From Umbelopsis ramanniana AG (taxonomy: Eukaryota > Mucoromycota > Umbelopsidomycetes > Umbelopsidales > Umbelopsidaceae): a DNA stretch of 64,000 nucleotides. The DNA lies in NCBI RefSeq assembly GCF_025399195.1, contig NW_026252104.1, forward strand, positions 62,001 through 126,000, written 5' to 3'. The notes under the pieces were generated by a model. The model was not told the DNA's origin. It saw only the letters and a program-made list of their open reading frames with translations, and ran no database searches. Numbering within the stretch: position 1 is the stretch's first letter; the number at the start of each line of letters is the position of its first letter. Positions 1 through 64,000 of this stretch are shown here, one piece after another. A program made the translations under genes and the position numbers.

Positions 1-822
1 CGTACCTTACGCAATCTCAAAAACTTTGTTTGCGCGTAACTTTAGATAAGAAGGAAGATTTAGTAGGAAGATTTAGTTCGGAACTTCACAGCCAGACCCG
101 AGATCATCAACTACAGATAACCCTATTCAGCACCTAGATCTTTGTTTATTTTGCAGTGATAGTGGCAACGCGGTAGAAAAATGGTTTCGAATTTACTCCC
201 CTCTTATAGATCCAAAATGTGTAGCGTTGCTTTTGTAGCTTTGGCCCCCACTGTGATAAATACTTGGGTGGGCAGCGTGGAGCAGTCGTTTATAGTTCGA
301 GTTGTCATTCTCAGTTATCTAAGACTCCGAAGAGCCGGCACCGCTTACCCCAGCCCCTCACTCTATCAGCGCTGAAGAAGGACGAATAGATGGCTGTTTT
401 GAGATACGTGCAATAAACAGCTCACTATCATGCATCAGTTTCTATTTTTCCACAGTCTCCCATAGTTTCCGGTATGGTTTCGTGTGAAACTTATGGTTGT
501 TTAATTAGCTTTACTAAAAGATCCGAACCAACGGGGTAAGATCAAAAGGAGCTGTGATGGCAATAGTAAATCTCTTGCACCACATCGAATCTTTGATATC
601 CTCGCAAAAAATACACTTTACCTTTAGAAGTGGTGATTTGTAGTAGGTATAACCATTATATCGTTTCTACCCTACCTTCCTATTAGTCTCATAGTATCAG
701 CGTTGTGCGATTCACGTGAGCCAGATTACTAAATACGGGCATCATCGGAATTTGGTATTTTCTTATCAGTAGCATTTAGCCCGCCATTACTTTCCTTTCT
801 GGATTAGCAACTTTAACAAACA
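1..822. other. Upstream spacer, no supported gene
   Basis: No reading frame here resembles a known protein. The longest forward frame (181-375, 64 codons) has no homology that I recognise and no splice partner. The AT-rich right part leads into the TATA box of the NCS1 permease. The left part may belong to the 3' or 5' flank of a gene outside the window. Confidence 0.5.
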
Positions 823-830
823 TATAAAAG
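823..830 (+). promoter_or_regulatory. TATA box of the NCS1 permease gene
   Basis: TATAAAAG lies 87 nt before the ATG at 917. A start of transcription about 30 nt downstream would place two short upstream ORFs in the leader: ATG at 851 (ends in TAG at 908-910) and ATG at 870 (five codons, stop at 885-887). Confidence 0.5.
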
Positions 831-916
831 CTCTGCGCTGACGTTCTGGAATGAGGTGCATTCACTATCATGAATTTAAAAACGTAAACCTATTATCTTT
901 TATTTTTTAGCCTCCA

Positions 917-2995
917 ATGGTTTGCAGCTCGACTAACGATCTAGCATTCAGCATATTAGAAAAGCTTGAGGTACCGGACGATGCAGAGAACGTAGGGGAG
1001 CGATCTATGTGGACCAATGCTGATCTTGCTCCAGTGCCTCATGGTAAAGTATTTGGACATAGAAGATATCCACAGTGAACATGTGCTGACAAGCCTTAGA
1101 TCGCAGAACCTGGACAGCATGGAACTACGTTGCTTATTGGATCGCTGATTGTCTTAACGTCAAGTAAGTATATATTGTTAGTTGTCTGAGCCGGGGTCAC
1201 TGTAAATAACTGTTGATAAATTAGCACATGGATGATTGCTGGATCGCTTATAGCTACAGGCATGACCTGGTGGCAAGCACTGATTTCCGTAGCTGTTGGC
1301 TATGGCATTTGTGCTGTTGTGTTGGTCCTCAACGGCATTTCTGGAGCAGAATACCATGTTGGATTTCCAGTTATCTGCAGATCATCTTTCGGCCTTGCCG
1401 GGTCTTTCATTCCTGTTCTGAACCGGTAAGTAATGCTTCTCCGGGGTTCGCTCGACTGAACCATATTTTTGTTCTCAAAGTAGAGTTTCTTATCATGACT
1501 TACTTTTTTTGGAAACCATGAATAGCGTTATTATGGCGTGTGTCTGGTATGGCGTCCAAGCTTGGATTGGCGTAAGTAATGATCTATTACGTGTGAGAAA
1601 GTATCTAGCCAAAATATTCTTCTAACAATCTTAAATAGGGAGAGTGTGTGTACCAAATGTTACGTGCCATCGCACCAAGTATAGATAACGTTCCAAATAC
1701 CTTCCCCGACTCCAGTGGTACCACCACAAAAGCTTTCATCGGCTTTATCGTGTTTTGGTTTGTTTCCCTGTTCGCAATTTGGGTCCCCGTTGATCGCATC
1801 AGACATCTTTTTACTGTCAAATCCATTTTGCTGCCTATTGCTGCTTTCTCCCTGTTCATATGGTCTATCGTAAGAGCCCATGGTCTCGGTCCCATCATCA
1901 GCCAACCCGCTACATTTACATCATCAGATCAAGCTGCCTGGGCCATCATTAATGGAATCACCGGTTGTATGGGCAACATGGCCGCTTTGGTACGTAACGA
2001 AGCTGATTTGTTCTTCGCCGTTCAATATATAGGACTAACATGTTACTATCTTAGATTATCAATACACCAGATTTTACTCGATACGCAAGAAAACCCAGTG
2101 ATATCTATTACTCACAACTGGTTACCATGCCTGTTGGCTTCTTCATTACTTCGTTCATTGGTGTGGTTGTAACATCCTCTGCTCAATATATCTATGGTGA
2201 AGCAATTTGGGATCCTCTTCAGTTACTGGAAAAGATCGATAGCCGACCGGCTGTATTTTTCATCGCCTTGGCTTTTGCGCTCGCTACTTTGGCTACCAAC
2301 TTGTGCGCCAATTCTATTCCCGCTGGTGCTGATATGTCAGCTTTGCTCCCTCGGTATATCAACATTCGTCGTGGTGGTTATGTTTGCGCCATCATTGGTA
2401 TTTGTATCACACCATGGAAGCTCTTGTCAGGTGCTAGCAACTTCTTAAACTTCTTGAGTGCCTATGCTGTTTTCCTTGGCCCCATTTGCGGCGTGATGGT
2501 TGTTGATTGTAAGATATCTATTGACTTGATTCGTCATCTCGCATAACAGCATTGAACCTAACAACTCTTTGTCATTTAGATTTCTTGGTCAAGCGAAGAC
2601 ATTTGATCGTTCAAGATCTTTACAATCCAGATGGCATTTACTGGTACACATGGGGTATCAACTGGCGTGGTTATGCTGGATATATTGGTGGTATTGCCCC
2701 CAATTTGCCTGGTTTCATCGGTGCTATGGGCTATGAAGTTCCCATCGGTGCTACTAGACTCTATTCCTTTGCTTGGATTTTGGGCTTCCTAGTTGGTGGT
2801 ATCATCTACTATGTTTGTAACTTGCTGTTCCCTTGCAAGTGGATTATCGAAGAACGACGCAAGGAGGTCCGATATGATGTTGAGGACAAGCCCGGAGCCA
2901 GGGCTAACGACCCCACCCGTGAACAACGACTGAGTAATCCCCCTAGCGATTGGTCTGTTCATGATAGTGAAAAATCGGCAGAGCGAAATGAGTGA
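917..2995 (+). CDS. NCS1 family nucleobase/allantoin-type permease
   Basis: Predicted 552-aa plasma-membrane transporter of the nucleobase:cation symporter-1 (Fur/Dal4/uracil permease) family, importing uracil, allantoin or a related compound with cations. Exons: 917-1043, 1100-1163, 1225-1425, 1526-1571, 1639-1989, 2055-2508, 2580-2995; all introns are GT-AG and the frame is open throughout. Seen: WTNADLAPVP near residue 35, RTWTAWNYVAYWIAD in TM1, GVQAWIGGECVY, INTPDFTRYARKP, and ANSIPAGADMSALLP; these are NCS1 hallmarks. About twelve hydrophobic segments and a charged, PEST-like cytosolic tail follow. The first ATG in frame after the TATA box at 823 that is compatible with the family is 917; an acceptor-like TTTTTTAG ends at 910, so an extra 5' exon cannot be excluded. 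The substrate cannot be assigned from sequence alone. Confidence 0.88.
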
Positions 2996-3330
2996 TTGCT
3001 GGAAAATCCATTTTGTATGCCTGGACGGCACTGATACCTCTTTTTTTTTTTTAATCGTGTATAGTGTAACATCAATAACCTTTTGTAATTACCTGTTATT
3101 TGACTCTCATTCTGAGATGTGTCATCTGGATATACATCTAATCATGTCCACCTTATTTTCAACAACTTCAACCAATTTGTAAAAAAATAAATTTACTGTC
3201 ATGCTTGATGAATTTATTCCACCAATGCCTTTACAATATCGTTTGCGCTCAAACGAATACATCGCCGGCTGTTTCAATCTCTGCGTTCACACAGCTCCAT
3301 CATATAGTACATTATAACTTGGCATCAACT

Positions 3331-6009
3331 TTACCAAACACGGCATTTCTTCTCTGGGTTCATCGGTGCACCAGTAGGGCAATTGAACGCTTTTGCGAAC
3401 TCAATCGAATTTTGGATGGCGCCATTTACTCGCCACTGGGGTGGCGGATGTGGATCAGTACTCATCTGTTGAAAGTTGTTCGAAAAATTACATTTAATGA
3501 GAAAGATTCAACTTCAGAAGACAATAAACTTACTCGCATAGCAGCATACTCTGGTCTTATCTTGGAGCACCAAATCTGACCAAAGCTCATAAAAAAGAGT
3601 TGTTCTGCGGAGTATCCGCCTAAAGTTTCCAGGCTTTGATATTTGGTTCCCGTTCGCTGGGCGTCTTTCAGGCTGTTCTGCCACGCATTATATGATATCT
3701 GTAGCCCACCGTTATCAGCTAAGATTTCCCCACTCTCAAACTGGAATTTGAATATGCAAAACATTGTGTAAGTTGGAAAGTTGCTAACGGTGAAAGGAAA
3801 TAGATTAGATGCATACATCACCATTGAGGCGAAGAGATGTATTCTCAGGTCCATTGATAGTGAAGTTGGAGTACTGATCAATGAAACACTGTGCTCTCTC
3901 CAGGTACTGTCGTTCTGTGTCTTTCGTCCACCATGACCTGAATTTTCCATCTCCATCGAAAAGTCTACCTGATGTGTCAAAACCGTGCTATCCGAATGCT
4001 CATTAGTAAATGAAGCATGTCATAAGGAATGGCGTCACTAAATCACTCACAGTTAATTCATGTCCAATGACAGCACCAATGGCACCGAAATTCATATTGT
4101 CAGAGTTGAGCACATTGTAGAAAGGTGGCTGTAAGATACCGGCAGGGAATACAATCTCATTCACAAGTGGATCGTAATAAGCGTTGACTTGATATGGATG
4201 CAACTGCCAAACTTGCTTGTCGACTTTTTGGCCTTGTAGCTCCCATGTCTTCCTAGCTGACCATTGACGGTAAGAGATGTAATTTTCAAAAAAAAGTTCG
4301 GGCGTCACTGTGACAGATTGGTAATACGCATCTAGAGAGGCGGGTGACATAACATCTGGGCTGGATGTTCCGTATCCAATTTTTTGAACTATTTTGTGAA
4401 GCTAGCACAAAGCGAAAATAACAAAATCAACATGTTGGAAAGTTGATCAATGACTTCAAAAATCTCAAATAACCAACCTTGTCTAATGCTACAGTCCTGG
4501 TGACATTGTCAAAAAAATCAAGTTGCATGATGCTCTGTTCTAACGATTCCCGCAGGCGGTTGACCAATTCATTAACCGAGTCTTTGGCAGCTTGACTGAA
4601 TTTGGTCAAGATATAGAATCGACCAACTATCTGACCAAGTACCGTATTGGTGTTCTGTATGCACAACTCTTTTCGTGACGGTGATGTCTTTCCACCTGAT
4701 ATGTGTAGAGTCATGTTCTTAAGTGGTGTACTCAAATCCGAAGAGAGTGCTCCGATTACTGAGAGGATTAAGGTGTTCATAAAATGGTACTGAATTGTCA
4801 TAATGTCAGTTTTGGCGATTAGTGTCGACATAAGCTGAATATAAGATGGAGATGTGATCACTAGGTTGTCGATTGGGTGCTCATTTTGGCGCAGTAATGA
4901 AATCAGCAGATTCCAATCTATCATAGGGGCCATCTCATTGAGCTTGATGACTGTAACAGGATTATATATAGACTCAGGATTGGAAAGTTCTTGCCTAACA
5001 TGATAAAATATATTAGAAGGAAGAGTAGACGAGATCGAAAAGAGTTAATACACTTACGATGAATTGCTAATGAGAGATAATTGTTTTTCAAAATTGACAG
5101 CCCTTGCAACCGAACGATACATATCGTTCTCTGAGTTCACGCCGGGAAGTTGAAAGTTTTGTGATATCTTGTGCCATGTTTCGGCTGCAACTTTTTCATA
5201 CGCTTCCACAATTGAAGAATCGTTATATCTCTCTTTAGTAGCCAATGTTAGTCCACTCTGGAGAACGTAAACGCCGTAGGTTTCTGGATGTGACATTTCT
5301 GAGTCCGCGGCGAATGTGAACAAAGGAGTTATATCAAATTGAATCAAGTAGGCAATGCCTTTAGTAATTGCTGCTCTGACATCTTCACGGTTATCTTCAA
5401 ATATATTTCCAAGGGTCTCTAACAAAGGGTGAAGTGGAGTCGAGCCGCGGATTTCTATTAGAGGTTCGTTGAGGCAACTGTCATAATAGTTTTTTGCTTT
5501 CTTGAATATCTCTTCATCCGTGTGCACCTCACTGGCAGGGACTTTATTACTAGTGTTCTGCAGCTTCAGGTCACTATAGCCATTTTCGAGAATTTGTCGC
5601 AGAGATTCAGAGTTTCCCTTCGATAACGCTTCAAATGCTCCAATTTCTGAAGAAACATATTGGTTGATCCAAATTATGTGATGTTGAGTTTGAGGAATGT
5701 CTTTCGATCACATTGGTCATCATAAGCTTACCTAGTTGATTGTCAGGAATTTCGTACATCTTCGACCAAGCACCACCTATGAACAATTTTTGTGTTAACA
5801 ATCAGCTCCTTTTAAAGAACATTAGGGACAATGTCTAAATGCTAAAGCATACAAGAGAATTGAAAGAAATCTTGACAGGGATCCATCAGTGTATCGATAT
5901 TACTCAGTATGGAATCAGCAGTAGAAAGGCATTGTTGAGAGTGGCAACTGGTGGGCAGACATTGGGCAAGCCCCACTAGAAGCAGTAAGGATGAAAAAGC
6001 TGTGAGCAT
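3331..6009 (-). CDS. Secreted M13 family zinc metallopeptidase (neprilysin/ECE-like)
   Basis: Predicted 723-aa extracellular or membrane-associated endopeptidase of the neprilysin family. Exons on the minus strand: 6009-5853, 5776-5732, 5646-5058, 4994-4478, 4401-4051, 3987-3817, 3740-3534, 3465-3331. The ATG at 6009 gives a hydrophobic signal sequence (MLTAFSSLLLLVGLAQC). Then come DPCQDFFQFSCGGAW (N-terminal M13 signature), NAYYDPLVNEIVFPAGIL, the zinc motif HELTH at about 550-554 (split by an intron after HELT), the third ligand in GEILADNGG (E615, with D619), and the C-terminal RVNGAIQNS and CRVW end typical of M13. All catalytic residues are kept, so an active enzyme is expected. Upstream in-frame codons to 6063 use GTG and are ignored. 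It is convergent with the NCS1 permease (gap about 335 nt). The natural substrate is unknown; peptide turnover is the family role. Confidence 0.92.
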
Positions 6010-6808
6010 GGAAGCATGTTTCAATGAAGCTGAAAAGAAACTGAATTTTTGAAATTGGGTCACAATTTATATAACTGTAGTCAGTAAGCTGACAAGCAAA
6101 GGAACATGAAATAATACGCTAAATGTGGATTGATAATTGAATCCACAACAAATCTTACAATGGCACGGATACGGAACCAATCGGCTTACAACCTTTTCAG
6201 AATATATGTGTTGTGCGCGATGAATGGAATTCGAAGCAAGCAATGCTGACCATTATTTCTGTAAATTAAATACCAAAGCATTTCTTATGAAGCGTTTTTG
6301 TTCATCCTGACCACTGTATTGAAAGGTCACCTTGAAATTTTGTAGAACTCACTTCATCATGAATTCAATTGAAATGAATGTAGTAGGAGTGAGCATAGAT
6401 AAATTTATTGGGAAGATATCTACGCACTAGGAAGCAACGACAAGGAGTGTTGCCAGACGTTCATATCGGCGGATGGAAGGTACACTACGATGCATACAGT
6501 ATTGCCTAGACATACTTCAGTTTATGGATCCATTTAACTTCAATCTACCGTTACTTTCAATAATTTCAATTAAATGGGAAGGGATTCACTTCAATATAAG
6601 CAAGGAACAATTGTCTACATGGTGTTTTTGCACGAACGGACTTGGAAATGGATTCAGGTTAAGGAGCTGAGCATTTCATTTGTAATTCGTATCCCGCTCG
6701 CTGGCAAGTCTTTTCAAAATACCAGCCAATCAGCGATTGCCATTTAACGAATTTAGCACTGCCTTTTGTCTTGAGTTCACTTTAACCTACCTTTTGTCTA
6801 CCAACCTA
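6010..6808. other. Divergent intergenic spacer (M13 peptidase / HUT1-type transporter)
   Basis: About 800 nt between two divergently transcribed genes. The only forward frame over 60 codons (6473-6670) does not resemble a protein family. The spacer presumably holds both promoters; no clear TATA box or repeat was seen. Confidence 0.5.
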
Positions 6809-7979
6809 ATGTTACAGTTTACGCTGTGCGTACTTGGCATCTATGCCTGTTTCTTAACTTGGGGCGTGGTTCAGGAAAGAGTCAGCACAACACCATATGG
6901 CTCAGCTGAGGCACCTAACAAGTTCAAATACTTTGTGTTCCTCAATCTCGTTCAGTCGATTACAGCAGCTATTGTTGCATTCGGCTACCTCAAGATTTCT
7001 GGAAAGCAGACCAACCTCAGAACCTCACCGAACAGTTTATTATTCAAGTATGTACAAGTTGGTTTTCTCAGCTGTATAGGATCTCCATTTGGCTATGCTG
7101 CTTTAAAACACATTGACTACCCAACCATGATCTTGGGCAAATCTTGTAAATTGGTCCCGGTCATGTTGATGAACGTTGTCCTCTACCGTCGAAAGTTCCC
7201 GCTACACAAGTATGTATGCGTTGGTATGATTACAGCCGGTGTATCTATGTTCATGCTCTACCACCCTGTTGCCGAAAACAAAAAGGGAGCGGCTGCCAAT
7301 TCGTTATGGGGACTGTTCCTATTGACAATGAACCTGGTTGTTGATGGCGTTATCAATGCCACTCAAGATCAAGTTTTCCACTCTTACAAAGGATTGGCGA
7401 CTGGACAGCACATGATGTTCTACATGAACGCTATCGCTTCCTTGATATCAGGATGTTATCTGATGCTTAATCCTTACAACGATGAGTTCTGGCGGGCCCT
7501 GGATTTCTGTACCACACATCCTGCTGTTATTCGTGATATTGCACTATTTGGTCTATGCGGAGCTATTGGCCAGTGCTTCATTTTCTATTCTTTAGAAAGG
7601 TATGGCAGTCTCCGCCTCGTTACTGTCACAGTTACACGAAAGCTCTTCACGATGCTTTTAAGTGTGATTTGGTTCAAGCATGAACTTACTGCTGGTCAAT
7701 GGGCAGGTGTTGCCTTGGTATTCATTTGTAAGTAATCGCATATATTACATCCTAGCCCGTTACTTCAGTTTTTGATTATTATTTTTTTTGGCAGCAATTG
7801 GTCTTGAGGCTTACATCAAGAAGAACAGCAACAGTGCCAAACCTACTGCTAACCAACCTCACAAATTAAAACCGTCCAACAACACCATAGCTCACAACGG
7901 CCTCAGTGCTCTAAATTCACAGACGCTTCGAGGCGGCCATTACAATTATCCTATATCCTCAGTGGACAAGTCAGCATAA
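6809..7979 (+). CDS. HUT1: UDP-galactose/UDP-glucose transporter, HUT1/SLC35B1 type
   Basis: Predicted 367-aa multi-spanning nucleotide-sugar transporter of the ER/Golgi (drug/metabolite transporter superfamily, SLC35B). Exons 6809-7727 and 7795-7979, one 67-nt intron. Seen: TWGVVQERVSTTPYG after the first membrane segment, matching the GxxQE motif of SLC35B1/Hut1; GSPFGYAALKHIDYPTMILGKSCKLVPVMLM, shown here only as its family role region at residues 90-125, where KSCK..PVMLM is diagnostic; about ten hydrophobic helices; and a Lys/Asn-rich cytosolic tail. Family knowledge: Hut1 proteins support UDP-glucose supply for ER protein folding. The ATG at 6809 opens directly into TM1; frames upstream begin with TTG and were not used. 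There is no sign of truncation. Alternatives within SLC35B (PAPS transporters) are less likely given the motifs. Confidence 0.88.
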
Positions 7980-8263
7980 AGCTGAATGGATTCACTTCCA
8001 ATCATAGAACAATTTGATACCTCCTACATTTCAAAATCCCTTTTCAATCAAATCAAATAAATTTTTTTGTCGGTCGTGTGGATGATATGAACAACTCTAA
8101 GCAATTTAAAATAATGTACAGATAGCAGTACAGATGATATAAGTTCCTAATGAATAAGTACGTTCACCAATGTCAAAAGATCTGTGATACGCTCCAATAC
8201 AATTTTTTTTTTTTAATTTTTGTTTCTACAGTGATTCTTTGTTAATACGCCTTTCTCCATTGT

Positions 8264-9782
8264 TTACTGCTGGGCACAATTGACTCCTCCTCTGGCATCT
8301 TCTTCATCTTCTTCGTCTTCGTCCCAAACGTTTGAGGCACGGCTCTTGGCACCAAACTGCTCCAAGTCGCCTTCTAACAGAGCACATTCATCTACAATGT
8401 CTGGCTTCTTGGTGGTGTCGACTGGCCTTGCTGGTAGAATGGACTCCATGGTCTTAACATGATCAACAGAAGTCCACATGTTTTCTGGGAATTCAACGTC
8501 GAACTGAAGGTAGAGATCACCAAGGTCATCCTGGCGCTTGAATGTTGGCATGCCTTCGTGAGGAATACGTCGAATATCTCCAGGCTTGATGACTTCGCCA
8601 GCTGGGTGAGTGACATGAATGCCGCGACCATCAAGATGCAAGGCAATGATCTTATCAAATCCAGCAAGAGCTTCGATCAAAGTGATTTTCACTCGGCAGA
8701 GGAGATCGTTACCGGATCTCTGGAAACGTTCATGCTCTTTCTGTTTGATAACAAGTATAATGTCTCCAGTTTCAACACCGGGCTATACCAAATAAAACAA
8801 GTATCGTTAGTTATCGGTAACTGGTAACCAACATCAAGTCAAAGTCATTACATACCTCTTGGTCACCTTCGCCTTTCATGACAATCTTTTGTCCATCGAC
8901 CATACCCTTTTCGATGAAGATATCCAGAACCTTCTTTTCAGAAGTGACCTTTCTGCCTTTGCATTTCTTGCATTTGTCCTTGATAACTTCACCGCTACCA
9001 CTGCAGTCTTGACAGGCAACTTGCATTTGCTGCACCATACCGGGACCAATTTGGCGCATAGCAACTTGGAAACCACGGCCCTTGCAAGTAACACATTTTT
9101 TAACAGCTCCAGTTTTGCCGCCTTTGCTATATTTCATACAGAAAACCGGTTAACAACAGCGTTTTACAGAGTCGCAGAAAAGCAATCATCGAGCGTAAAC
9201 TTACCCTTGGCAATGTGAGCAAATGATGCTTCTCTCCATAGCAAGCTTGGTATGCTTTCCTTTATACAAATCTTCCAATGTCACTTGCAATGGGTGAACC
9301 ATATCTTCTCCACGGCGGGGTCTTGAAGGACGCCCACCATAGCCACCACCGCCGCCAAACTCGAATCCTCCACCCATTCCACCAAAAAGATTTGCAAACA
9401 AGTCATCAGGGGACATGCCAAAGCCGCCTCCCATTTGTGGGCCATCGTCACCGAACCGATCGTATGCTTCTCTTTTTTCGGGATCTGAGAGTGTTTCGTA
9501 CGCATGCGATATGTCCTTGAACATGTCACCGGCATCAGGGTTCTTATCAGGGTGATACTTCATGGCCTGTTGGAAGCATACGTATTAGTACTATTAGTGA
9601 TGATTGCAAATCAAGCATGGATAGTCAACATTACAAGCTTTCTATATGCCTATAATACACAATATTAGTAGTCTTCTGGAGTCTCAAATTGCTTTTATTG
9701 AAAAACTTACCTTCTTGATTTCGGCATCGGAGCATGAAGGGTCTACGCCCAGTGTTTCGTAGTATTTGGTATCGACGACCAT
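8264..9782 (-). CDS. YDJ1: Type I (class A) Hsp40 co-chaperone, Ydj1/DNAJA-like, farnesylation motif
   Basis: Predicted 412-aa cytosolic DnaJ protein that delivers clients to Hsp70 and stimulates its ATPase. Exons on minus: 9782-9711, 9649-9635 (15-nt micro-exon), 9566-9205, 9126-8856, 8782-8264. Seen in order: J domain with the HPD triad in KYHPDKN; Gly/Phe-rich linker (residues about 70-105); zinc-finger region with four CxxC repeats ([32 protein letters not shown]); substrate-binding C-terminal domains; acidic stretch; and a final CAQQ, a CaaX box like that of yeast Ydj1, implying farnesylation and ER/perinuclear membrane association. Length matches the family. The ATG at 9782 directly begins the J domain. 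The 15-nt exon encodes AYRKL in J-domain helix II, so it must be included for activity. Confidence 0.95.
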
Positions 9783-10103
9783 ATTGTGTGTGAAGAAGGG
9801 AAGGTACAGAATTGGGGTCGAAAAATTGGTGCCATACAAGTCAAGAGACAGTCACAGAAGGAAGCTATTGTCGGTGTTTAAATTGAACTCAGGGATATGA
9901 CGAACGGCCAATCACATAAAAATCTACTGTAGTTGAAAGGTATAACGAAGTAGATTTAGGCAGTGAGCATTTAGAAACCAATAACGGCTCGCTTAAATTA
10001 CGTTTAGTGTCCAGAAAAAGCCATATAGTACTTAAGCTCGAGATAATTTGACTGGGGTTTCTTGTACATTACACAAATTATGGTTTCAAATAATGAATTA
10101 TGG
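9783..10103. other. Intergenic spacer
   Basis: About 320 nt between the DnaJ start and the CHMP7 3' end, both on the minus strand. It should contain the DnaJ promoter. No perfect heat-shock element array was recognised by eye. Confidence 0.4.
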
Positions 10104-11752
10104 TTACTGAATTTCTAATGGTATCTTGGTTTTTTGAGGATTAGTTGAATTTTCTGTTTCCTCGATTGGAGTCATAATAGGCTTGTGAGTAGGAATAGAT
10201 AAGTCATCCCTCTCAAATGGAGATTCCGAACGTCGCCTTTCCAGAACTTTCGATTCCAGTTTTTCGAGCTCTTCTAGTTCCTTCTCCAGCTCATCGTTGC
10301 TCAAATCATTATATTGCTTGTCCTGAAGTTCAGCCATACCGAGTTGAAGTGCGTCATCAATCTCTTGTTGATCAGCAAATGTCTCTTGAACTTTGTCCAT
10401 TGTCATATCAATAGCATCCACATTAAGCTCAGAAGAAGATAGTACTGATTTGAGAGCATTCGCGCCCAGATCATAGGCCTGTACAATCTATAGGCATGAT
10501 TTTAGTCTCTGAAATCAACAGAAGATACAATTAATTCTATCAACTCACCTGTGCATCGTTTTGAGAGCTTTCAATTTTGAACAAGATAGTATCCATTGCA
10601 TCAAGATAATGCAACCTTTTCTCCAAAACCGCTTCTATCCGCTTCCTTTGTTTCAGTTTGTATAAAGCTTGCGGCTTTTGCTTCTTTGACAGACATTCTT
10701 TTGTATCAATGGTCAACCTAGAATACATCAAGTTGGTTAGAAATAGTTTTAACAACAGCCTGATACTTATATCACGCATACTTTGACATTGTAGCCTCAA
10801 GTTCATCAATTTGTGATTTTAAGGATTCCGATGTTTCCATAATAGACAGAATACCCTTGTCAGTTTCCGTTATTTCAACACTTTTCTTTTGAGCGACGGT
10901 TGCAGCATTAGCGAATTTGAGCATCTAAGAGATGAACCGTTCGTTAGCAACTTGGCTGTCATTACTAGTGATCTCCTGATAACTTACAATTTGTGCTCCA
11001 TTTCCTCGGTTGATTTCAGCTATAGCAACTCCTTTTGAAGATTCTATGTAACGCAATAGCAACCAAATATCGGCATCGGTGAGTTCGCAATTGGGTATCA
11101 GCGATTTTGAATACCGTTTCCGAAACGTCTCATATGTCATCAAATGATCGGTGATGGATATAGCTTGTTTCTTCTGATGCTCTTCGCATACTTTGGTCGT
11201 CACCAGTTTCAATGTGGGCATAACGACGTACGCGCCAGATTGTTGCGACTGCTTGATAAAGGAAGCTGCATATCGTAATGGTCGGCCGATAAAAACAGAG
11301 AGTAAATATGATGACCATGGCCGACTAGAGAGCGCTCCTGCTTCTAACACCGACTCAACCGTTACTAGGTCTCCATCTTCAATCATATGTTCCTAAGCTG
11401 TGTTAAACTTATCGCTTACAACTATGATGTTCTTAGTGATCAATTCACTCACTGTTACGTTGTTGATGCCAAGAGGCTGTCCGTATTTTCCATACTCGAA
11501 CGCTTTTTCCAAGCCATCCTGAGAGACAGCTAGAGTATATCCGTTGCAAGAAATCATGCCATCTCGGTTAGCTTGTAAGATGACTGTTCGCCAAAAGGAT
11601 GCATTGGCCTCATAACCATATGAATTGGTCTCCTGTAACGAAGAGAAATCAGAGTACAATGAACTCAACCGTGAAGATCCTTTCTTGGGGTCAAATTCGG
11701 GGAATTTCGCTTGAAGGTAGGAAAGTAAGTCTTCATTGTTAGAGGTCGCCAT
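10104..11752 (-). CDS. CHMP7: CHMP7-like Snf7-family ESCRT-III protein
   Basis: Predicted 468-aa protein. Exons on minus: 11752-11453, 11392-10988, 10924-10776, 10717-10549, 10487-10104. The N-terminal half resembles the winged-helix, ESCRT-II-like part of CHMP7 (RLSSLYSDFSSL, SFWRTVIL, PLGINNVTEHMIEDGDL). The C-terminal half is a Snf7 domain: basic helix (KKQKPQALYKLKQRKR), KRLHYLDAMDTILFKIESSQ, and the acidic DLSNDELEKELEELEKLE MIM-type region. Known role of the family: nuclear-envelope surveillance and resealing with LEM-domain proteins, and endosomal sorting; location is inner nuclear membrane/ER and endosome. The first intron (11393-11452, GTGAGT donor) removes an in-frame TAG; this model restores alignment with CHMP7. 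The ATG at 11752 is the only one that fits. The gene is complete. Confidence 0.85.
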
Positions 11753-12052
11753 GCAGTTTTACTCTTGATTTGGCTGTCGCTCTTGGAACGAACCGACTTT
11801 ATGGATTGAGGTTGATGGTGTCTGCACGTGACAGTGAATTTGCAAAAAGCATAAAATTACCATGCTGCTCTACTAACCTCTTGAGGCTTTTATAAACTAT
11901 CTAATCCCATTTTTTCAGATATATAGTGTGCATAGATAGCGTCCCATTTCGATAATTCCAATACATGTTATATCAAAAATGTTTCTTAACAAAAGGTATG
12001 AAGTGATTTACTGCAAAAGACGTCAATTTTTAATGATAAAAGCAGAGTGATG

Positions 12053-14011
12053 TTACAAAATAAATAACAGGTTAACATCAATGGGATGAGAAGACGAAAG
12101 CTGGGGTCTTTGTGAGTATTTTTCCTTCAAAATTTGTCGAACTACGTTCAGTAGCTGTTGATAAGACAAATTGCGATTCTGTCGTAGGGCAGCTAAATCA
12201 AACGGTACCCACGTTAGCACCTTCTCTCAAGTACACGCCAATTTGTACATTTACTTACTTGTGAACGCGTAACTCATAGCACCAGTGTTCATACCGGCTT
12301 CATTGGCATCTGCAGATGTCTGATCATCCTTACAACTAAAAACGAAGAGTTGGTTGGTTACATGCATGTTGTAAGCAATCATCTAGTGAGTTTCACTTAC
12401 CCAGAAAACATAATAACATCGGCAGGAGAACTTTTGTTTGCCCTATTTTGTTCTGTGACATTTTTACCGTTCATAAACTTCTTTCCTAATCCCATCACTG
12501 AAGACATTGCGCCACCAAGATTTCCAGACGCATATGCTAGTCCAGCAGTGAGCAGCCCACTTCCAGCATCCTTGAACATATTTTGTTCTTTTAATACACC
12601 TTGTGTGCTGTATATATAAGGTAAGTCGAGTGCAGTGCCGGAATGGCAACTGTCGAACACGGCAGTCAGTCTACAACCAGGGGGTAGTGGTCGAACCATG
12701 ATATCGTGCATGATATCGTCAGTAATTTGTCCAGAATCATTGGGATACATCTTGTGATCCACTGGGTAAATGGTTTCATCATAGCCATCGTCTTCGTCTC
12801 CATCAACATCTCTAACGCGACCGCCGTGTCCACTATAGTGGTAAAAGAAACTACAATTTTTGCGTCAATCATCAGATCTGGCTTGTATTTCCTTACGACC
12901 ATGGCTATAATTACTTACGAGTCATTCGGGCGGGCATCGTGTATAAGCCATTGCATGCCAGATATAATATTCTGTTTGGTGGGAACAAATTTGGGGTCTC
13001 GTTGATCGTCCGTCAAAACGACCATGTCCTCCTGTCGGAAGCCGTACATGGAGATCAAAAAGCTCTTGACATTATGTACATCATTGATACAGCCTGAGCA
13101 AAATTGTGAGTTGCGTTTGATTGTTATGAAGGGATGCTACCAAAAAAGTACTGACCTTTAAGTTCATTTGGTGAGTTGAAATAATTGATGCCAACTAGTA
13201 GTGCCCTTTTACGCCCTTGACCTGTAAAGGTTGTCAATATGTTTCAAAGAGTATAGTTTCAATCTGAACCACAATAATATTTACAATTCGATAGCTGAAA
13301 CGAGGGTGGAGGTCTATTCTGAAGCTGAGGGTGAACATGCATGTAGAATTGTTGATTTTGATTTTGATTTTGATTTTGTTGACCACCGGGGGGACCGTAT
13401 GGTACTGGTGAAGGAGCCTGATTGTGAGATGAATAAGGCGGTTGCGGGTAGTTGGCAACGTTGAGTGGGGGGTCATTAGGTCTGAAGACGGGATCGGGAC
13501 CTAGAGGACTGATTGTTAACATATAAAATTTGACAGCGTGGTGAGAGTTATCATTTACCTGAGTATGGTGGAGGTCTTATCTGTCCACTCTGAGGAGGAG
13601 GAGGGGGGTATGGGCTACCACTGGGAGGACCGTATGACCCACCGCCGCCAGGTGGAGGATATGGGGGCGGTGCAAACTAGTGATTAGGTACGAGTTAAAA
13701 AAAGCAGTTGGCACTACTAGCTGTAAGACGGGCTGAGTACCTGTTGCTGCGGAGGAGGCGGATAATGACCCCGTGAATTTGGAGGTGGTGGTGGATACTA
13801 TGGCTTAATCAGTATCGTTGAGAATGAGATGCGCAACGTTGTTTCAGATCACTTACAGGCGCATTATGTTGCGGAGGAGGGGGATACTAATTGTCGGTCA
13901 GTAATCTGTATTCACAGGAGAATAGCTTTTGAAATTGACAATTACCTGTTGTTGCTGAGGAGGTGGAGGAGGATATTGATTATACGATCCGTAGTTGCCT
14001 GGGTAACTCAT
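12053..14011 (-). CDS. MCA1: Type I metacaspase with Pro/Gln-rich prodomain
   Basis: Predicted 464-aa caspase-like cysteine protease specific for Lys/Arg, acting in stress response, protein quality control and cell death. Ten exons on minus: 14011-13946, 13886-13857, 13797-13741, 13676-13559, 13500-13285, 13221-13156, 13093-12919, 12850-12401, 12335-12259, 12192-12053. The prodomain (residues 1-165) is built of [12 protein letters not shown] blocks, with an NQNQNQNQ run coded by a TTTTGA-type repeat at about 13352-13380. Peptidase C14 domain: [13 protein letters not shown], catalytic His in HYSGHGG (about H251) and catalytic Cys in DSCHSG (about C311), acidic calcium-site region [10 protein letters not shown] after the His. 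The C-terminal [21 protein letters not shown] is typical. Start chosen as the first ATG beginning the Pro/Gln prodomain. The first three exons are frame-neutral modules (see findings). Confidence 0.93.
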
Positions 14012-14361
14012 GGTTTGAAGTTGGTGAAGGAAAGTTGAGATTCTTGAGAAAACAGGTTAAATGTGGCAGAATTTCATATTCAGACTCTAGCTGCGCGCTA
14101 AAGGTACGTGTCCTGTTCATAAATTTCATGTTCTCGGCTTTAATCCTCTGCAAGCATATATTTATCGATTGATAGTAAAAGTCTTTATCGACTGTTGATT
14201 TTTATATATATGACTCGATTTGAATGGATATTCGCTTTCATGGCACCTCTGGAGTGTAATACAATGATGGTCAAATTCTGAAAAATAAAAGCGTTAAAAG
14301 CGTTGCAAGTACACAGTCACACAGTATTACTTGTTCGGCTTGATCCTCGACTATTTAATCC
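14012..14361. other. Divergent spacer (metacaspase / nucleoporin)
   Basis: About 350 nt between two divergent start codons; it must carry both promoters. AT-rich with TTTTTATATATATG near 14195-14210 that could serve as a TATA element for either gene. No other structure was seen. Confidence 0.4.
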
Positions 14362-15734
14362 ATGAGTACGACTAGCCGCATTGCTTGCAAATTTTATCAG
14401 CAAGGCAGGTGTCTCAAAGGAGCAAACTGTAACTTCTCGCATACAATTGGTACAGCCAACAACAACAATAACAATGCATCTTGGGGCAGCAAACCTGCTT
14501 TTGGCGGAAGCGCGGCGCCGAATGAGATGCCAAAGTACAAGTAAGCCGCTGCTAACAAAAGCATTTACTAAACAGTGATCTTATAATTAACTTACTACCT
14601 TTACAGTGAAACGTCGCTGAAATCCGATTTGGCTTCCCAAGAGAAACCTGTTTGGGATCTTAGTGTGTATGGTCCAGCGAAAGAAGAACCTAACTTGATA
14701 GTCGGAACGGACCGCAGCTTTGAGGAAGACAGATTAAAGTATTATTTATCAAGGCTACAAAGTGGAAACGAGAACCAATTCGTAAGTGCATGGATATTAT
14801 TTGATCTTGATACCATGGATTAACGTATTGATTATCCAAATAGCTTCAAGAACGCGAGCAGGCCTTGCAAGTCATGAATCAGCAAGTGAACGCAATAGTC
14901 AATAACCCAACAGCAGCCATACAGCATTTCAATGGTCAAAAAAGTAAAGATTCCTCAGCGTTTGGTAGCTCTTCAAATACTGCACAATTTGAGCCATTCG
15001 TGAGTAATTCTGGATTCGGTTCCGGTGGAGGATTTGGAAACACAGGGAGTGCGTTTGGCAACAACAGTACCAGTGCTTTTGGGAACACTGGTAGTGCATT
15101 TGGTGCTGGCGCTAATAAACAGCCGACCAGCGCATTTGGAGGTAGCGCATTTGGAGGAAGTGCCTTTGGTAATACCGGCAGCGCCAGCACTGCACCAGCA
15201 TTTGGATCAACAGGATTTGTGAATAACTCAGCATTTGGAAACATGTCACAACCGTCTACAAGCGCGTTTGGCAACACAGGTAGTGCCTTTGGCGGCGCAA
15301 CTCCGAATCAATCGGCATTTGGCGCAACCTCTTCGATGGGAGGATTTGGTAGTACGCCAGCGTTTGGCGCACCATCTGCAGTTGGGGCACAACCTAACAG
15401 TATGATGTCGGCAGCCCCGACTTCTGCGTTTGGCTCGACTACATCTATGGGACAACCTACTGCATTCGGCATGCCGCCACAATCTTCACAACCATTCGGC
15501 AGTACACAACCCGCTACAGCATTTGGTTCTGCATCACAGCCAACAACAGGATTTGGAGCTGCCCCCCCTACAAATGCAGGGTTCGGCTCAGGCTTTGGTG
15601 CACAACCTACAGCACAGCAACAACCCTTGAATATAGCAAGTACTGATGTTCCTTCCGAGCAACAAGCTTTTCTTGCTCCAACATTCCAATACAAGATGAT
15701 TCCAGAAGAAGAACCACCAGCTCAGCTACGATAA
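14362..15734 (+). CDS. NUP42: CCCH zinc-finger FG nucleoporin, Nup42/Amo1/NUPL2-like
   Basis: Predicted 414-aa cytoplasmic-side nucleoporin involved in mRNA export. Exons 14362-14540, 14607-14781, 14844-15734. N-terminus: one CCCH finger (CKFYQQGRCLKGANCNFSH, residues about 9-27), as in NUPL2/hCG1 and fungal Amo1. Middle: KPVWDLSVYGPAKEEPNLI and DRSFEEDRLKYYLSRLQSG, the conserved block of this family. C-terminal half: more than 25 FG dipeptides, mostly SAFG or GFG, in a Ser/Thr/Asn/Gln/Pro-rich low-complexity sequence, ending with the APTFQYKMIPEEEPP helix that binds the Dbp5/Gle1 machinery in known homologues. The FG block is nearly free of acidic residues. The start is the first ATG and puts the zinc finger at the N-terminus. 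Confidence 0.9.
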
Positions 15735-16447
15735 ACAACTGTATAACTGGGTTGATCCTAACATTAGATATTTTACATTGGCATAGTTTGTGAGTACTTT
15801 ATCCTACTGACATCAAGGTCAACCTGAGTATATCCCACTTCCAAAAATCACATCACCACAATAAAGAACGTAAACGATTAAAAATTTAAAATGTGTAAGT
15901 CATGATTGTCGTTACATGATGAATGCGGAGAAACGTATGGTATGTTTCAATGCGATGTTTGCCCTTGTCTTTACTGCATCGTCATTTTAATTGAGTTAAG
16001 CTCTGGTCAGCCAATACAGATATCAAACTAGAGGTATAAATCCTATTCCGACAAGTGTCTTTTGCAAGAAGAAAAAAACGTCTGTGCTGCTTTCTACCAG
16101 CGCGCATCTCCCACGTAAATAAAAGAACATAGCAATCAGTTTTCCAATTACGCAAAGTATTTATTTTCAAACGCAAATTGTTTTGCAATAAACAGTTGTA
16201 GAGTACATAGGGTTAGGAATTCACAGCAGGTTACCTGGACGCCTTGAAAGGTACTTTTTAATACAGTTGATATGAACAAGAGCTTTTCAAGGTATCCAAG
16301 CAACGGTTAAAAAAATGTATAAGGCTACTGAATCATCCCGACTCCCCGGTATCACCTATCTATGTACACCCATTCGACATTTTACACTATGAACAAAGTC
16401 ATCACTCTCTATCGCTCGTTAATGGCTTCGGCTCGGGCTCGTGATAT
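15735..16447. other. Convergent 3' spacer
   Basis: About 710 nt between the converging nucleoporin and Pumilio genes. It presumably contains both 3' UTRs (AATAAA-like AATAAAGAAC at about 15861). A 68-codon minus frame (15982-16188) has no recognisable domain and was not called. Confidence 0.5.
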
Positions 16448-19400
16448 CTACTCCATATTCGACACAGCTTGTGGCAGCTGAGTCTCGTCTTGACGATTCT
16501 TGTTAGCTTCGGTGTTGTTCTGGTCTTCATCCTGACCATTAATCAACGGAATCAATTTTTCGACCTCTGTAATAAGACAAGCCATGGTTAGTTATGGGCC
16601 GTCTTGGAGAATCAAGTTGGGAAAACGTCGCTTCGTACTTACTTTGAATAAGGTGCTTTCCATAAGTGTATTTCTTCAAAGATTGCATATGTGGCTTGAT
16701 CTTAGTGACCAACAACTCGCGTTGGTCGTCATCTACAACGTCCAGCATTTTCTGGACTACATAATTTGCATATTGATCCTTCATCATAGAGACCAAGGGC
16801 GAGGTGCTACAAAGTGGGATTAGCAATGATGGAATTGATAAAAGTCAATATGTAGATATGCTTACCCATCCGATTTGGTCTGAAGTACTTCTTCGATCAA
16901 CAGTTGGCGATCTCTCTTGCTACCATAATCGACACATTTCTCAACGACATTACTGGCAAATTTGTGTTTGCTCAGCTGGAGAACCTGACCACGAATTTTA
17001 GACACAACCATAGATTTGTCCGCCTCGCGACCACGCTCAAGAATGTGCTGGATGACATAGTTTCCATATTGATCTTGAACAAGCTGCGCAGTGCACCGGT
17101 GTAACTCATCGAGCAATGGACCCTAATGAAAACAAGATATCAGCAAACTGGTTCTGAGGATTGCATCATGAAGGTAAATGTAAAAAAGGACTTACAGTTT
17201 GACCTTCAGTACAGTGTTCAAACATTCTTTGTATGACCCGGCAACCGTAAGGATGGGTTGCCAAACTGTAGACTTGTCCATGGAAAGCATCAATAATGAA
17301 CTGTATATGTTGAGCAGGAACACGTTCAATAGCCTTTTGGATGACGTGGTTGCCATTTTGATCTTTGACACACTTCAAAACAGTTCCATCCAACTCGCGA
17401 ACCAATGATGCTTGCTGATCGGTAAGAACATGCTCTAAAGCCTTTTGAACAACACGACATCCATACATCTGCAGCGACAAAGTCAAAACATGACCTTCCA
17501 TTTGCTTGGCCAAAATGGTTTTTTGCATTTGATTTCCTAAAATTCACAGAATGAGTTGAAAAGGCCAGACCAAGCGAAACAACTACAAAATTGTGTACAT
17601 ACCATGCTCGAAAAACTTTTGTAGCACATAGTTGCCAAAAACATCCGTCATCAACTGCAGAGCGTTGGGCAAAACCTCCTCAAACACAAGATTCTTCTCT
17701 TCGCTATTGGCAGTCTCCAACTTTTGTTGGATAAAGCGTGAACCATGTTGATCACCGCTAAATTCTACAATATGACCAGCAATATCCTTCAAGTCAAACT
17801 TGCGACTCTTTGAGTTTCTGAAGTCCTCTAACAGCTGACTGCGGATGCCAAGTGTAACATCGGATGCAGGTTGAGGAGAACGGACATTCAAGTCTGGAGT
17901 AGCGTTTCGAGGTCTAGCAATGCCTTGGTTATTGAAAGGCTGCATTTGGTGCTGCATGAGAAGCTGTTCACGAGCAGCGAGCAACTGCTGTTGTTGCTGG
18001 ATCAAGACTTGCTGTTGCTGCACTTGCAAAGCTCGCAACTTCTTATCGTTGATATGACCCATGGGTCCCTTCACATTTGCGTGAGCACCAGGAATACCTA
18101 GCCCAGCAGGAGCAGTCAATGGACCGTTAGGTCCCAAGCCCATAGCAGCGGCAGCGGCGGCAATAGATGTTGTTCCTTGAGAATTGTTATACTGGTTACG
18201 CTTGAAATTCATATAATCAGGTTCATATCCTCTGGGCATGTTCTGCTGTTGCTGTTGAGAACGACGATACATCATGTCATTGGGAACATTGGGTCCACCA
18301 TAGTAGTCAGATGTTAGAGGTCCACGATTGTATTCGTCTCTACCGTCCCACGCTGCTGAATCTGCCAAGTTGTCATTGACATTATCCATGCGAGGAGAAT
18401 TGAAGCCATGGAACTGAGCCAACGGATTAGGGCTGGCCGCACCATTATCGCCGTAGAAATGAGCATCGTATCCAGATGAAGCGTTCGATTGTAGGCCACG
18501 AACTTGATGATAAGGAGAGAAATTGTCCTCATCGTTAAGACCCAAGCTATTCAATTGCCTATTGAGGGATTCTTGCTGAGAGTCAAAAACTCGAGAATTG
18601 ATGTAATCTTGATCTTGCTCGGGCCCATCAAAATTTCTTGAAGGAGGAGTTGAATTAGAGCGCGCGGGTGGTGGGGAGCTAAAAGTGTTCCTGATAGGAG
18701 GGGACAGCGCTCTCAAGGCGTTTATGCGTGAAATAGCAACAGATTTCTGTTGGTTATCATGCATGGATGCCTGGAATCCAGACTGGCCACCGCCTTGTTG
18801 TGAGTCATGGTGCCTCTGATTAGGTGACATAGCTGAGCTAACATTGGTGTTCGCATTACGTTGTTGTGAGTTGACATCTTTGTAATCCGAATTTCTGTAT
18901 TGGTCACGATATTGCTTTTGCAAAGCGTCAAATTCAGCAGAGCTCATATCATCAGAACCAAGACCCATGGCATTTTGGCGCTGTGAGCCGTCTTGAAGAC
19001 CAAAGAGAGGCGAAGGAGTACGGGGAAAATCCTGGAGAAAAAATGCGATGCGTTAAAATTGGCTATAGGTCCAGTCACTCTAAAAATCCATAATTGCTTA
19101 CATCTTGAATCATGTCAAACAGACGGCCTCTACGGCTGAAACCCGAATTAGCGTTGTCGTCCATGATGGGAGATTTAACGCCTGACCTCTGTTGCTTCGG
19201 TGCTTGTCTAACATTTTGTTGATGCCCATATCCAGCATGACTATCAACTCCATATTGCTGTGTATGGCGAATATGTTGCTGGTGTTGGTCAGCTTCGTTA
19301 TCAGCTTAAGTGAGAAAAAAAAAACAAACAAAAAATTTAGATCCGCTGATTTTGCTCACTTAAATAATTTTATGATGTCCTTACCACTATCCGAAAACGC

Positions 19401-20062
19401 ATGTCTGGATGAAGGATTGTTCCAAAGGTTCCAGGTCTGCGATCCATCGTAGCCAGTAGAATGAGTTGGAGTGTCAGAACCGAGACTGTCTTGTTGATAA
19501 AGTCCCAAGTCACCAGCTAATTGATTGACACAAGAAGAATATTTGCGTCAGTTGGTGGCAGTAATACCTATATGGCTGATGAAAAAACATACCTTGCGAA
19601 GGGGGAGCGCTATTTATACGGTCTTGGGACATATCTCCCAGTAAGCCGTTGTTGGGATTATTGAAAAGGTCGTAGTCCATCTTGCCATGAATTAAAGCTG
19701 CCAGCTAACGAAATGAAGATGGAGAAGGTTAATACAAGATGATTCATTGCAATGCTTCCGCTTTGAAGGGTATACAGAAAAATCAAACTCGTATTATCGG
19801 GAATTCAGCGCTTTTGGTGCTTAATACGATTCGAATGTCTGCAATCTCGCCTTCAAGTGGATATATAACACCGGGACACACTTGCATCCCATCTTCGGCA
19901 GATGCAAGTCAGTCCGTAAAGAGAAGATCTTGATGCACTCACCTGTCCTTGAGGTTGATTAGTTGCTTTTGGTTGATAAATATCAGCTTGCTGTGAATTT
20001 GCAGGGATTGTTGGCTGATCGTCAAGAAAGTTTCTCGGCATCATAACAGGGCCTTGGTACAT
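16448..20062 (-). CDS. PUF: Pumilio-family (PUF) RNA-binding protein
   Basis: Predicted 958-aa translational repressor/mRNA-decay factor that binds UGUA-type 3' UTR elements in the cytoplasm. Nine exons on minus: 20062-19943, 19704-19593, 19516-19385, 19304-19102, 19031-17603, 17536-17196, 17122-16866, 16806-16643, 16566-16448. The N-terminal about 600 residues are disordered, Gln/Asn/Ser/Pro-rich, with a [20 protein letters not shown] coiled segment. The C-terminus holds the Pumilio homology domain with eight repeats; seen are [94 protein letters not shown] and [13 protein letters not shown], each with the usual stacking and edge residues. The first exon ([11 protein letters not shown]) joins in frame by a CAG/gtgag donor; if unused, translation could start at 19680 (MDYDLFNN). 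Confidence 0.9.
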
Positions 20063-21064
20063 GAAACCTGAGGCTGGGAAAAAAGAATGACAGCCGAATT
20101 AATCCGTTATATTATACAACTGGCGAGCAGTGGTAATATACAAAAACGGGACCGAAAGCGATGTCGACGAGTAAATTTGCACAGGCAAGTCGACACGAGA
20201 TGTGATGCGAAGAGCGAAGGGCAAATTTTTGAACAGTTGCGCCTTTTTGTTGTGTGCCAGCAAATTTGTGTGACAGATGCATCTGTAATTTTCAAACAGC
20301 GCTTTTTTTTGCAGGGTGTGCAGGCAAAGAAAAAGTGACTGCTGAACGGCAACCAGCACTGGCATGATAGATGAGGTAGCGTCGTTTAGGTCAGTTACAT
20401 ACTACTGAAATCAAGCACGTATGAATATGACTATCTGAAAATCTAGTTTTAAAGATAGCTACAAATGATATGTTTATGACCGCCAAAATCACTTTTCTGA
20501 TGTTCTGAGATCAAATTCGTTTAAAACAGCAATAGAGAGGCTTTGTACTTTCCTGGACTGAAAGTCAATCACAGCTATGGCAATATCCAACGAGCTCACT
20601 GCTGTATTTATTATTAATTTTATGACGACAACATTTGTAGCCCGTGAACCCATTTTTCATCGATGAGGCTTTCTTTAAAAAATCAAAAACTTGTTCTGGA
20701 CATTTCTCGGTTCTAATTCTTTTTTATGTTTCGTTTCAGCAAAATATTCAGCAAAGTAAATATTTGGGAACTTCCAAGTTTAAAAGCGCTACATATTCAT
20801 TAACGATAGGCCCATTGGATCAATCGTTGACATCACAAACATTCAACCGTAAATCCAGCCCAAACATGTACGCATGCATACAATATAGTTCAAATGGAAG
20901 TTGCAGTAAATCTTTGAATAAAATTCGTTTATTGATCTCCTTTAGTTCATATAAATATGGCTGCATTGCTGAATATGAGGTGAAATGATTCACTGGACGT
21001 CTCATATCAGTAGAACGTGGGCCGTCTAGCAGATTTAATGTTTCATTGTGACCATAGCTGAGGT
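20063..21064. other. Intergenic spacer between Pumilio gene and GH48 gene
   Basis: About 1 kb with the Pumilio promoter at its left side. Overlapping frames at 20087-20365 and 20644-21074 are coded in several frames at once with no domain and are judged to be noise. No tRNA or repeat was recognised. Confidence 0.5.
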
Positions 21065-23803
21065 CTACAAGCACTGGGAGTAGTCTAAAGAAAGTTACGA
21101 GTAATCGGCGTTAATTAATTTTTTTTTGGGCACTTGAGTTTGTGTCGGGTCATGAACATAAAATGGGATACTTACAAGGGTTGCTTACTGTGCAGGTGTA
21201 TCCACCAGAGCAGCATGTAGGACCGGAGAAGTCTACGAAGACAAGTAATTAGGTTTTGAAGGGGAAGAGGGAAAAAAAGGTAGAAATTGACACTTACTGA
21301 TACCACCGCATTGACCCCATCGAGCAGCGCAAGCACCAGTGCTAGTAGGAGATGCACTATAATCGATTATCAGAACAAGCTCTAAACAGACGAAAATCAA
21401 TGAAATCCAAAACTTACGAGGTGGTAGTGGTGGTGGTGGTAGTGGTAGTGGTGGTAGTAGTAGGCTTGGAGGTGGTGGTGGAAGAGGAGGTTGCAGTTCC
21501 AGTAGCAGAAGTAGTGGTGGTGGTGGTGCTGTTGTTGAGCAGCATGTCAATCACGGCGTGGGCAATAGCAATATCAGCTTGAGCCCAGAAACGATGGTAA
21601 GTAATGACAGGAGCAGCTCCGCCGTTGAGGTAAGCTTGGACCTTGGGGAAGTTGGGATCAGTCTTGTACTTGCTGCGAATAGACAAGAAAGTACTGCTGC
21701 TGTCAATCACGTCTCCATTAGGCATAGCACCAACCCAGCCGGAAGGAACGGTCAAGGCATCGTTGAATTGAGAGTAATCAGCGCGGGTTTCAGGAGCGGC
21801 AACACCTTGGCCATCATAGTACAGAGTCCACATTCTATCAAGCAAATTTTGAGCCAAAGTAGTAGCGGAGGTATCAGCAGCCTTAACACCATAGTATGCC
21901 AAAGCCTTAGCAACAGCAGCGGCAACACCGAGATCTGGAGCGCCGGTGGATTGAGAAGTGACAACAACGTGAAGGTTAGTGTTAGCAGCAGGGCTGGAAG
22001 GATTCCATGTCTCAGGCTGACCAGTCCAGTTGAGACCTCCAGGCATTGAGAACGAGCCATCAGAAGTCAAGGTAACGACCTTCTTAACCCAGCCGATCCA
22101 GTTGGTCAAAAGAGTAGAAACCTTGGAATCGCCAGTAACGTAGTAATATTCAGCAACACGTTCCATGGACCAGGCTTGCATACCGACTGAAAGTACAATT
22201 GTTACAAGGTGATCAATAGAAATACATGAACTGGGGATATGTTACTTACACCATTGGTTGGACGGAGGGTCATGGTACACAGGTTCCCAGTCGTAGCCCA
22301 TACCGTAGAAGGTAGGAGTTCCAGCAGGGTAAGTCTTATAGGCACCTTGCCAGCTGTTGGTAGCACCACCAGCGATAGCACCTTCAGAAGATTGAAGCCA
22401 TTTGTAGAATTCGATTTGACGACCAAGCGATGTGGTCCAGTCACCAACAGCTGAAGGCGAAGCAGGCTTGAATGCCGATTGGGTGGAGAGGACCCAAGCA
22501 GTGAGAGGGTTTTGGTAACCAAAATGAGCATAAGAGGAACCAATACGCCAAGCCCAACCGCCGCTGGTAGACAAACTAGGGATATCAAAAGATGTTAACA
22601 TCACGCTTGTGGTAAATCAAATGACATAAACACAGTATAATATGAAGCTCTACCTTCCACCGAATGCATAGTACCATGAGAGAAGGTAATGAGCAGAGGT
22701 CTTTCCGGTTCCTCCGGCGCAGGATGGGCTTTGGCAGTCCATAACCTTAAAGTACTTATCAAAGAAAGCATATCTCAAGTAATCACCAAGTTTGGCTGCT
22801 TTAGCGACAGTGGCAGCAACATCAGCGGACTTTCCTTGAGCAGTAGCCCAAACATTGGCCCAGTAAGCAGCTTGAATACTTCTAGCATCAGCATCAGGGG
22901 CAGTGGTATATTTCCATTGCTTGGCATAAGTTGGAGGAGTAAAGAGAGAAAGGTAACCAGTACCGTCGTTTCTACCCCAGGTGAAGGTCTCACAACTGGG
23001 CTGAGGAATCGTCTTCCATACAGATTCGCTTGGGCCACGTTGGAAGGTGTTGAAGTAAGATGGCTTGGTGGTGCCATCTCCGCAGTGACCAAATCCATAC
23101 CAATTGTCAACATCGAGGATCCAATGAGCACCATAAATGTTAGCGTTGCCATAAGCAGACTGCAATTCGGCGGCGAGAGGGTCCTGGCCGACAGGAACGC
23201 TTTGATATGCCGGAGGATAATCGCTGATATTGTCAGATTCTAAAGCCAAGCTGGCAGGGCTGCTGGGATTGTAGTTGGAATTGGTAGGCTGATCTGCAGC
23301 ACTTGGGATCAAGTAGGTCTCAAGAATGCTCCAGGCCTTGTTGAAACCAGTCCAATCTCCAGTGACTTTTCCGTTCACCTGTGTAAAGATTATTAGAAAA
23401 CTATGCTCAAAGGATAAAGCTCGTTGTAATGTTTATACATACGGCTTCAAGCCAGATATAATAGGAAAAGGCCTCAGAAGTCGATTCGTGACCATAGTCA
23501 GGAGCCTCGCACATCAAAGTTTCAACACTATGGTACGGAATGCCGAGAGAGCTGAAGTATCCATTAGTAGAGTTATGGATCTGAGAGTACAGAGTCTGGA
23601 AACGAGAGGTGTAGCCAGGAACTGCACGCTTGTCGATAGGAGAAGCAAGGACACTGTAACCTAATTTTTTCAAAATAAATGCAAGGCGATAGAAACAAAG
23701 AAAATTAGTCAGAAGCTTGATTCCATCATTTCAAATTAGCCCTTTGAACATAGCACTTACCAAAAGTGACGGCCAAGGCAGTGGAGATTGTTGTGAATTT
23801 CAT
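21065..23803 (-). CDS. GH48 cellulase with C-terminal CBM1
   Basis: Predicted 738-aa secreted processive cellulase (reducing-end cellobiohydrolase family GH48) joined by a Thr-rich linker to a fungal CBM1. Exons on minus: 23803-23761, 23660-23443, 23378-22654, 22575-22250, 22186-21418, 21356-21298, 21232-21176, 21084-21065. Signal peptide [20 protein letters not shown], then a Kex2-like IDKR site. GH48 signatures: [20 protein letters not shown] with the proton-donor Glu at about 77, [45 protein letters not shown]. The linker is a run of over 20 Thr. The CBM1 ([28 protein letters not shown]) is split over three small exons and keeps its aromatic residues and cysteines. TATA box 43 nt before the ATG. 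Complete and likely active; unusual family for this kind of fungus (see findings). Confidence 0.93.
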
Positions 23804-23845
23804 CTTGACTGGATATGATATCGTCTTTGAGTGCTAGAGTTTGCT

Positions 23846-23854
23846 CCTTATATA
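23846..23854 (-). promoter_or_regulatory. TATA box of the GH48 gene
   Basis: On the minus strand TATATAAGG lies 43 nt before the ATG at 23803, at the spacing expected for a short fungal 5' leader. Confidence 0.55.
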
Positions 23855-24053
23855 CATATCTTGTTCGTGTGTCGAGGAGACTGTCTCTTTCAGTTGACCG
23901 TGTAGCCACTGCGCGCCCAAATATCAATTCCATTGTACAAAATGCATATTGCCACGCGAGCACTTTCGTTTTCATCTCAAAGTCATGAACGCAGGCGTAC
24001 AAATCTCAGATCACTTGTGGCGTGGAATTTAAACTCGCGTGATGAAAAAGAAC

Positions 24054-24069
24054 GTGGGGTTAGCCCCAC
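24054..24069. promoter_or_regulatory. Inverted GTGGGG/CCCCAC pair, possible carbon-repression site
   Basis: GTGGGG-TTAG-CCCCAC is a perfect 6-bp inverted repeat about 250 nt upstream of the GH48 start codon. GTGGGG fits the SYGGRG core bound by CreA/Mig1-type repressors in other fungi. That it acts here is inference from motif and position. Confidence 0.3.
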
Positions 24070-25054
24070 CGAAGCGATGGGATCTGGGAAGATGGTGGAC
24101 CTCGTGTGCTTTGTGGACCGGCATACAATGTAACAATGAATGCCGTAAGCCAAAAGCAAAAGCAAAGACACGAAACGAAATGAGCTCTAATGTAAATGAT
24201 GGATTGACTTCATATCAGCTAAACAGGCTTGAGATAAAATGCATTCATCATATATTTCTAGGATGCCATCAGTGATGAGCCGAAAAGGGACCAGTTTGAA
24301 TTCCCATACTGGTCCTTGTGTAAGGGCGTCTTATTAAAATTACACATTACATGCCTAACCGCCACAGCATGCTAAACCATCGCCTTCTGCGAGCAGCAAC
24401 CGTGAAACGTGACCCATTAATTTGTGCTGCCCAGGTAACTACCCCATACACAAAGGAAAATAAAGATGGGTCACGATGGCTTTTCATCCATCGGTGACAA
24501 GGAGGTTTTGTAGAGAAAATTTGCCTTTTACCCCAGTTGTACCCCGTTCACACCCTCAGGTCTTACTAGTACCACTCTAAATTTTCCTTGTTACAGCAAC
24601 ACACTGATTCAGTTCTCCATGTACCCTTCCACACTGTCTTGGAAAAATTGTATGCTAGCCGCTGATCATTTTGAAGCAAACGGATTATCGATGGTTTTGA
24701 AAATGGCAGCTGCAGCCTCTTCAACCATCTCATTCACAAGAGTGACACAATAGAAAGCGATCGTTTAATAAGTAATATTTACTCATCAGGCGGGGTTTAC
24801 GTCGACCTGCTCGCCCAGTAGGTACCTTTTAGGCATTGAGAAATTTTCCATTGCAATACCTGGTCTGGATGGAGTTTACTTTTTTTTATGTGTGATACAA
24901 TTACCTTAGCCGAGAAACCGTACGCTTATTTCATAAGCATTCAATTCGTGACACTGGGAGCACAAATCGTCACTTCCTTCCCACCCTATTGATTGTATGT
25001 CATCTCTCACTTTGAACACCATCCCATAACAAAATAATCTACGACTACAGATGC

Positions 25055-25083
25055 TTATGTTTATGTTTATGTTTATGTTTATG
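25055..25083 (+). repeat. (TTATGT)n microsatellite
   Basis: Almost five perfect tandem copies of the hexamer TTATGT, 34 nt beyond the stop codon of the chimeric gene (on its 3' side). Probably a simple repeat in the 3' flank. Confidence 0.9.
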
Positions 25084-25116
25084 AGAATACTCTATATTGA
25101 TATCTGAAAAGCAGTG

Positions 25117-27528
25117 TTACTGTCGTTCAAAATAAATAGGCTTATCCACAGGTTCTAAGGAATCGGGCCTCAGCCGAGTGAGGGATAGGCATTGCAGACT
25201 ATTTTTTGTATCAATCTGATCTTGAAGTAATCGCACCGAATATACATATGGTAACTTCCGACCAATGACCTTACTAGAGACCTCGTCGAGATCCCACACA
25301 TACCCAACTATTTGATTTGGATGAAGTTTCCCATCCAGTAGTCCTAACTTCATACGTAACAGAGCGGGTGTTCCATTCTGAGTCGTTTGATTCTCAACAC
25401 GGGCCACGCCGAAATGCTTGTTGTGAAATAATCCCATAAAGTTATGCGCAAATTCCTCATTGTGACCATTGGCACTCGCTAAAGCGATCCTGGTACGTTC
25501 CTCTGCCACTTGTGTTTCGAAGCGATGTGTTTTCCACTTCTGAAAAGCTGAAAGAAAATTTTTTGGTCGCTTATCCAGTAAGAGATCCATAGCACACCAG
25601 GGGAGGATATTGCATAGCGGAGAGTCTTGTTGATTGGTGAAAAGAATGACTCCGCAACCTTGAGCTGGAGCCATAATGCAAGACGTTGTTATCCCGGAAA
25701 TTTCGCTAAAATGACTACATACTTGCCCGTCTCTGAATGTGCTGATAGTCCATCCAAGACCATGCAATGCTGTGCCGAAATGTGGCTGACTCGATGAGGA
25801 CGAAATACTATGTCCTGCAAAAATATAGTTTGAAAGGGTATCGCGAGAAACTGGTGGCACACGCTCTAGAGTCTCTGGGCCATGCATTAGACTTCTTATC
25901 CACTCAGCCATGTCGTGCACGGTGGAAAACATTCCTTTAGCCGCGGTATATTGGCTGTACAAAGTTTCAAACATCGGAATTGGAGTGTCTATCGATTGAG
26001 TCCCATAGTCGTCATATGTATATCCTGTTGCGTAAAATTTCTTGTCCCGATATCTTGTCTTGGAGTAAACTCCAGTATTCTTCAGTCCCAACGGTGTTAA
26101 AATATTTTCTTGAAGTTGATCCTTCCAACTCTTGAATGCAATGGCTTCCAAAACACGAATGGCTACAAGGTATGTAAGTTCGTTGGGAACCGAGGTTGAC
26201 CTAAATGATTCAACCGCGGCTATATGTTTGAGTCTTTCCATAATCAAAGCGGGAACCTGCTTGTGTAGCCAATCTTGAGTAACTGATTGACCATGTGGGT
26301 ATATGTCGGCTACGGCTAGTTCGTTATAAGGTATTCCCTAAATGAATAGTATACAGTCGATGAGCATGAACATTACATAGTTTTTTGCATTCCACACAAG
26401 ATCACTTCTACTCGTACCGTTCTATTCGCCAAAAGATCTATTATGGTTGTATACTTCGAAGCAACTTCATCAGACAGTGAAAATTCTGGTATATATGTAG
26501 AAATTGGCTCGTTCCATCCAAGTTGTCCGCTCTCTGCTAACTGTGCCGCTACTGTGACCGAAAATTCAATATACATGAGATCGATTCATCGACTAAGTGA
26601 CAAATTACTCACAAACAGCAATAAATGAATGCGTAAACTCTCCTATTGGCCATTGCGTCTTTCAGAGTAGAATATAATGATTAGCAAAAGCATCAAGTTA
26701 GGGAACCTATAGCATAGCTCCACTTACGGTTTCCGAAACTTTTGTCATAGTATCATTTGCTTTCCCGAAGCCTCCTTCGAAGATGATATTTCCTTCTCTT
26801 ATTAGTGCGTATGCAATTCCACGAGCTAATGTAAGGTGTAGCTGACATTAGCAAAACGAGATAAAAAGATCCACTCAAAGACCAAGTGGCTCACCATGAA
26901 ACTTTTGACAGCGGTCTTCAGCATATGTTCTAAATGTCTGAACAAGCTCAAAATCGGTCATTTTACTTGCACCTTTTCTTTGCAATGAGGTAAATACAGC
27001 GTCCCAGTACTCAAAATCAGCAGACATGAGAGGGTCATTTGCATCGCTCGCACGCTTCAAGAAAACCTCTGCATTGTCGATATTAAGACCAACATCAGCG
27101 ATTTCTGCGGTAAATTCTTCTCTCCGAGATAGATTTTCGTTCAGCAGATGTCGCTGCTTGGTTGATTTTGACTTGGAATTCTGGTTCATGGTCAACTCAT
27201 GTATCAAACGGATATATGTGGTACGAGAAGCAGTAAGACCAAATTCTTCATTTAACATGTCTGTGAGTTCAAACTGATTTTTGTATTGCTGCTCTTTTAC
27301 AATCTCCAGGATCCGTTGGTGATGAACTTTATCTATACCACGCCGAGTACCGATCGGCTTATTTCGTTTTACAGAGTTCGGATCATTGGTTCTTTTGACA
27401 AGATTGCGAATGGCTGTTCTAGAAACTCCCAAATGTTCTGCAACTTTTCCAGGCTTCCACTTTGCATCTTTAGTAAGTGTGATTGCTTTGTTCACTTGCT
27501 CTGGAGTCAAATGCTTATTTCTTCCCAT
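25117..27528 (-). CDS. Chimera: Tc1/mariner-type HTH N-terminus fused to inactive serine beta-lactamase-like domain
   Basis: Predicted 710 aa. Exons on minus: 27528-26895, 26825-26728, 26658-26613, 26551-26418, 26337-25117. Residues 1-160 look like the N-terminus of a Tc1/mariner-type transposase: two helix-turn-helix units (KVAEHLGVSRTAIRNLVKR; ELTDMLNEEFGLTASRTTY) and the lead-in RREEFTAEIADVGLNIDN, which stops where the first catalytic Asp strand would be; no DDE triad follows. From about residue 190 the same exon runs into a class C beta-lactamase/LACTB-like fold: FHARGIAYALIREGNIIFEGGFGKAND, given here as its role near 210-236, then PISTYIPEF, LLANRTGIP, ILTPLGLKNTG, GLGWTIS. The catalytic S-x-x-K is replaced by E-F-T-H (251-254), and Y-x-N by V-P-N (354-356). 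So a DNA-binding pseudo-enzyme is a possible outcome; function unknown. The fusion lies inside exon 1, not at a splice junction. Confidence 0.7.
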
Positions 27529-27599
27529 GTGTATCCATGTGTGGATTTGCAATTATCGATATGAATTGGGAGAATTTCAATGGCAGGGCAATAAATTTT

Positions 27600-27655
27600 A
27601 CCGAATTTTTTGGCTGTTGGCTCAAAATCATCGAATTTCTTTTTTGTGGACCGAG
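27600..27655 (-). mobile_element. Possible terminal-repeat remnant of a Tc1-like element
   Basis: Read on the minus strand, the segment begins CTCGGTCCACAAAAAAG and continues to TTTTGAGCCAACAGCC, ahead of the transposase-type ATG at 27528. This wording resembles ends of fungal Tc1/pogo elements (GGTCC-A-rich, then TTTTGAGCC). No inverted partner was found downstream, so this is only suggestive. Confidence 0.25.
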
Positions 27656-27795
27656 CGAATTGTAGATATTCATCTTTGTTTTGTAAGCCAACATGAAATT
27701 ATAGCTAAAATGTTTATGTAAATTCGCATTCAAATGTGGCATACTCGTGCTAGACAATTAATCAACATGCACTTCGTGAAATTATTGCCAGCAGA

Positions 27796-27805
27796 TATAT
27801 AAAAG
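27796..27805 (+). promoter_or_regulatory. Orphan TATA box, forward strand
   Basis: TATATAAAAG followed by a CT-rich leader and then ATG at 27891, which opens only 15 codons (stop at 27936-27938). It has the look of a real promoter in this window but no forward gene follows; the next gene is the converging sugar transporter. Confidence 0.3.
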
Positions 27806-28034
27806 CTGTATCCCTTGCACATTTAGCTTGTTTCTTTTTTCTTTTGTCTTTTGATCTTTTCTTTCATTTTATATTGGCTTTTCCGCATTAATGTGGTCAT
27901 ACAGTATAATACGATACTTTTGCGAGTTAACAAGATAAAAAGAAGGAACGGTAGTATTAGACAGAATACATAAATATATAGACTTTGATTAAACGAAATA
28001 CGGTCACTATCGGTGAAATAATCACTGCAGTTAA

Positions 28035-30011
28035 TTATTTGCCGTGGTTTGCAGCAATTTCTTGGAAATCATCGACGTTGACACCAAGCTCCATAGCGGC
28101 ACGCTTTTCTATGGCTGGATCGTCTCCAAAAACGATTTCCATGTCTTCCAAAGACCGACCAGCTGTCTCTGGAATGAAAAAGCAAGCAATTCCCATAAGA
28201 ATACAGCATCCACCAAACAAGAAATACAATCCACTAGATGTAGCAGCGATAACAACAGGGGTGATAAAAGTGATGACAATGGCAAAAAGCCAATTGGCAC
28301 CGGTAGTAAGAGAAGTAGCCTGATTAAAATGGAAACAAAACCGTTGTCAGTGTTCTGATGGCACTTCTTTGACAGACAGATGTACAAATTACCTTTGCTC
28401 TGACTCTCATTGGGAAAATTTCGGCTGGATAGATGAATCCACATGCTCCCCAAGAATAGGCAAATGCCAAAGTGAAAATGAATATGAAGGCGATGACTGT
28501 ATTGGTGGCAGCTGTAGAGTTCATGACGAGATTGCCATCCACCATAGAGGATTGCGTTTGGAAAACTCCTCCAATGACGAACATAGCCAAAGCTTGAATA
28601 AAAGCACCGGATATCAAAGTGGGCTTACGACCCCAACGATCAATCCAAATAACAGCAGGTAGGGTTGCAGCGAAGTTACAGATACCAGTGACTCCAGTAG
28701 CGACCAAAGAGTTGGTTGTTCCAGACAAACCGGCTGCTTGGAATATAGAGGGAGCATAGTAAAGCACACCATTGATACCGGTGAATTGCTGTGCGGATTG
28801 AATGAATACACCAATGATAGTTCTCTTTAGAACTGTGCCTTTGAATAGCTCAGCATAGCTGGAGTTTTAAGAAGTGGATGTCAGAGTCAGTACATATATG
28901 AGGTTTGGTCACACGAGAATTCTGAAGAGGGCATGTACGACTCGCTTGATATGTCAGATTACTTACCTTCTAATTTCCAGCTCGTGTTCCAGTAGGATTT
29001 CATCATGAATTTGCTTGAATTCCTTCTGAACTTCAGGGTCGTTGATATCACCATCAGCACGCATGTCAGCCAAAACCTGCAAAGCTTCCTCATTTCTGCC
29101 TTTGTCTGTAAGCCAACGTGGCGAGTAAGGCAACCAGTACATTGCTGAACCAAGACCCAAGGCAAAAATCATTTGAACGATAAAAGGCACACGCCATGCC
29201 ATATCACTCTGGATATTGGAAGTTCCAAGATCAATGACTACACAAAAAAAATGGACCCGTGTAACACATGAGATAGGGATCGAGATCGTAGTTTCAAATT
29301 GTCTAAACAAGCAAATTTGACTCACAGTAACTGACAACGATACCGAACGTTATCATGAGCTGGAAAAGACAAATAAGACGGCCACGAATTTTTGGTGGTG
29401 CGATTTCAGAGCTGTACCATCAACTGTTAATAAACACTATGAAGCAACTGGATAAATTTATACTGGTCCCATTACTTACTGATACAACGGAACAGAATTT
29501 GTCAAAAGACCGTTACCGAAACCGCCAATTAATCGTCCAGCTACCATCATACCAAAGTTGGCGCCAATGATTTCGAACATGATACCAAACGCATACACGA
29601 ATGATCCCGTCATGATAGTCCATTTTCTACCAATTTTGTCGGCAAACCAGCCAGTCAACAAAGATCCCAGCATAGCCGTGAGAAGAATAGCGGCGACAAA
29701 TAGACCCTGATTGTAACTGTTACCATCCAAGGGAGGGAATCTAGACGTAAACTGGCTCATGGCCAAGATACCAGATATTGCACCTGATATATAGGTGAGC
29801 TACATGTGTTGCTTACTTTACGCAGCATCGTGTAGCTGCTTACCTGTGTCATAACCAGAGATAAACTGTAGAGAAAAAGGGAGACAATCAGTAAGGCGGA
29901 GTGATTGGCATTAGAAATAGAATCGAGAACACCTACACCACCAACAGCGGCTAGAATTGCAGCAACATAGAGGGCAAACTGACTGTGCTTCTTAGGGACC
30001 TCTTCAGTCAT
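28035..30011 (-). CDS. MFS sugar/hexose transporter
   Basis: Predicted 502-aa plasma-membrane transporter of the sugar porter (SP) family of the major facilitator superfamily, 12 membrane segments. Exons on minus: 30011-29937, 29865-29844 (22-nt exon), 29783-29480, 29411-29326, 29237-28967, 28858-28393, 28319-28035. Seen: GFISGYDTGAISGIL in TM1 (split over the 22-nt exon), ADKIGRKWTI, GRLIGGFGNGLLTNSVPLY, SEIAPPKIRGRLI, SPRWLTDKGRNEEA, QQFTGINGVLYYAP in TM7, DRWGRKPTL, PAEIFPMRVRAK and PETAGRSLEDME. All SP family motifs are kept. The QQFTGIN motif suggests hexose uptake; exact sugar unknown. A TATA box lies at 30059-30066. Confidence 0.93.
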
Positions 30012-30058
30012 GATAATGGATGCAGAAGTTAGCAGCTAAACAAATTTGAACTTAATGA

Positions 30059-30066
30059 TTTTTATA
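30059..30066 (-). promoter_or_regulatory. TATA box of the sugar transporter gene
   Basis: TATAAAAA on the minus strand, 48 nt before the ATG at 30011. Confidence 0.5.
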
Positions 30067-30414
30067 CCCTTTATTTTCTTTTTATTTGGATACCAGCCAT
30101 TCAAATAAAGTTTGATGTTACCGTGGATTTTCACACCCAGGCAAATTGTTGGCGAAGCTGCTAGTTTTGCCAATTTTGGAGATCTTAACTTCCCAACTAC
30201 GGCTGCTATTTGGGCTTCATGATCTATTTTTACGCAAAACGTACCAAAGAGGGGGATATGGTGCAGGGTCACATCAGCTGGACAAGATAGTTGGTAATTA
30301 GGATTTGGAGTGCTCGCCAACCAATTGATGCGAAGAAACCCCAGTCACGCCACAATAAGCAAGGCGGGCAAAACTCAGCGGGGACCATCATCGTCCACGC
30401 CTCAGACTATAACC

Positions 30415-31287
30415 ATGGTAAGATGGATAATAATTCTCGGACGATCGTCCGATCTTTTTTATGCTTTGCCTATCTAATCGCCTAACGGTTTCCCGGGATG
30501 TAAAACGTACTAGGCCAACGCGTCCTCGAAGAAGATCGCAGCTAACAACGCTAAGATCCTAGCTAACCTTCGCATTGGTTTCTTAGTTGTTAATGTAAGT
30601 TCCCCCTTCTGTGTTGTCCTATTTACCGACAAATAACTTACTAATCCGGACATGGAAAAAAAAAGGGTTTTTATGTTTTGTGGAGAGGCATAATGTTCTG
30701 GAAAACTTTCACATTTTCCACTCTGTTGGCGTACAGTATCACAAGTGGCATCACTTTTTACTTTTATAATGTTCTCAAGAACGCTGGCACACCAAACTAC
30801 AAAGCAGATGGAAGTATTGCTAGCGGTGGTGACGATCTTAACGCAGAAGGGTTGACAGCGTGAGTTGAATTACATTTTTGTTATTTTTGCCTTTTTGCTG
30901 TTTCTCGATCTGTGGAATAGTTTCTCTGTCTTCCCGCCGATCGTAGTAACATTTTAGTTACGCGCAGTTACATGTTTGATATCATTTATATCACATGGTT
31001 TGTACATATCACCACGGCGGTAATCTCCTCCAAATTCTGGTATACCTACATTGTGGTAAGTCATCAAAAATGGATACCAAGGACACTCACAATCGATTTA
31101 TTGACCTCACATTTTTTAGATTCCTGTTTACGCTGGCTTCAAATTATGGCCATTCATTGCACCATACCTCAAGAGCAGCGGTTCTACTGAGGAAAGCAAT
31201 GAACCTACTGGCCCAGCAAAATCAAAGCGTCAAGCCAAGCTTGAAGAAAGAGCAAAAAAGGGACAAAACGTTAAATACAAACGATAA
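30415..31287 (+). CDS. SND2: SND2/TMEM208-like ER protein
   Basis: Predicted 177-aa ER membrane protein of the TMEM208/Snd2 family, part of the SRP-independent targeting route for tail-anchored and other membrane proteins. Exons: 30415-30417 (only the ATG), 30514-30594, 30666-30859, 30968-31055, 31120-31287. The spliced N-terminus MANASSKKIAANNAKILANL followed by VVNGFYVLWRGIMFW fits the family (basic Ala/Asn/Lys start, then paired hydrophobic helices). A second hydrophobic pair spans YMFDIIYITWFVHITTAVIS and FWYTYIVIPVYAGFKLWPFI. The C-terminus is KSKRQAKLEERAKKGQNVKYKR-like, a basic cytosolic tail typical of this family. The first exon model rests on ATG being followed directly by gtaag and on the frame after the tag at 30511-30513. 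It is divergent from the sugar transporter. Confidence 0.85.
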
Positions 31288-31350
31288 AATAAAATTTGCA
31301 AGTTGCAAAATACAGTTTTAATTTTATTGATTGAGTACGTGCAATTATGC

Positions 31351-32844
31351 TCAGTTTTGTGACATTAAGATTTGTTGTTTCTAATGAAGGTTGGTTGCAA
31401 TAGATGCGGAATGTTAGTATGGGATTTAAACCTTTTGTGTACGCTGCTTTCGATGTTGCTTACCAATTGTCGGACTTGTTCCTGTTGACCTGGGGGTAAT
31501 GCAGCAATGTCTGCATCGCTCAGTTGAAGGACTTGCATAAGAAGTGCTCTCTGTTGCTGTTGCAAATCATCTAAAACGTTTCGATATTGTCAATATGCAT
31601 TGGCACCTCCATTACAAACCATCAGCGACACTTACTTGTTCCTGCCGGAGGCATGGGAGCGGGTGGCTGTGGCATGCCTGGCACTGGGTTCATCATTGGT
31701 TCGGGTTGCTGATAAGGCATTTGTGGGTTTGGCGATCGGAAATGCTGCTGTTGACCTGCGTTTGAAATCTTTGGAGGTGGAGGTACATTTTGGGGCATGG
31801 GAGGCGGCGCCGCTGCATTGGCTGTTGTAGGTGCATTGGTCAATATTCGCTAGGAGACGAGCACAGTTCAGTATCAAATTCCCTCAAAGTACTTTTTTCA
31901 TAGATCTGTTCTACTCACCGATATCATGTTAGGATCAACAATATTCATCATAATCATTGCTTGGAACAAAGCATAAGTTATTTGAGGGTTTGTGTTTAAG
32001 AATTTTCGCGTGTAATCTGGTGAATCCGTAGCGAGTTGCTATTGAACAAAATCTTTAGCGCCTTCCGTCCATTCGATGTCAGTTTATAGCTTTTAAATAA
32101 TCACCTTCATCTGCGTCATCAAGGTATACAGCTGTTGAGGGTTCATTGAGGCTAGCGTTCCAGATATTTGGTCAGTAGCTGATCTGGAATCTGGTGTAGG
32201 ACCGACGTTGGGCATATTTGTTTGCTGCATCGGAGGAGGCGCTGATCGTGGTGGTTGGTTTGGCATCCTTCGGTTCTTCATAGTCATAATTTAGTAACAA
32301 TGTTTCGTCACATATATGAATTTGATCAAATACATACATCGTGTGCCCGCTCCCGCTGGCGCTGCGCTTCTATCGCTGGATCCATATCTGCATAATCGAC
32401 TCGAAGCTGACGCCCTCCCAATTCGTATCCATTCAAATTTCGAACGGCACTTGAGGCGGTTTCAGCATCTTTTCAAAAACAGATTGCCAATCGCCTAGTG
32501 AGCATTCAGATAATCGCGAAGCTGAAGACTATAGTGATAATATACCTTGGAATTCGCAAAAACCGTAGCCTTTTGGCTTTCCTGTGTCCTTATCAAAAAC
32601 AAGTCTATCATTGTAAAAGTTAGTACTTGATAATGCTGTTAAAGTATAACACGTCTGGTTTCTAACCTAAATGACTCTACTGGGCCAACTTCCTTAAAGA
32701 CATCAATCAATTGTTCTTCTGTGCAGTCGAATGGAATGTTTCCAACTATTGTTAAGTTGAGGGCATTAGTGGTTATGCGTATAATATTATGCTGTGCCAA
32801 ACTTCAATCGTACCAAATACTACGCGTGATCCTCTTCCAGCCAT
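31351..32844 (-). CDS. CSTF2: Cleavage stimulation factor 64 kDa subunit (CstF2/Rna15-like)
   Basis: Predicted 313-aa nuclear pre-mRNA 3'-end processing factor binding GU-rich elements downstream of the poly(A) site. Exons on minus: 32844-32814, 32745-32667, 32604-32546, 32468-32338, 32275-32105, 32038-31919, 31849-31636, 31570-31464, 31380-31351. Seen: N-terminal RRM (residues 9-85) with RNP2 VFVGNIPF and RNP1 GYGFCEF; hinge domain ([19 protein letters not shown], residues about 155-195) that binds CstF77/symplekin; Pro/Met/Gln-rich linker; and the C-terminal three-helix domain [20 protein letters not shown]...QLKQQI. The last 30-nt exon (KQQILMSQN) completes that domain; reading through its intron would replace it with an unrelated tail. 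Start ATG opens directly into the RRM. Confidence 0.93.
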
Positions 32845-32999
32845 AACTTAACAAAGGATCTGTTTAGTTTGCCACTGCTCGAAAAAAGAAGCAACTGAAC
32901 GCGGAGATCACGTGCTCGAAGAATTGCCAAAATTGACTGATTCGCTTCAAAAAATAAGTCTGCTTCCCTTGTGGTCAAGGAACTAAGGCTTCGGTGACA
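32845..32999. promoter_or_regulatory. Shared divergent promoter (CstF64 / SAMHD1-like)
   Basis: Only 155 nt separate the two divergent start codons, so both promoters must share this stretch. No TATA box was seen on either strand, as is common for such bidirectional housekeeping promoters. Confidence 0.55.
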
Positions 33000-35208
33000 A
33001 TGTTCTCGCAGCACGAAAACGATACGAACTTCTTGTCTACAGGAAATATGGATAGAACTCTTTCTCGGACATCTAGTGTTTTTGACGAATCGTACAAGAT
33101 AATTAATGACCCGATTCATGGGCACATTAAGCTGGACCATGACACCATTGACTTCATTGACACCGTACAATTCCAACGCCTCCGAGATTTGAAGCAGGTG
33201 AGGGTTTTTTTCTTATATATCCTCGAGATGAAATGACTTTTTATTCAATTTACATGCTATTCTATTATAATTTTTTGAGTTCAGTTAGGGTCTGCTTACT
33301 TTGTATTTCCTGGTGGCAGTCATCATCGCTTTGAGCATTCGATTGGTAAATTGAGCGATTTGTTTGGTTACGAATTGTGTTTTGTTTATCCCCTGTAATT
33401 TTTGAATTGACCATTTCGGTTGTAGGCGTTGGGCATCTCAGTAACACTTTAATCAACAAATTTCGGAGTGAGCAGCCCGAGCTTGAGATTACTGAAGATG
33501 AGGTTCGATGTGTGACACTTGCCGGTCTTTGCCATGATCTCGGTACGTAGCGTAGAGGGTTGTACAAATTAGGAAATTGAACAAATCTGACACTTTCTCC
33601 TCATTGTACGACAGGTCATGGTCCATTTTCGCACGTGTTCGACAATGAATTTATGCCTCGAGCTCGGTTTGTGAAATTTCTTCTCATCGCACTGCCCGGT
33701 TACTATCGCCTTTGCTAACCATCTTACGTTGTCAATAGTCCAGGAATAAATTGGTCCCACGAAAACGCTTCAGAAATGATGTTGGATTATCTAATCGATG
33801 ATAATCATATTGACATTGACACTTCTCAAATCAACTTCATCAAAGATCTCATTGCTGGAAATCCTCGGTCAAAAAGGTACATATTACTTGGGTTACGTAT
33901 GAATCAAATGTAGGAATCAGGCTAAATCTTCTTATCACACCACAGTCAATACGACGAAAGGGCTTTTCTGTTCGACATTGTCGCCAACAAGAGAAATAGT
34001 GTCGATGTCGACAAATTTGACTATATCGAAAGAGATTGCTATAACCTCGGCATTAAGTCATCATACGACACAAAGCGTCTAATGTGGTTTACTCGGGTGG
34101 TGGACAACCAGATTTGTTACCATCACAAAGAAGCGTACAATTTGTTTGAGCTCTTCCACACGCGATATTCACTCTTCAAACGGATATACACTCACCGCGT
34201 TGGTAAGTCTCTGACTGAGCTATACCTTCTACCATGTGAATCAAAGCTAACGTTCCTTGCTACATTAGGCAAGGCAATCGAACTGATGATCACAGACGCT
34301 TTGTTAGCAGCAGATGAGACGTTTGGAATATCCAAGGCAGTCGATAATGGGGAGGATTACCTCAATCTAACTGATGATATTCTTCGCGTCATTGAACGGT
34401 CAAAGGAACCTGAACTAGCCCAGGCGCGTCAAATAATGAAGCGTATTCGGACACGTGATCTCTACAAATTCGCTGATGAATTTATCATACCGAAAGATCT
34501 TATGCAATACCTCGGAAAGGTGAGTAGTGAAAGATCACTTCCATATGTCTAGTATTCAACCTAAGAATGTGCAAATTTAACCTTTAGTATTGTTAGGATA
34601 AAATAAATTCAGAAGAGGTCATATCACATCAAGAGGATAATGTACACTTGTCGAGTGATGACGTTCTGGTTGAATGGTTGAAAATCAACTATGCCATGAA
34701 GGATAAGAACCCTGTTGATTCCATCAAATTTTATAACCGCTGGGACAGAGGTTAGTAAATTTTCCACATGGCTAAAATCAATGGATAGCATGGAATCTGA
34801 TTCATACATGTATATAGAGTCGTTCTTCATTCCAAAAGAGCAGGTGTCATACATGGTTCCAAGTCAGTTTCAGGAAGTCATAGTCCGCATTTACACGCGA
34901 GATAGCAGCAAAGTTAGCGCCGTACAACGCGCATTTAGAAAGTTACTAAAAACGTTTGATGCCAAATTACCTGGCGATAGCCCAATTTCGATAACGCCAA
35001 ACGCAGCTCTGTCAATTCCTGACGATTTCACCAGTCCAAGAAAAAGAAGGTGAGTTTGCAATTCATTCAACTAGTGCATTATTTATATCGTTACTGATGA
35101 TTAATATCAAAAAGTAGATATGACGGTGGAATGGATGCAATTGAACGATACGCGCCTTCGAAGATCGTGAAGGAGTGGTCGTTGAAAAAGGCACACAGCA
35201 CACTATAG
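33000..35208 (+). CDS. SAMHD1: SAMHD1-like HD-domain dNTP triphosphohydrolase
   Basis: Predicted 516 aa. Exons: 33000-33197, 33285-33345, 33426-33542, 33615-33666, 33739-33876, 33946-34202, 34269-34519, 34597-34750, 34818-35049, 35118-35208. Family reaction: dNTP to deoxynucleoside plus triphosphate, controlling dNTP pools. Seen: DPIHGHIKLD (conserved N-terminal motif), HHRFEHSIGVGHL (metal ligand region, residues 79-91), CHDLGHGPFSHVFD (HD pair at about 123-124), and VDVDKFDYIERDCYNLG with the fourth metal ligand Asp211 and Lys212, Tyr215 and Asp219 matching the human active site. The C-terminal lobe ends in IERYAPSKIVKEWSL. There is no SAM domain before the HD domain, so only the catalytic core is present. 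All metal ligands are intact; activity is likely. Confidence 0.92.
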
Positions 35209-35719
35209 ATTTTATATACATCGAGATCATGGCCTTCGAGCAATTTCTAGAAAGCTTATCAGCAAACATAGCCTTTATTCATACTTGATGCTAACAGACA
35301 TTCCCATCAGCTCTCTTGTCCATATATTTTGCAAATCTTTGTACTTTTTAATAAACAGCGGGTATTCGACAGAATAAGCACATTTTAAAAACAAATCTCT
35401 GACAAATGAGTTGCTGATAGCGAAGATTATTCCGTCTGTCTCTACAAGGGACTTGTAACCTGTAGTTTCAGAAAGTATCAATGACAAAGACAAGAAAAGA
35501 TCATGCTCAATTTTGAATGGCGCACACAACTTCCGAAGACATCTACGCGCAGCTACTGGCGTACGCAGGCATTACGCACCCAAGCATAAACAAAATTCCG
35601 CCGCCGATTTCAGACAAAAATTGACCCGCCCGGTCATAATTTACCCGACATCGTTGAATATAAAAACTAAGACAAGGTATTGGTCAAACGATACCTACAA
35701 GTACCTTAATCTCTAAAAC
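35209..35719. other. Spacer with SDR promoter
   Basis: About 510 nt. A minus-strand frame (35275-35529, 84 codons) lacks any usable ATG and is not called. The right half carries the TATA box of the SDR gene. Confidence 0.45.
35659..35666 (+). promoter_or_regulatory. TATA box of the SDR gene
   Basis: TATAAAAA, 61 nt before the ATG at 35720. Confidence 0.5.
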
Positions 35720-36944
35720 ATGAAATTTTCGCAAGAAACTGATTTTGCCGCCTCCCAAACAGCTCCTCTCCATGTCGATAACCAAGATCTTAGTGGAAAG
35801 ACCATTGTGATCACTGGAGGCAATAGTGGTACGTGGTAGCTAAGACACATTGCTTTGGAACTGCAAACTCTTACTGATCCTTATTCCACAGGCATTGGTC
35901 TAGAATGCGCTAGAAAACTAGCCACTATGAATCCATCCAAGATCATCCTGGCCAGTCGCACCATGAAGACCGCAGAAAAAGCTGTGGAAGACATTAAGAC
36001 TGAAATCGGATTCAAGAACGTGGAAGCATGGCCTTTAGATCAAGCGTCCTTCGAGAGTGTACAGGCATTCGCTAAGAAGTATAACGAGTCCGGTCTGGAT
36101 TTAGACATCCTACTGGCCAATGCTGGTATGCTTCCCTTCACCCGTAGAGAGATGGACATGACCAGCGACGGTCACGAAGAAGTGTAAGCCAATCAAAACG
36201 AGCATCTACGTCGGCCTTGCCATAATGAAACCAACTAACTTTTTCAACTTAGCTTGCAAACCAACCATTTATCAGCATCATTGCTTGCTTTGAGCCTTTT
36301 GCCATCCATTAGACGTACTGCCGCTAAATCGACTCCCGCAAACCGACCGCGTATTGTGATCGTTGCCTCGGATGGTAAGTCTCAGAGCTCGAGAGAATCA
36401 ACACGATGATCCATACATTGTATGACTAACAGTACTATAACTTCTAGTTCACTATTGGGCTACTTTAAGATCAGCGGGTCAAGACGGTAGTGTCATCAAA
36501 GCTATGAGCACACCTGAGTATTATAGCGATGCACGCGAGCGCTATATGGATACAAAGTTGTTAAACGTATTCTGGACTCAAGAATTCGCAAAGAAAATGA
36601 CCCAAAGCACGGTAGAAGAAGATCACAAGATTGTTGTATCTAACTGCAACCCAGGCCTTGTGCTTTCCACCAACAGTGATTTCATGCGTGAGAACCTCCC
36701 ACCACACATCCTTAAATATGCCAGAAACATGGACGAAGGCTGCAAAACTCATTTGTTCGCTTGCATTGATCCCAGTGCTGGTACTCCTGGCGAAGCCATC
36801 TTTTATCATAACTGCCAGCCAACAGAGACCGCAGATATAACCTTGGGAGCAGAAGGTGATATTTTGAGAAAGAGAGTTTGGAAGGATACCATCGAGGTCT
36901 TGCCAACGCTTGACCAAAGCATCTCTGAGCCATTAGGATTATAG
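35720..36944 (+). CDS. Short-chain dehydrogenase/reductase, retinol-dehydrogenase-like
   Basis: Predicted 339-aa NAD(P)-dependent oxidoreductase of the classical SDR family. Exons 35720-35828, 35892-36183, 36253-36374, 36448-36944. Seen: cofactor motif TGGNSGIGLECA (residues about 32-43; TGxxxGxG), LASRTMKTAEKA after the second beta strand (basic residue suggests NADP), DILLANAGM (NAG motif), QTNHLSA, IVIVASDVHYW where the catalytic Ser lies, and the YMDTKLLNVFW segment with a Y-x3-K pair (YMDTK) as the active site. SNCNPGLVLST is the usual PG motif. Resembles fungal members annotated as retinol dehydrogenase 12-like or WW-domain-oxidoreductase-like; the real substrate cannot be told from sequence. 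Complete. Confidence 0.88.
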
Positions 36945-37049
36945 AGACTGCCATATTATATTAGCTATGACACTGGCGCTGCTAGAATGCTACGAAATAC
37001 ACAATCTTCATATATATTTTATGTCTGTTTATTACAAAGGTTGATGTGT

Positions 37050-39386
<2,337 letters not shown>

Positions 39387-40632
39387 GACTGAGAAAGAAA
39401 GTAGCAGGACTTGTCGCGGTTTCGCGAAGTACGCTCTCAGTGACATATGCGTCACCACCAAAATTGCGCTATTTTTGGAATCACCTTATGAAAATAATTT
39501 TTTATTTTTTTATTTGAATGTGGAACCCCACGTTTTTTGCTCAATTGATGTTGTTTGCTCCATATCTCTAGCTAAGAGACTGTTTCCTAAAATTAATTTG
39601 CCTGATTGAAAGACGCTGTGCAGTTATTACATGTTGTCGTTTGGAAAATGTCGTTGTATGGCCATATTCTGGCTATTGTGATACGAGCTAAAACGAAAAA
39701 ATAGATTTGAACTCCCGTTCCAAACAAAATCATCAAAAGCCAACTCAAAAACTTTTGTTCCACTTTTTCTTACATGACAGCCACGCTATAATATCTGAAT
39801 GTCATAATCACATTAAACCATTATGATAGTAGCATTAATTGACCAGCTGGCTTTTTGCAAATAATAAGTTTTGATCCTCTTCATCCTACTTAACGCTAAG
39901 TTGGCCATAGCGGTCCGTGTCCTCTCCCGGAGTTCGATGTTAGCAAAGCATCATTTAACGAAGTAATTTTATATAAATTAGCGTACTTTGGCCCTTCAAG
40001 TGAATACTTGCCGAAAAAACTTTCCAACAGAACAGTAGGTATAATCTATGAAACAAATTGACTTACATAAGCATATTCCCAAAATGCCTTAACGAAGACC
40101 ATTCTATCGATACTCTTTGGTGTAGATCTATAAGTGCTTGAGCTTAAGCAGGGCATTCGCCCTCGATAATGCAACGTTTCATTTTCTAGTGTACTATGGA
40201 AGCTTTAAATTTCAGCTATTCAGCAAATTATTTTTTCTGTGTGTTCAGGCTGCGTACTACCATTCACAAGGATGATTAGTTGATTATCGAGATATCTGGA
40301 GTTGCCACATGAGAGACGAACATCTCTACAAGGAAAAGCAGAAAAAGAGCTCTGAAAGATGGGTGTCCGGCAGCAGTTCTTTCAGTTCCTTTAAATGAAT
40401 AAACTAACGGCTTTTGCGTATGATCTGCAGATATTTTTTAATGAAAGCTCTAACAACCCAATCGTATTTTAAAATGCCTTGTTTTGCCGCAACTTGGCAA
40501 AATTTCTCCTGGTCGGACCTTCAAGAGTCGTTCTAAATTTGGTATCAGACATGTTTGAAGAAAAACGTAATTGTATGTCTACGATTTTTCTTCCTTCCCT
40601 TTACCTCGCTCTCTTTCACAGTTTAAACAAGG
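39387..40632. other. Divergent intergenic region (MAP kinase / GT49)
   Basis: About 1.25 kb with no supported gene. One forward frame of 74 codons (39385-39609) overlaps the MAP kinase start and has no domain. AT-rich; promoters for both flanking genes are expected here. Confidence 0.5.
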
Positions 40633-42141
40633 ATGCGACCAGAAAAACCACATTTTAGTCGAATAGTCAAATACATGATTTTTCTATATGTTACAGGAAC
40701 GTTATACGTTCTTGTCAACCGGGATCTCCCAACGCTTCCTTCCGAAGCTGACTTGAGTTTGAATAGCCGAGATTCTCTTGATTCTGAATCGCCGGCAGAG
40801 AATGTAATTACCTCCACTACATGGGTAAATTCCAAACGAAAGCAAACCGCACTGTGGATCAATAGCAAAGGTAATGCTTTGACTATTGGATTGAAAAAAA
40901 AATGCTTCTTCTATATCTAACGTTTCTCTTCTTGGAAGGTGAAAGCGAAACGTTACCTGAGAGTGTTATATTATCGAAATCCTTTTCTCAGTCCATGGGA
41001 GCACCGAATGTCACTCCATATTATTTTAAGGCTACCGAGCACTTTAGCCAAAACGATATTACTATCTGCACATTGGTCACGCATGATAGATTTCCCGTCT
41101 TGGCACGACTGGTCAAAAATTACAAAGGTCAGTTACCGCCACCGGACTGGGGTCCATTGCCAGGTTTGACAAGCCTTGAATCTAAATTACTCTCTTTATC
41201 TCATGCAGGTCCGGTATCTGCTGCCATTCATATCAATGACGATGACCAGCGCGACAGTATTGTGGAAGATCTTCAGCAGATATATGAAACTGAACCTTTG
41301 GTCAGACAATACCTCGATGTCCATTTAATAATCGACAAACATGACCGCCAATTTAATTTGTGGAGAAATGTTGCAAAGCTGTTCGCACGCACAGAATACG
41401 TGATGATGCTAGGTATAATCATGTGCTTCTATGCTTTATTGCAATTTTTAATCCTGGCTTTTTCCTGACTTTCATTTTATTGCAGACGTCGATTTTCATA
41501 TTTGTACCAATTTTCGAGAATCGATCCGCCAAAGTTCTAAAGCCATGGAATTGCTGCAAAGCGGAAAAGCAGCTCTCGTTGTTCCTGCTTTCGAATTCAA
41601 CAAGCAATCAGAAGGACTAGATTACGCAACTTTCCCCAACACGAAGAAAGACTTGCTTGAGCTGGTGACGAAGGACCAGATTGATATGTTCCATAAGAAA
41701 TGGCTGCCTGGACACATGGACACCAATTACACCCAGTGGTACACTTCATCTAAGCCCTATCGAACAAAATCGTATCAACACTCATACGAGCCATACATTA
41801 TATACAAAAAGGAAGGAACACCATGGTGCGACGAACGATTCATTGGATATGGTGCTAATAAGGCAGCCTGCTTATTTGAGATTTACATTAGTGGTGTGGA
41901 ATATTGGGTGCTACCCAACGATTTCCTCATTCATCAAACCCATTATTATCCAGAGGATACAAGAACGAGAGAGCGTCGATACAATCGCCAGTTGTACGAG
42001 GTCTTTCGAGAAGAGGTTTGCCTGAGATACAATCGCAAGTTCAAAGCCAATGGCGTGTGGAATGGTCCTGAGGCAGCAAATGCCAGAAAGGAATGCTCCA
42101 AACTTCGTGGCTTTAGAGCTGCGGCAGCAAATCTTGGTTAG
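40633..42141 (+). CDS. GT49 (LARGE/B4GAT1-like) glycosyltransferase, type II membrane protein
   Basis: Predicted 428-aa Golgi glycosyltransferase. Exons 40633-40870, 40939-41127, 41209-41412, 41486-42141. A short cytosolic basic N-terminus is followed by one membrane anchor (YMIFLYVTGTLYVLV, residues 15-29) and a stem. Catalytic domain: NDITICTLVTHDRFPVLARL, GPVSAAIHI, YLDVHLIID, NLWRNVAKLFARTEYVMMLDVDF; the DVD is the DxD metal/nucleotide-sugar motif. Then AALVVPAFEF, FHKKWLPGHMDTNYTQWY, PYIIYKKEGTPWCDERFIGYG and NDFLIHQTHYYP, all GT49 features. Animal relatives extend glycans by beta-1,3-GlcNAc or GlcA transfer; the fungal acceptor is unknown, probably a glycoprotein or cell-wall glycan. 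Complete. Confidence 0.88.
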
Positions 42142-42396
42142 TTTTTCATGCCCATTCTCCCTATTATAGATTACATGGTCGCATCATACCCTATAGACTT
42201 CCATTTTGCATCATATTATTTATTTTATACTATAGCGCTCTGATTTTTCTTCACGCTTTGTATTTATTTGGCAAGCCTCACCTTTGCCAACCACTTGTAC
42301 ATGTAAATGCCCTTTCTTTTTTCCCATTTGTTGCATACTGAGTTACTAAATAGTAACTACAAAACGAAATCTACATTGCTTTTCTAAACGAATAAT

Positions 42397-44252
42397 CTAT
42401 TTTAAACCTTCTTCGTTAAGTGCCCAATGTACTGCCTCTTCAATATCATCACAGACAAGTTTAGCGGGAAACTCGCTCGAATTGCCTTTGCCATCGAAAA
42501 CACCTGTTCTGACCAAAATACTAGTCCAGCCATACGCATTGGCACCAGCAATGTCGGCTGCAGGGTTATCGCCAACTGCGAACACTCGCTGTAGCGGAGT
42601 ATTGTTGGGAAGCAAAGAGGTCAAGATTTTCTCAGCGTATTCGTAGGTTGCTCGATGCGGTTTTCCGAAAGAAGTGGACTTGAGCTCCTTGCCTGTATGC
42701 CGTTTGTAAATGGCTTCAAGCGCTGTTTTGAATGCTCCTTGACCATATCGTGGCACTGGAAACTCATTGCTCCAAAGCTAAGCAATCAAAGTAAAAGTTT
42801 TAGACTTTGTCGTCTTAAGGACTCGCATTTAGCAGAAAGCTGGTACTTACAAAATCAGGCTATTTGAGTTGTTGATGATGAAAGATGTTATGTCAGTTAT
42901 TGATATAAACCGTTCAAAGTTCTTCCTAACTTACGTTGGAAAAATACACTGGCGTGTCTTGTACAGAGTAATCTGTCTTTTGTGTTCCAATCATTCCATT
43001 TTTTGATCGAAGGACATCCATCATAATTTGCAGATCGCGACCCCCTAATAAACATTTAATTGGTGTCAACGCTTGCCATTCCACTAAAGACCAACTTATA
43101 AGACTTACAATCGCGTGAATCATGGAACATCATGATTGCTTCAATTGGTTCTCTTGAAAAGTCATATCGTTTCTGCCAGATGAGTGAGATTTAGCGATTG
43201 AATTCTCGCATGTGGAAAGCCATTCTTAACGCACCTGTGCTTCGTAAGCTTCGTCATCGGTAACGCGGCGAAATGGCCACACACTTTTCTCCCAATGATG
43301 GATATCATCTGGCTGAATGGGTCGCTGAAAGCCGTACCTTCGTAGTGAGGAATGTCAGAAAATGCTATCAGAGTTGTACTTGTGGTTAAACCTACTTACT
43401 GCTCTGCAACATCTTTGCAACTTCTTTCGCGTCCACCGACAACAAGCACGGGTGTATCTTTATATTTCTTGACTAATGAGCGCATAGGTGAGTGCGATAG
43501 GACAATCTGAGACGGAAGAATCTATAGAGAATGACTTGAGATCAGTAGACAATATTTTTGTTGTCTATCATCACTAGTCACTTACATCCATGTCAAGCTT
43601 TCGACTCATTTGTGCTGCTTTTTTCTCCTCTGTCACGCCTCCTCCATTGGTGAGAAGTACAAATGGGATTTTTCTAGGGTTTCCGAAATATTCCTTTTAG
43701 CCAAGTGACATTTGCGGAAAGCCTAAATCGGGCCCATTGACCCTACTTACTTTCCAGACGCATTTTCTCCATTCAGAAGTCTCAGGGCGCTATCATAATA
43801 ATTAATATTATGTCAGTCGTTGTATGCCAGTTTTGACTCGACAATTGAAGATCTCGAACATGATTCTGAGTAGTAAAAAAGTGACTTACCGTTGCGCTTG
43901 TGGTATGACACGATTGCCCTTGAAAATGAAATGTATTAGTGTGAAGTGACATTATATGAGGTTAAGACTTCGTATGTACCTTAATTAACACGCCGTCAAT
44001 GTCGAGAGCAAAACCAAACTTGGGTTGATTGGTTGTAGAATGTAAACGAATCTGAAGGTACAGAGGACCGGTTATAGCACGCGAAGTTTGAAAAGGTTTG
44101 AACATCGCCGCAGTGGAAGGTTTGGATGCTGGAGAAGAAGGCTCTACTTCTCGGCGGAATGTGAAAACATCAATTGCCCTTCCCCATCGACAATTACAAA
44201 AGACAGAAAGCGACTGACGTTTTCCTGAAGCATAAGCTTTTAGTCTTCTCAT
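42397..44252 (-). CDS. HAD-superfamily hydrolase, HDHD5/CECR5-like, probably mitochondrial
   Basis: Predicted 405 aa. Exons on minus: 44252-43980, 43918-43890, 43789-43751, 43673-43586, 43521-43400, 43337-43235, 43172-43109, 43044-42935, 42859-42851 (9 nt), 42777-42397. The first about 70 residues are rich in Arg/Ser/Ala without acidic clusters, consistent with a mitochondrial presequence. HAD motif I FALDIDGVLIKG, motif II in FVLLTNGGG, SFGKPHRATYEYA containing the motif III Lys, and motif IV VGDNPAADIAGANAYGW. This order fits the CECR5 (TIGR01456-type) subfamily found in fungi and animals, also YKR070W in yeast; substrate unknown. The 9-nt exon coding PDF is needed to keep the SNPDFLW segment, and its omission would be in frame. 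Confidence 0.88.
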
Positions 44253-44786
44253 TGTTATATAGCATGTTTAATTTATATTTAAGAATACATAATCGCTTCA
44301 TGACCAGAATGTTGAAGTCAAAAAGTTTGCCATCGTTGACCTTACAAATACGTCAAGGCTGATTGACTTATAACGGGATTTTCTAATGGTGACGAGCGTC
44401 TTTTCTCATCGTTCATATTTCTGGTTGACTGAATAATAGCATTTCGAGGTATAAATGGAAATGCGGGACTCTATCGTCGTTTTGCCTGGATATTCAGTCC
44501 GAATTCGTTTTGTCGTATCGTCTCTCGATATTCATTTTGAACCAGGTGGTCTGGCTGGATGAAACAAAGAAAACTAGCATTGTTTTCATTAAATTGAGTC
44601 TTGATGAAGTTTTTCAATTACAATTCAAGCAAAAATGACCTTTCGCAACACCTATTATTATAGCAAATCGCAGCTGCCAGATCAGATCACGCTTACCGTG
44701 GTCGCTGTTTTTCGGGATCCGATAATTTTTTTCCACGGTGCGCCTTACAAGTGGTTGGTTTTCTCTTCCCCCTCACGAAAGTTGCA
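44253..44786. other. Divergent spacer (HAD hydrolase / bHLH factor)
   Basis: About 530 nt between two divergent starts. No clear TATA box on either side and no additional frame of note. Confidence 0.4.
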
Positions 44787-45722
44787 ATGCTAGAGCGATG
44801 CGACCACCGCTCTACTCCCGACCTTCAAGAGCATTATTCAAATGTGACAGGCTCAGATAACTATGAAGAGAATAGAGCCACTGAGCATAAGACAGAAAAT
44901 TTGGATGCTGGAGGGATGTTCATCAACTTTTCGAGCGACATGTCAGACAGTGGATTCAAGGCAAAGCGAAAGTACAAACGAGCATACAAGGTCAACGGAG
45001 TAAACATACTCAATAGGTAAGATTAAGCTGATGAAGGCTTTGTCTTTTACACCACATTTACTCACATAACGACTGCAGAAGCGAGATTGATAGCAAAACA
45101 ATGATGGAACGCCTCAGGAAGCGTAAAGAAAATCACAATCATATAGAACGTAAACGAAGAGATCATATCAATCACACTATTTTTGAATTGGCCGAAATAC
45201 TCCCACAAATGGATTCCAAAGACATCAAAACTAACAAAGGCAGTATACTGAAAGCAACACTACAGCACATAAAGGTATGTTTCCACAGATTGCAAATGCC
45301 GCAAGCGCCATTCCGCAGCTTAGCACTAATTTTCCATGCTCTTGTTACTGCAGAATCTACAAGCCGAAAACCTGACCTTTCGTCTTCAATTACAAAACAT
45401 TCAAAGCCGTGCCAGTACTCCTACACCAAGCTATACGCCTACCTTGACCCAAGATCCCAATAGCCACCCTAATTGGGAACCACGTTTTGCGTGGGCGGCC
45501 GAACAATCGCCATCTTTGCCGCTTGAACGTTTGCATATTCGATCTGCTCCCAGCACTCCACGTCATAATGAACCATCCACCATGTACTTTCATGCACACC
45601 CAGTGTTACCGTCTCCGCAGCCCAATATCCTTCGCCCAATTCTGCCAAAACATCCATCTGCAATTGGCAAACTTCGTATGTCGGGACTGGAGAGCCAATA
45701 TTCAGGTGCATGCCGGTACTGA
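44787..45722 (+). CDS. bHLH transcription factor, MiT/TFE-like DNA-binding region
   Basis: Predicted 264-aa nuclear protein. Exons 44787-45016, 45079-45274, 45354-45722. The basic region RKRKENHNHIERKRRDHIN (near residues 92-110) has the H-N-x-I-E-R-x-R-R core of E-box binders and the NHNxIERxRR form typical of MITF/TFEB. Helix 1 and loop follow (FELAEILPQMDSKDIKTNKG), then helix 2 (SILKATLQHIKNLQAENLTF), in which the leucine/asparagine spacing may extend into a short zipper. Upstream is an acidic Ser/Thr/Glu-rich segment; downstream a Pro/Ser-rich tail with several SP/TP sites. ATG 44787 is the first in frame; GTG at 44751 was not used. Target genes are unknown. In animals this class controls lysosome and nutrient genes; in yeasts related proteins control phosphate and lipid genes. 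Confidence 0.82.
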
Positions 45723-46149
45723 CATGCATACTACCGATGCTGATTTTGGTTTTCTCAGCAAATATTAGACTTCTGATTCACACACGCACCTTGCATTTTT
45801 CACAAAACACCTCACTCCACTGCAACGCAATATTAACACCACCTTGCACGCATATCTTTTAGCATTATTATACAATCTTCAGATCAACTCAGGGCATCAA
45901 ATAAACCTCACTCTACTATGTATACTTGGTTTGCAATTGTTACAATTTTATGGTATTGAAGCAATGATGGTTTGCTGGGACACGTTTGATGCCGCTGTAT
46001 TTTCTTTAACGGGATAACAATGGGAATATTTAAAGCGAGGAAAAGGGAGATGAGTTCGAGCGTATAGTACAAAGTCAATGTGCGAAAGAATTACAAACAA
46101 AAATCGAAGAGAATGTATCTGTAAGGATGTTTTTGTGGGAGTATTGTTT
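45723..46149. other. Convergent 3' spacer
   Basis: About 430 nt between the bHLH and P5C reductase stop codons, with expected 3' UTR sequence (AATAAA-like AAATAAACC near 45900). Nothing else was seen. Confidence 0.4.
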
Positions 46150-47112
46150 CTATTGTTCACCGAAAATCTCAGCCAGTTCATGACTACGCTTCTGTGCAGC
46201 TTGAACAGCACTGGCCATAACATTACGGATTTTTCCATCCTCCATGGCGTTGATAGCAGCCTCAGTTGTTCCCTTGGGGCTGGTAACCTTACGACGAAGC
46301 GTAGCGAGCTCTTCGTCCGAGTTTTGAGCAATTTTGGCAGCTCCCAAACAAGTCTGAATGGTCAAAGCCTTTGCGTCTTCTTTTGACAATCCAGCCTCAA
46401 CACCAGCATTTTCTAAACAGAAGTAATGAAGTTAGGTTCAACAAATCCAATTTAGGCTTTCCACATTAAAAAATCCAATCTTCATTGGTCTGTGCATGAT
46501 CCATCAATTTCAGTATGACTCACCCATCGCTTCCATAATAAGGAAAAAGTATGCTGGTCCAGATCCACTAATAGCAGTGACAGTGTCAATCTGGCTCTCA
46601 GAGTCGACCCAGATGGTCTGCTTGGAGATAGCGTTGACGATCTTCTCAGCCAAACCCATCTGAGCTTCGTTTACTGCTGGGGTTGCGTACAGGCCAGCTG
46701 CACCTTCGCCCACGAGAGCAGGGGTGTTAGGCATGCATCGAACAATGGCACTTTCACCACCACCAATCCATCGGTTGATGGAAGCCGCTGCGATTCCAGC
46801 AACAATTGAAATGACGAGGGGCTTTTTGGCCAGGAGCGCTGGAGCAATGCCACTGATAACGTTATGCAATACCTGGGGTTTGACAGCTAGGATGACTACT
46901 TCGGCATCAGCAACAACATCAAGATTGTCTGCGGATGATTTGATGCTTGGGTACTTTGTCTTCATGTAGTCTCGTCGTTCTTGGGCCAGGTCAGAAAAAC
47001 TGATGCTTGACGAAGGGTGACCGCTGGAGACAAGTCCACCGATAATGGCTTCGGCCATGTTACCTCCTCCAATGAAGGCGATAGTGGAATGAGCTTTTTG
47101 AGGAGAAACCAT
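46150..47112 (-). CDS. PRO3: Pyrroline-5-carboxylate reductase
   Basis: Predicted 283-aa enzyme of the last step of proline synthesis (P5C + NAD(P)H to proline), cytosolic or mitochondrial. Exons on minus: 47112-46524 and 46412-46150. Seen: dinucleotide-binding FIGGGNMAEAIIGGL at the N-terminus, VILAVKPQVLHNVI, SIVAGIAAASINRWIG, RCMPNTPALVGEGA, and the signature GSGPAYFFLIMEAMENAGVEAGL. C-terminal VTSPKGTTEAAI is the P5CR substrate site. The frame extends upstream to an ATG at 47190, but the TATA box at 47198-47207 sits just 8-17 nt before it, so transcription should begin inside that extension; therefore the ATG at 47112 (MVSPQKAHS), which gives the usual length, is chosen. ATG at 47148 is a second option. 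Confidence 0.93.
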
Positions 47113-48503
47113 GTTGTGAATATGTAATATGCGTTCAGTAGCAGGCATGAATCGATATAAACGAGTCAATGAAGAAGCGAGGTAGAACATGACTGCACTT
47201 TTATATACCCAGGGTAGGTTTCAGCAGCTGATTATAAAAAAAAATCTGATTCGGAGTTGAACCATCAATAGCTCTGATAAGATCTGGCTCTCATTTTGGA
47301 CGAGGTATTAATTAAACCTCCGGTGCACGGGTAACTCATGGCTTTAGCTACGGTTGCATCGATAATATATGCCTGGCTTACATTACCAGCGGTGATTTTG
47401 TATTGCCGTTTTTCAGGTAGTATGTTTCGAAGTAAACATAGCTGGAAGATGATAAACACAGGCTTCTTCATACTAGTGTTCATTTGTTTTCCGTGATCAC
47501 ATTCTAGGGACGAGGTAGGTTGCGGAGCTTACATTGCCATGAACCGAACGAGCTTATCCTATTCCAGAGGATGACCTCATATAATATACAGTTTCACTGT
47601 AAACGAGTCTACCGTCCAGTGTGTTTTCAGTTACCAAACATGAGTTATCCTGAGTGAAATATGTTGGTGAAAGCAAACCGGCAGTACCCTTTTTTTATTT
47701 GGAACATGCTGTGAAAAAGTAAGGGCTTATTTTTGCCGCGCGATAGCTTACATCAACGCTTAGCCCCAATGGACAGCTTGAAACGTCATTTCTAGAACGA
47801 TTTTTTAATGGTTGAAATTCCCTTCCTCTACTAAATGAAGATAATAAAAAATGTCGCTTTACAACGTGAAAAAGGCGGGGTGCACTAAACCATATTTGTC
47901 GGTTATCAGACCATCTATTCCAAACTACTTTCCTAGGAGGTCAACTGGATCGTATACCTCTCAGCTAATAATGAGCATAAACTTATTTCCAATCGTGGTT
48001 GCATGATACAGCCTATGGCCAATTGATCTGTGAACTTATATATGGAAGAAGCTATACTACTATAAACGAAAACAAAGACGAGATAACGAACTGATTAAGA
48101 AACTGTTTCAATTGATTTTGCCATATCTAAATCCAACTTTTAAACAAGGCCTGTTCACTAAGGGTGGGTTTTAAAGTGTCGAATTTTTATTATGGTTCAC
48201 CGGATTCCCTTAATTCTATATTGACTTATTATCGAATGAATGTGTTTTAGCTCTACCAAGCAAACTATACAAATTCGATATAACGGTGCTATTGCCAGAT
48301 AATCTTAAGAGTGTAACACTTCCGCACTATGATACACATCGCATGCTATTGAAGCATTGGAGGTAATAAAACGGAAATGGATGGTGTTGCTAGACATTTT
48401 ACATCACTAATTTGATATCTTTCGCCTAACACATGACATTTCTGGGTATGTTTCCACCACTGGTATTTGCCCGAAATGAGTAACCATGCTACAAAGCTAA
48501 CCA
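47113..48503. other. Intergenic region between P5C reductase and Rua1-domain gene
   Basis: About 1.4 kb, AT-rich. Contains the P5C reductase TATA box at its left. A 72-codon minus frame (47265-47483) beginning with ATG has no recognised domain or partner exon. The middle part (47500-48480) shows no coding signal, tRNA or repeat that I can recognise. Confidence 0.5.
47198..47207 (-). promoter_or_regulatory. TATA box of the P5C reductase gene
   Basis: TATATAAAAG on the minus strand, 86 nt before the chosen ATG at 47112 and only 8 nt before an in-frame ATG at 47190. Its position argues for the inner start codon. Confidence 0.55.
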
Positions 48504-49951
48504 TCATCTGAGTTTTCTAACCTTCAGCTCCGGTACCATCAACGGCTGCCTTGCTTGAAGATCCACCCATTGTCCGCACTGGCCACAGTATCCCTGATGA
48601 ACGATGACGTGCTTTCCTGTATTTGACGTATGTTCTCTGTCTATCGCTCTCAGCCTTACGGGCGGTGAGTAGGGTCTTCCATTTGAGGCGGATATTCCGT
48701 GGTAAAAGTTCATATGATACCTTGTGTTTAAACGGTCTTGTAATGAGATCATGTTGCTCCCAAAGGTTATCACAAACTTGCGCTTTTAGAACTTACCAAA
48801 AGCGACTTGTTTTCGTTTTGAGCCACATGTTACGTATAGATATGGAGACATCACTGGTGGGATCACACAGGGGACACAGCCCTTCTTTCTTGGGACCAAT
48901 TCCACGCTGCCAACGTGGGGAATAGAGATCATCCGGGCCACGAGGTGAGTTCCATGTTACAGCGGTGCTATTGAATTGTATGTCATTCAGATCATTGTCT
49001 AATGCCAATCGAGGCAGTAAATTCAGTATGGTTTCATTGGATGGAACAATCATAACAACAAGAGACGCAGAATTATTTAGGCTTTGATGTTTAATAGCGT
49101 ACTCTTTGGGAGCTGGTCTTTTTGCAATGAATATCGAATTTTCTTCTGCTTTTTGATGCGTTGATATACCGTTTTTGTATTCGCTGGATCGCCTCAATTC
49201 ATTTTGTAATATCGAAGTACCTCTCAGACCGCTAAAGCTTTGTGATGGCACGTCATAGGTAGTTAAACCGTTTTCTTCAGAGCTATGTTGCGACAATGAA
49301 AATCCGTTCGAATGATCTGGTAGGCAAGTCGGTGATGGAGTCTGGTCGCCACTAAAACTCGATTCATTTTCGGTATCCGATGTATTAGACAAAGTTTCTA
49401 GAAACCTTGCATCTAGCTCGAAGGTCATAAAGGGGTGCATTTATAAAAAATTGGCAAAAACGATTGTGCTTACTATCGGTGTGTGTGGAAGTGTCCGCAG
49501 AGTCAATGCAGCACTCAACAAGGCAGTTGCAGTCATGGTTGAAGCATTGAAAACAGAAGGTGTCGTCTCCATCGTTATCTTTTGTAGCCACTATGGTTTG
49601 AGTGTCATGAAGTTTATCGCATGTTGCCGCGTTGGATGGCTCTTTTTCTTGCTTGAATGTCATAGTATCTTCATCACATTCACTATACCTAAGATATGAT
49701 ACTATGTCAGGCGGTGAAATGATAGAACCTTCGTGCTGTAGGCGAGTAAAGTCGTTTTCCCAAGCATCCAGAGCAGCTGAGCCTAGGACTTTGGATGGGC
49801 TTTTGATGACAACGCTAGCATTTACTCCGGCATGCCCAATAGGCAGATTTCTCGCACTCAAAATTCAATGTAATATGGAATAAATGATGAGAAAAACGAG
49901 TGTATTAACTAAAGCTACACTTATAAATATCTACCTTGGCGATAGATTCAT
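48504..49951 (-). CDS. Rua1 C-terminal-domain protein, putative transcription regulator
   Basis: Predicted about 408 aa. Supported exons on minus: 49861-49474, 49412-48797, 48720-48504. A first exon with ATG at 49949-49951 (MNLSP) and a gtagat donor would supply the start, but its acceptor would be an unusual GAG, so the 5' end is uncertain. The N-terminal 300 residues are acidic, Ser-rich and low in conservation, with a Cys-rich patch (CFQCFNHDCNCLVECC). The C-terminus is a conserved zinc-ligand-like module: GLCPLC, then MWLKTKTSRFWYHMNFYHGI, then GRPYSPPVRLR and GYCGQCGQWVDL. This matches the fungal Rua1 C-terminal domain, named after a smut-fungus regulator of glycolipid synthesis. Role here is unknown. 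Confidence 0.7.
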
Positions 49952-50037
49952 TGATATTAATCAAGCGGGCACAAAGAAGAAAGTCAAACGCAATATATCA
50001 TCGTCAAATTATGTACAATGTGAAAAATTCTGCCAGT

Positions 50038-51854
50038 TCAATCATCTAAACCCAGCAATCGTCTGGCTTTATCTTTTGAGTTGGCTGGTTTGCTTGTATG
50101 GTATTCGGGAGTATCGAGATCATTCAAAATATGAAAGTTTAGACCCATATCGTCACTGTAGTCTGGAGCTTCAGATCCATCGTATAAAGGCATTGGCGGT
50201 CGAATTGTTTTTGTACCAAATTCAAAATCATTGTCCTCTGAAGATCGATTGGTACCTTCATCACCCCGTCTTGTTGTGTGAGTTATGTATGGTTCTACGT
50301 TATTGAGCATTGGTTGAGGTAAATCAACCAATCGGTAAGCACCGCGATTAGATGAAAACCATGGCTGTACGAGAGGTCTTGCGAAGGCATTCCATGTTTT
50401 TCGAAGTCTTCTCATGATGAATCCAGGGTATGATTTTTTGGAGGAGACAGCCTCTGGCGATGGAGTCCATGGGCGTCGCCATATATTGTCATCGTTCTCA
50501 TCTCCGGAAAGGTATTCGCCGGACTTCTCTACAGAATCAGGTGTCGTATCGTCAAAACGGCAATACTCTGAATTCGAATTTCGATTAATTTTGAGAGCAG
50601 TTCGAGTGAGATACTCTGCTGTTGTAAGTCCAAGAAAAGCTATTTTCAAAATAACACATTTCCATTAATTGATTAATTTGTGGTGTTCTAAGTATTTGCC
50701 TACCCTTACCTAAATGAATATGGAAAAATGCGAGACGTAACATGGAGAAAAGGGCAATAATAGTAGCCAACGTTAACAATGCACTGGCTAGCAAAATGTG
50801 CTGTTCGTTGACATATGTCGTTGTATCAGCTTGCAGTGTCTCGCTGCCAGACTGGCCAAGATACTGTCGAACTACACAATTTCAATAAATTGATAAGCTG
50901 ATTATACTTTTCGGTAGCTCCCATTGCTTTTACTTACCTGCAGTGGAGTATAAATCACTTTTTGTGAATGATAAATACAGCACGTGGATGCACTGCCATA
51001 GGTACCATATCAAGGACAATGTAGCTACAGTGATTAGAGTAGCAAAATATCTTTCAATCGAAGTCAGCTAAAAACGTCAGGGATATTACGTGTTAAAGAC
51101 TTTCTTGTAATACTAACTTGTAGTTTTTGTCTCCTACGCAACAGTTCAACCATCTACAGTGATGGTCCATTCCAGAAACACATTTGTTACACGACTTGCA
51201 GTGGCGCGTGGCCTCGGGTCTGTACCGATTGGTTATCATCACATTCGACAGAATTATCTCCTTGAACATTTTACAATGATTCCTTACACTTTTACCCGGC
51301 AAATGCCACATAGTCCAGTACGGGCATTCACAACAGAAACACCGACTCGTCGCACGTATGATTGGCTTCGAGGAGTATCAATTCGCTTTTTAGCTACAGA
51401 TCCGTCTTCAGTGTCGATCAAGGACGTGGTCAGGCTAAGGAGTTTCGTTAGGACACTAAGAAAAGCCATAATGTATTATACATAAGGCACAGGGTCAAGG
51501 AAATAATGCTTCAGGGGAAAGGGTCTTTCCGAATAATTTACAGTTCAAAGCATCACTGTCAAATGATAAAAACACAATCAAAAAGGATATTGGATAGGTC
51601 CATGCGGTATCTAGTAAAAGGCGTCCGTCGAAAATGGTATCAAGTTCTTCTCCTGCGTCCTTTCGATTCAGTGTGATGGCGTCCAGGAAATGATTGAGGA
51701 AGTAGAAAAAGCAGAGATCAAAAATGAGCAGCAGGGACCATTTGATCAGAAAGAGGTTATCGTATGGTCGGACAAACCCATGTGGACGGAACCAGTTGTT
51801 CGTTGACCAGATTGCTAAATCATTGTTTCTGTGAGTGCAAATGTACGTACTCAT
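50038..51854 (-). CDS. DHHC-type palmitoyltransferase
   Basis: Predicted 482-aa S-acyltransferase in Golgi/endosome/plasma membrane, attaching palmitate to cysteines of client proteins. Exons on minus: 51854-51574, 51455-51288, 51219-51114, 51067-50938, 50871-50710, 50639-50038. Seen: two N-terminal membrane segments ([29 protein letters not shown] with [18 protein letters not shown]), the DHHC cysteine-rich domain ([20 protein letters not shown], then [18 protein letters not shown]), two more membrane segments, and a long charged Ser/Pro-rich cytosolic tail ending [10 protein letters not shown]. All Cys/His ligands and the catalytic Cys of DHHC are present. The frame is open to an ATG at 51965, but that lies only 66 nt from the divergent neighbour; the ATG at 51854 is preferred. 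The first intron has a weak gttttt donor. Confidence 0.85.
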
Positions 51855-52031
51855 TAAGGATTCAAGAGAGCAACAAGAACAAGCCAAAAAGCCGAGCAAA
51901 GGACATCCCAATAAGGAGCAAAAGGAGAAATCGGCGTTCCTTGCAGATCTCACCTCACACCGCATTTTTTTTTTCCATATCCGACCGCGGCAAAGTGAAC
52001 TCTGGAGGATTAATACTTACTCTACGCGCTA
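51855..52031. promoter_or_regulatory. Very short divergent promoter (DHHC / SCCPDH-like)
   Basis: The divergent start codons are 177 nt apart (66 nt if the DHHC protein began at 51965). The stretch has two oligo-A/T runs (51966-51975 among them) and no clear TATA box. Confidence 0.45.
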
Positions 52032-53531
52032 ATGGTATTGACAAGGAGCAAAAGCAGTTTATCTCAGCAGCAGTCCACTGACCGTGTCAACATCACAGTT
52101 TTTGGAGCGACGGGATTCACAGGCAAATTCATTGTCCAGGAGATCTTCCGCCTTCAGCACGAGCACAAAATTCCAAAGGCGTTCAAATGGGCTATTGCAG
52201 GCAGAACCAAAGAACGCCTAGACAGCATCGCAGAAGCCCTGGCAGCAAAATATCCTAAAACAACCATGCCACAAGTTGTTATTGCCGATGTTAGCAACCG
52301 CGAATCTATCGATGTTATGGCGAGAACCTCGCAAGTTATCATTAATGCAGTTGGCCCATTTCGTTTCCTTGGCGAATACGTTGTTAGGTCCTGCGTTGAA
52401 AACTTCTGCGATTATGTAGACATTACAGGGGAACCAGAGTTTATTGAAAGGATGCAGAGAACCTACCATGATCAAGCCGTGAAGAGTGGCGTTACTATTG
52501 TCCATGCGTGCGGATTTGATAGTGTAAATGTGATTTCCTACGTCTGCCGAGAATTTTTTGCATGACACCTAAATTAACACTAATACTTCCCTTGTTGAAT
52601 TACAGATTCCCACAGACTTAGGTGTCCTTTGGACCAAAAATCTATATGTAGAGGAAAATCAATTGCCGACACAAATGGAGATGTTTTTCAAGCTCAAAAC
52701 TGGTCCATCAGGCTTACGTGGCAATTATGCTACATACGAATCTGCCGGTAAGCCAATTGGTGAAAAGTGTGCAGAGTTTCATGGGAAGGTAAACTGACTG
52801 TTTCATTCGGAATGCGTGTAGTGCACGGCGTGAGCTCTGTAGAATTGCTCCGCGAAATCAGAAAAAGCTCTAATCTCGCACCACTCCCGCGACCCGTTGG
52901 ACCGAAATTGAAGTTTCATAAATGGTACAATTGGGATGATGAACTTCAGGCGTACGTCGTTCCATTTGTATTTGCAGATCCTTCGGTTGTCAAATTGTCG
53001 CAAAGACTATTTCTAACTGGCTATGGTGTGACCCCTTCAGCATCAAAACAAGCTCTTCCTCCCACCGTTCAATTTGCAGCATATACCATTCTTCCATCTC
53101 TCTTAGTAGTTATTCTATACTACATGGTATTGATCATTTTCGGAAGTCTCAGTTCTACGCCTTGGGGACGAACTTTACTTCTCAAGTACCCCGAGTTTTT
53201 CTCGTACGGACTGTTTTCTAGAAATGGACCTACCGACCAACAATTACAAGAAACAAGTTTCGAAGTTACATTACGCGCGAAAGGCTATTCGAGCAAAGCA
53301 CCCCCAGCCCCTGGAGCTCAACCAAATGTCGACATAACCACCAAGGTACATGGGCCAGAACCAGGCTATGTTGCTACTCCTCGCATGGTTGTTCAGGCTG
53401 CATTGGCATTGCTTGAGGGCAAGCAAAAGAGGGACGTCCCTGTAGGTGTTTTGACACCTAGCGTTGCCTTTTGGCAAACCGACTTAATAGATCGGCTGCA
53501 ACAGGTTGGCATTCAATTCGAACAAATCTAG
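52032..53531 (+). CDS. Saccharopine dehydrogenase-like oxidoreductase (SCCPDH-like)
   Basis: Predicted 447-aa NAD(P)-binding membrane-associated reductase. Exons 52032-52523, 52606-52747, 52822-53531. Seen: Rossmann motif VFGATGFTGKFIVQEI, IAGRTKERLD after strand two, NAVGPFRFLGEYVVRSC, CDYVDITGEPEFIERM, HACGFDSIPTDLGVLW (all typical for SCCPDH and bacterial trans-acting enoyl reductases), and one membrane segment in the C-terminal third (FAAYTILPSLLVVILYYMVL, residues about 302-321). C-terminal FEVTLRAKGYSS and GYVATPRMVVQAALALL are also typical. It is not the lysine-pathway saccharopine dehydrogenase; animal SCCPDH is found on lipid droplets and mitochondria. Substrate unknown. Divergent from the DHHC gene with a shared promoter. 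Confidence 0.9.
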
Positions 53532-53798
53532 TCAAAACGTATCTATCTTATCCCATGCCTCTCCTCGTTATAACGAGTAAGAAGATGCACATTATCATAT
53601 GCTTCCTATGGATATGGACGCTTTCATATCTTATCTCCTTTAATAATAAGAACCAAAAGACAAACTACAAATTGAGATGGCTATATTACATGTTTGATTT
53701 TTTGTTCATTTTTGTTTTGAGGCGGGTGGTAACTGTCTACAAATTGCTGAAGCTGAAGTAGTGAATTGCCGAAATTAAATGGACGTTTTTGGTTGCTT

Positions 53799-54370
53799 TT
53801 AGAAATCGACGTCAAGGCCAGCACGATGTGGATCTAATGCCATGTCATCTCCATCCATTCCTGCTCCATGACTTGCTTTGGCGTCCTCAAAGGCTCGCTG
53901 ACGAATCACATCCATTTCAAACTTATTCTTCAACTGTCCTATTTCCTGAATGAGTTCCGTAATGGCATCACCCAAAGCATTTTCTGGTGTCGTATCTGGA
54001 GCTGTCTGAATCTTCAAAACAAAGTTGTGTTCCAAAGGATGCGGTATTTTGTAACCTGCAAACAGTACGCGAGGGTCCTTCAAGAGTTGCCTATAGATAA
54101 TTTTGATGGTTTGTTATGATTGCTTATGGACGTTTTTTCCAGATTTTTGATTTCTTACATTCGTAGCATATTTGCTAGAGTGTGATCTTCTCTTTCTATC
54201 TTGAATGTAGCTGCATTAGGAATCTTGGTATCCTCCTCCATTTCCACTCTGATGAAGAAGCTTTAATTAGTATGCTTTTGCAAATTCAATCCTACGTTTG
54301 AATCCAAAAGCACTAACTTTCTCTTCCCCTCCGGTATCACGAATAGTTCGAATCGATCTGGTGCGTTCAT
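53799..54370 (-). CDS. RPB11: RNA polymerase II subunit RPB11
   Basis: Predicted 144-aa subunit that pairs with Rpb3 to form the alpha-like assembly platform of RNA polymerase II. Exons on minus: 54370-54318, 54248-54159, 54090-53799. Seen: start MNAPDRFELFVIPEGKRKVE, then the conserved alpha-motif FKIEREDHTLANMLRMQLL and VLFAGYKIPHPLEHNFVLKIQT. A C-terminal helix (ITELIQEIGQLKNKFEMDVIRQ) and an acidic/Gly tail follow; the tail is about 20 residues longer than in yeast. The start ATG is the only one giving the conserved N-terminus. It converges with the SCCPDH-like gene and is divergent from LSM4. Confidence 0.93.
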
Positions 54371-54765
54371 TATAAATGCTGGAGGTAATACCTTACCAGT
54401 TCTATCACTAACTGGTGGCTTTTGAAGGTTCGGCTTACCTGTGGCAGCGGGGATAACGTCATCGTTACTGTCAACAAATTTATTTTACTAAAGTAATCGC
54501 AGCTTCAAGTCTTTTCTGTTGTGGCCTCCTCGGTGTGGTGAACTATCCAGATCTGCTTGCGTGGGACGTACGGTAGTTGTTGACAAAGATCAGGTATGTA
54601 TTGTAATAAGATACGATCAATGACGTTGCAGCTCTGTATTGCGAGTAATGCTGGGCTCCTTCAATTCTTTACTAACACTTGCTATCATTTAAATCTGATC
54701 TAGACGATTTTAACCAACCTTCACCTCTAATTAACTCGATATCCTTACGACGGGCGATAGCACCA

Positions 54766-54773
54766 TATAAAAC
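54766..54773 (+). promoter_or_regulatory. TATA box of LSM4
   Basis: TATAAAAC, 46 nt before the ATG at 54812. Confidence 0.45.
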
Positions 54774-54811
54774 ACGCACTGAATTGCGAAACATAATCAA
54801 GAACATATACC

Positions 54812-55195
54812 ATGCTTCCCTTATCACTTTTGCACACTGCCTCTGGTCATCCTATGCTGGTTGAATTAAAAAACGGCGAGACTTTCAACGGACACTTGGT
54901 CAATTGCGACAACTGGATGAATCTCACCCTGCGCGAAGTTATACAAACCAGTCCAGATGGTGATCGCTTTTGGCGTCTACCTGAATGTTATATTCGTGGA
55001 AATACAATCAAGTACTTGAACGTTCCCGAGGAAATTATCGACATGGTCAAGGAAGACGAGAGCAAACAGCGACAGAATAACCGTGGAAACCGAGGTGGCC
55101 GAGGTGGTCAAAACAGTGATCGCGGTGGTAGAGGAGGTCGAGGACGCGGTGGTCAAGGTTATACAAGAGGAGGAGGTCGAGGAGGTAGACCATAG
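54812..55195 (+). CDS. LSM4: U6 snRNA-associated Sm-like protein LSM4
   Basis: Predicted 127-aa subunit of the Lsm1-7 (cytoplasmic mRNA decapping) and Lsm2-8 (nuclear U6 snRNA) rings. A single exon, unlike nearly all neighbours. Sm1 motif [24 protein letters not shown]-like segment (residues 12-35), Sm2 motif with [13 protein letters not shown] (about 60-72). The C-terminus is an RGG/GGR-rich tail (residues 90-127) that in other species mediates P-body assembly and is a target of arginine methylation. The start [16 protein letters not shown] matches the family exactly. Complete. Confidence 0.96.
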
Positions 55196-56506
55196 GCTAC
55201 GATTTGCAAGACACCACTTAGTTTTTTGTAGAGATCAACAATACTTTCATTGTATAAAGCGTTTATGAACTCAATTTGTTACCAAGTGTCGTTTATCACC
55301 TTAAATACGGTATAGGTATACTTGTGTAAGACTCGGTAGAACGATCAATTGGTAAACCAAAGGTCTGCCACATGATTCGGAACCGGATTGCAACGTGTTC
55401 CATACTATATAGAAGAGCAAATTGGAATTTTCAGCAGTGCATGGCAAGTTCTTTACCAATCATGAGCTCTAGACATAACCATGGGTATACCCCTAGCTTG
55501 CGTAAGTGTTCGAGGTGGTGAATAACCGCTGCAAAGCGGACCGTTTTGAAATCAAGCATTCAGCATACCAGCCACCGATCAGTTCGCAATACTTCAATAT
55601 CTCCTATGAAATCTGGACCCTACTTGTCAAGGCTTCTTGCAAGAATGGGAGGTAGAGTAGGAGCGCATACAATATCAGGAGTAGTATAACCAAGATGTCG
55701 AATATAGAATGCTTAGAACCCTCCCTGGATAATTCACAGCATACCATTTTAGAAATTAATAGGCAAGCTGCTTAAATCAAGCACGAGGCTGATGAGCTAA
55801 ACAGGCAATGTTGATGCCTACCTGTCAATGGTTACTCTGTTTTAAATGGATGAAGGCTGCTGAAGAGCTTTGTTATTTAATTCTAGCGGCGGCAAGATTG
55901 GCAAGTAAACAGAATAACACAAAAGGTAGATAATCATTCGGACGCAATGGCTTATGCGCCAAAGCTAAACAAGGTGCTTCTCCAAGGCCAATTGCGGTTG
56001 CGGCATCGTGACTCTTAGGAGTACATAAAAAGACTAAGGAGGTGCAATAAGTATGCTTGAGGATTAATTTACCGTTGTATGATTGATCAAGAATAGCATA
56101 CTTTAGGCCACAATTTAATCCATGTTTCTAACTCGTTTCCTCAATTGCTATCTCAGCTGGATGTGGTTGGTTCAGCTTAGAAAGAGATAGGCACTGCGGC
56201 TGATGAGGATAGTAGAAACGACCAGTAAGATGCCGCAGAGAAATCCAGGAACTTTGCCGTCATGCTATGTGGTGGAAATTCATGTGGGCCCAGGCTAGAG
56301 GGTCTCCCATTTTAAACCACCAAAAAATCAAAAAGATGAACCCTTAGCCAACATTGGGACAGATATATATTCAGCGGTATTCCCCCACTTGATAATCCCT
56401 TTTATCACCGTTCTCATCTTTACTTCCTAAGCTTTTGCTTTCCAGTCCAACCATACCCAACCCATTCCTTTCTTTATACGATCCAAGCAACTCTAACGAT
56501 AACCCT
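55196..56506. other. Gene-poor intergenic region
   Basis: About 1.3 kb without any frame of over 60 codons on either strand. No tRNA, tandem repeat or inverted repeat was recognised. A TATATAT element at 56364-56370 followed by a pyrimidine-rich leader precedes the doubtful small ORF at 56507. Confidence 0.5.
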
Positions 56507-56758
56507 ATGTTTCAAATCTCCAATTTCTCTGGCTTTTCCTTCAAGTCAAAGCGTCGTTCGCTCTCTCTTTCCAGATCGTCTTCCGTCAGCTCTAGCTCAT
56601 CCAAGGAGAGTATTGGTTCAACTGAACGAAAACTCTGCTTCTCTCGCGTCGTGATTGTCAACAGCTCGTCCACCTTTGTCATTGTTGACGATGCCACAAA
56701 GCGTGGGGTGTCTAAAAGCAAAATTCCTCATCTATTGGGCAGGAACCAATGGGACTAA
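56507..56758 (+). CDS. Small Ser-rich hypothetical protein
   Basis: Open frame of 83 codons from the first in-frame ATG. The sequence is Ser-rich in the first half (SLSLSRSSSVSSSSSKES) and more hydrophobic in the second (VVIVNSSSTFVIVDD). No signal peptide, no family recognised. In favour: a TATA-like element and a CT-rich leader upstream, and isolation in a spacer. Against: short length, low complexity, and an overlapping frame (56655-56891) of similar size. It may also be one exon of a longer gene or a non-coding transcript. Confidence 0.3.
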   Translation: MFQISNFSGFSFKSKRRSLSLSRSSSVSSSSSKESIGSTERKLCFSRVVIVNSSSTFVIVDDATKRGVSKSKIPHLLGRNQWD

Positions 56759-57314
56759 AATAGTCAAAAAAAACTTTGCATGGCATCAACACCCAATGCT
56801 TTGTCCCTCATTGAGGAGTCTATATCCCGATTACTTTGATCGATACCATACCCACGCCTTTTTGTTCGGAAGAGCTAGCACTTCTTTGTAACCTGGTGTA
56901 GGAGGTGTGGATGCCAATGTGATATCTCAATCTAGCCCCACTTTATTTTAATGCTTTCACACAGTTACGAATGAGAAATAAATTTTACTACGAGCCATAA
57001 GGATGATCTACACGTTTTATTTTATCATGTGCTATATAACAACTGATCAGTTCATATTCGGGCTGAACGATTCGACATTCGCACAATGAGGATTTGGACA
57101 CCAAAAGCATGAAAAAAAAAAAAAAGCGTTCCCCGCATCAATACCTTCACAATTATCATTGCATACAGCTATTTTATTATGACCATTAGGTCTACAGAAG
57201 TATCCGTAGAGTGTAAATTATATATAAATACATTATGTTTTATGACGACTCCGGAACTGAAGAGGTTGACAAGGATAATAGAGCATAGATATTGCCAGAT
57301 GCAAATAAATGTTT
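56759..57314. other. Spacer with 3' UTR of the OPT transporter
   Basis: About 550 nt; nothing coding. A run of 14 A at 57112-57125 and 3' flank of the minus-strand OPT gene (TTTATT-rich). Confidence 0.4.
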
Positions 57315-59427
57315 CTAAGGGCAGTTGGAAGCATCTTGGTCGATGCAAGAAACAGCAGTAGCCCACTGTTCGACTCCTCCAATGGTGAGGACAGCCTTGA
57401 GAATAGCGGCAATACCTTGACCAGCAACGAGACCTCCAGCAGCTGCGTACATGAAGTTATCGTAGTCAGTGGCACGAATGCGCTTCCAGATCTTTCCTGC
57501 TGTCCAGCCAGCAACCATAGCAATAGGGACTTCAGGGGCAGTGTTAATGAAACCGACACCGACGGCAGAGACGGATGGCCAGAAACGGTGATACTTCTCG
57601 GGAACGAAGAAGAACTTGACGGCAGGGAAAATGATACCAATAGCAGCACAGACACCGGTAATAATGGCAGATTCACGAGGAATGCCTTCACCACCGGTAA
57701 GCAAAAGAGTGACGTTCTTCCAGGCGTTAACAGCAACGAGACCGAATTCACATTTACTGTTGATGAAAACAAGGTCAGTCAATTAAAACACATTCTTAGT
57801 AGCATATTCCGCAAAATGAAACTTACACATTAGGATCGGTGTCGATAATGCATGGCCATGCCTTTGCGAACAAGATGAAAAGACCAACACTGATACCAAC
57901 AGCAAAGAAAGAAGCAACCAACTGAGCGTAGAACTGAGAGCGAGGGGAGGCACCAACCAATTGACCAGTCTTCAAATCACCAACCATATCGACAGCCTGA
58001 GCAGCTGCGGAGGCGGAGATGTTACCGGCGGAAAGGTTGTTCTTTTGAAGCTGGTACAAGCTGCCAGCGGGAATAGGGGCGAAGATAAGTTGGGTGATTT
58101 TGCCGACAGCTCCAGTAGGGTTGATATCAGTTTCACCAGAGGCTTGGAGACCGACGAAGGACAGAATAAAGGCAAGAACGATGGCCAAAATGCTTTGGTA
58201 TACAGCCATTCCGAATAATTTACCCATAACAGCGCAAGTCATGATAGAAGAAGCGAGAGTACCTCCAACCCACCAGGTCATAGGGACGAGCTCTTCTGCG
58301 GCATACTGGTTATCCTCAACAATGTTCTCAGAGGTATTCTTGGGTGTCTTCTTGGTGACCTTGTAGTAAATCTTCTTAATTTCAACACCAGCTTGCTGGA
58401 ATCCACGCCAGAGGGACTTATAACGGACAAGAACTTCGGTCAAAGTAGCAAAGACCATGAGAGCAATACCGGGCCACAAAAAGAAAGATTGAGCAGTAGG
58501 ACCAGCGGCTTTGAAACCGTATCCACCAACAAGATAACCTCTTTGAACAAGAGCGGGACCAATGATACCGAAAGGAAGCAATTGTCCAACGAAGAAGGCC
58601 CATACAGTAGATCCGGGAGTCATAAGACCGGCACCGAAGAAAGGCATATCCCAGGTGAAAGACCAACCCCAATCAGCATCAGCAGACATCAAAGGAGCAT
58701 AGTTAGCATCATGACCGATCCACCAGAGAATATGAATAGTATCGAAGAAAGGAACCCAATAAGCAATCAATGCCCAGAGGAAGGAAGTGGCGAACCAAAT
58801 ACCCATCCATTTTGCCTTGGCCATAGCTTGCTTCTCACCATCAGCAGAGTTGTGAAGAGAGATAATAGTGTTAGCAGTAGCACGAGGGGTAGGGAAGACA
58901 AGGTCTTGGTTAACGACGAAATGTTGACGAAGAGGAACAGCGAAGAAGAGACCATAGAAAGCTGCACAAAGGGTCCAAACAACAAGAGTACCAGCATCTT
59001 GCTCCGGGGTGGTCATAAGTCCAAGCTTGTACATGGCGGGGATACCGGCGACGAAACCTGCGGACAAACCGCCAGCGGTTGTTGCAGCAGATTGAGCGGA
59101 ACAGTTTTCCTTAGGGCCAAAGTAACCACCACCCCACTTTGGTGGCAAAGTTCTGGAAAGAGGCTTGAGAATGGCAAAAGAGAAGATAGCACCAAACAAG
59201 GAGGCACCAAATGTCCAACCAATCTTCAGACCAAGGTAAGTATTAGATGCAGCAATAACACATCCCAAGAGAGATCCGACGATGGAAGCTCTCCATGTGA
59301 ATTGATACTCCTCAACAAACTCGGAAGCGACGGATTGAACTTCAGGAATAGTTTGCTTATACTCGTCTCGGACATCTTCGGTCAGAGATGTGTCGTGCTC
59401 GACCTTCTCATCGTAGTTGGTCGCCAT
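57315..59427 (-). CDS. OPT-family oligopeptide/metal-chelate transporter
   Basis: Predicted 680-aa proton-coupled transporter of the oligopeptide transporter superfamily. Exons on minus: 59427-57827 and 57756-57315. About 15 membrane segments. Seen: FTWRASIVGSLLGCVIAASN, TYLGLKIGWTFGASLFGAIF, GGGYFGPKENCSAQSAATTA, FPTPRATANTIISLH, SGETDINPTGAVGKITQLIF, MVGDLKTGQLVGASPRSQFY; the SGxTxxNPxGAVGKxTQ and DLKTGxxxGxxPRxQ motifs are diagnostic of the OPT branch that includes fungal and plant YSL/bacterial-like members rather than the classic Opt1 peptide transporters. The substrate may be a small peptide, siderophore or metal chelate. ATG at 59427 chosen; the frame upstream to 59580 lies in the promoter and 5' leader (TATA box at 59495-59504). 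Confidence 0.92.
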
Positions 59428-59494
59428 CTGTACTAGTAGAGAAAAGGACACAAGAGAGATAGGATCAAGATGGGGGGCGTACGAAAATACAGGG

Positions 59495-59504
59495 ATTTTA
59501 TATA
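59495..59504 (-). promoter_or_regulatory. TATA box of the OPT transporter gene
   Basis: TATATAAAAT on the minus strand, 68 nt before the ATG at 59427, which supports that ATG against longer frames. Confidence 0.5.
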
Positions 59505-60541
59505 TGTGATGGAATTGGCCTGTAGCTGGGTTTCTATCAAAAAATTTAAAATTATCGCTGATTGTGGTGATTGGTACCAAATAAAGTTGTATGCTCGTCT
59601 AGAGCGCACCTTCAGACGGGGCTCGTCATATGCTTTGACCTCTATCTGTGAATGAAAAAGGCCGTCTTTCCCCAGAGTTGACTTGTGCGCCTCAACTAAA
59701 TACATAATTCATGAGTAGAAGTTGACAACTTGTTATTGTATTCCTAAACTTGCACAACTACCAGGTAAAAAATTATTCGGTTCGAGGTGGTACTGGCAAC
59801 AAACACATTTTGTCAAGATGGCGCGCCACCAAGGCCGATAAATTTCTCACCTTTCCTATAAAATTTGTTGGCACATTGCTTTATTTAGGCAAGGTTCTCT
59901 GCCACGAGAAACCGAGGAAAGCCACGGTCATTGCCAAGTTATCGCCACCTATCATCCCATTCATTCCGTGTTTGGAGAACCATACTGATCTGATATCAAA
60001 CGTTCGTTTCCATGCAGCTGGACTACATTTCGGCTCCCATTATTACTCATCTCTTGTCGGCTATTTTTGACTACACCAATCATGGAGTTTTTCGAGCTGA
60101 GAATTAGTCGGGGACTTGATCGGTTTTAAGCATTGGCTATCCAAATGCAGCAGATTGTTACAATTTTGGCAAAGTTCCTGGCAATAAGGTTCATAGAAAA
60201 CTGATTCTATGGAGATTAAAAGAGGTTGACTTTCTATCTTTGATATCGCCAGCATAGATAGACCGTGTGACCTACCTATAACGATTTAATCGGGCTACTT
60301 TCTAGTCGTGAACTTCTCAACCTTCTATCGTCAAAAGATTGGCGCCCAGCCGAAGTCAAAGTAGCTCCTCCATAATACCCTTTTAGCCAATATTGCCATA
60401 TAGAAAACGAGAGTGTGTCTCTTTCATTTAGTTTTTTTTTTTTGTAGAACTTTTTTTTTTACAGCGCGGAAATGGTGTTCAATTTGAAAGCGTATGACAA
60501 ACAGTGGTGAAACGCAAAAAAAAAAAAAAAAAACTTTTTTT
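59505..60541. other. Spacer upstream of OPT gene, 3' of cyclin gene
   Basis: About 1 kb. Frames at 59750-60070 (+) and 60061-60255 (-) lack recognisable domains. There are homopolymer runs at 60431-60461 (T) and an A18 run at 60516-60533 followed by CT7, directly behind the stop codon of the cyclin gene on its 3' side. Confidence 0.45.
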
Positions 60542-63299
60542 CTAATTGATAATGGCCTTTCCCAAAGTAACAAATGCAAGGTCACTATTACATTTTCGGA
60601 AATCATCGATGTTGTCGAAAATGTTCCCTCCTACCCCGCCGAAAGGCCCTGTAGTTGTGGAAGTGATAAGCAGCTGAGAAGACTCCGCCGTGGTAACAAT
60701 TTTACTAAGATCGTGAAAGGTTTCAGATTGCTTCCAACCATGGCGACTGGAGCAAGCTTCCAACTTGCCGGCTTTCTTGGCGCTCAACATGGTACAAGAT
60801 TCAAAATGTTGGGTGAGAGCTGCTTTATCGGGCGTACCATTGTCGTCCTGGCTGAGCCCCGGGTTGCGATTTATTTCATTGGACCCTCGATGCTGGTTCG
60901 TACCTGATGACTTTGAATAGCTTGAAACCTTCTCCTGGAATCTTTGTGTCATGGCTCGACCCCGGAGCTTGAAATACTCGGTGGCAAACAATGAACTTTT
61001 AATGGAGACATCATAATTCAGCGCTCGAATGAAAAATCTCTCCAAAGTATTCCTAGGTAAGCGTGAAAGATGTTAATGGTATACTTCTTCACAAAGAAAT
61101 GTTGGCTTCAGTCATGAAAGTCAACATTACATGTAACGAACTCCTATTTCAGGAAACAGACTGATGAAGTCTATGTTGTACACGGCACAGTCATCCCAAA
61201 CTTTGACGGCAAGAAGGAGAGCACCAAGTATTGTGAGTCTCCAGTTGCCATCATACAAATCGATTTTGGAAGATTTGAGCATACGCTCAATGTAAATCAA
61301 GGTAATGATGGCACATTCAGCTCTGAGCTACAGAAAAATGAGATGATGGAACCATATATGATCTAAAATATCGCGTGATTGATCTTACCTCTCCGCATTC
61401 GAAAACGTAGGCAAGCTGCTCGTGAATCTGGCGCCACTTAGTATATGGAACATTGCCATATGGTCCCCTATGCGATGCTTCCCTATATAGTAGTACGGAG
61501 TCTGTAGAAAATCTGAGCGAGGCGTGATTGTTACAAATGATCTCGTATATAACGTCCGCAACACATTTGACAGTCAGATCAACGTTGCCTTTACTTATGG
61601 TCGCATCCACTGTTAACAATGAGCTTGTAGAGTTGCTCTTCACCAAGGACTTTAGGCTTGGTTTACTAACAGTATCTCCCGTGGCGGCTGCCGCAGCGTG
61701 AGATGCTGAAATGTTGATATATGGCGGAGCTTCTTGAGATGCGATCTGACTTTCCGTTTTGCTAGATTTTACCATTCCTGGTTTTATGGTTTGCTCCATT
61801 AGGTCTTCAGTTGTGATGCTATTTGATTCATCCTCAGAACTGTCGGAAAAGTGCACGTCCGGAAAGCTGAAAACTTCTTCTCGCTTCATGAAGTCAGACA
61901 TCGACATGGGCTGTGCCATGCCGAATTCGTCCGCCTGGCTACTTGATGAGCTGCTAGTTGATTGGCTACGGGTGGTAATGGCATTGCTAGAAAAGTCATC
62001 GCTGATAGACACGGGCTTGCGCACTACTTTTGGATGTGGCTTGTGTGGGCTTTGAATTTCCGAGAGACTCATGGCCGGTGAGCTGATTGTTTCTGGAGAC
62101 TCTGTGACAGTATCAAGGTTGGATGCAGTATCATCGTTATTACTTTCTTCAAAGCGATCACTGGACTTCTTCTGCTTCAAAGGTTGTCGTTTGATTGCGT
62201 ACTGGCTGACACCGATGACTGTCTTCGCCCTGGTCAGGGTTTTCATACCCGCAGGTTTAAGAGAACTGTTTGGTGAAGCTAGATTACTTTCTGCGATGTC
62301 TTGTGTTGAATCTTGCTGGTTGATGTTGCGAGAAGGGTTGATTTTGGATGCACAACTTCGCGTTCTTCGTAATGATTTTGACTTCACTAGAGTGACAGCT
62401 TGACGTGTGCGGACCGCTAAACTTGATCTTCGTTCCAAGTTGGACGTAATTTGAACAGTGTGCCTTTTCTGAGCCTTTTCACTTGAAAGCCTCAATTTAG
62501 TCAATTCGACTTTCTTATTCGTTTCTAACGCTATCATACTTGAGCCTTGTCCAACGGGAGTGACTTGAGCGTCTTCAAAATCACGATCAATATCTCTGGG
62601 AATGGTATAGGACTTGACTAGTTTTCCAGGACTACGGGAAATGTCAGCAGCCGTCTCTTCATCGGTTTTAGATACTGGTCGTATGGTGGACCGACTTCCG
62701 AAAAGCCAGTCTGTCACTAGGCTTTTCAACTTGGACCCACTCTTCTTATAGCCTCGGCTTTTGTTTGACGACTTTGCTCCATCTCCTCCTTCTCGTGTTG
62801 TGGACATTTTTGTATATCGTTTAAGATTAGGTGCTGTCATTGATTTGGACATGGGTTTGCGTATGGTAGATTGAATTGGCATATTACTTTCATCCTCCTG
62901 ACGGCCTTCACTAGCTGTTGTATTATCCTCAATGGCCACAGTTGTTTTTTCATATTTAAATGCTTGAGCCAACACCTCCATTACAGCAGGTATATCGCCT
63001 TTGGGTATAACAGATGTGAGAACCTCGGATATGCGGGGTAAAGCATCAATGATGGTATTATTGTTATCTTCTTGAATGGCAGGTAAAGCTGCCGAAAAGT
63101 GAGTGGATTGCGCAGTTGATGAAGCATAGCCTGAATCAACTACAGGACTATATATGTCTGGCTTTGCTGTTCTGTTGATGTCGACATGAAGTCTAGGCGT
63201 CTTTCCATCAAGTACCTCAACAGACAGAGGCTGTGTATATTCAGTAGTGGCAACACAACCAATCTTTGGTTGTCTTTTTTTGAACCCAAAGGTGTACAT
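60542..63299 (-). CDS. Cyclin Y (CCNY)-like protein with long disordered N-terminus
   Basis: Predicted 872-aa protein. Exons on minus: 63299-61389, 61327-61131, 61052-60542. The first 570 residues are disordered, Ser/Thr/Lys-rich, with many SP/TP sites and basic patches. The cyclin box spans about residues 580-745: WRQIHEQLAYVFECGELRAE, CAIITLIYIERMLKSSKIDL, NWRLTILGALLLAVKVWDD, YNIDFISLFPEIGVRYMNTL, ERFFIRALNYDVSIKSSLFA, TEYFKLR. The ELRAECAIIT and LLAxKVWDDxAVxNxD wording is that of cyclin Y, the partner of PCTAIRE/PFTAIRE-type CDKs, in animals at the plasma membrane. In fungi a Pho85-type kinase is a possible partner (inference). No N-myristoylation Gly follows Met. A C-terminal Ser-rich tail of about 120 residues ends the protein. 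Confidence 0.87.
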
Positions 63300-64000
63300 T
63301 GAATAATTTCCGTTGCGAGTTGTTCTTTGACTATTTGTTTGAAGTGGCTATTCACTATGTCGTCGTTTAGATTTGATTGAGTTCAGAAGTATTGAACAAT
63401 GAATAGTGAGTGTCAGCAAGTGTGATGTGCCTATACGCCGAAAAAAATGAAAGGAATGGTATGGGTACTCTGGCTATAATTGATAAAGGAGTGTTTGGGG
63501 TGCTAGCAAAGAGAAAAGAAGCAAAGTAAAGAAAGCAGGCTGAATGAAAACCACAAAAATAGTAGTAGTGTACCTTGATTTGATGATTGTGGAAATTTCA
63601 GATCATTGATACTCGGGGACTTATCTGATATCATTCTGGCCTGTGGGTTTCCACATCTTCTTGCTCAAGTCACCGCGTGCCCGTGATTACAGTACAGTAG
63701 CAGGGCCGGAGAATATCACTAGTATGCAGTTGACCAAAATAAGAATGTCTTTTAGAAATTTGACTGACAGAGATGGAATAGGCCCGACGCACAGACATTC
63801 CTCATTCCTCTAATTTTATACATTATGCCCCCCCCTCCTCTGCTTTGAACTAGACCCACAAGTCGATGTGCATCCTAATGTTATACAAATCGTGGGAATG
63901 GATATTCATTATGTACGCAATTCCATGACACATCGTGCCATGAGATACTGTGATAATTTTCAATGCTTGCGTTGAATTAAGACAACGTTCGTTCTACCTT
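63300..64000. other. Upstream region of cyclin gene to window end
   Basis: About 700 nt, holding the promoter of the cyclin Y-like gene. Contains a C-rich stretch (CCCCCCCTCCTC near 63826). No frame over 60 codons with protein features; a neighbouring gene may begin beyond the window. Confidence 0.4.

Follow-up and report, generated by a model that had tools for sequence, protein, structure and literature searches.

Gene model and domain organization at the locus

We analyzed a stretch of 64,000 nucleotides, hereafter the window (C18:62001-126000), from the 22,837,565-base assembly of Umbelopsis ramanniana AG, a soil fungus of the Mucoromycota (Umbelopsidales). The gene under study lies on the minus strand and encodes two helix-turn-helix (HTH) units followed by a domain resembling class C beta-lactamases and other S12 proteins. 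Its features, in positions of the window, are as follows.

26895..27528, minus strand: exon 1, from the ATG at 27528 through two HTH units and a linker to the first helix of the lactamase-like domain
26728..26825, minus strand: exon 2
26613..26658, minus strand: exon 3
26418..26551, minus strand: exon 4
25117..26337, minus strand: exon 5, ending in the stop codon
27385..27513, minus strand: HTH unit 1, residues 6-48, three helices (HTH_32 and HTH_23 below cut-offs; predicted helices)
27184..27336, minus strand: HTH unit 2, residues 65-115, three helices (Arg_repressor and HTH_Tnp_Tc3_2 below cut-offs; predicted helices)
26956..27183, minus strand: fast-evolving linker, residues 116-191, containing the fusion point
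25522..26955, minus strand: class C beta-lactamase/S12-like domain, residues ~192-576, split by the four introns
26623..26646, minus strand: SxxK site, here IGEFTHSF (ExxH)
26176..26205, minus strand: YxN site, here FRSTSVPNEL (Y and N lost)
25705..25713, minus strand: HxG/KTG site, here HFS
25120..25521, minus strand: C-terminal tail, residues 577-710, a helix and then strands in a low-confidence model

Splicing of the four GT-AG introns preserved the phase and gave a product of 710 amino acids plus stop, which matched the deposited U. ramanniana AG hypothetical protein P0001 with 100% identity and 100% coverage. Exon 1 formed an open frame from the ATG throughout, and no stop codon separated the HTH and lactamase-like parts. 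An earlier note on this DNA had described one exon running from the HTH units into the start of the lactamase-like domain, with the fusion point inside that exon and the remainder of the domain carried over four introns in phase. The gene model agreed with each of these points and placed the fusion point in the linker. The same note had seen a truncated lead-in to a transposase catalytic core at residues ~116-156, which found little support: the transposase profile match described below stops at residue 142. These residues were mostly of low confidence in the structure models and were poorly conserved, 20 of the 41 being identical to those of the Umbelopsis protein P0004.

The downstream neighbor (21414-23432, minus strand) encodes a glycoside hydrolase of family 48 (PF02011, E 2.1e-110 and 3.5e-84 in two ORFs) with a Thr-rich tail. 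GH48 enzymes are mostly bacterial and rare in fungi; therefore, horizontal transfer could be asked for this neighbor. Upstream, 28324-28866 (minus strand) is an exon of a multi-exon sugar transporter (PF00083, 1.6e-38).

Relatives, conservation and the lactamase-like domain

Searching with the whole protein retrieved 12 proteins among 7993 scored candidates. Both parts were present in P0002 (Umbelopsis, 88% identical), P0003 (Umbelopsis vinacea, 87% identical, 650 aa) and P0004 (70% identical), while P0005 (407 aa, 51% identical) covered only the portion encoded here by exon 5. The lactamase part gave 22 matches among 7997 scored candidates and brought in a further relative, P0018 (51% identical), which is a metagenome ORF of 641 residues from a 2442-base contig. 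Its listed start falls within HTH unit 2, and from there it reads through the lactamase part in one uninterrupted frame across all four intron positions; P0018 presumably derives from a transcript. The N-terminal part matched four proteins among 2122 candidates (P0013-P0016, 71-84%), identity marking all of them as orthologues, and that search yielded no free transposase. Altogether, N-terminal sequence was available for nine proteins, five of which (P0001-P0004 and P0018) carried both parts in one chain, and the start MGR(N/K)KHL was common to P0001-P0004 and P0013-P0015.

The deposited model of P0003 is without 60 residues (~244-303). This gap equals in length our exons 3 and 4, where the altered SxxK site lies, and would be due either to exon skipping or to a faulty gene model.

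The presence of the same order in P0002-P0004 and P0018 answered the search for orthologues that the earlier note had proposed. An assembly error near the fusion, which that note had named as a possible refutation, is contradicted because deposited proteins of other species carry both parts. A relative with the two parts in separate genes was likewise not found among these proteins; two metagenome contigs have separate protein entries for the parts (P0013 with P0017 and P0015 with P0019, matched through contigs of equal size), probably because a prokaryotic gene caller meets the introns. The conserved order suggests a working DNA-targeted protein and not an accident of assembly or annotation.

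Conservation was judged from the protein identity profile. Compared with P0004, identical residues numbered 82 of 110 in the HTH part (6-115), 39 of 76 in the linker (116-191), 288 of 369 in the lactamase-like part (192-560) and 84 of 150 in the tail (561-710). The corresponding values against P0018 were 21/42 for HTH unit 2, 11/72 for the linker, 194/368 for the lactamase-like part and 69/150 for the tail. The HTH and lactamase-like parts were thus conserved to a similar degree, and the HTH part differed from the linker with Fisher p values of 0.0017 (P0004), 0.0007-0.0012 (P0013-P0016) and 1.7e-4 (P0018), which are not independent because the sequences share ancestry. Within HTH unit 1, residues 21-31 and 33-45 were identical in all seven aligned sequences, and linker residues 126-191 had a pI of 4.75. 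Selection acting on both halves would be expected to produce such a profile.

The match to PF00144 (residues 209-543, E 6.8e-32), together with the predicted model, indicated a class C beta-lactamase/S12 fold. We then compared the three catalytic sites. SxxK was replaced by ExxH in all four fused proteins that could be aligned there, P0003 being without the stretch, and ExxH with the following SF was kept in all four, P0018 included; SxxK was present in 80 of 80 bacterial relatives. Both Y and N of the YxN site were missing (4/4 fused proteins aligned). The HxG/KTG site read HFS in three of four fused proteins and SYS in the other, and HxG was present in all 80 bacterial relatives. With SxxK, HxG and the Y and N residues of the YxN motif gone, the domain is a predicted pseudoenzyme; the earlier note had missed this loss of motifs.

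Elsewhere in the genome, two adjoining lactamase-like genes (C108:19921-21036 and 23735-24847) each gave a match within one open frame and had SxxK. The fusion protein matched neither of them at E <= 10.

Transposase-like features of the N-terminal part

A Pfam search of the first 156 residues returned HTH_32 (1e-6), HTH_23 (2.6e-4) and HTH_Tnp_Tc3_2 (0.033), all below curated cut-offs, and PF13565 is listed by the database for P0013-P0015. Of the domain search proposed earlier for the spliced protein, the PF00144 half gave a clear match and the HTH half gave matches below the cut-offs.

The NCBIfam model of IS630 transposases aligned positions 4-133 of its 299 with residues 15-142 of the window protein, spanning both HTH units in order (E 2.6e-10; 40.3 bits, below the model's own 100-bit cut-off). 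It matched all seven family members scanned, the window protein among them (best E 3e-11), the scan set being seven of the nine proteins with N-terminal sequence, with P0003 and P0018 left out. In a second protein set it matched four of five, P0018 being without it among the best 25 of 39 matches. The model was found in none of eight shuffled controls, whose best match to any family was 0.024. Weaker matches of the window protein were to ArgR (4.7e-5), IS481 (1.7e-4) and also IS21. Where families were ranked (P0001, P0004, P0013 and P0014), IS630 was the top HTH-type family by at least four orders of magnitude within NCBIfam, which comprises prokaryotic families and places eukaryotic Tc1/mariner models outside the comparison. 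In PHROGs, the best match was a DNA-binding protein family (1.2e-5), followed by a transposase family (2.6e-4). When the N-terminal part of P0014 was compared by tblastn with 72,556 plasmid records (E <= 0.1), the sole match came from Deinococcus psychrotolerans, whose IS630 transposase aligned with residues 10-133 at 25.8% (E 0.05). Profile comparison by hhalign with the genome's own IS630-like HTH frame on C53, which itself matches the IS630 model at 3.1e-4, scored 9.4, under the best of 50 shuffles (17.2).

Structure prediction with AlphaFold2 gave two three-helix units (helices 9-20, 26-33 and 37-48; 67-78, 85-96 and 102-120), with ten-residue pLDDT means of 76-88 over residues 11-50 and 68-78 over residues 71-110, in a model that was poor overall (mean pLDDT 56.6, pTM 0.29). 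The top three Foldseek matches of this model were the Pax6 paired domain, the bipartite DNA-binding domain of Tc3, and Pax5; their E values of 0.015-0.022 are not significant, and no match reached 0.001. VIA-align did not single out Tc3 or Pax from other HTH chains. Residues 1-64 are basic (pI 11.66).

The IS630 matches and the unmatched shuffles thus spoke for the homology to transposases that had been read from the sequence, and the Foldseek and plasmid matches added weak support. The transposase ancestry of the HTH part is moderately supported, and graded so because the IS630 match lies below its cut-off and the hhalign comparison with the C53 frame was negative.

We further examined traces of mobility. 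The N-terminal part, the whole protein, the DNA of exon 1 and the upstream DNA each matched only their own locus in the genome, counts that are lower bounds. No inverted repeats flanked the gene; four imperfect pairs of 14-16 nt were found in 24700-28100. No DDE family was matched at E <= 1 in the whole protein, and the IS630 match stopped at model position 133-134 of 299. Two IS630-like copies were observed elsewhere, one with an in-frame stop (C4:318155-319021) and one whose frame stays open for 159 codons, spanning both HTH units, with no DDE_3 match reported (C53:114228-114566). The latter could be another freed HTH. According to the available text of a published study, the sequenced Umbelopsidales genomes hold "just a few copies" of Tc1/Mariner elements, versus >200 per genome in Mucorales (PMC7928374).

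Proposed origin and comparison with known systems

We consider an old capture the probable explanation, in which a class C beta-lactamase/S12-type gene would have acquired, from an IS630/Tc1-like transposase, the DNA-binding region with its two HTH units. The direction, from transposase to host gene, is the one we infer, and the event would be at least as old as the ancestor shared by Umbelopsis and the P0018 lineage. The catalytic domain of the transposase and the transposon ends would have been lost, and the lactamase-like domain has lost its catalytic motifs. The two HTH units would most likely bind specific DNA sites, and the pseudo-lactamase domain may bind a ligand or partner, or oligomerize. 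The outcome would be a DNA-site-binding regulator or a DNA-bound scaffold, presumably with a nuclear role. In part this bears out the earlier note's suggestion of a captured transposase giving a DNA-targeted ligand-binding protein: the single gene, the fusion point inside an exon, the shared order in relatives and the homology to transposases are supported, and the binding of DNA and ligand is predicted. A more far-reaching proposal, which we regard as doubtful, would place the protein in a novel class of eukaryotic regulators that bind DNA. Here a paired-type domain from a transposase would put a dead PBP/beta-lactamase fold on chromatin, and the former active-site pocket would sense a small molecule. 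Bacteria of the soil or associated with the fungus may supply such a molecule, for example wall peptides or D-amino-acid compounds.

The fusion may also be real and conserved while its HTH part is not transposon-derived, being instead a bacterial-type or host double HTH that resembles IS630 and Pax. The weaker ArgR, IS481 and IS21 matches fit this account, as do the order of the two PHROGs families, the lack of a close free transposase in the N-terminal search and the negative comparison with the resident C53 element. However, the lead of IS630 over the other HTH-type NCBIfam families where these were ranked, its coverage of both units in order and the plasmid match to an IS630 transposase (E 0.05) argue against it, and we judge it unlikely. 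That gene prediction merged two adjacent genes, the HTH frame being a separate, decaying transposase remnant, is hardly credible. The two metagenome contigs with separately listed parts would agree with such a merger, but exon 1 has no stop codon between the parts, a single ORF of P0018 runs from HTH unit 2 through the lactamase-like part, four deposited Umbelopsis proteins keep the fusion, and the HTH part is conserved about as well as its partner.

The lactamase-like domain might still be an enzyme with a changed active site, S and K having given way to E and H, either DNA-targeted or with a vestigial HTH. Retention of ExxH and SF in the four fused proteins aligned, P0018 included, is compatible with this; against it, all three S12 motifs changed together, and we know of no S12 enzyme with ExxH. 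We therefore think an altered enzyme quite improbable, and retain the captured transposase HTH joined to a pseudoenzyme as the preferred explanation. If the protein binds DNA, it would show compactly, in a single gene, how a transposase DNA-binding domain turns into a host protein. It might then also be the first regulator known to use a dead penicillin-binding fold.

Host-transposase fusions are a known kind of protein. SETMAR, KRABINER and F-box genes of Caenorhabditis likewise encode single proteins in which a Tc1/mariner-type part is linked to an unrelated host domain. For the F-box genes, the available text of PMC12062965 describes an HTH part that is N-terminal, as in the Umbelopsis protein, and states that specific members need this Tc1/mariner HTH for diverse processes; the word "lactamase" is absent from the main text. 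The Umbelopsis case differs from these fusions in being fungal, in its S12 pseudoenzyme partner, in its two HTH units and in having no second copy detected. Fungal host-TE fusions from a kingdom-wide Pfam screen also combine a TE-type and a host domain in one conserved protein, helicases being the commonest TE-derived domains in the available text (PMC10799480), whereas the Umbelopsis protein keeps a transposase-type DNA-binding unit. The main text of that study, supplements aside, contains "lactamase" and "Umbelopsis" 0 times, and its screen could have missed this fusion because the HTH matches lie below Pfam cut-offs. Among the papers listed in searches of the open-licence literature, the order of HTH and pseudo-lactamase was not found described, and it appears to be new.

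Compared with the S12/serine beta-lactamase-like family (LACTB, AmpC, the PBP homologue 2qmi and the FmtA-like 4gdn), the Umbelopsis protein has lost the catalytic motifs and gained an N-terminal double HTH. The MocR/GabR regulators of bacteria likewise fuse an HTH to an enzyme-derived sensory domain (PMC5320631, available text), which is a functional parallel and not membership, since they are bacterial and have another HTH family and another enzyme fold. In its logic the Umbelopsis protein would resemble MocR/GabR, and in its origin the host-transposase fusions.
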